Assembly (NCBI GenBank): GCA_016202645.1 | Contig: JACQOF010000108.1 | Coordinates: 1-31,182 of the forward strand | Direction: 5' to 3' | Length of the DNA: 31,182 nt | From: a bacterium | Lineage (GTDB): Bacteria > Lindowbacteria > 2-12-FULL-62-27 | In this document: one piece after another, positions 1 to 31,182 of the stretch | How positions within the stretch are numbered: the first letter of the stretch is position 1 | Layout: the number at the start of each line of letters is the position of its first letter | Notes under the pieces: model-generated | The model's input: the letters and a program-made list of their open reading frames with translations, nothing else | What the model was told of the DNA's origin: nothing | Database searches by the model: none | Translations under genes and position numbers: made by a program

Positions 1-1
1 C

Positions 2-745
2 GGCACGGTATGGGGCGGCGAATGGTTTGTGGGACGCGGACCGGATTTCACACGCGTCGGGCATCTTCTTCCGGTGTCTCTGCCAGGCGGCGACAAGGCC
101 GCCGTGGAAATCTGGCGGATGGGCGTCTCGTGGCTGATGGCCGCGTTCGGCGAGGAGAGAGGTCTGCGCCATGCGGCGCATCTCTTCAATGACTGCGATG
201 CCGGCAAGGTCGAACGGCTTGCGAGGATTTGCCGCAGGCCGGGACTGTCCGCAACCACGTCCAGCGCCGGCCGGCTGTTCGACGCCGTGGCGGCCATCGC
301 CGGACTGCGGACGACCGTGACTTACGAGGGACAGGCGGCGATGGAACTTGAAGCGGCGTACGACGATCGAGTCGAGGGCGAATATGAGATCCGCCTGCGG
401 GGTGACGCATCATCTCTGGTGATCGACCCGCGGCCGGCGATCCGCGCCGCCGTGTCGGACCGGCTGAAGAATGCTCCACCGGCGGTTCTCTCGACCCGCT
501 TTCACCGGGGCATGGCCCGGGCGGTCGTCTCGGCCTGCGCGCGGATTTCGGAATCGACGGGCCTCAACCGCGTCGCGGCGGGCGGCGGCGTTTTTCAAAA
601 CATGAGACTTCTGGATCTCCTGGATACCGCGATGCTCGATGCGGACCTTGAGTGGTTCGTTCCCAGCCGAGTTCCGGCCAACGACGGCGGAATTGCGCTT
701 GGCCAGGCCTGGATCGCCGCGCAAAAATTGAGAGAGGGGCGCTGA
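2..745 (+). CDS. hypF: HypF, carbamoyl-phosphate-dependent hydrogenase maturation protein (C-terminal part)
   Basis: This is the C-terminal end of HypF; the reading frame is open from base 2 and the N-terminal acylphosphatase, zinc-finger and YrdC-like domains lie outside the window. HypF makes a thiocarbamate on the C-terminal Cys of HypE, the source of the CN ligands of the [NiFe] hydrogenase active site. The visible part is the Kae1/carbamoyltransferase-like domain: it opens with GTVWGGEW, continues RVGHLLPVSLPGGDKA, and near the end has AAGGGVFQNMRLLDLL and NDGGIALGQAWIA, all typical of HypF. A GTG at base 29 lies inside the conserved core and is not the start. hypC follows after 2 bases, so the genes are probably cotranscribed and coupled. 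Family assignment is very secure; only the 5' end is missing. Confidence 0.95.
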   Translation, partial: GTVWGGEWFVGRGPDFTRVGHLLPVSLPGGDKAAVEIWRMGVSWLMAAFGEERGLRHAAHLFNDCDAGKVERLARICRRPGLSATTSSAGRLFDAVAAIAGLRTTVTYEGQAAMELEAAYDDRVEGEYEIRLRGDASSLVIDPRPAIRAAVSDRLKNAPPAVLSTRFHRGMARAVVSACARISESTGLNRVAAGGGVFQNMRLLDLLDTAMLDADLEWFVPSRVPANDGGIALGQAWIAAQKLREGR

Positions 746-747
746 TC

Positions 748-963
748 ATGTGCCTCGCCATTCCCGGGAAGATCATCGGCAAGGACGGACAGACCGGCCA
801 GATAGATTTCGGAGGATTGATCCGGACCGCGCGGCTTGACCTCCTTCCGGAGGCGGCGGTCGGAGACGTGATCCTCGTGCATGCTGGATTCGGGATTCAG
901 ACGGTGGATCTGTCGGTAGAGCCGGAAATCGCCGAACGTCTGGGGAAAGCCGGGGTGAGGTGA
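748..963 (+). CDS. hypC: HypC/HybG-type hydrogenase maturation chaperone
   Basis: A 71-residue protein starting MCLAIPGKI, the hallmark of HypC. The Cys directly after the initiator Met is the residue known to bind HypD and the Fe(CN)2CO precursor. The HypC-HypD complex assembles the iron centre and delivers it to the hydrogenase large subunit in the cytoplasm. The start at 748 was chosen because it places Cys2 correctly; upstream in-frame starts would bury this motif. The length and the C-terminal half (GDVILVHAGFGIQ) fit the family. The end overlaps the GTG start of hypD by 4 bases (GTGA), consistent with translational coupling of the two partners. Confidence 0.96.
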   Translation: MCLAIPGKIIGKDGQTGQIDFGGLIRTARLDLLPEAAVGDVILVHAGFGIQTVDLSVEPEIAERLGKAGVR

Positions 964-2147
964 AGATGACGCCGTCTCAATCAACATGCCGAACCGTCCC
1001 GGCGCGGAACGATCCCGTCGAATACGCGCGCGGCGTTTTGGATGAGATCCGGTGGCGCTCCGAGGAAATCTGCGACCGGACCGGACGGGATGCCGTGCAG
1101 GTCATGGAAGTCTGCGGGACTCATACGATGTCGTTTGCCCAGTCGGGCCTGCGCGCCATGCTGCCGCGGACGGTCCGGCTTCTGTCCGGGCCCGGCTGTC
1201 CGGTCTGCGTCACGACCGCCGCCGATGTGGACCGGGCGGTCTGGTTTGCCCGAAGGCCCGACGTGACTTTGGTCACGTTCGGCGACATGCTGAAAGTTCC
1301 GGGCAGCCGGGGAAGCCTTTCGGACGCCCGCGCGGCCGGCGCGGACGTGCGGCTGGCCTACTCTCCGGCTGACACGCTCGACCTCGCTAGACTTCGGCCT
1401 GACCGGGAGTTTGTTTTTCTTGGAGTCGGCTTCGAGACCACCGCGCCCCTTGTGGCCGCGACGGTGCTGGCGGCCGAGCGGGAGGGCATCCGGAATTTTT
1501 CCGTGTTTCCGCTGTTCAAACTCGTGCCCCCGGCCCTCCGGGCCATCCTGTCCCGCCGGGACCATCACATCGACGGGCTGATTCTCCCGGGACACGTCAG
1601 CGCCATCATCGGGCTTGAGCCGTACAGGTTTGTCGCCGGCGAGTTCGGCGTGCCCGGCGTCATCGCCGGGTTTGAGCCCTTCGATCTGCTCGAGGGCCTG
1701 CTCATGCTGATTCGAATGCGTTATGCCGGCTCGGCGGCCATCAAAATCCAGTACACCCGCGGTGTGCCGGCCGAAGGCAACCCGGCGGCCCTCCGACTCC
1801 TACGGGAATTTTTTCAGCCGGCCGGCGCGGTCTGGCGAGCGGTTGGGCCGATCCCCGATTCCGGACTGGCCTTCCGGCCGGAATTTGAAGCCTTCGACGC
1901 CGTCTCCCGCTTCCCGGGAATGCCGACGGCCGACGCGCCGGAACCTCGCGGGTGTCTCTGCGGCGCGATTCTCATGGGACGGGCCTTGCCGGCGGACTGC
2001 CCGCTCTTCGGCAAGTCCTGCACGCCCGTCTCGGCCGTGGGACCATGCATGGTGTCGTCGGAAGGCGCGTGCGCGGCGGCTTACAAATACGGATGGACGG
2101 AGCCGGGCATCTGGAAGAAAAAGCAGCCGGCGGGGTGCGGGTCATGA
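960..2147 (+). CDS. hypD: HypD, [4Fe-4S] hydrogenase maturation protein
   Basis: A 395-residue HypD. It is the scaffold on which the Fe(CN)2CO unit is assembled with HypC and HypE. Seen in the sequence: MEVCGTHTM (about residues 49-57), GPGCPVC (78-83, two Cys), GFETTAP, LPGHVSAIIG, and a C-terminal Cys-rich segment CLCGAILMG / CPLFGKSCTP / GPCMVSSEGACAAAYKYG that carries the cluster ligands. The start is GTG at 960, overlapping the hypC stop; ATG at 966 is an alternative that loses only two residues. The end overlaps the next gene as ATGA. All key cysteines are present, so it should be functional. Confidence 0.97.
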   Translation: MKMTPSQSTCRTVPARNDPVEYARGVLDEIRWRSEEICDRTGRDAVQVMEVCGTHTMSFAQSGLRAMLPRTVRLLSGPGCPVCVTTAADVDRAVWFARRPDVTLVTFGDMLKVPGSRGSLSDARAAGADVRLAYSPADTLDLARLRPDREFVFLGVGFETTAPLVAATVLAAEREGIRNFSVFPLFKLVPPALRAILSRRDHHIDGLILPGHVSAIIGLEPYRFVAGEFGVPGVIAGFEPFDLLEGLLMLIRMRYAGSAAIKIQYTRGVPAEGNPAALRLLREFFQPAGAVWRAVGPIPDSGLAFRPEFEAFDAVSRFPGMPTADAPEPRGCLCGAILMGRALPADCPLFGKSCTPVSAVGPCMVSSEGACAAAYKYGWTEPGIWKKKQPAGCGS

Positions 2148-2371
2148 TCGCGTTTCACCTCATGGTCGTCCCGCCGCTGGAGTCATCGGCCGCGGGCGGC
2201 CATCACTGGCTGTGGTCCACGCTGGTGTGGATGCTGCCCTTCCTGTTTGTTTATCTCTGGCATCTCTGGCACGACCATCGGCACAACCACGTTCTGGAAA
2301 AGAGGCTGAGAGAAATCGTGGAACGTCTGGACCGGATTCTGGAGTCAACCCGGAAGGAACCCCGGCCATGA
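2144..2371 (+). CDS. Small histidine-rich single-span membrane protein inside the hyp operon
   Basis: A 75-residue protein I do not recognise. It overlaps the hypD stop and the hypE start by ATGA on both sides, so it is translated as part of the hyp operon. Residues about 22-42 (WLWSTLVWMLPFLFVYLWHLW) form one strongly hydrophobic, Trp-rich span. Two His precede it (H20, H21) and a His cluster follows it (WHLWHDHRHNH, residues 39-49). The C-terminal third is charged and likely helical or coiled coil (LEKRLREIVERLDRILES). The His cluster at the membrane edge could bind Ni2+ or another metal, which would fit nickel handling in hydrogenase maturation; this is inference. It could equally anchor HypD/HypE to the membrane or be unrelated. 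The tight double overlap argues strongly that it is a real gene. Confidence 0.8.
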   Translation: MIAFHLMVVPPLESSAAGGHHWLWSTLVWMLPFLFVYLWHLWHDHRHNHVLEKRLREIVERLDRILESTRKEPRP

Positions 2372-3396
2372 GAGACAATGGGCGGATTCTCCTGGCCCAC
2401 GGCGCGGGCGGCCGGCTCACGCACGAGCTGATCGAGTCGCTCTTCCTCCGGCGCTTCGAGAACAAATCCCTCGCCGCGCTTGATGATTCGGCGGAAATCG
2501 CTCTGCCGGACTCCGACCCGGCGCGCGCCGCGCGGATTGCCTTCACTACCGACGGCTACGTTGTACAGCCCATCGAGTTTCCGGGAGGCGACATCGGCCG
2601 CATCGCTGTCTGCGGGACCGTCAACGATCTGGCGATGCTGGGCGCGCGGCCCCTTGGCCTTTCCGCGGCGATGATCCTCGAGGAAGGCCTGGAACGCGAG
2701 ATTTTGGACCGCATTGTCGGGTCGATGGCGGCTGCGGCGCGCGAGGCGAAGGTCGATCTCGTCACGGGCGACACCAAAGTCGTGGAACGCGGCGCGGCCA
2801 CGCGGATGTATATCGTCACGTCCGGCGTCGGTCTCATCCCGCCGGGCGTGTCCCTCTCGGGCCGGAACGCCCGGCCCGGCGACGCCGTGTTGGTGAGCGG
2901 CACACTCGGCGACCACGGCGTCACCGTGATGAACGCGCGGGAGGGGCTTGGATTCGAGGGCGATCTGCGGTCCGACGCGGCACCCCTGAACGGGATGGTT
3001 GAAAATATGCTGAGCGAAACCGATGGCGTCCACACCCTTCGCGATTTGACCCGGGGCGGACTGGGGACCGCCCTCAACGAGATCGCCGGCGCGTCTGGAA
3101 TCCGGATCGACATCGACGAGGCGGCGATCCCGGTGCGCAGCAGCGTCCAGGCCGGATGCCAGATGCTCGGAATCGATCCCCTCTACGTCGCCAATGAAGG
3201 AAAACTCGTCGCGTTCGTTGAAGATAGATGCGCGCATGCCGTCTTGACGGCCATGCGCAGTCACCCCCTGGGGCGGGATGCCGTTCGTATCGGGACTGTG
3301 TCCGCGGGGGAACCGTCGGTGGTGGTCCATACGCCCATCGGCGGCGCGCGCCGCCTGCTCATGCTCGACGGCGATCCCCTGCCGAGAATTTGTTGA
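2368..3396 (+). CDS. hypE: HypE, hydrogenase maturation dehydratase (thiocyanate-forming)
   Basis: A 342-residue PurM/AIR-synthase-fold protein. HypE dehydrates the thiocarbamate placed on its C-terminal Cys by HypF to a thiocyanate and hands CN to iron on HypC-HypD. The sequence begins with LLAHGAGGRLTHELI, carries TTDGYVV, the GDTKVVERG loop, LRDLTRGGLGTALNE, and ends exactly with LPRIC, the conserved C-terminal Cys. The start is the ATG that overlaps the preceding small gene by ATGA; the frame is open further upstream but that part is antigenic noise of hypD in another frame. Length and both ends match the family. No hypA or hypB is seen in the window; they may lie upstream. Confidence 0.97.
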   Translation: MRDNGRILLAHGAGGRLTHELIESLFLRRFENKSLAALDDSAEIALPDSDPARAARIAFTTDGYVVQPIEFPGGDIGRIAVCGTVNDLAMLGARPLGLSAAMILEEGLEREILDRIVGSMAAAAREAKVDLVTGDTKVVERGAATRMYIVTSGVGLIPPGVSLSGRNARPGDAVLVSGTLGDHGVTVMNAREGLGFEGDLRSDAAPLNGMVENMLSETDGVHTLRDLTRGGLGTALNEIAGASGIRIDIDEAAIPVRSSVQAGCQMLGIDPLYVANEGKLVAFVEDRCAHAVLTAMRSHPLGRDAVRIGTVSAGEPSVVVHTPIGGARRLLMLDGDPLPRIC

Positions 3397-3411
3397 AGGA
3401 GGTTCATTCAG

Positions 3412-4887
3412 ATGGATGTGGAAATCGGTGAGAAAATCTGTAGGAACTTTATCGGCGGCCGGTGGACCAGCCCCCGCTCGGACCACGGACGGCAGGCGGT
3501 AGATCCCGCAACGGGGGAACTGATCGCGAAAGTTACGGAGTCGACGCAGGAGGAAATCCGGGAGGCGGTGAACGCCGCCGAACATGCGGCGCCTCAATGG
3601 GCCGCGACCCCCGTCAAGGACCGGGCCTCGTATTTGATGAAATTCAATGCCCTGATCGAACGGCATCTGGATGAACTCGCCGAGATCCTCGTCCTCGAAC
3701 ACGGGAAGATGCTGCCGGAGGCGAAGGGCGACATCCTGCGCGGCAAGGAAGTCGTTGAGTTCGCGTGCGGGATGCCGGACCTCATGAGGGGCGAGGCTCT
3801 CTTCGACATCGCGTCGCAGGTCGACGTCCGGATGGTCCGCGAACCGCTCGGCGTGACCGCGGGCGCCACGCCATATAATTTCCCGGCCATGATCCCGCTC
3901 TGGATGCTGCCGATCTCGATCGCCTGCGGAAACACCTTTATCCTGAAACCCTCCGACCGAACGCCCATGACCTCAATCCGGCTCGTGGAACTCCTCGCCG
4001 AAACGGGCCTCCCGCCCGGCGTTGTCAACGTGGTGCACGGGGCCGGCGATGCCATGGAGGCGCTGATGGAGGACCGGCGGGTCCGCGCGATCTCGTTTGT
4101 CGGGTCAAGCGCCGTCGCCGAACAGGTTTACCGGAGATGCGCGGAGGAAGGCAAACGGGTCCTGGCGCTTGGCGGCGCCAAGAACCACACGGTCGTCATG
4201 CCGGACGCGGATCTCGACAAGACCGCCGACGCGGTCATCCAGTCGGCGTTCGGCTGTACCGGCCAGCGGTGCATGGCGACCGCGGTGATGATCCTCGTGG
4301 GAGACGCGGCCTCGCAGAACCGCTTCCTGAAAGCTGTCGTCGACCGCGCCGCGGCCCTGCGGCTGGGACATGGGCTCCATCCCGACAAGTACGACATGGG
4401 CCCACTGACCTTCGAGGCCCTGCGCGACCGGGTCCTGCGGCACATTCATTTCGGCTGTCAGGAAGGCGCCAATCTTGTTTTGGACGGCCGGAAAAAGTTT
4501 TCCAGGGATTATCCCAATGGATTTTTTATCGGCGCGAGCGTGTTCGACCACGTCGGCCTGGAAATGTCTCTGGCGCAGGAGGAAATCTTCGGCCCGGTCC
4601 TCTCCGTTGTCCGCGTGCCGACCCTCGATGAGGCCATCGCGGTCGAAAACCGGAATCCCTACGGCAACGGCGCGTCGATCTTCACCGCCGGCGGTGCCGC
4701 GGCAAGGACCTTCGCGCGGCGCGCAAGCGCCGGCATGATCGGCGTCAACGTCGGCGTCCCGGTGCCGCGCGACCCCTATGCCTTCGGCGGCTGGAACCGG
4801 TCGGCCTTCGGCGCGGGCGACATCACGGGCACCGCGGCGGTCCGGTTCTGGTCCCGCGACAAGAAAATCACGGAACGGTGGTTCTGA
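3412..4887 (+). CDS. mmsA: CoA-acylating methylmalonate-semialdehyde dehydrogenase
   Basis: A 491-residue aldehyde dehydrogenase of the MmsA/IolA type, which converts methylmalonate or malonate semialdehyde plus CoA and NAD+ to propionyl-CoA or acetyl-CoA (valine, thymine or inositol breakdown). Seen: the N-terminal NFIGGRW, TPYNFPAMIPLWMLPISIA (153-171), ILKPSDRTP, FVGSS, GGAKNH (254-259) and FGCTGQRCMA with the catalytic Cys287. The family-typical Asn replaces the general-base Glu of other aldehyde dehydrogenases in GGAKNH, which supports a CoA-dependent enzyme. A good Shine-Dalgarno AAGGAGG lies at 3396-3402, 9 bases before ATG, and touches the hypE stop. It is probably cotranscribed with the hyp genes, though no functional link is obvious. 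Confidence in the family is high; the exact substrate is inferred. Confidence 0.93.
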   Translation: MDVEIGEKICRNFIGGRWTSPRSDHGRQAVDPATGELIAKVTESTQEEIREAVNAAEHAAPQWAATPVKDRASYLMKFNALIERHLDELAEILVLEHGKMLPEAKGDILRGKEVVEFACGMPDLMRGEALFDIASQVDVRMVREPLGVTAGATPYNFPAMIPLWMLPISIACGNTFILKPSDRTPMTSIRLVELLAETGLPPGVVNVVHGAGDAMEALMEDRRVRAISFVGSSAVAEQVYRRCAEEGKRVLALGGAKNHTVVMPDADLDKTADAVIQSAFGCTGQRCMATAVMILVGDAASQNRFLKAVVDRAAALRLGHGLHPDKYDMGPLTFEALRDRVLRHIHFGCQEGANLVLDGRKKFSRDYPNGFFIGASVFDHVGLEMSLAQEEIFGPVLSVVRVPTLDEAIAVENRNPYGNGASIFTAGGAAARTFARRASAGMIGVNVGVPVPRDPYAFGGWNRSAFGAGDITGTAAVRFWSRDKKITERWF

Positions 4888-4926
4888 ATAACTTAACAAC
4901 TTACGGTCTGAGCTTCAGAGCTACAC

Positions 4927-4955
4927 TTGTCATCGGCGCCGTCTTTTCCTACAAT
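4927..4955 (+). promoter_or_regulatory. Sigma-70-type promoter of pilT, probably leaderless
   Basis: TTGTCA at 4927-4932 and TACAAT at 4950-4955 are separated by 17 bases. The -10 box ends 10 bases before the ATG at 4966, which would place the transcript start within a few bases of the start codon. No Shine-Dalgarno precedes that ATG. The spacing suggests a leaderless or nearly leaderless mRNA. Confidence 0.65.
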
Positions 4956-4965
4956 CGCCCCTCCT

Positions 4966-6024
4966 ATGGACATGTCGGAACTGCTGCAGTATTCCATCCA
5001 GTACGGGGCGTCGGACATTCACCTGACGGTTGGCCAGCCGCCGATGCTGAGGATTTCGGGGAAGCTTCTGCCGAGCGGGTATGATGTCTTGACTGGGGCG
5101 GAGACCAAGTCACTCGTGTACAGCATTCTCACCGACGAGCAGAAGGCGAAGTTCGAGGAGGAGTTCGAACTCGATTTTTCGATCGGGATTCCGAACATCG
5201 CGCGGTTTCGCGTGAATTGCTTCCGCCAAAAAGGCAACGTGTCGGCGGTGCTCCGGACCATCGGAAACAAAATTCCGTCGGCCGAGGATTTGGGTCTTTC
5301 GGAGGCGATCTGCAATCTGGCGCGCCTGCCGCGCGGGATGGTGCTGGTGACGGGGCCGACGGGGAGCGGCAAGTCGACGACGCTGGCGGCGATGATCGAT
5401 CTCATCAACCAGGAGAAGGAACACCACATCATCACGATCGAAGATCCCATCGAGATCGTGCATCCCCACAAAAAATGCACCGTGAACCAGCGGGAACTCG
5501 GGTCCGACACGCACTCCTTTGCGCGCGCCCTCAAGGGCATGATGCGCGAGGACCCGGACGTGATTCTGGTCGGGGAGATGCGTGATCTCGAAACCATCGC
5601 GGCGGCGCTGACGCTTGCGGAGACCGGACATCTCCTGTTTTCGACTCTGCACACCCAGGACGCCGCGCAGACGGTCGACCGCATCATCGACGTCTTTCCG
5701 CCCTACCAACAGGAACAAATCCGGATTATGGTTTCGACGGCTTTGAAAGGCGTCGTCTCGCAGGTCCTCATTCCGCGGGCGGATGGGCAGGGCCGCGTCG
5801 CCGCGCGGGAGGTCATGGTCGTGACGGGCGCGATCGGGGCGATTTTGCGGGAGGGCAAGACCCACCAGATCTATTCGGCCATCCAGACCGGCGGCCAGCA
5901 GGGGATGGTGACGATGGACCAGAGTCTCGCGAAACTTTACAAGGACGGGCTCATCAACGCGGAGGACGCGCTGGCCAAGGCCACCAACATCCCGGATTTC
6001 AAGCGCCTGTCGGGAATGTCCTAG
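4966..6024 (+). CDS. pilT: PilT, type IV pilus retraction ATPase
   Basis: A 352-residue hexameric secretion ATPase of the PilT/PilU family, which powers retraction of type IV pili at the inner membrane. Seen: the N-terminal YGASDIHLTVGQPPMLRISG, Walker A GPTGSGKST (about 130-138), the Asp-box region IITIEDPIE, Walker B DVILVGEMRD (198-207) and the His-box FSTLHTQDAAQTVDRI. Length fits PilT rather than the longer PilB. The start is set at ATG 4966 (Met-Asp-Met); a TTG at 4927 gives 13 more residues but coincides with the -35 box, and ATG 4972 is also possible. The classic C-terminal AIRNLV motif of PilT is not visible, so a PilT paralogue such as PilU is possible. The next gene starts 9 bases after the stop. 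Confidence 0.94.
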   Translation: MDMSELLQYSIQYGASDIHLTVGQPPMLRISGKLLPSGYDVLTGAETKSLVYSILTDEQKAKFEEEFELDFSIGIPNIARFRVNCFRQKGNVSAVLRTIGNKIPSAEDLGLSEAICNLARLPRGMVLVTGPTGSGKSTTLAAMIDLINQEKEHHIITIEDPIEIVHPHKKCTVNQRELGSDTHSFARALKGMMREDPDVILVGEMRDLETIAAALTLAETGHLLFSTLHTQDAAQTVDRIIDVFPPYQQEQIRIMVSTALKGVVSQVLIPRADGQGRVAAREVMVVTGAIGAILREGKTHQIYSAIQTGGQQGMVTMDQSLAKLYKDGLINAEDALAKATNIPDFKRLSGMS

Positions 6025-6033
6025 GGACGGGCC

Positions 6034-6990
6034 ATGGACGCGGAGCGGCTGAAGCGGGTGCCGATTTTTTCCTCGATTGAGGATGGCATTCTCAATGACC
6101 TGGCGGGGATCGTCGAGGAAAAATCCTACGAGGCCGGCGGCACGGTGTTTCAGGAGGGAGACGCGGGCGACGCGATGTACGTGATTTTGGAGGGCGCCGT
6201 CAAGATCGTGAAGGTGATCGATCCGGTCAAGGGGTTGTCCAAGGATTTGGCGATTCTCTCCGCCGGGGATTTTTTCGGCGAGATGTCCCTCATCGACAAA
6301 AGCCCGCGGTCGGCGTCGGTTGTCGCCGTCGGCGCCGCCAAACTCGGCCGCGTGTCCGGTCAGGGATTCAGCGATCTTCTCCAGAAAAGCGCGATCACCG
6401 CCGCCAATCTGCTCTTTGGCATCATCCAGACCGTGAGCGGGCGGCTCCGGCAGACCAATACGGAACTCGTCACGCTGTACGAGACCGGCAAGACGGTCGG
6501 CGAGGCGGAACAGCTTCAGGACATCGTCGACGTCGTGTTCAAGCGGCTGCTGCTCACGGCCGGCGCGTCCCGCGGGATGTTTGTCCTGCGGAATGAATTG
6601 GCCGGCGGATTTGAAGTGCGCGCATCGGAGGGATTTCCGGCGGGATCCGACGCGCTCGCCCGGACGGTCGGGGACCATGGCCTGATTGGGCGCGTGCTTA
6701 AAGACGGCGCGGCGGTCTTGATTTCGGATATCGATGCTGACGAACGCTTCGCCAAAGACGACCGCGAAGGCTACGAATCCGCGTCGATGATGCTGGTGCC
6801 GCTTTGCGCCGAGGAACGGGTCCTCGGGGTTCTCGTCTACGGGCACACGGATAAATCCCGCTTCAGCCCCAACCACCTCAACCTCTGTCTCGGCGTCGCC
6901 GCGCAGACGGCCCAGGCCATCTTGAACGCGCGGCACCGGGAGGAAGAAGCGGCGCGCACGAAATTGCATCGGCATTACATCAAATTCTAG
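6034..6990 (+). CDS. Cyclic-nucleotide-binding domain plus GAF domain protein
   Basis: A 318-residue cytoplasmic signalling protein. Residues about 10-130 form a CRP-type cyclic-nucleotide-binding fold, with FQEGDAGDAMYVILEGAVKI and a phosphate-binding cassette FFGEMSLIDKSPRSASV. The cassette keeps the Glu (E83) and Arg (R92) that contact ribose and phosphate of cAMP or cGMP, so real nucleotide binding is likely. A linker helix (LYETGKTV) leads into a GAF domain (about 155-305) with SMMLVPLCAEERVLGVLVYG. There is no DNA-binding or catalytic output domain, so it must act through a partner. Sitting between pilT and the PHP-YcgR gene with a 9-base and a 10-base gap, it is probably in their operon and may tune pilus retraction in response to cyclic nucleotide; that role is inferred. 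Confidence 0.88.
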   Translation: MDAERLKRVPIFSSIEDGILNDLAGIVEEKSYEAGGTVFQEGDAGDAMYVILEGAVKIVKVIDPVKGLSKDLAILSAGDFFGEMSLIDKSPRSASVVAVGAAKLGRVSGQGFSDLLQKSAITAANLLFGIIQTVSGRLRQTNTELVTLYETGKTVGEAEQLQDIVDVVFKRLLLTAGASRGMFVLRNELAGGFEVRASEGFPAGSDALARTVGDHGLIGRVLKDGAAVLISDIDADERFAKDDREGYESASMMLVPLCAEERVLGVLVYGHTDKSRFSPNHLNLCLGVAAQTAQAILNARHREEEAARTKLHRHYIKF

Positions 6991-7000
6991 AGTCTGACGG

Positions 7001-9583
7001 GTGTTCGTCCACCTCCACAGCCACCTGACCGGGTCCATCTCCGACAGCATCATTACGCCTGAAGAGAGCGTGGCGTGGGCGCGGTCGGCGGGCGTTCCGG
7101 CGCATGCGGTGACCGATCATGGGAGTCTCACCGCTGTCTATCCGTTTTATCTGGCAGCGCAAGGTTCCGGCGTGCGGCCGATTTTCGGGATTGAAGCGTA
7201 TTTCGACGCGCACGAGCCGGGCGATACGATCCCGCGGCTTGCGCGGACTCACCTTATCCTTTTGGCAAAAAATATCCGCGGATTTCGAAATCTGGTGCGG
7301 CTGAACAACGAGGCCTGGGAGAAACGGTTCCGGCCGCCGCGGTTCGCCATGGTCAATTGGGACATGCTCAAGCGGTATCGCGAGGGCCTGATCTGCACGA
7401 CGGCGTGCGTCGGCGGGCCGGTCGGCGTGTGCGTCATGAACGGCCAGTACGAGCGCGCCGAGGACATTTACCGGAAACTGAACGATCTCTTTGGAGAAAA
7501 TTTTTATCCCGAAGTCGCGGCGCACCCGATTCCGGACCAGCCGCCGGTCAACCGCGCGGTCCTGGCGTACGCCCGGCGGAGCGGCCGGCCGCCGGTGCTG
7601 ACGAACGACTGCCATTATCCCCGGTCGAACGACTGGTTCATCCACAATCTCTACATCAAGACCAGCGGCAAGACTCCGAAATCGTTTTCCTACAACGCGA
7701 CCTGTTTTTATCTGAAACCGGCGGAGGAAATGCGCCGGACGGAATTCCCGGACGCTTTCGCGGACGAGACCCTACGGATCGCGGAAGTCTGCACGGCGGA
7801 TGAGGAACTCCGGGCCCGGCTGGAGAAGGGATTCGCCGCGCCGAAAATTTCGAGAGCGCTGTTTTTGTCGAAGCAAGTTCCGATCACGCCGCGGATGGCG
7901 GTCATGGACGCGGGGCGGGTGATGCGCCTGCCCGATCGAGTTCTTGCGGAAGCCGGCGGGCTGATCGGCGGCGCCGATTCGCTTGATGAAGCCCTGCGCA
8001 GGTCAGGCCGCCTGCGGGCGTTCGCCCGAAAGTTTCCCCTCGTGTGGAACGGCGCGAGCGGTCTTGAGGGACTGCCCCGCTACGTCGAGCCGGATTTTTC
8101 CTCCTGCGTCGACGCGGACGATGAGATGCTGTCGCTTCTGCCGGTGCGGACGGTGGAAGGCCTTACGGTGATCGATGTCGATGCGGCGATTCTCGGACGG
8201 CTGGGCGTGCCGGTCCGGCCGGCCACCCGGGCGGAACGCGGACCGACGGCGGCCGTTTCGGATTTTTTCGAGGGACTCCGGCGGTGGTGGAATGAAGACG
8301 CGCAGGCAGCTCTGCCGTTTTTTGAGCGGTCGGTCTCGGCGCGCGGGCCGGTCGAGGCCTATTTCCGGCTGGCCGACACGCTGGCCTCGGCTGGGAAATC
8401 CAAACTGGCCAGGAATGTGCTGGCGTCGCTGGCGTCAACGCACGAGAAGGTTGACCCGGCGCTGTCGGATCGTGCGCGCCGGGTTCTGGCCGCCCTGATC
8501 GGCGCGAATGATTCGGGGGCTGCGGGCGCCGTTCGGCGCCGCGGGTCGAAGTCTCCGGCGTTGCCCGTTTCCATCGACCATCTTCCGGATTTTTCCGCGC
8601 TCTATCTCAACGGCCGGCTCGGCCCGCCGGAAGTCCGCCGGGCGGTGGAGCTGGTGGAGGAACTCCTGGAAAATGACGTGGGCGTGGTGGCCGTCCGGGC
8701 GGACGCGCCGGCGTCACGCTCGGCCTGTTTCGCGCCGCTCCTCATCGGCCTCGACGCTTTCCTGCGCCGATACCGCGGCCGAATTTACCGGGTCGGTTCC
8801 GGCGGCGGACAGGGATGTCCAGTCCCCACCGCTCCAGTCTCAGAAATTTCCAGGACGGAAATTTCTCCATGGCGCGTTGGGGGCGGCCCGCTCATGGACC
8901 GGTGGTTTCCGGCGTTCGGCAGTGTCGGAGAAGTCGCGGCGACGATTCCGGCGGACCTTTCTCTCAAGTCCCGCCGCGCCCCGGAACTCGCGTTCCGGGC
9001 GGGGCCGGCAGGCCGGACCGTGCGGCACTCACAACTCATCCGCGCGCGGATTCGCCACGCGGTCCTCCGCGATCCGGGGATGAGGCGGTGGCGCCTGCCG
9101 GTGACGGACATTTCAGGCGATGGCCTGGTCGTGCGCGCGCCGCGGACCAAGATCGTTCCGGACAGAGTTCAGGTGGACCTGGAACTGGGCGCCGACGTCG
9201 CCCGTCCGGCGGAATCCCTCGCCGTCCGGGTTCTTTCCGGTAATTTCTGGCGGATAGATCCTCCTGAAACTTGGACCATCCGGCCGATGCGGCACGGCCG
9301 GCGCAAACGCTGCCGTACTCCGGCCCGGATGATCTCCTGCACGCCGGGCGGCGCGCCTGGCATTCACGAGGGCCTCATCACAGAAATCTCCCTGAGCGGA
9401 TGCGAACTGGAGGGCGGCGGGAAATTCGCCGAAGGTGAAAGCGCCGCGCTGATGATGCAAGACGACTTGGTCCTCGCGGTCTGGAAACTCCGCTCCCGCG
9501 CCCGAAAATCAATCTGGGCCTTCTACGACTACGAACCCGCTGTCCGGTCCCGCCTCTCCAGAAAATTCGGTCTGTCGCGCTAG
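7001..9583 (+). CDS. PHP phosphoesterase domain fused to TPR-like, STAS-like and YcgR/PilZ-like domains
   Basis: An 860-residue multidomain protein starting at GTG 7001. Residues 1-270 look like the PHP domain of DNA polymerase III alpha: FVHLHSH (2-8), TDHGSLTAVYPFY, GIEAYFD (63-69), HLILLAKNIRGFRNLVRL, LICTTACVGG and NDCHYPRSNDW. The His/Asp/Cys metal-ligand motifs are kept, so it may be an active phosphoesterase. No polymerase palm, finger or OB regions follow. Residues 415-500 are TPR-like helices (QAALPFFERSVSARGPVEAY). Residues 520-600 resemble a STAS fold (FSALYLNGRLG ... LLENDVGVVAVRAD). Residues about 680-765 resemble the YcgR N-terminal domain (LPVTDISGDGLVVRAP), followed by a PilZ domain (HGRRKRCRTP, ITEISLSGCELEGG), usual c-di-GMP sensors. 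The operon with pilT and a CNB-GAF protein suggests a signalling role at the pilus. PHP and PilZ calls are firm; TPR and STAS are tentative. Confidence 0.85.
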   Translation: MFVHLHSHLTGSISDSIITPEESVAWARSAGVPAHAVTDHGSLTAVYPFYLAAQGSGVRPIFGIEAYFDAHEPGDTIPRLARTHLILLAKNIRGFRNLVRLNNEAWEKRFRPPRFAMVNWDMLKRYREGLICTTACVGGPVGVCVMNGQYERAEDIYRKLNDLFGENFYPEVAAHPIPDQPPVNRAVLAYARRSGRPPVLTNDCHYPRSNDWFIHNLYIKTSGKTPKSFSYNATCFYLKPAEEMRRTEFPDAFADETLRIAEVCTADEELRARLEKGFAAPKISRALFLSKQVPITPRMAVMDAGRVMRLPDRVLAEAGGLIGGADSLDEALRRSGRLRAFARKFPLVWNGASGLEGLPRYVEPDFSSCVDADDEMLSLLPVRTVEGLTVIDVDAAILGRLGVPVRPATRAERGPTAAVSDFFEGLRRWWNEDAQAALPFFERSVSARGPVEAYFRLADTLASAGKSKLARNVLASLASTHEKVDPALSDRARRVLAALIGANDSGAAGAVRRRGSKSPALPVSIDHLPDFSALYLNGRLGPPEVRRAVELVEELLENDVGVVAVRADAPASRSACFAPLLIGLDAFLRRYRGRIYRVGSGGGQGCPVPTAPVSEISRTEISPWRVGGGPLMDRWFPAFGSVGEVAATIPADLSLKSRRAPELAFRAGPAGRTVRHSQLIRARIRHAVLRDPGMRRWRLPVTDISGDGLVVRAPRTKIVPDRVQVDLELGADVARPAESLAVRVLSGNFWRIDPPETWTIRPMRHGRRKRCRTPARMISCTPGGAPGIHEGLITEISLSGCELEGGGKFAEGESAALMMQDDLVLAVWKLRSRARKSIWAFYDYEPAVRSRLSRKFGLSR
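8842..8866. repeat. Perfect 10-bp inverted repeat inside the PHP-YcgR gene
   Basis: AGAAATTTCC at 8842-8851 and GGAAATTTCT at 8857-8866 are perfect inverted copies around a 5-base loop AGGAC. The element falls in the Gly/Pro-rich linker between the STAS-like and YcgR-like parts, where an insertion would be tolerated. It resembles in design the palindrome inside the EamA gene at 15356-15379. Confidence 0.7.
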
Positions 9584-9700
9584 CCGGCCCGGCCGGCGGC
9601 GCAATGTGATTGGCCTGGGACTGGGGCCGGGTATTGACAGTATTGACATTTCAATAATGTCAAGACCCGGCCCCATTCCACCATTCCACCACGGTGGTGG
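9583..9700. repeat. Cluster of three palindromes between convergent genes (REP-like, possible bidirectional terminator)
   Basis: Three inverted repeats fill the gap between the PHP-YcgR gene (+) and the membrane-protein gene (-). The first, 9583-9597, is GCCGGCC-C-GGCCGGC and overlaps the TAG stop. The second has 17-base arms at 9623-9639 and 9658-9674 with one mismatch (GGGGCCGGGTaTTGACA against its complement) around an 18-base loop. The third, 9686-9700, is CCACCAC-G-GTGGTGG. The strong stems between convergent ends could stop transcription in both directions, but no T-run follows, so an intrinsic terminator is unproven. The middle one looks like a REP element. Confidence 0.6.
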
Positions 9701-9704
9701 CGGA

Positions 9705-10661
9705 TCAATCAGTTTGATAGATCGGAACCAGGTAGACCTCTTCAAAATCCAGACCCGGCAAATCAAGTTGTATGTCCATTTCCCAGAAGACGGGCTTATC
9801 CGCGCTTAACTGCGTGGATGGAAGATCTGCCGGCGGTTCATAACTGATTTCAATCGGCATCCCGGGTTGAAAGACTTTGGGATTATCTAGGCGCCAGATC
9901 CCACACCATATCTGTTCGTGCACAAGGTGCGTGGAATGATGCTTCCCATGTCCATGGGATTCATACCACTCTTTAACGCATCGCAATGTGAATTGGCCTT
10001 TGCGTGCCCGGTCGATTCCATTGGCCGGATACCATCGGAGCGTCACGGGTCTGTCCATGCGATAAGGAAAATCGGTGAAGTCCAGACGTGAACCTCCGAA
10101 TTTCAACGTTCTGCCCAGAATGACAGAGGTCTCCCACCAAACAGCGGCCGTAATCAGATCAAAGACGATCACGACACACTTGACGAGCCACGGGCCATCC
10201 GCGCCAAACGCCAGGAAATTGAAGATGGAAAAAAAGAGCGTAAGAAAGAGAGCGGTCAGCAGCGATTTGACGAACTTGGACCAGCGGGGAACCGCGAACC
10301 CGCGTGTCTGCCAGTCATAGTCAGATAAAATCTTCTCGTGTACGCCGCCGCGCCGTATTTCCTGTCGGCGGCGATTCTCACGAAACTGGCGCCATGCCAT
10401 GCTCCAAACCGCCAGTCCCCCCAGCACAAAAACGATGCCAAACGCGGTAAGCACCCAATACGGTGCGTGGACAGAATTTGGATTCACGCGAATCACGCGC
10501 ATCCCGATCAAGGCAACCCCCGTGCCGGCCGCGACGAAGGGAATCCCGAATAAGAAGCCACCATATGACGGCAGGCCCATCTTTGAACCGCGTTGTTCAG
10601 TTCTTCCCGCGATCCGCTCGGGTTCGGCCCGCGATTCATATCGGTCCATATTCACATTCAT
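9705..10661 (-). CDS. Membrane protein with DUF3592-like features, unknown function
   Basis: A 318-residue protein, or 290 residues if translation begins at the ATG at 10580 (MGLPSYGGFLF). Two hydrophobic segments near the N terminus (FLFGIPFVAAGTGVALIGM and APYWVLTAFGIVFVLGGLAVW) are followed by a basic loop (RQFRENRRRQEIRRGG) and two more (LLTALFLTLFFSIFNFLAFG and WLVKCVVIVFDLITAAVWW). The C-terminal 130 residues are soluble and beta-rich (FWEMDIQLDLPGLDFEEVYLVPIY). This layout resembles DUF3592-type proteins, whose function is not known. The gene starts 42 bases after the stop of the cyclase gene on the same strand and may be its downstream operon partner. Neither start has a convincing Shine-Dalgarno, so the 5' end is uncertain. 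Confidence 0.75.
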   Translation of the reverse strand: MNVNMDRYESRAEPERIAGRTEQRGSKMGLPSYGGFLFGIPFVAAGTGVALIGMRVIRVNPNSVHAPYWVLTAFGIVFVLGGLAVWSMAWRQFRENRRRQEIRRGGVHEKILSDYDWQTRGFAVPRWSKFVKSLLTALFLTLFFSIFNFLAFGADGPWLVKCVVIVFDLITAAVWWETSVILGRTLKFGGSRLDFTDFPYRMDRPVTLRWYPANGIDRARKGQFTLRCVKEWYESHGHGKHHSTHLVHEQIWCGIWRLDNPKVFQPGMPIEISYEPPADLPSTQLSADKPVFWEMDIQLDLPGLDFEEVYLVPIYQTD

Positions 10662-10703
10662 GGGTTCTTGTTTCCGCTGGAAGTCATGGGGTTATTCTCT
10701 CGG

Positions 10704-13700
10704 TCAACCCAACAGCACCCGCCAGCGGGATTCGAAGGCCTGGCGGTCGAAGGGGTCCAGGGTTTCGGACATTTTTTCCACCAAGGATTCCGGGTTGCGG
10801 ATCGGATCTGGAGCGGGCCGGCCCGGCAGGCGGTTTCTCCAGCGTTCGGAGATGTCCAGCAGGATCGGCCGGAGGCCGCGGGGTTCGGCGATGGCCAGGG
10901 CGGATCGCCAGCTTTCTTCGGCTGTTCGGTAGTCATTTTGCCGGACCGCGATGTCCCCCGCGATGATGTCCGACCACGCCGCGTAATCCAGAATCTGCGC
11001 GGCCCGCGCGCGCTCGGCCAGACGGTCGCAGATGCCGGCGGCCCGAAGGCTGTCGCCGACGGCGCCGGTCACGCTGGCCAGCGGCGCCAGGGCCTTCACT
11101 TCGGATTCCAGAAAGCCCGTGACTTCAGCGATGCGCCGGGCCCGTTCGAGGTAGAAGACGGCCCGGTAGAAATGGTTCATCCCGAGCGCAGCCAGGCCCC
11201 GGTAGCGCCACAGTTCGCCGACCAGATTTTCTTCGTCGGTCTCCTTGAGATATTCGGCCGCCCGGTCTAGGCACGGGATCGCCCGGCCGTGGAGTCGCAT
11301 GCTGAGGTAAACCGCCGCCTCGTTGAGACAGGAATAGACGATCGAGCGGCGGTTTCCGATTTTTTCGCGGATCCGGAAGGATTCCCGGTGCAGGCGGATC
11401 GCGTCGCCGAATTCTCCCCGTTGCCGGTGGCATTTGCCCAGGCCGTCGAGGGCGTAGGCGACGCCGCTGATGTCGCGGATTTGTTTTGAAATGCGGCGAA
11501 GTTCCGTAAAGGCCGCCATGGCCTTCGGGAAATCGCAGATGACGGCGTATGAATTTCCGAGACTGAAAAGCCCGCGCGCCACGTTCAGGGGGTCCTTCAG
11601 GCGCCTCCGGATCCGGATCGATTCCTCGCCGCAGGAGATTGCCTGCCGGTAGGCGCCCGTGTACCAGTGCGCGACGGTGAGACTGTTGAGACATTTGGCG
11701 ACAGCGGCGTCGGCGCGAATGCCGCGAAGCCGCCGAAGGGCGGTCTCGGAATGCCGCCGCGCCTCTGCATGCCGGCCTTCCCGCTGAAGACAGATTCCCA
11801 CCGAATCCCTCGCGCGGGCGGCGCCGACCCGGTCGCCGGTTTTGAGATGGAACCGTTCGGCGGCGATGTAGTCGGCCCGCGCCTGCACAAACTGGCCGAC
11901 GTTTTTTCGCATCTCGGCGCGCCGGGCATGAAGATCCGCCCGCGTCCGGTCCGGGCCCGTTTTCTGCGCCCAAAACAGCGCGCGGGAATAATAGGCGATG
12001 GCGTCGGCGTTGGCGTAAACCGCTTCGGCGCGCCGTCCGGCCGCGTCCAGATGGACGACGGCCTTATCGGCCACGCCGGCGCGATCGTAGTGGAACGCGA
12101 GGAGGTCGATGTTCGGTTGCTTCCGCCGTTCCAGTCGTTCGGCGATGCCGCAGTGCAGGTTCCGGCGAAGCCCCGCCGGGAGGGCTTCGTAGATCGCCTC
12201 CTGAGTGAGGGCGTGCCGAAACTCGAACCGGCTCTGATCGAGCGGATGCACAAATCCGCCGGTCTCCAGATGCCCGAGAACTTCCCGAATCCGCGCCATC
12301 GGCAGGCGTATCGGGGAAACCGCCGCCAGAAGGTCCAGCCAGAAAACTTTTCCGAAAACCGCCGCGGCGCGGAGAACCTGCCGGTGGATTTCCGGCACGG
12401 CGTCGACGCGGCTGTGCAGAAGCGCTCCGATCGAATCGGGCAGGACTGTGTCCGCGCCGCGCTCCCGGATGAGGCGAAAAATTTCCGTCAGGTAGAAGGG
12501 ATTGCCGCCGGTCCTCGCGTGAATGTCTTTCAGCGCCGATTCCTTCACGACGCCGGTTCCGAGAAGCAGGCCTGCGAGGGTTTCCGTTTCCCGGATGTCG
12601 AAAGGTTTCAGATGAAGACGCGGAATCTGATCGCCCGGGAATTGTTCCGATCGGCCGGTCAGGATCACGTGCGCCGCCACGGATGGCGGCGTACCCGAAG
12701 CGGCACAGGATGTGCCGTTTGACGGAGGGTGCGCTGTCTCGTTCATTTTTCCGGCCGTAATTTCCCGGAATACATCCGCGGAATTGGCATCCATCCAGTG
12801 AATGTCCTCGAAGACCCAGAGGACGCGCCGGTCGGAATCAAGAATCCGGCGCAGGACTTCCTTCCGGCGCCGCATCGCTTCGCCGGGTTCAAGCCGGGGC
12901 GGCCGGGGGCCGGCGTTCAATCCCATGATTTCGGTCAGAAAGGAAATGTCTTTCGCCGGCGCGGTCTTGAGCGACCGGAGGATTTCGGCCGGCGCGGGAT
13001 CGGCGCCCAGGCGGAAGTAGTTCCAGAGCGCGCGCCGCCACGGGAAAAACGGGGCCGTCGCGCCGAACGGCAGGCAGTCCGCCGTGACCGCCCGGCCTCC
13101 CTCGGAAATCCAACGGTCCACGGCGAACCTCAGGAGGGTGCTTTTGCCGACGCCGGCTTCGCCGAAGAGATGCAGGAGAAACCCTTTCCCGGCCGAAAAA
13201 TTCATTTCGATTTCCCGGCGTTCCGCGTCCCGCCCGATCAGTTGCGTCGCCGACCCCACCGAGAGTGACGCCTGCTCGCGGCGGACGACCCGGACCGGCA
13301 CCGGCTCGGATTTGCCTTTCGCGGCGAAGGTTCGGCGTGGCCCCTCGAACCTCCCGCGGGTTAGGGCGAACGTGGTTTCGTGGACGTAGAGGTCCGACCA
13401 TCCGGCGGCTGACATGCACCGGGCGGCGGTGTTTACCGTGTCGCCCATGATCGTATAGACGCGGCGGCGCGGTCCGCCGACCAGCCCGCAAAAGGCCTGC
13501 CCGGTATTGACGCCAATCCGCTGTCTGAGCCGAAGACCCACCGCGGCAGGCAGGCGCAGAATTTCCCGGGCCGCGTCAATGGCCCGCTCCTCGTCGCGTT
13601 CGTAACTGACCGGCGCGCCGAACACGAGGATGATCTTGTCGCCGTGGTCGTAGAGATCGGACGCGAAAAAAAATCCGCCGTGCCGGGCCGCGGCCGCTCG

Positions 13701-14549
13701 GACACCGGAGAAATACGATTCGATCCGGGCGCAAATCCGGGCGTCCGGCGTTTCCCCCGCGCCGGCGCCCCGGACCGCGCGGTCGGCGAGAGGGCCGAGT
13801 CCTTCGACGTTGAGAAAAAGCACCGTGATCCGGCGCATTTCGGCCATCCATTCCGTCCTCGCGCCCAGAATGGCCTGCCGGGCGGCGACGGCTTCCGGCA
13901 GAAACCCCGCCATCCATCGGACGCGGTCGGCTGAAACAGCGCGAGCTCGGCTGTTCCTCGAACGCGGCTCCCCGCCCGCAGTGTGCTCCGCCATGCATTT
14001 GTCAAAAATGCCGGAAGACACAATCTCCCCGCGCGCGGCGGTTGACTCAAGCCGGGCCAGTTCGTTCAGGCCGCTTCCGAGTGTGACGTATTCTTTCCGG
14101 CCGCCGCCCAAATCCACCGTCGAACCGAGAACGGATCCGGCATGAAGCGCGACTTTGATCCCCAGCCGGACCGATCCCGAAGGCGCCTGAACTGCTTTCA
14201 TGGATTTTACGTGACGGAGCATTTCTTCGGCCGCCGCCCGCGCCCGCCGCGCCGCGCCGCCGGATTCGGCAAAATAAACAAGAAGCGCGTCGCCGCCGAA
14301 CCGCAGAACACTCCCGGCCTCGCGGTCGATGATCTCCAGGAGCGGCTCAAAACACCCGCTGATCTCCCGCGCGATTCGCTCGGCGCCCTCGGCGCCCAAC
14401 ACCGAAAACTTTTCGGACAGCGCGGTAAACCCGGAAATATCGGCAAACAAAAACGCCCCACGCAGAACCCCGGCCCCACCTGCCGGGTCGCGGACCAGAT
14501 GCTGGGGCAAATAGGCCTTGAGACCGTTAAATTCCTTAAGGGCCGACAT
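10704..14549 (-). CDS. Dual class III nucleotide cyclase, AAA/STAND-type ATPase and TPR protein
   Basis: A 1281-residue protein with the layout of mammalian soluble adenylate cyclase. Cyclase domain 1 (about 30-190) has FLFADISGFTALSEKF with metal Asp37, RFGGDALLVYF with Asp87, and GSGLNELAR with the transition-state Asn/Arg (162, 166). Cyclase domain 2 (about 240-420) has VLFLNVEG, where Asn247 stands in place of the first metal Asp, DHGDKIILVFG, and GDTVNTAAR (369-377). An ATPase module follows with Walker A GEAGVGKST (463-471) and Walker B WVFEDIHWMD. From about residue 840 to the end are TPR repeats. It probably makes cAMP, which the CNB-GAF protein at 6034 could sense. It begins 18 bases after the EamA stop. 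Family assignment is firm; activity, product and stimulus are inferred. Confidence 0.92.
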   Translation of the reverse strand: MSALKEFNGLKAYLPQHLVRDPAGGAGVLRGAFLFADISGFTALSEKFSVLGAEGAERIAREISGCFEPLLEIIDREAGSVLRFGGDALLVYFAESGGAARRARAAAEEMLRHVKSMKAVQAPSGSVRLGIKVALHAGSVLGSTVDLGGGRKEYVTLGSGLNELARLESTAARGEIVSSGIFDKCMAEHTAGGEPRSRNSRARAVSADRVRWMAGFLPEAVAARQAILGARTEWMAEMRRITVLFLNVEGLGPLADRAVRGAGAGETPDARICARIESYFSGVRAAAARHGGFFFASDLYDHGDKIILVFGAPVSYERDEERAIDAAREILRLPAAVGLRLRQRIGVNTGQAFCGLVGGPRRRVYTIMGDTVNTAARCMSAAGWSDLYVHETTFALTRGRFEGPRRTFAAKGKSEPVPVRVVRREQASLSVGSATQLIGRDAERREIEMNFSAGKGFLLHLFGEAGVGKSTLLRFAVDRWISEGGRAVTADCLPFGATAPFFPWRRALWNYFRLGADPAPAEILRSLKTAPAKDISFLTEIMGLNAGPRPPRLEPGEAMRRRKEVLRRILDSDRRVLWVFEDIHWMDANSADVFREITAGKMNETAHPPSNGTSCAASGTPPSVAAHVILTGRSEQFPGDQIPRLHLKPFDIRETETLAGLLLGTGVVKESALKDIHARTGGNPFYLTEIFRLIRERGADTVLPDSIGALLHSRVDAVPEIHRQVLRAAAVFGKVFWLDLLAAVSPIRLPMARIREVLGHLETGGFVHPLDQSRFEFRHALTQEAIYEALPAGLRRNLHCGIAERLERRKQPNIDLLAFHYDRAGVADKAVVHLDAAGRRAEAVYANADAIAYYSRALFWAQKTGPDRTRADLHARRAEMRKNVGQFVQARADYIAAERFHLKTGDRVGAARARDSVGICLQREGRHAEARRHSETALRRLRGIRADAAVAKCLNSLTVAHWYTGAYRQAISCGEESIRIRRRLKDPLNVARGLFSLGNSYAVICDFPKAMAAFTELRRISKQIRDISGVAYALDGLGKCHRQRGEFGDAIRLHRESFRIREKIGNRRSIVYSCLNEAAVYLSMRLHGRAIPCLDRAAEYLKETDEENLVGELWRYRGLAALGMNHFYRAVFYLERARRIAEVTGFLESEVKALAPLASVTGAVGDSLRAAGICDRLAERARAAQILDYAAWSDIIAGDIAVRQNDYRTAEESWRSALAIAEPRGLRPILLDISERWRNRLPGRPAPDPIRNPESLVEKMSETLDPFDRQAFESRWRVLLG

Positions 14550-14558
14550 CGAGCGCTG

Positions 14559-14564
14559 AGTATA
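14559..14564 (-). promoter_or_regulatory. Candidate -10 box of the cyclase gene
   Basis: Read on the minus strand, TATACT ends 9 bases before the ATG at 14549. A transcript from it would be nearly leaderless, and no Shine-Dalgarno precedes that ATG. The matching -35 region (TGGCGG at 17-base spacing) is poor, so the gene may instead be transcribed with the EamA gene upstream. Confidence 0.35.
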
Positions 14565-14567
14565 ACT

Positions 14568-15512
14568 TTACAGCAGCAGTACCGCCACGCCGGAGGCGAT
14601 GAGTAGCGCGCCGGTGAGGCGCCGCGAGATGTTTGTTTCGCCCAGGACTTTCCAGCCGAGGATCACGGCGAGGACGGCGCCGGCGCGTTTGACGGCGATG
14701 ACGTAGGCGACGTGGGTCTGGAGAATTGCCGTCATCTGGGCGACGATCAGGACAACTTCGCAGAGGCCGGCTGCGATGATCCACGGCCACGCGGGGGACG
14801 GGAGGCTGAGCCGAAGTTTGCCGCCGGGACTTGTACGGCGCGCGACGTAAAAGAAAACCGGCAGGAATAATGTCTGAAGAAGCAGGGGATAGAGGATCGG
14901 GTCGGCCAGCCGGACCGCCTGCTTGTCCAGATTGGATGTCACGCTCCAGATGGCGCTGGTGGCGAGGGCGAACACAAATCCGAGTTTGGAGGATGTACCG
15001 GATTCCGGGGGTTCGCGGTTGCCGAGATAGATCAGGCAAGTCCCCGCCAAGATAACGAAAATTCCTGCCAAGCCCGCAGCGGTCGCGCGCTCGCCGAGCA
15101 TCCACCAAGACGTGAGCGTCATGAAGACGGGTGAGAGCGAGAGTACGGGCATGGCGACGGAAAGCGGCGCCAGCTGAAGGGCCTTGAAATAACAGAGGTT
15201 CGCGGCGGAGCCGCCGATCAGGCAGAAGAAAAGCAATCCGGTCAACGGCCGTGGGTCGGAGATGACTGCGGGGTTTGGATCCAACAGTCTCGCAAGGGCC
15301 AGGCCCGTCACCGACACGAGGGTCGACCACGCCATCACCTCGTACCCTCCGGCGGCGGAATTACGTCCCTGTAATTCCGAATTCCCGCCTCCGGGTACGG
15401 ACACGTCCATGCGCCCGTACCCTCCGGCGCCGTGCCGGCAGGCGGCCTTGACGGCGAATCCTTTCAGCGCGAATCCTGCCGCGCAGATCAATGCTGCGAT
15501 TTGCCAGGGCAA
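14568..15512 (-). CDS. EamA/DMT-family transporter with an in-frame 25-residue insertion
   Basis: A 314-residue inner-membrane protein with about ten hydrophobic spans arranged as two EamA repeats (for example ANLCYFKALQLAPLSVAMPV and a second half ending LTGALLIASGVAVLLL). EamA proteins export or import small metabolites; the substrate cannot be told. The start is a TTG at 15512, right before the first span (IAALICAAGFALKG), with no better start upstream. Residues about 29-57 form a hydrophilic Gly/Ser-rich loop between spans 1 and 2 that is not normal for the family; it results from a 75-bp insertion bounded by a 14-bp direct repeat (15341-15429). The reading frame is kept, so the protein may still work. 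The cyclase gene begins 18 bases after the stop. Confidence 0.85.
   Translation of the reverse strand: MPWQIAALICAAGFALKGFAVKAACRHGAGGYGRMDVSVPGGGNSELQGRNSAAGGYEVMAWSTLVSVTGLALARLLDPNPAVISDPRPLTGLLFFCLIGGSAANLCYFKALQLAPLSVAMPVLSLSPVFMTLTSWWMLGERATAAGLAGIFVILAGTCLIYLGNREPPESGTSSKLGFVFALATSAIWSVTSNLDKQAVRLADPILYPLLLQTLFLPVFFYVARRTSPGGKLRLSLPSPAWPWIIAAGLCEVVLIVAQMTAILQTHVAYVIAVKRAGAVLAVILGWKVLGETNISRRLTGALLIASGVAVLLL
15341..15429. repeat. 75-bp in-frame palindromic insertion with 14-bp direct repeats in the EamA gene
   Basis: CGTACCCTCCGGCG occurs at 15341-15354 and again at 15416-15429, a 75-base period. On the coding strand both copies encode Ala-Gly-Gly-Tyr in the same frame. Between them lies a palindrome, CGGAATTAC (15356-15364), loop GTCCCT, GTAATTCCG (15371-15379), and an outer pair CGTACCC/GGGTACG. 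The structure resembles REP or Rickettsia-type palindromic elements that insert within genes without breaking the frame. Confidence 0.75.
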
Positions 15513-15555
15513 TGGGGATGGATAACTGTTCAGGTCGTCATGCCCGGTCCATGTT

Positions 15556-15675
15556 CGTCATTCCCGCGAAAGCGGGAATCCAGCACGGGGTAAACTCTGG
15601 CAGGCATCCAGACCATCGCCAAGCGGACTGGATTCCCGCTTTCGCGGGATTGACGGATCCGGGGCGGGAATGACG
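15556..15675. repeat. REP/REPIN-like palindromic element between EamA and yceI genes
   Basis: GTCATTCCCGCGAAAGCGGG with its continuation AATCCAG (15557-15583) is present again inverted at 15628-15654 as CTGGATTCCCGCTTTCGCGG plus flank, and a third partial arm GCGGGAATGACG ends at 15675. The motif CATTCCCGCGAAAGCGGGAATC is known from many unrelated bacterial genomes as an abundant intergenic repeat. The 205-base gap 15513-15717 holds nothing else that I can identify. Confidence 0.8.
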
Positions 15676-15717
15676 CCGAGGGCTGAATAGTAACGAAGAC
15701 GGATCAAAAACGGCGGA

Positions 15718-16323
15718 CTACTCCCGGATGCCTTCAACCTCGATCTGGATTTCCACCTCTTCACCGACGACCAATCCGCCCGTTTCGATGGACTTGCTCC
15801 AGACGATGCCGAAATCCTTCCGGTTGATTTCGCCGGCCGCCGTGAATCCGGCGCGGGTCTTGCCGCCGGGATCAACGACTGTGCCGCCCAGTTCGAGATC
15901 GAGACGCACGGGCTTCGTGACGCCGTGCAGGGTGAGGTCTCCGACCAGCGCCATCGCACCGTCTTCGGATTTCTCAACGCCGGTCCCGGCGAATTTCAGC
16001 GTCGGGTATGTGTCGACTTCGAAAAAGTCCGGAGATCTCAGGTGCGCGTCCCGCCGCTCGTTGGCGGTGTTGATCGACGCGGCGTCAATCACGGCCGCCG
16101 ACCGCCAGGTGGCGGGAACGGCTTCCGGGTCGTACGTGAACCAGCCTTCGAAACGGTCAAAGGATCCGCGGACCTTGCTGACCATCATGTGCCGGACCTT
16201 GAACGTCACGCTCGAATGGGCCGCGTCGATGACGTAGGTGTCGGCAAGGGCCGGAGAGCCGGGGAGCGCAAGGCTCAGGAATAGACCGATACAGACCACA
16301 CAGAAAGAGACAAACGGTTTCAT
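15718..16323 (-). CDS. yceI: YceI-family periplasmic lipid-binding protein
   Basis: A 201-residue secreted protein. A signal peptide (residues 1-27, core VSFCVVCIGLFLSLAL, cleavage after SPALA) is followed by the YceI lipocalin-like domain: TYVIDAAHSSVTFKVRHMMV, SFDRFEGWFTYDP, SINTANERRDAHLRSPDFF, TLHGVTKPVRLDLE and INRKDFGIVWS. YceI proteins bind long isoprenoid chains such as polyprenyl-pyrophosphate or ubiquinone in the periplasm. The start is ATG 16323, because a good Shine-Dalgarno (AAAAGGAG) lies 7 bases upstream; TTG 16326 is a poorer choice. A 55-residue ORF ends 21 bases upstream on the same strand and may be cotranscribed. Confidence 0.93.
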   Translation of the reverse strand: MKPFVSFCVVCIGLFLSLALPGSPALADTYVIDAAHSSVTFKVRHMMVSKVRGSFDRFEGWFTYDPEAVPATWRSAAVIDAASINTANERRDAHLRSPDFFEVDTYPTLKFAGTGVEKSEDGAMALVGDLTLHGVTKPVRLDLELGGTVVDPGGKTRAGFTAAGEINRKDFGIVWSKSIETGGLVVGEEVEIQIEVEGIRE

Positions 16324-16344
16324 CAATTTTCTCCTTTTGGGGAT

Positions 16345-16512
16345 TTAGACGACTTCGTCCACGACCCGGCCCAGTCCGAGGGACCGGTTCAGGTCGTTTT
16401 GCGACTGCGTGAAGGCGTTCGGGTCGGGAGTCTCCGGGGGCGCAGACTGCGTCGGCTGGTACTCTGTTGGTTGTGCATTTCGATTCTCAACCGCGTTGAC
16501 CTGTTCCGGCAT
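16345..16512 (-). CDS. Small hydrophilic 55-residue ORF upstream of yceI
   Basis: On the minus strand an ATG at 16512 is preceded by a clear Shine-Dalgarno (GGGAGGTGA, 6 bases away) and opens a 55-codon frame ending TAA at 16347-16345. The product is polar, rich in Gln, Asn, Pro and Glu (AVENRNAQPTEYQPTQSAPP), with no Cys, no membrane span and no signal peptide, and ends LGLGRVVDEVV. It looks disordered with a short hydrophobic tail. I do not recognise it. It lies between PBP1A and yceI on the same strand, 21 bases before the yceI start. The ribosome site and spacing support translation. Confidence 0.6.
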   Translation of the reverse strand: MPEQVNAVENRNAQPTEYQPTQSAPPETPDPNAFTQSQNDLNRSLGLGRVVDEVV

Positions 16513-16540
16513 GACCCTTCACCTCCCACGCCCAAGTCTA

Positions 16541-16562
16541 TGACATCCGTTCCGGGATGTCA
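16541..16562. repeat. Short inverted repeat downstream of the PBP1A gene
   Basis: TGACATCC at 16541-16548 pairs with GGATGTCA at 16555-16562 around a 6-base loop, 3 bases past the PBP1A stop on the minus strand. It could attenuate transcription between PBP1A and the small ORF, but no T-run follows it. Confidence 0.4.
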
Positions 16563-16565
16563 AAG

Positions 16566-18635
16566 TCATTGCGCGGACCGGTGTTGAGTGCAGAAGAGTG
16601 TCGGTTCGGTGCCGACTTGGAAGGCGGCGGATCTCGGTTTGGGGCAGAATTCGGTGGCCAGTTCGCCGGTCTGGGTGCAGACGGAAAAAAACTGGACGTC
16701 GGGCGGGACGGGGAAATCCCGGGGCGCGGCGGTCACCAGCGCGGCCTGCATGAATTCCGTCCAGATCGGCGCGACCACGACGCCGCCGCTCATGCGGGCG
16801 CCGATGCTGAGCGCGTGGTCGTCGTAGCCGACCCATACGCCGCACGCGATTTCCGGCGTGTACCCGATAAACCACGCGTCCTTGAAATCGTTCGTCGTGC
16901 CGGTTTTCCCCGCGGCCGGCCGTCCAAAATGTTTTCCGACGTGGTACCCGGTGCCTTCCTGGACCGCCGCGGTGAGCATGTTGGTGATGAGGTACGCGAT
17001 GGTCGGCGATGCCGCTTCGCTCTCGATGGGCACGCCTTCCTCCAGCAGCGCCCCTTCGCGGTCGATGACCTGCCGGACCATGGCGTTCTCGGTGAGGGTT
17101 TCGTGCCGGATGCCGCCGTTGGCCATCGCGGCGTAGGCGGCGGTCAGTTCCAGGAGATTCACTTCGTAGGAGCCGAGGGCGAGGGCCCAGAACGGTTCCA
17201 GTTTGGAAGTGAATCCGAACCTTCGGGCGACGTCGATGACCCGCCGCGCGCCGATTTTCTCCATGAGCTTGACGGTGGCGACGTTCATCGACTTCATGAG
17301 GGCCATCCGCAGGGTGACTTCGCCGTAATATTCGTTGTCATAATTCGCCGGCGTCCAGTATTCCCCTGGGCGCGTGTGCTGGTAGATGGCCGGCGCGTCG
17401 AGGACTTTGTCGGACTGGGTCAGGCCGTTTTCGAGGGCGGCGATGTAGACGAAAGGCTTGAAGGCCGATCCCGGCTGGCGGAGGGACTGGGTGGCCCGGT
17501 TGTATTGGTTCAGCACGCTCCACTCGTTTCCGCCGACGAGAGCCTTGACGTCGCCGGTCTTGACGTCGATGGCCACGAGCGCGCCCTGCAGGGGCGGCCG
17601 CGGTTCGCGTCCACGGGCCGCGCGTTCCTTGGCTTTGACCTCGTCCCAGTGCGCCAGATGATTCTGGAGGATCTGTTCCGCCTGTTCCTGCATCCGAAGG
17701 TCGAGAGTCGTGCGGACTTCCAGTCCCCCCTTGTAGACCGCGTCGAATCCGTACCGTTTCGCGAGGTACTGCCGGATGACCTCCGCGAAAAACGGCGCGC
17801 GCACGGCCCGCATCTGCCCCCGTCGTTCCTGGATGGTGAGCTGGTAGGAACTGAATCTCTGCCAGAAATCCTCGATGGCCGGATCGACCTCGGTATCCGA
17901 GATGAACGCCTCCCGGGCCATGGCCTTGAGCACGTATTCCTGCCGGAGGCGCGCCGCCTGGGGGTGGCGGTAGGGATTAAAATTCACAGGAGCTTTCGGC
18001 AGGGCCGCGATCATAGCGGCCTCGCCGAGGAGAAGGTCCGTTGCGTGCTTCTGGAAATAAATCCGCGCGGCGGCTTCCACGCCGTAGGCGCCCTCTCCGA
18101 GATAGATGGTGTTGAGGTATCGTTCGAGTATCTCGGGTTTCGAAAACCGGCGCTCGATCCGGACCGCCAGCAGCGCCTCCCGGATTTTCCGGGAGATTTC
18201 CCGCTCGCGCGTGAGAAACAAAACTTTCGCCAGCTGTTGAGTGATCGTACTGCCGCCCTCGACCACGCGCCCCGATCGGACGTTTTTCACCATCGCCCGG
18301 AGAATCCCGATGAAGTCGACTCCGCGGTGTTCGTAAAACCGGCGGTCCTCCGACGCGAGAAACGCCTTGATCAGAGGGTCAGGCAGGTCCTTGAGCTGGA
18401 CGATTTCCCGTTTTTCCTGAAAAAACTCGGCGAACATTGCTCCCTGGGCGTCGTAAAGCTTGGTGGGCAGTTCCCACTTGGGGTCCGTGTAGTCCTCAAG
18501 GGGAGATATGTCGGGCAGGTCGTAAACCAGGGCCGCGAAAATGCCGAGGCTGATCCCGATGCCGGCGAAGAAAAGGCCGCCGATCCAGTTCCGGTATTTC
18601 CAGAGGCGGTTGCGGAATCCGCTATAAATTCTCAA
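16566..18635 (-). CDS. mrcA: PBP1A-type bifunctional peptidoglycan glycosyltransferase/transpeptidase
   Basis: A 689-residue class A penicillin-binding protein anchored by one N-terminal span (about 18-38). The glycosyltransferase domain has SEDRRFYEHRGVD with catalytic Glu96, GGSTITQQLAK (128-137) and RKIREALLAVRIER. The transpeptidase domain has SAFK (390-393, nucleophile Ser390), SMN (449-451) and KTGT (577-580). The tail carries spaced Cys (VCTQTGELATEFCPK), common in this group. It polymerises and cross-links peptidoglycan on the outer face of the inner membrane. Translation probably begins at TTG 18635, overlapping the yajQ stop as TTGA, which suggests coupling. All catalytic motifs are intact. 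A similarly long open frame on the opposite strand is only a by-product of codon composition. Confidence 0.95.
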   Translation of the reverse strand: MRIYSGFRNRLWKYRNWIGGLFFAGIGISLGIFAALVYDLPDISPLEDYTDPKWELPTKLYDAQGAMFAEFFQEKREIVQLKDLPDPLIKAFLASEDRRFYEHRGVDFIGILRAMVKNVRSGRVVEGGSTITQQLAKVLFLTREREISRKIREALLAVRIERRFSKPEILERYLNTIYLGEGAYGVEAAARIYFQKHATDLLLGEAAMIAALPKAPVNFNPYRHPQAARLRQEYVLKAMAREAFISDTEVDPAIEDFWQRFSSYQLTIQERRGQMRAVRAPFFAEVIRQYLAKRYGFDAVYKGGLEVRTTLDLRMQEQAEQILQNHLAHWDEVKAKERAARGREPRPPLQGALVAIDVKTGDVKALVGGNEWSVLNQYNRATQSLRQPGSAFKPFVYIAALENGLTQSDKVLDAPAIYQHTRPGEYWTPANYDNEYYGEVTLRMALMKSMNVATVKLMEKIGARRVIDVARRFGFTSKLEPFWALALGSYEVNLLELTAAYAAMANGGIRHETLTENAMVRQVIDREGALLEEGVPIESEAASPTIAYLITNMLTAAVQEGTGYHVGKHFGRPAAGKTGTTNDFKDAWFIGYTPEIACGVWVGYDDHALSIGARMSGGVVVAPIWTEFMQAALVTAAPRDFPVPPDVQFFSVCTQTGELATEFCPKPRSAAFQVGTEPTLFCTQHRSAQ

Positions 18636-19123
18636 CGGTAGTTGACAAACTGCAGGACCCGGCCGAAGTCGTTGGATTTGAGTTTCGCAATCACCGCCTG
18701 CAGGTCGTCCTTGCTCTTGGCGCTGACCCGGACGAGGTCCCCTTGGATCTGCGCGTGGACTTTCAGTTTCTGGTCCTTGATGTATTTCGTGATCGCCTTC
18801 GCCGTCTCCTCCGGAAGGCCCATCCCGATCTCGACCTCCAGTCGGGCCTCCCCGCTCGCCGCCTCGACGGGTTCGCCGAACGTGAGATTGGCGAGCGGCA
18901 CGTTCCGGCGGATCAGCTTTTGTTTGAGGACTTCCGTCAGCGCCGCCAGCCGGTTTTTGTCCTGGCCGACGAGCAGAAGTTTCTCCTTGTCCCGCGTCAC
19001 CTCCGCGCGGACGCCCTTGAAGTCAAACCGGTTCGCGACCTCCCGGCACACCTGGTCAACCGCGTTGTCGACTTCCTGCAGATCAACGGTCGAAACAACG
19101 TCGAAGGAACTGTCTTTCGCCAT
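18632..19123 (-). CDS. yajQ: YajQ-family nucleotide-binding protein
   Basis: A 163-residue cytoplasmic protein of the YajQ/DUF520 family, typical in length. Seen: KDSSFDVVSTVDLQEVDNAV at the N terminus, NRFDFKG, a central LIRRNVPLANL, and the C-terminal VRVSAKSKDDLQAVI and DFGRVLQFVNYR, all signatures of the family. Members bind nucleotides or RNA, and some have been reported to bind c-di-GMP, which would fit the PilZ and cyclase genes nearby. The start ATG at 19123 lies 7 bases from a promoter-like -10 box. Its stop overlaps the PBP1A start. Confidence 0.94.
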   Translation of the reverse strand: MAKDSSFDVVSTVDLQEVDNAVDQVCREVANRFDFKGVRAEVTRDKEKLLLVGQDKNRLAALTEVLKQKLIRRNVPLANLTFGEPVEAASGEARLEVEIGMGLPEETAKAITKYIKDQKLKVHAQIQGDLVRVSAKSKDDLQAVIAKLKSNDFGRVLQFVNYR

Positions 19124-19130
19124 GCGGCCC

Positions 19131-19159
19131 TTTTAACACAGCAAGCGCGGCTGGTTCAA
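19131..19159 (-). promoter_or_regulatory. Promoter of yajQ-PBP1A, probably leaderless
   Basis: On the minus strand TTGAAC (19159-19154) and TTAAAA (19136-19131) are 17 bases apart. The -10 box ends only 7 bases before the ATG at 19123, so the transcript should begin at or next to the start codon. No Shine-Dalgarno is present. Confidence 0.5.
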
Positions 19160-19194
19160 CCGGCGTTGCTGCCCGCGTTGCGCGGCCCGACAGT

Positions 19195-19223
19195 TTGACA
19201 CAAAAGCCAATGTGCGATAGATT
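19195..19223 (+). promoter_or_regulatory. Sigma-70-type promoter for the small gene pair 19281-19759
   Basis: TTGACA (19195-19200) and TAGATT (19218-19223) are separated by 17 bases. The -35 is a perfect consensus. Transcription would begin near 19230, giving a leader of about 50 bases that contains the tandem repeat at 19248-19267. Confidence 0.6.
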
Positions 19224-19247
19224 CTACGTGAACAACCAGATGGTTCC

Positions 19248-19267
19248 AATAGGATCTAATAGGATCG
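19248..19267 (+). repeat. Tandem 10-bp repeat in the leader of the small gene pair
   Basis: AATAGGATCT is followed at once by AATAGGATCG, two copies one helical turn apart, between the promoter and the GTG start at 19281. A dimeric regulator could bind here; this is inference. Confidence 0.5.
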
Positions 19268-19280
19268 TTGCAGGTGATGC

Positions 19281-19523
19281 GTGAAAAATTTTGAGGTGGT
19301 CGGTCGGATCGCCAATATTGAAGTCGTCGCATCTGGTTCGGGAGTTCGCCTTCGCCGGCATCTCAACAAGGCATACGGCCGGGGCCGATGGCGCAAGTTA
19401 AAAGGCGTTGCAACCATTCGCATACCGAACGGTGTTTTTCGAGTGGTGGAACTGCACTGGTACGAAGCGCACGGCATCGGCCGCAGGGACCTCAAGATCA
19501 AATGCTATTTGGAGGAGACATGA
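19281..19523 (+). CDS. Small conserved-type basic protein, first gene of a pair
   Basis: An 80-residue protein starting at GTG 19281 (VKNFEVVGRIANIEVVASGS). It is basic in the middle (RLRRHLNKAYGRGRWRKLKG) and ends with VVELHWYEAHGIGRRDLKIK. I know similar small proteins of unknown function in many bacterial genomes, usually next to a partner like the following gene, but no named function. The HWYEAHGIG and GRGRWRKLKG stretches look like conserved cores. It overlaps the next gene as ATGA, so the two are coupled. The arrangement is compatible with a toxin-antitoxin-like or other two-component module, without proof. Confidence 0.75.
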   Translation: MKNFEVVGRIANIEVVASGSGVRLRRHLNKAYGRGRWRKLKGVATIRIPNGVFRVVELHWYEAHGIGRRDLKIKCYLEET

Positions 19524-19759
19524 AACAGTCAACGAAACCGTTCGCACTCTGCATCGATAACACCGATTACAGAGCCTCGCTCATCCCGGGCAAGGTTTAT
19601 CGGGTTATCCCGGATGAGGCGGCCGTGAAGGACAATCTGGTCCGGATCGTGGACGAAAGCGGTGAGGATTACCTTTATCACAAATCCTTCTTTGTCTTTG
19701 TCGACTTCCCCAGGTCCGTTACACGAAAGATTCTTTCACTCCAACCGACCGCCGCCTGA
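19520..19759 (+). CDS. Small acidic protein, second gene of the pair
   Basis: A 79-residue protein starting at ATG 19520, which overlaps the preceding stop (ATGA) and has a strong Shine-Dalgarno GGAGGAG just upstream. The core reads CIDNTDYRASLIPGKVYRVI and VRIVDESGEDYLYHKSFFVF, a small all-beta, SH3-like pattern I have seen in hypothetical proteins paired with the gene before it. The acidic VDESGEDYLY segment contrasts with the basic first protein, so the two may bind each other. No function is known to me. The downstream gap to the convergent gene at 19881 holds an inverted repeat. Confidence 0.75.
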   Translation: MKQSTKPFALCIDNTDYRASLIPGKVYRVIPDEAAVKDNLVRIVDESGEDYLYHKSFFVFVDFPRSVTRKILSLQPTAA

Positions 19760-19806
19760 CCATCCGGGAGACCGCCCCATACCCGGGATCACCCGGATCC
19801 ACCCGG

Positions 19807-19849
19807 GGATCAGACTTTTTGAAAGATTCAAAGATTCAAAGTCTGATCC
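19807..19849. repeat. Inverted repeat between convergent genes (REP-like)
   Basis: GGATCAGACTTT (19807-19818) and AAAGTCTGATCC (19838-19849) are perfect 12-base arms around a loop with a tandem AAAGATTC. It is preceded by three imperfect ACCCGGATC-like copies (19782-19810). It could end transcription from both sides or be a REP remnant. Confidence 0.6.
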
Positions 19850-19880
19850 TGTGCCGACTCAGACGTTGTAGCGAGTGGGC

Positions 19881-22772
19881 TCAGTCGACCGAACTTCGCG
19901 CGACCCTGCTACGAGCGCCGTCGACAAACCACGACACGAACCTCATGAACCGATCGAGGTCGTCGTCTGTCATCCCCGCCAGACGTTTCTCGACAACGCG
20001 AGCGTGTCCCAAGTCCTTGTTGCTGAAGACTCCGAGGCCGCAAGCGTTCAGCCGATTGATGACCTCCTCCCACTCGGCGGCGGTCTCCGGCGCCCCATGT
20101 CTCTTCAGGTTTCGGAGAACTCGGATGTAGAGGTCCTTGGGATACAGAGTGAACAGGCCGATCTCACCGATGTTGAAGATCGCGCTTCCTTCTTTGGAGC
20201 GCGATCGGAACGGGTCGACGCCCGGATCGAACTCGCGCCCAAACAGGATCAGTCTATCGACGAGCTTCCGCGTGGCCCCACCCTGACCCTGCTTCGCCTC
20301 GACTGCGGCGAGGAACTGAGCCTCGGTCCAAGTCTTGTTCTTGTCAACCGATCCCGCCGAGCGTTCCGCCCTCCCGCCCCTTCTCGCCTCGATTCCGGCT
20401 CGAATCTGGTCCTCGATGCGGGCCAGCTCATCGGCCAGCGCGGGAAGCTTCTCAATCGTCGCGAGCTGAACACTTCCCGCGTGGACCAGGGGGACCTCCA
20501 GTGATTCGACTCCCAGGAATCTCACGATGAAGGCGCGGTGATCCGGCGCGATCCGGCCGTCCAGTTCGAGCACGAGTCGATCAGTAGAGACTTGGAGGCA
20601 GACGGATTTCCCCTTTGTGAGTTGAATTCTCAGGCCTCCTGCTTTGAACTTGAAACCGCTGCGGCTCCTGCTTGCGAGCCGAATCAGGATCGACTCCACG
20701 TCATCGTCCAGGTCGAATCCGCGAATCAGGTGGCTTGCGGGAAGTCGCAGCTCGTCGACGAACTGCGGCCGCTGAGGTTCAACTCTGTCCTTTGCCTTCG
20801 CCAACTCGCCGAGGTGCGAAAAGTCCTTCAAGGCATGGGCGGCGCAGGCGGCACGATCCAGGTCTTCGAGCCAGGCTCGAAAGCCGCCGTGGATTCGCTC
20901 CCGCCGATCCTTGCAGAAGCGATCAAATGTAGCGGAGACTTCGGCCTCATTGGGCTCTGGCGCACCGTCGCCCAAGAGGGCGAGCAACTCCTTGTACGCC
21001 TTGTCGCTCACCGAGGCAGCGGGGTCCTCCCAAAGGAAATGAGCCTTCCGGTTCGCTTCCGACTCGCCAGTGAGCGGGGCCATCACGTCGCCGAGACCGG
21101 TCTCGTAGCTGTTCAACTCCTTGGAGATGTAGGTCAGGTTGCCGATGTTGTTGAAGGGATGCGTGCCTCCGCGCTGCGCGTCATCGTCGTTCAGCACTTT
21201 GACCAGCCGCGAGAAGGGCACCATGTGCTGCTTCTCGGGCTTGGCGTTCGCGTCGATGCGCACCTCCGCATGCGCCGGCCGCCGGGACTCGGGCACGTTC
21301 GTGTAGGAGAAATCCCGCGCGTTGTTGCGCCGCACGAGCCAGTAGAGAAGCAGGACGTAGCGATCTTGAATCGAGGAGGCTGCCTCGATGCTTCGTGCCA
21401 GGTCCTTCGCAAGTCGCGCATCGGCGGCCTGGATCAGCGGCGGAATCACATCGAACGCATTTTTGTCCGGATCAGCAGCGTCATACACCGCTCGGGCAAG
21501 CGTCTTCGCGTCGATCTGCGCGAGAAACAAGCGCAGGCACAGCGAGGCCAGGATCGGGTGGAACTTCTGCTCCCGAAGAGTGGGGTAGGAAATGAGAAGT
21601 TGGAAGACAGGCGTCAGGTTCTGGGTGTCGGGCAGGAAGCGGAAGTCGTCGCAGCATAGGGGCGAGCGGAGCAACTCGCACACCAGCACGAGCACTTCCT
21701 TCGTCTCATCCCAAAGCGACCTTGCTTGGGCGTCGGTGAGATCGCGAAGCCGGCGGAGGAAGCTCTCCTTCTTCGCGATATCGAAGGAGAAGGAACTCTT
21801 GCCCAAGGAGTAGCCGAAGTGGTGGTGGCACACCTGGAGGAAGACTCGAATGAACAGCTTGAAGCCGAAGCTGCGCTCCTGCCCGCGCCTCAGAACGTCG
21901 TCTCGCTGGATTGCCACGGCGGCCGACTCGGGCCCTTCCCGCCTATGGACTGCGGCGAATACGTCGGCGAGCTCCGGCCAGGTGGAGGGCTGCAACGCGA
22001 CCAGCTTCGCGAATGCCCGCTCCTCTGTCTCGACCCGCTTCCCGCCCGAGTTAATGCGGTTGTAGAGCGCGACCACATCCGAGACATCGTTCGTCTCGAT
22101 GATCGAGACGAAGAATTTCTTCTGACGCACGGCGAGAATCCGTGCGCGAAGCGTCGCGTAGAGATCCGCGAAGTCCGAGTCGGCTGGGGAGAGGCCATCC
22201 CCGTGTACGATGCACTTGTGGTAGTCCCTGAGGGACTCCCAGGTCGCGTGTTCCTCGAAGAGCTGAATGGGCAGGATGTTAGTGCGGATCGGGGAACGCT
22301 TGTCCGCCCGCGTGGGATCGACGGCGAACAGGAACATGGAGTATTCCTTCCCGTGTGCCCGCAGGAGCTTGCTGAACCCCTCGATTCGGGTCAGGTTCAC
22401 GCACCAGACCTTCTTGCGCCCCTTGCTCTCCGGCTGATCGGGATCGCTCGCGTCCTCCGCGTTGTCCGACTCCCAGATCGCCTCGTCGTTGCCGATGCTG
22501 TAGAGGCTGCGGATGCGTTGCTGACCATCCACGACGAAGTAGGAGATGTCCTTCGACGCACCATCGACAAGCGGCGGCCCGTTCTCGGACTTCTGGTCGC
22601 ACTTCCAGAACACGAAGCTCCCACAGGGAGTCCCGTGAAAGAGGGACTCCAGAAGGGCGGCGATGGAGTCCGGTCCCCAGACCAGCCCCCGCTGAAAGTG
22701 CGGAATCCCCAGGCGCCCGGCGAGGCCTTGAACTTCTTCGACCGTGATTTCCCGATCTTCATTCCAAGTCAC
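19881..22772 (-). CDS. DUF262 plus HNH-like (DUF1524-type) protein, GmrSD-like probable defence nuclease
   Basis: A 963-residue protein. The DUF262 region has IPHFQRGLVWGPDSIAALLE (about 23-42) and the hallmark FVVDGQQRIRSLY (DGQQR at about 82-86), a ParB-like NTP-using module. Around residue 516 is KQHMVPFSRL followed by NNIGNLTYISKELN, matching the His-Me finger nuclease pattern of DUF1524 (H..P then N..GNL..). Both occur in type IV restriction enzymes such as GmrSD that cleave modified phage DNA. The last 330 residues form an extra region I do not recognise. GTG 22772 is chosen as the start because GGGGAGGTGA precedes it by 6 bases; the frame is open up to 22880 but has no ribosome site there. 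It lies beside an MITE-like element and small orphan genes, typical of an accessory patch. Confidence 0.8.
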   Translation of the reverse strand: MTWNEDREITVEEVQGLAGRLGIPHFQRGLVWGPDSIAALLESLFHGTPCGSFVFWKCDQKSENGPPLVDGASKDISYFVVDGQQRIRSLYSIGNDEAIWESDNAEDASDPDQPESKGRKKVWCVNLTRIEGFSKLLRAHGKEYSMFLFAVDPTRADKRSPIRTNILPIQLFEEHATWESLRDYHKCIVHGDGLSPADSDFADLYATLRARILAVRQKKFFVSIIETNDVSDVVALYNRINSGGKRVETEERAFAKLVALQPSTWPELADVFAAVHRREGPESAAVAIQRDDVLRRGQERSFGFKLFIRVFLQVCHHHFGYSLGKSSFSFDIAKKESFLRRLRDLTDAQARSLWDETKEVLVLVCELLRSPLCCDDFRFLPDTQNLTPVFQLLISYPTLREQKFHPILASLCLRLFLAQIDAKTLARAVYDAADPDKNAFDVIPPLIQAADARLAKDLARSIEAASSIQDRYVLLLYWLVRRNNARDFSYTNVPESRRPAHAEVRIDANAKPEKQHMVPFSRLVKVLNDDDAQRGGTHPFNNIGNLTYISKELNSYETGLGDVMAPLTGESEANRKAHFLWEDPAASVSDKAYKELLALLGDGAPEPNEAEVSATFDRFCKDRRERIHGGFRAWLEDLDRAACAAHALKDFSHLGELAKAKDRVEPQRPQFVDELRLPASHLIRGFDLDDDVESILIRLASRSRSGFKFKAGGLRIQLTKGKSVCLQVSTDRLVLELDGRIAPDHRAFIVRFLGVESLEVPLVHAGSVQLATIEKLPALADELARIEDQIRAGIEARRGGRAERSAGSVDKNKTWTEAQFLAAVEAKQGQGGATRKLVDRLILFGREFDPGVDPFRSRSKEGSAIFNIGEIGLFTLYPKDLYIRVLRNLKRHGAPETAAEWEEVINRLNACGLGVFSNKDLGHARVVEKRLAGMTDDDLDRFMRFVSWFVDGARSRVARSSVD

Positions 22773-22897
22773 CAGCTTCACCTCCCCTCGTTTCGCCAAA
22801 CGGTGCGCCCGCGGAGCGATGTAACGGAAGGACAGCGGCGATCCTATCACCACTGCACGATGCCCTCTACGGAAAGGCACGCTTCCAATGTATCCCT

Positions 22898-23049
22898 CCA
22901 GTTAGCAGGCTGATGAAAAAGTCAAATTGGCCGCAGAGGTCACGGAGAAGTAAAAAAATATCGTCGTAAATCAGGAACTTACAAAAACAGAATTTATCTT
23001 CTCCGTGACCTCTGCGGCTAAGGAGGGGGTTTTTCAGCACCCAGTTAGC
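22898..23049. mobile_element. MITE-like element with 9-bp direct repeats and 21-bp perfect inner arms
   Basis: CCAGTTAGC occurs at 22898-22906 and at 23041-23049, flanking 134 bases like a target duplication. The ends are imperfect inverted repeats (GCTGATGAAAAA at the left, TTTTTCAGC at the right). Inside, perfect 21-base arms at 22930-22950 and 22998-23018 (each containing CCGCAGAGGTCACGGAGAA or its complement) surround an AT-rich 47-base loop. There is no coding capacity. It takes up most of the 373-base gene-free stretch 22773-23145; the rest of that gap shows only a small inverted repeat, CTTGGC-GGC-GCCAAG at 23072-23086. Confidence 0.7.
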
Positions 23050-23145
23050 CAATCGAAATCGTTGCATCACTCTTGGCGGCGCCAAGAAGTCATTTCGTTT
23101 CCGCGGCCGCACAAGGCCATGGGCGTCACATGTGAACCCTGCCGC

Positions 23146-24963
23146 CTATTCCAGATCCTCCAAGAGCCTCTGAATTTTCTCGATGTTGGAGCTGTCGGAA
23201 CACCTCTCGTAAAATTCATACGCCCTTTCGTAGTAATTTCTGGCCATGGAAATATTGCCGATTTTACTGAACGCGTTTCCGAGTGATTCATATGTAAACG
23301 CGATGTTGGCTTCTTCGTCAGAAGTGAGTTGTTCCAGGACCGTGAGCGTCTTCGTGTAGAAATCGATGGCCTGCTCAGTATCGCCCTTGTCAGCGTGCAT
23401 GATTCCAATGTGACAATATCCTGTGGCGATATTGATATGATTGTCCCCGTAAAATTTCTGTTGGATGCCCACAGCTTTTTTCATCAAGTCGATCCCCCTC
23501 TCCGGGTTTCCCTGCCTGCTGTATATCCACGCCATGCATCGATAGAGGTGGGCGACATATGGGTGTTGTTCGCCATGGATCTTCAACATTATGTCAAGGG
23601 CTTCGCCGTAAAGCATCGCGGCCCGCGCGTCGTCTCCCATCACAGAATGGATCTGACCTAAATTTCGGCACGAGCGAGCTATTGCTGGGTGTTGATGGCC
23701 GAAAAGCCTTGTCCTTATAGAAAGTGCTTTGTTGTAGTAATCGACCGCGCGGGGGTATTCACGCCGGCCTTCATAAGCCACCCCCATATTGTTGTAGATC
23801 GTTGCTGTATCGGGATGGTCCTCGCCCATGGATATGATGTGGATGCCGATCGCCTCCTCATAGTAGGTAAGAGCCTTGGAATAATCCTCCCTGTTGGAAT
23901 AAACCAAACCGACATTGTTGAGAGCCACGGCCACATCCGGATGGATATTTCCGAATATTTCCCGGAAAATCTCGAGCGATTTCTCGTGGCATTCCAGTGC
24001 CCGCGCGATGTCGTGTTTCTCTGTGGAGAGCATTCCCATGTGGCTGTAAATTTGGGCTGTGAGATAATGCCGCGGATTGTCGGTCTTTATCTGAACAGCC
24101 ATCGCCTCACTGATGATATCCTCCGCCTCGGAATATTCACCCTTCTCGTAGAGAATACCCGCAACAGAACACAACGACCTAACCGTGTCCATGTGCCTGC
24201 CGCCAAGAATTTTCATTCGGATATCGCGAGCCTTGACGCAAAAATCCAACGCCGGCCCGTACTCCGCCTTGGCGCGGTGAATCTCGCCGATACTGTCATA
24301 CGTGTCGGCGCACGCAGGATGCTCCATTCCATAAACGTGGATTCGGATGGAAAGCGCATCGTTGAGATAATCTGTCGCCTTCTGATAGTCGGCCTTCACA
24401 CGGTGGACGTCACCGAGGTTATTAAGCGCCGCCGCTGATTCGGCGGATCGCTCACCGAACTGTTGTTCTGCGATTTTGCGTGCATGACCGTGATACTCGA
24501 TTGCCTTGTCATAATTGGCTGTGTACATCAGTAATGTGCCGATGGTGCAGTAGCTTCGGTACGTTTCGAGACGATCGTCGGTGCCCTCGCCTATCCCCGT
24601 GTGTAACGATTTCATCAAATATCTGAGCGCCTCGGCATATCGACCTAAATACAAGTATGTCACGCCGGAGTTGTTGTACAACCTTGAAAGTTCTGATTTA
24701 TGCCGCTCATACGGTTCATTCGTTATAATATCCAGCGCCTTATCGAAGGACTTCACGGCATTTTTGTAATCGCCCGTGCGCGCGTAATTAAGACCCAGAT
24801 TGTTTAATGTTGCCGCAACATCGGCATGTTCGGGACCGAGTTCCTTCAATTGGATGTCGAATGCCTTGCGGTAGAAATCAAATGCGCGCGGGTAATCGCC
24901 CCGCTCTGCATGTCCAATCCCAATGACGTTATAGGCTCGAGCTGTCATGGATCTTTCCATCAT
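23146..24963 (-). CDS. Kinesin-light-chain-type TPR repeat protein
   Basis: About 605 residues made almost wholly of tandem 42-residue TPR units (about 13). Typical units read HPDTATIYNNMGVAYEGRRE and EYPRAVDYYNKALSIRTRLF, the kinesin-light-chain variant with an Asn-rich helix A. Such proteins are scaffolds for protein-protein contact; there is no catalytic domain, signal peptide or membrane span. The frame is open up to 25158, but that part is antisense to the start of the ABC gene, so the start is placed at ATG 24963 or 24960; ATG 24948 with GGAAAG upstream is another option. The base composition is visibly more AT-rich than the core genes around it, suggesting acquisition. The partner is unknown. 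Confidence 0.8.
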   Translation of the reverse strand: MMERSMTARAYNVIGIGHAERGDYPRAFDFYRKAFDIQLKELGPEHADVAATLNNLGLNYARTGDYKNAVKSFDKALDIITNEPYERHKSELSRLYNNSGVTYLYLGRYAEALRYLMKSLHTGIGEGTDDRLETYRSYCTIGTLLMYTANYDKAIEYHGHARKIAEQQFGERSAESAAALNNLGDVHRVKADYQKATDYLNDALSIRIHVYGMEHPACADTYDSIGEIHRAKAEYGPALDFCVKARDIRMKILGGRHMDTVRSLCSVAGILYEKGEYSEAEDIISEAMAVQIKTDNPRHYLTAQIYSHMGMLSTEKHDIARALECHEKSLEIFREIFGNIHPDVAVALNNVGLVYSNREDYSKALTYYEEAIGIHIISMGEDHPDTATIYNNMGVAYEGRREYPRAVDYYNKALSIRTRLFGHQHPAIARSCRNLGQIHSVMGDDARAAMLYGEALDIMLKIHGEQHPYVAHLYRCMAWIYSRQGNPERGIDLMKKAVGIQQKFYGDNHINIATGYCHIGIMHADKGDTEQAIDFYTKTLTVLEQLTSDEEANIAFTYESLGNAFSKIGNISMARNYYERAYEFYERCSDSSNIEKIQRLLEDLE

Positions 24964-25123
24964 GGTTCGGAAATACTTCCATAAAAATCCATTTTTGGGA
25001 AGTCCACGGCTTGAGACACTCCCTATGCGGAAGTTCCGTGTCGTCCTCGGCCCTTCGCCCGTCCACTTTCCAGATGATACGGCGTTGCGTGTCCGCGGCA
25101 GCAAAGTTACGGTCGGCGTCGCG

Positions 25124-26032
25124 ATGGAACCGTATTTGGCGGTGGACGGTCTTTCCAAATCCTATGACGGCGTTCCGGCGGTGCGCGGTCTGTCGTTCAC
25201 GATCTCGCCGGCCGAGACGTACGGACTTCTGGGGCCGAACGGCGCCGGGAAGTCGACGACGATCAGTTGTCTTTATGGGCTCGTTCGGCCCGACGCCGGG
25301 CGCGCGCTGATCGGAGGGCTGGACGTTCGGACAGAGCTTCGCCGGATCAAGGCCCTTGCGGGGATTGTCCCGCAGGATGATTGTCTCGACCCGGACCTCA
25401 GCGTCGAGGAGAATCTGTGGGTGTACGGGCATTATTTCGGCATCGAGTCGGGCGAGGTCCGGCGCCGCGCGGACGAGCTTCTGCGGTTCGTGGAACTTGC
25501 GGACCACCGGAAAAAGAAAGTCCCGGAACTTTCGGGCGGCATGCGCCGGCGCCTGCTCATCGGCCGCGCCCTCATCAATCAACCGAAACTCCTGATCCTC
25601 GACGAGCCGACCACCGGCCTTGACCCGCAGGCGCGGCATCTGGTCTGGAGCCGTCTCCGCGAACTGAAACGGCGCGGGGTGACGATGCTTCTGACCACGC
25701 ACTACATGGATGAGGCCCAGATGCTCTGCGACCGCCTGGCGATCATGGACCACGGCCGGATGTCGGTTGAGTCGACTCCGCGGGAACTGATCGACCGCCA
25801 CGTCGGCGCGAGCGTCGTGGAGCTTCACGCGCCGCCGCCGGGCGCCGCGCGGCCGTTTTCGGAAGCGGGCATCGAGACCCACGAGTTCGAGGACATTGTC
25901 TATCTTTTTCCAAGAGACCAAACGCCGGACGTTCTCCGGAAACTGTCTGAAACGGGCGTTGCGTTCGCCAGCCGCCCGGCCAACCTGGAGGATGTCTTTC
26001 TGAAAATCGTCGGGAGGGGCCTTCGTGATTGA
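25124..26032 (+). CDS. NodI-type ABC exporter ATPase
   Basis: A 302-residue ABC ATPase. Seen: Walker A GPNGAGKST (37-45), Q-loop VPQDD, signature LSGGM (136-140), Walker B LLILDEPTTGLD (156-167) and H-loop TTHYMDE (His193). The C-terminal extension (ESTPRELIDRHVGASVVELH ... SRPANLEDVFLKIVGRGLRD) matches the NodI/DrrA group of drug, sugar or polyketide exporters. ATG 25124 is the start because it opens directly at the family's N terminus (PYLAVDGLSKSYDG); upstream in-frame starts lie in unrelated sequence. It overlaps the permease gene by 8 bases, so the two form one transporter. The cargo cannot be deduced. Confidence 0.93.
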   Translation: MEPYLAVDGLSKSYDGVPAVRGLSFTISPAETYGLLGPNGAGKSTTISCLYGLVRPDAGRALIGGLDVRTELRRIKALAGIVPQDDCLDPDLSVEENLWVYGHYFGIESGEVRRRADELLRFVELADHRKKKVPELSGGMRRRLLIGRALINQPKLLILDEPTTGLDPQARHLVWSRLRELKRRGVTMLLTTHYMDEAQMLCDRLAIMDHGRMSVESTPRELIDRHVGASVVELHAPPPGAARPFSEAGIETHEFEDIVYLFPRDQTPDVLRKLSETGVAFASRPANLEDVFLKIVGRGLRD

Positions 26033-26786
26033 CGCGCGGTACGTGGCGCGGGTCTGGCGGAGAAACGCCGTCGTGTGGACGAAATACTGGCTCGGGTCGT
26101 TCGTCGGCACGGTCGGCGAACCCCTGCTCTATTTGTTTTTGCTCGGGTACGGAATGGAACGCCTTATCAAGGAAGTCGAGGGGATGTCCTACAGCCGCTT
26201 CATCGCGCCGGGGCTGATCCTGACGGCAAGCATGTACGACGCGACGTTCGAGTGCACCTATGCGAGTTTCACGCGGATGACGAAACAAAACACCTACCGC
26301 TCGATCATCTCAACGCCGGTGAATCTGTCGGAAGTCGTCGCCGGCGACATCCTCTGGGCCACGACCCGCGGCGTGATCTCGGCGGTGCTCGTCAGCGCGC
26401 TGCTGGCCCTCCTCGGCCTCCTGGATTCCCCGACGCTCATCTTCATGCCGCTTCTGGCTCTCCTCTGCGGCGCCCTCTTCGGATCCCTGGCGATGGTGGC
26501 GACGGGCCTGGCGCGGGATTATGATTTCTTCACCTACTTTTTCACGCTGGTGGTCAGCCCCATGTTTCTTTTTTCCGGCATTTTCTTTCCCCTCGAAGGC
26601 ATGTCCGGCTGGGCCGTGGCGCTCGCCGAAAGCCTCCCCATGACCTGGATGGTCCGGATGTCCAGAGTCCTCGCCTACGGCCGGATGGACCCGGCGTTTT
26701 TTGGGGATATCGTGAAATCCATTCTCTCAATCCTGGTTCTGTTTATCCTGTCGGTCCGCCTGATCGAGAGGCGGCTGATCCGGTAG
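26025..26786 (+). CDS. NodJ-type ABC-2 permease
   Basis: A 253-residue inner-membrane permease with six likely spans. The start GTG 26025 overlaps the ATPase stop. Seen: VGEPLLYLFLLGYGM at the first span, the cytoplasmic ASFTRMTKQNTYRSIISTPV loop characteristic of NodJ/ABC-2 proteins, and SPMFLFSGIFFPLEGM near the fourth and fifth spans. It forms the channel for the ATPase encoded just upstream. Its 3' end overlaps by 44 bases the end of a convergent gene (epimerase, minus strand) that has a different base composition, marking an apparent recombination boundary. Confidence 0.92.
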   Translation: MIDARYVARVWRRNAVVWTKYWLGSFVGTVGEPLLYLFLLGYGMERLIKEVEGMSYSRFIAPGLILTASMYDATFECTYASFTRMTKQNTYRSIISTPVNLSEVVAGDILWATTRGVISAVLVSALLALLGLLDSPTLIFMPLLALLCGALFGSLAMVATGLARDYDFFTYFFTLVVSPMFLFSGIFFPLEGMSGWAVALAESLPMTWMVRMSRVLAYGRMDPAFFGDIVKSILSILVLFILSVRLIERRLIR

Positions 26787-27294
26787 CTCCATCACGGTTT
26801 GATAGAACAGGATTTTCTACCGGCCAGGGAATATTAAATCTCGGATCATTCCATCTGACGGACCACTGATTTTCAGATCCCGTATAATATTCGGACTGAT
26901 TATAGTGAAAAATCGCCCCTTCATCGCTTAAAACAAGATGGCCATTGAGATGCATCGGCGGAATCAGGATCTGCAGGCTGTTCTCGGCTGTTACGACGAA
27001 GGTTTCGGACTTTCCAAAGTCCTTTGAATCCTGGTTATAGTTGACCACCGCCAGAAAGAATGCTCCATAGGGACAGCAGACCATTTTATAAGTTTTAGTA
27101 TCTCCATGCAGACCTCTCAGAACATTTTTCCTGGAAAAAGAGAAGTCCTGCTCGACAAAATCTATCTTGATCCCCTTTTCAAAGTATTCCCGTTTTTGAT
27201 AGATTTCGCCGTAAATGCCTCTGGAGTCTTTGGCCGGCATTTTTTTTTGGATTCTCAATACTCCGGGCAGGGTGGTTTCGTGGACGGTGATCAA
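26743..27294 (-). CDS. dTDP-4-dehydrorhamnose 3,5-epimerase-like cupin
   Basis: A 183-residue RfbC-type cupin that should epimerise a nucleotide-bound 4-keto sugar. Seen: VLRGLHGD (58-65; the His is the catalytic base in RfbC), YKMVCCPYGAFFLAVVNY, ILIPPMHLNGHLVLSDEG and SVRWNDPRFNIPWPVENPVL. The RGLHGD variant is typical of a polysaccharide-cluster subgroup rather than true RfbC, so the exact substrate is uncertain. The start is TTG 27294, preceded by AGAGGA. The last 14 or so residues (ATGSAASRSGGPTG) read antisense into the ABC permease gene and do not look like family sequence, so the natural 3' end was probably lost. Two E1-like genes lie just upstream on the same strand. Confidence 0.85.
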   Translation of the reverse strand: MITVHETTLPGVLRIQKKMPAKDSRGIYGEIYQKREYFEKGIKIDFVEQDFSFSRKNVLRGLHGDTKTYKMVCCPYGAFFLAVVNYNQDSKDFGKSETFVVTAENSLQILIPPMHLNGHLVLSDEGAIFHYNQSEYYTGSENQWSVRWNDPRFNIPWPVENPVLSNRDGATGSAASRSGGPTG

Positions 27295-27303
27295 TGTTTC
27301 CTC

Positions 27304-28362
27304 TTAGAACGGCCCCCTGAATTTATTTTCATAACTATAGAAATCGTCCCCTGAAATGTCTGTGGCGGATAATCCCAGTTTTTTTTCGACCGCCCTTATG
27401 ATATCCACGGCGCCGGGGTAAAACTCATCCTCCAGCGCGCGCGTCGTGGGACAGGGAGTGGGCGCAAAGCCTATTCTGGTTACCGGGGATTTCAGTCTGC
27501 CAAAACATTCTTCCGATACCATCGCGGCAACCTCGGAACTGAACCCACAATTGATCCAGTCATAATCGGCGACGACGCAATGCCCCGTCTTCAGGACGGA
27601 TTTGATGATCACGTCTTTATCCAGGGGAGCAACCGTTCTCACATCCACGATCTCTATACTGACATTCCTTCGGCTTAAAATCTCCTGCGCTTTTAAGGCT
27701 TCGACGTTCATCCAGGAAGTTGCCACCACCGTAATATCGGCGCCCTCCTTGGCAATCTTTCCACTGCCCAGGGGGACTTCATAGCTTTCTTCGGGTACAA
27801 TTCCTTTTTGAAAATATAACCACCGATGTTCTATAAAGATCACCGGATTATTATCCCTGATGGAAGCGATCAGCAATCCTTTTACGTCGTAAGGCGTGGT
27901 CGGCATGACGACCTTGAGGCCCGGGATGTGGGCAAAAATGGACTGGAGCGTCTTGGAATGCTGATACCCCTGTCCCCAGCCCCGCCCAATCGCGGCGCGA
28001 ATAACCAGGGGAACAGCCGTTTTACCGTTTGACCCATACCGATGGGTTGCCACCATATTAATCAACTGGTTCATGGCAAGAAGTAAAAAATCAACCCGGA
28101 TATGGACATTGATGGGCCTCAACCCGTTGGTGGCCGCGCCCAGTCCAAACCCCATCATGGCCTCTTCTGAAAGAGGCGTGCTGAAGCATCTTGTCCCGCC
28201 AAACTTCTTCGCCAAGCCCAGCGTGGTTCCATATATCCCCTTATGGTCCGCGACATCAAGGCCATAGACAAATACGCTTTCATCCCGCGCCATTTCCTGG
28301 TTCAAAGCTTCGGCGATCGCTTCCTGAAATGTAATTGTTCTGGATTCTTTTGATTCGCTCAA
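27304..28362 (-). CDS. 2-oxoacid dehydrogenase E1 beta-like (transketolase C-terminal type) subunit
   Basis: A 352-residue partner of the following E1-alpha gene. The N-terminal half has STPLSEEAMMGFGLGAATNG with the conserved PLSE (63-66) that contributes a catalytic Glu to the thiamine diphosphate site, and VIRAAIGRGWGQGYQHS. The C-terminal transketolase-type domain has ADITVVATSWMNVEALKAQE and IEIVDVRTVAPLDKDVI. Together with E1-alpha it would decarboxylate a 2-oxo acid. No E2 or E3 gene is seen. Start TTG 28362 overlaps the E1-alpha stop (TTGA), with AAAGGGG upstream. In surface-polysaccharide loci such pairs can act on sugar or acyl precursors; that is a possible role here given the epimerase 9 bases downstream. 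Confidence 0.9.
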   Translation of the reverse strand: MSESKESRTITFQEAIAEALNQEMARDESVFVYGLDVADHKGIYGTTLGLAKKFGGTRCFSTPLSEEAMMGFGLGAATNGLRPINVHIRVDFLLLAMNQLINMVATHRYGSNGKTAVPLVIRAAIGRGWGQGYQHSKTLQSIFAHIPGLKVVMPTTPYDVKGLLIASIRDNNPVIFIEHRWLYFQKGIVPEESYEVPLGSGKIAKEGADITVVATSWMNVEALKAQEILSRRNVSIEIVDVRTVAPLDKDVIIKSVLKTGHCVVADYDWINCGFSSEVAAMVSEECFGRLKSPVTRIGFAPTPCPTTRALEDEFYPGAVDIIRAVEKKLGLSATDISGDDFYSYENKFRGPF

Positions 28363-29309
28363 GACCAGACCCCTTTAAACAAGTCCGCCTTATCCGGGAA
28401 AGGAGCGGCCTTGGCCAATGCGATGCTTCGATCTACCTGCTCCCGAACTTGATTTTCCACGTCTGAAACTTCCTTTTCAAGATTCATTTCAACCAGACGC
28501 TTCCTCTGCAGATTGATCGGATCAACCTTGTACCATTTCTCAAATTCATCCCTCGTTCTATAGCCCTGATCGAAGTCTTCATTAACACCCACATGCTCAA
28601 GGTAACGATAATAGTGCAGATGCAGGAATACCGGAAGTTGCTGTTCCCGCGCCAGAAGCCCGGCCTTAAGCGCCAGGCTGTGGATCTCCTCAACGTCCGT
28701 TGTTTCATTTCTGAAAGTCAGGCAGTTAAACCGCTCCAGCACCTTGTGTATGGCGGGGTACCCCTGCCTGTCCACTTTTAGAGTGTGCGGAGCCAACCCA
28801 TTGTCCTCGCAAATGAATATCATGGGAAGCTTCAAAACGCAGGCGGTATTAAAACTTTCCCAGAAAACACCTTCGTCCAGAGCGCCATCGCCAAAAAAAA
28901 CCACGATGGCCTTGTCAGTCCGGCGCACCCGATTCGCAAAAGCGGCGCCGACGGCCATGGGTATCGTCGTACCCACCACGGCGGAGGTTCCCATTAATCC
29001 AGATTCCGGCGCCGTAAGATGCATTGAGCCTGCCTTACCCCCTGATGCGCCAGTTCGCTTGCCGTACAGTTCAGCAAAAAACTTGTCCGTTTCCAGTGTC
29101 AGAGACAGGTAAAGACCGTGATTCCTATAAGTCCCGTAAAAAAGGCCGTTTTTACCGATGGCGTGACATACCCCGACCGCGATCGCCTCCTCACCCAGAG
29201 ACAAGTGTACCGGCGTTTTTATTTGATCATTTGGATATTCTTTCCGAATCGCCTCGGTGGCCCATCTTACCAGGTATAATTTTTGGTAAAGTGCCAAACT
29301 CAGGGTCAA
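28359..29309 (-). CDS. 2-oxoacid dehydrogenase E1 alpha-like thiamine-diphosphate subunit
   Basis: A 316-residue E1-alpha-like protein. It shows HLSLGEEAIAVGVCHAIG, YGTYRNHGLYLSL, GKAGSMHLTAPESGLMGTSA and the thiamine-diphosphate/Mg motif GDGALDEG (about 140-147) running to ICEDNGLAPHT (the GDG ... N motif). The start is set at TTG 29309 because a strong AAGGAGG lies 9 bases upstream and the protein then begins LTLSLALYQKLYLVRWATE as usual; the frame is open to 29384 but without a ribosome site. The gene, with the two downstream, is more AT-rich than the flanking genes. It may belong to acetoin- or branched-chain-type E1s or to a polysaccharide-linked orphan group; the substrate is not known. 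Confidence 0.9.
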   Translation of the reverse strand: MTLSLALYQKLYLVRWATEAIRKEYPNDQIKTPVHLSLGEEAIAVGVCHAIGKNGLFYGTYRNHGLYLSLTLETDKFFAELYGKRTGASGGKAGSMHLTAPESGLMGTSAVVGTTIPMAVGAAFANRVRRTDKAIVVFFGDGALDEGVFWESFNTACVLKLPMIFICEDNGLAPHTLKVDRQGYPAIHKVLERFNCLTFRNETTDVEEIHSLALKAGLLAREQQLPVFLHLHYYRYLEHVGVNEDFDQGYRTRDEFEKWYKVDPINLQRKRLVEMNLEKEVSDVENQVREQVDRSIALAKAAPFPDKADLFKGVWS

Positions 29310-29392
29310 ATGCAAACACCTCCTTCCTAAATCCGTTCTCTCGTTTCGGTTACCATTAGCATTATCTCTATAAAAAGTCCACATCCTATTCC

Positions 29393-29422
29393 TTGACAGA
29401 TTTCCCTTTCATACACTAGAAT
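29393..29422 (+). promoter_or_regulatory. Promoter of mqnE-mqnA, probably leaderless
   Basis: A perfect TTGACA (29393-29398) and TAGAAT (29417-29422) are 18 bases apart. The -10 ends 14 bases before ATG 29437, so the leader would be under 10 bases, and no Shine-Dalgarno is visible. A minus-strand promoter for the E1 genes must lie in the same 127-base gap, but I see no clear one. Confidence 0.6.
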
Positions 29423-29436
29423 CGGATTTGTCACTT

Positions 29437-30552
29437 ATGGAGATGCTGAATCGGACTGCTGCTGAGCGAATTGAGAGCAAGGTCGAGCGGGGGGAGCGGC
29501 TTGGCTTTGAGGAGGGGATGGAGATCCTCACGAATTTTGATCTCCTCCGGTACGGGAAGCTGGCCAACCGCGTGCGCGAGAATCTGCACGGGGACCGCAG
29601 TTATTTTGTCGTCAATTTTCATTTGAATCCCACCAACATCTGCGTGTACAAGTGCATGTTCTGCGCGTTTCGCCGGGATGAGGGCGAAGATGGCGCGTAC
29701 TTTATGGAGCCGCCGCACGCGGTGGAACATGCGGTGCGGGCATACCGCCGCTCGGCGTTTACCGAAATCCACATGGTTGGGGGGATGCACCCGACGCGGC
29801 ATCTGGACTATTCGCTCGATCTTGTGCGGGGGCTCAAGGCGGCCCTGCCGGATGTTCATCTGAAGGCGTTCACGGCCGTCGAACTTTTGTTTTTCGCGCA
29901 GGCGACCGGGCAGACCGTCGAGTCTGTGCTGGAACAGTTTATTGAAGCCGGGCTTGGGAGTCTTCCCGGGGGCGGCGCCGAGATTTTCGCGCCGCGGGTT
30001 CGGCGGGCGATCTGCCGGGAAAAGGCGACGGCGGATGAGTGGCTCGACGTTCACCGCGCCGCGCACCGGATGGGGCTCAAGTCGACGTCGACCATGCTCT
30101 ACGGCCACATCGAGAGGCCTGAGGAAGTCGTCGATCACATTCTACGGATCCGAGACCTTCAGGACGAGACCGGCGGCTTCACGGCTTTCATCCCGCTGGC
30201 CTTTCATCCGGAAAACACCGATTTCGAAACCACCCGCCAAAACACCACCGGCATCCGCGATCTCAAGATGCTGGTCCTGTCCCGCCTGCATCTGGATAAT
30301 GTGCCGCACATCAAGGCCTACTGGGTCATGCTCGGCGAAAAACTCGCCCAGGTGGCGCAAAGTTTCGGCGCCGATGATTTTGACGGGACCGTTGTCGAGG
30401 AAAAAATCACGCACATGGCCGGCGCCTCCTCTCCGCAGGAAATCCCGGCTGACCGTCTCCGCCGGATCATCCGCGAGGCCGGCCGGACCCCGGTCCGGCG
30501 CGATTCGCTCTACAATCCGATCGAATCCGCAGCCGAGCTGGCGCCGGCATGA
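29437..30552 (+). CDS. mqnE: MqnE, aminofutalosine synthase (radical SAM)
   Basis: A 371-residue radical SAM enzyme of the futalosine menaquinone pathway; it joins the MqnA product to a SAM-derived adenosyl radical to give aminofutalosine. The [4Fe-4S] motif is CVYKCMFC (C-x3-C-x2-C, about 69-76) within NPTNICVYKCMFCAFRR, which marks MqnE rather than MqnC. Also seen: HMVGGMHP, SLPGGGAEIFAPRVRRAIC and STSTMLYGHIERPEE. The start is ATG 29437 or 29443; a TTG at 29428 lies at the presumed transcription start. It overlaps mqnA by ATGA. The organism thus probably makes menaquinone without the classical men genes. Confidence 0.95.
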   Translation: MEMLNRTAAERIESKVERGERLGFEEGMEILTNFDLLRYGKLANRVRENLHGDRSYFVVNFHLNPTNICVYKCMFCAFRRDEGEDGAYFMEPPHAVEHAVRAYRRSAFTEIHMVGGMHPTRHLDYSLDLVRGLKAALPDVHLKAFTAVELLFFAQATGQTVESVLEQFIEAGLGSLPGGGAEIFAPRVRRAICREKATADEWLDVHRAAHRMGLKSTSTMLYGHIERPEEVVDHILRIRDLQDETGGFTAFIPLAFHPENTDFETTRQNTTGIRDLKMLVLSRLHLDNVPHIKAYWVMLGEKLAQVAQSFGADDFDGTVVEEKITHMAGASSPQEIPADRLRRIIREAGRTPVRRDSLYNPIESAAELAPA

Positions 30553-31182
30553 CCGCGCCGCTCAAGATCGGGGCCGTTCCCTATTTGAACGCCCTGCCTC
30601 TGATCGAAGGCCTCGAGTCCCGGCCGGATATTCACATGACGTTTGCGCCGCCGGCCAATCTTGAAATGGAACTTGACGCGGGCCGGCTCGACGGAGCGCT
30701 GGTGCCCGTAGCCGCGCTTTTTGAGCGTCCGCATATTTCGATGTTTCCGTTTTCCGGAATTGCATCCGATTATGAATCCGGGAGCGTTCTTTTCTTCAGC
30801 GCGGGCTCGAAAATCCGCAAAGTCGCCCACGACGAAGGATCCCGCACGTCGGTACTCCTTTTGAAAGTCCTTCTTCAGGAGCGCGGCCACAGTCCGGAGT
30901 GGATCCCGATGGCGCCGGATCTCGCCGCCATGCTGGAGGCGGCCGACGGCGCGCTGCTCATCGGCGACGAGGCGCTGGCGCGCCGCCGAGACTCACGGCT
31001 CGACTTCGACCTCGTGGACCGCTGGCGCCGCCTGACCGATCTCCCCTTTGTCTTCGCCGTCTGGGCAGCCCGGACGGACCACCCGCGCCGGTCTGAGATG
31101 GCCAAACTGTTTACCGACGCGTCGGTCCAGGGCCTGAGCCGGCTCGACTCGCTGGCGCACCGAAAGTCGGGATGCAAGGGAC
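30549..31182 (+). CDS. mqnA: MqnA, chorismate dehydratase (5' part)
   Basis: The first 211 codons of MqnA, cut off by the window end. MqnA removes water from chorismate to give 3-enolpyruvylbenzoate, the first step of the futalosine pathway. Seen: LKIGAVPYLNALPLIEGLES at the N terminus, LDGALVPVAALFE, ALLIGDEALARRR and LPFVFAVWAAR, all characteristic of this periplasmic-binding-protein-like fold. Start ATG 30549 overlaps the mqnE stop as ATGA, so the enzyme that makes the substrate and the one that uses it are coupled. About three quarters of a typical protein is present. Confidence 0.94.
   Translation, partial: MTAPLKIGAVPYLNALPLIEGLESRPDIHMTFAPPANLEMELDAGRLDGALVPVAALFERPHISMFPFSGIASDYESGSVLFFSAGSKIRKVAHDEGSRTSVLLLKVLLQERGHSPEWIPMAPDLAAMLEAADGALLIGDEALARRRDSRLDFDLVDRWRRLTDLPFVFAVWAARTDHPRRSEMAKLFTDASVQGLSRLDSLAHRKSGCKG

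Follow-up and report, generated by a model that had tools for sequence, protein, structure and literature searches.

The window analysed here, a stretch of 31,182 nucleotides from a bacterium of the lineage Lindowbacteria (contig JACQOF010000108.1; genome G000), holds on its forward strand an open reading frame of 860 amino acids with a GTG start, present as the initial annotation stated. This gene, here called the PHP gene, is the last of a tight same-strand run in which it follows a pilT gene and a gene for a cNMP-binding/GAF protein, the three being separated by 9 and 10 bp (Table 1). We identify its product as a polymerase-less, DnaE-derived PHP protein, an anatomy that is well supported. 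A relative with the same architecture and 59% identity occurs in a genome of a sister genus (G001), and this orthologue was used for several of the domain assignments below.

Table 1 Genes, protein domains and inserted elements at the locus, with the evidence for each
Feature	Position	Strand	Evidence
PilT/PilU-family type IVa pilus ATPase	4927–6024	+	TIGR01420, 480 bits, over cut-off
cNMP-binding (CRP-like, FGEMSLIDKSPRSA motif) and GAF protein	6034–6990	+	Domain matches, motif
Polymerase-less DnaE-derived PHP protein with TPR, STAS and YcgR/PilZ domains (last two low-confidence)	7001–9583	+	Profiles, structure model, superposition, profile–profile alignment
DnaE-type PHP domain, aa 1–267, nine metal ligands intact	7001–7801	+	Pfam/NCBIfam matches, alignment of seven family members
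DnaE thumb/residual palm relic, aa ~284–410, palm core deleted	7850–8230	+	hhalign, VIA superposition, motif spacing
TPR-like helical repeats, aa ~411–500	8231–8500	+	Weak Pfam match and model
STAS-like domain, aa ~526–600	8576–8800	+	G001 orthologue model, region pLDDT 58–76; SpoIIAA Z 9.1
Dispersed palindromic DNA element, in-frame insertion, aa ~601–628	8804–8887	+	Absent from G001 orthologue
YcgR-N-like domain, aa ~662–761	8984–9285	+	VCA0042, MotI, MrkH and YcgR folds, Z 8–9.4, low-confidence G001 model
PilZ-like domain, aa ~766–860, R768xxxR772 kept, DxSxxG = E795xSxxG800	9296–9580	+	Pfam PilZ 22.1 bits on C-terminal slice, below cut-off of 22.5; motifs
318-aa membrane-protein ORF between PHP gene and cyclase	9705–10661	−	Absent from G001 pair
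Two-domain class III cyclase, AAA and TPR protein (soluble adenylyl cyclase/ADCY10-like)	10704–14549	−	Domain matches, catalytic residues

Pfam PF02811 (PHP) matches residues 4–175 (E = 1 × 10−35), and the domain is of the DnaE type because the NCBIfam models of DNA polymerase III alpha score well at residues 2–267 only (E down to 1.5 × 10−53). Both agree with the PHP motifs HLHSH, TDHG, GIEAY and NDCHY that had been read at residues 1–270, all of which are present. The nine positions that we take to be the metal ligands, mapped by motif order and DnaE numbering (H6, H8, D15, H40, E65, H84, C136, D203 and H205), are all intact, and the columns themselves are among those invariant in an alignment of the seven family members, at 23–31% identity across three phyla. 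Since the nine ligands are invariant in proteins as low as 23% identical, the PHP site appears to be under constraint; judged by these alignments, it is kept catalytically complete, and phosphoesterase activity is predicted. The loss of metal ligands, which the initial annotation had named as grounds for giving up an enzymatic role, is not seen. The ligand pattern HHDHEH[C/H]DH defines the PHP metal site in one published study (PMC12926913). It is very improbable that the protein is a non-catalytic scaffold in which the PHP metals serve folding and function lies with TPR, STAS and PilZ: a structural role has been argued for the PHP domain of E. coli Pol III, but that domain has several decayed ligands (PMC3666897), whereas all nine are invariant here at the divergence just given.

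Similarity to DnaE extends beyond the PHP domain. The AlphaFold2 model of the 860-aa protein is confident at residues 1–490 (mostly pLDDT 85–95), and its residues 1–407 superpose in VIA on residues 5–555 of E. coli DnaE with a Z score of 42.7 and an rmsd of 2.1 Å over 396 residues (24% identity). A seven-protein profile of residues ~284–411 aligns to DnaE in hhalign (probability 96.2, E = 2.7 × 10−9, score 68.7; 60 column-shuffled control profiles scored at most 22.9), and in genome scans, with TPR-only matches set aside, the same mid-region profile also matches ordinary DnaEs of 1,130–1,160 aa at the corresponding positions. Going by these profiles and the model, residues ~285–410 correspond to the thumb and what is left of the palm in DnaE, which makes the N-terminal half a DnaE with its palm deleted, not a bare PHP domain. 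This thumb/residual palm region had been missed by the initial annotation; its match to DnaE by hhalign was already visible with three sequences.

The loss of the polymerase can be read from motif spacing and content. From the PHP motif NDxHY to the thumb motif there are 98 residues here versus 231–245 in DnaE, and the ~135–145 residues that carry GPGRGS and the catalytic DxDxDF motif (equivalents of D401 and D403) are cleanly deleted. Of 25 DnaEs, 23–25 have the GPGRGS, DxDxDF and FDFLG-type motifs, the last two of which supply the three catalytic Asp residues of the palm, and all seven family members lack them, in agreement with the earlier statement that no polymerase follows the PHP domain. 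Similarity to DnaE stops at residue ~410 and gives way to the TPR region, which is weak in Pfam (E = 0.002, residues ~432–488) and a clear helical repeat in the model (pLDDT ~90); the fingers, clamp-binding and C-terminal domains are missing. The short spacing, together with the absence of the polymerase motifs from all seven proteins, therefore indicates that the palm core was excised and that the fingers and later domains were replaced. Because the genome carries a separate polymerase dnaE with GPGRGS and DIDL motifs (G000:C106), the gene in the window is a dnaE paralogue. A DnaE-type PHP domain without a polymerase could also mean that a dnaE fragment was misassembled, the case named by the initial annotation itself, or that it has decayed or is chimeric, but this is refuted by the independent dnaE and by seven open homologues from three phyla that share a comparable deletion and form one clade.

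These homologues were collected by searching 386 genomes (roughly one or two per family, several of them fragmented) using as queries the 860-aa protein in full and its segment linking PHP to TPR. Six relatives were found, giving a family of seven in three rare phyla: besides G001, they lie in G069 and G210, from one other phylum, and in G271 (two copies) and G134, from a third. Given this sampling of one or two genomes per family, the family may be wider than seven. The proteins of G069, G210 and G134 and one of the two from G271 (G271b) are ~560–600 aa long and end after the TPR. In a maximum-likelihood tree of PHP domains, the seven relics form one clade (100/100) apart from 26 DnaEs, and the other G271 protein, a fusion described below, groups with the window and G001 pair (99/97). 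A search of 195 genomes from the phylum of genome G030, run without a positive control, returned no family member. Two candidates were rejected: a contig match in L034 (Gammaproteobacteria) is a chance peptide in another frame, and a 539-aa frame in G059 (L030) belongs to an ordinary dnaE whose frame is truncated.

Beyond the TPR, the window protein and its G001 orthologue carry a tail of ~350 residues that was present in 2 of 60 genomes only, namely these two, and is absent from the other five family members. Pfam PilZ matches residues 767–820, scoring 16.4 bits when the full-length protein is searched and more, but still below the cut-off, when a C-terminal slice is used (Table 1). Pfam gave no PilZ match in the G001 orthologue and no STAS match in the tail, and a PDB profile search with the tail returned no match. 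An AlphaFold2 model of the G001 tail, built from two sequences, reaches a mean pLDDT of 49 (locally 58–77), and the STAS, YcgR and PilZ assignments are tentative for this reason. Searched with Foldseek, this low-confidence model gave MrkH, YcgR and MotI as best matches (E = 1.5 × 10−4 to 1.5 × 10−3), while VIA aligned it to VCA0042 (Z 9.4) and, over the region of pLDDT 58–76, to SpoIIAA (Z 9.1, 3.8 Å), with SpoIIAA and RsbS the best STAS folds. Based on these fold matches, the order of the tail is probably STAS, YcgR-N, PilZ. Of the TPR-, STAS- and two YcgR/PilZ-type domains described earlier, the TPR thus held up in the model and the other folds are suggested, with PilZ falling short of its Pfam cut-off; the outcome named as a counter-indication, a structure prediction lacking a PilZ fold, did not arise, as the low-confidence model suggests a PilZ-like one. 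An in-frame dispersed DNA repeat within the tail, at residues ~601–628, had gone unnoticed.

The RxxxR motif of PilZ is intact in the window protein and in G001 (R744xxxR748), yet the second motif, D/NxSxxG, reads ExSxxG in both orthologues, with Glu at the first position, so that c-di-GMP binding by the tail is plausible at most and, on motifs and model together, doubtful. Proteins with GGDEF domains were found in all seven genomes checked. As the tail is limited to G000 and G001 and the five other members lack it, c-di-GMP control is best described as a lineage add-on and is not supported as a core property of the family. The idea of an enzyme switched by c-di-GMP consequently survives as a fused YcgR/PilZ-like module and fails as a description of the family (tail in 2 of 60 genomes; ExSxxG).

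The pilT operon from which a role in motility or surface attachment had been suggested exists in the window as the tight run described above, but in the sister genus 18 kb around the PHP gene contained no match to pilT, to the cNMP-binding/GAF gene or to the 318-aa membrane-protein ORF. Where a wide, syntenic family had been named as supporting evidence, the analysis found a conserved seven-member family whose pilT synteny does not extend to G001. The initial annotation had proposed a PHP enzyme that is switched purely by c-di-GMP and controls pili or motility, which would leave the cyclase unrelated. The YcgR/MrkH-like folds, R768xxxR772, the tight pilT run and the GGDEF proteins in the genome favour this proposal; we consider it quite improbable, given that the tail is missing from five of seven members, pilT linkage is missing in G001 and the second PilZ motif is altered.

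The strongest functional clue is the neighbouring cyclase gene, which the initial annotation missed. Its product has two class III cyclase domains, an AAA_16 domain and TPRs, and both cyclase domains match human ADCY10. The pair of metal aspartates is retained in C1 (FADISGF, FGGDALL) and the Asn–Arg pair in C2 (GDTVNTAAR). In G001, the cyclase orthologue (56%) lies directly beside the PHP gene in convergent orientation, and the two genes overlap at their ends. In G271, residues 1–468 of the PHP protein are followed by residues 5–781 of the cyclase in a single open frame of 1,342 aa, which runs off contig C511 and continues on contig C294 (227-bp overlap, 99.6% identity) to a total of ~1,860 aa. 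The three best cyclase orthologues among the 386 genomes (at least 787 bits; next 437) are all in relic-bearing genomes. The cyclase orthologue of G069 is on a different contig from the relic, at a contig end, and G002, a member of the same GTDB family as the window genome, has neither a PHP relic nor a cyclase orthologue in an assembly that is 88% complete. Because sAC-like proteins are widespread (60 of 386 genomes), the presence of such a gene alone means little, and it is adjacency, fusion and closeness of the orthologues that count as evidence. For four of the seven members (G069, G210, G271b and G134), no cyclase gene adjoins the PHP gene in the stretch read, and G134 has no close cyclase orthologue. 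The known cases are only two of adjacency (G000 and G001) and one of fusion (G271). We regard the linkage of the PHP relic to the cyclase as well supported.

A defence reading was set aside. The cyclase domains match PycC models of the Pycsar system, but the protein as a whole belongs to the large sAC-like AAA/TPR type, which many genomes encode, and the Pycsar effector matches of the cNMP-binding/GAF protein cover its CNB domain, the cNMP-binding part, only.

Starting from polymerase loss, retention of the PHP ligands, a single-clade family and cyclase adjacency and fusion, as the sequences and models document them, we propose the following scenario. A DnaE paralogue lost the palm core, the fingers and all later parts, while its PHP site was kept, carried by the thumb and remaining palm and with a TPR region behind them. 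This PHP–thumb–TPR core may then have become a second-messenger enzyme paired with the sAC-like protein (two cyclase domains, AAA and TPR). Most likely, the PHP site would remove a product or by-product of the cyclase: either a cyclic nucleotide, making a writer plus an eraser, or pyrophosphate. The lineage of the window would have gained the STAS and YcgR-N/PilZ tail, which could place activity under the control of c-di-GMP or of a STAS partner. Gene order in this one genome suggests the upstream cNMP-binding/GAF protein as the likely reader and PilT, acting on type IV pilus behaviour, as the likely output. We see an even chance that a polymerase-dead, DnaE-derived PHP phosphoesterase and a class III cyclase work together, the former perhaps as phosphodiesterase or pyrophosphatase and gated here by c-di-GMP. 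In the bolder version, a replicative polymerase paralogue supplies the eraser, a phosphodiesterase or pyrophosphatase, of a cyclic-nucleotide writer–eraser pair, would represent a new, polymerase-derived class of cyclic-nucleotide hydrolase and, gated by c-di-GMP in one lineage, joins cAMP and c-di-GMP circuits; this is a tentative possibility.

Several observations weigh against this scenario. The DnaE PHP domains known so far are mainly 3′–5′ exonucleases, four of seven members are without an adjoining cyclase, and adjacency and fusion are known from two cases and one case, respectively. Gating by c-di-GMP has against it the Glu in DxSxxG, the low pLDDT of the tail, a PilZ score below the Pfam cut-off and the empty PDB profile search. 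Biochemical precedents speak for the scenario: pyrophosphatase activity has been reported for the PHP domain of E. coli DnaE (PMC4822814), and both cAMP and cGMP are hydrolysed by Sb-PDE, another PHP enzyme (PMC5460133), at low rates that weaken the precedent. The main rival explanation is that the polymerase-dead DnaE derivative is a PHP 3′–5′ exonuclease or phosphatase of DNA or RNA processing, its cyclase and PilZ links being regulatory or incidental. It can point to its nearest homologues, which are DnaE PHP exonucleases, to the DNA-handling thumb that has been kept and to noncanonical PolX and PolX-like proteins, which lost the polymerase and kept the PHP exonuclease or its site (PMC9226535, PMC12926913). 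However, nothing is left of the fingers or of the clamp-binding, OB and tau-binding domains, the partner in fusion and adjacency is a nucleotidyl cyclase and not a set of DNA-repair genes, and STAS and YcgR are signalling domains, and we judge a role in nucleic-acid processing unlikely.

With the C-family polymerase DnaE, the relic has in common the PHP domain with its nine ligands and the thumb/residual palm, whereas the palm core with the catalytic aspartates, the fingers and the clamp-binding, OB and tau-binding parts are missing, and TPR–STAS–YcgR or cyclase domains are found instead. PolX-like and noncanonical PolX proteins are likewise derived from a polymerase, with the PHP site kept and polymerase function lost, but they belong to the X family and are without signalling domains or a cyclase link (PMC12926913, PMC9226535), unlike the C-family protein here. 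With YcgR, MrkH and VCA0042, the tail has in common the RxxxR motif and probably the two-domain fold of YcgR-N and PilZ, although here the module sits behind a PHP-DnaE core, TPR and STAS, with ExSxxG replacing D/NxSxxG. Soluble adenylyl cyclase (ADCY10-like, C1–C2–AAA–TPR) has the same domain order and complementary C1/C2 active-site residues as the cyclase encoded in the window and the cyclase half of the G271 fusion, which differ in that a PHP-DnaE relic adjoins or is fused to the cyclase. Sb-PDE, the PHP enzyme with weak cAMP and cGMP hydrolysis, acts as an organophosphate diesterase, has a putative signal peptide and is not DnaE-derived (PMC5460133).

Among 5.39 million open-access papers, a search found neither PilZ and PHP domain together nor a fusion of adenylate cyclase with a PHP domain, in keeping with the earlier remark that no described protein is known to have this domain order. 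Large C-family surveys list PolC and DnaE1–3, and their accessible parts describe no palm-deleted DnaE group; within these sources, polymerase-less PHP proteins are known from the X family (PolX-like) and apparently not from the C family.

Together with the fusion, the compact cluster of PilT, cNMP reader, PHP protein and cyclase makes the proposed pairing of a DnaE relic with a cyclase testable. If it is true, an enzyme of DNA replication would have been repurposed for second-messenger signalling, and cAMP-type cyclases would gain a new class of partner enzyme.

The PHP gene carries a palindromic element of about 83 bp, inserted in frame, whose hairpins are formed by GGACAGGGATGTCC and AGAAATTTCC/GGAAATTTCT and which lengthens the protein by ~25–28 residues. 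At least 40 copies (78–96% identity) were found in the window's genome, several others of which also lie within long open frames, while the sister-genus PHP orthologue is without the element. In its in-frame copy in the PHP gene and the others in long open frames, it closely resembles the protein-inserting Rickettsia palindromic elements. The inverted repeat downstream of the gene (90% complementary, 4-nt loop) is possibly a bidirectional terminator or another repeat.

Features discussed in this section
Feature	Location	Remark
Palindromic element, ~83 bp	window 8804-8887	within PHP gene, in frame
Inverted repeat, 29 bp, GGACTGGGGCCGGGTATTGACAGTATTGA...	window 9618-9679	gap after PHP gene
Candidate gene, 694-aa open frame	window 16557-18641	
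Candidate alternative gene	window 16566-18635	opposite strand
Window genome's own DnaE	G000:C106:175811-176650 (L037)	
Second-subfamily PHP-TPR genes	L074:6742-8511; L075:7874-9607 (G271, G134)	polymerase-less
GGDEF protein gene	L036:4098-4832 (G069:C129)	convergent to PHP-TPR gene

Elsewhere in the window, the 694-aa frame had no matches in Pfam or NCBIfam; the opposite-strand frame is nearly as long. In the PHP-domain tree, the DnaE polymerase of the window's genome sits on a very long branch (2.33 versus a median of 0.57); despite this strong divergence it retains the PHP ligands and polymerase motifs.

In both G271 and G134, relatives from a third phylum, the second-subfamily gene is flanked by argC-like and acetate-kinase-like genes (named by N-terminal sequence), and across these two genomes its context is conserved and contains no cyclase gene. 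In G069, a relative from another phylum, about 0.8 kb and one ORF separate the end of the PHP-TPR gene from a GGDEF gene. The presence of this GGDEF gene hints further at a second-messenger setting.
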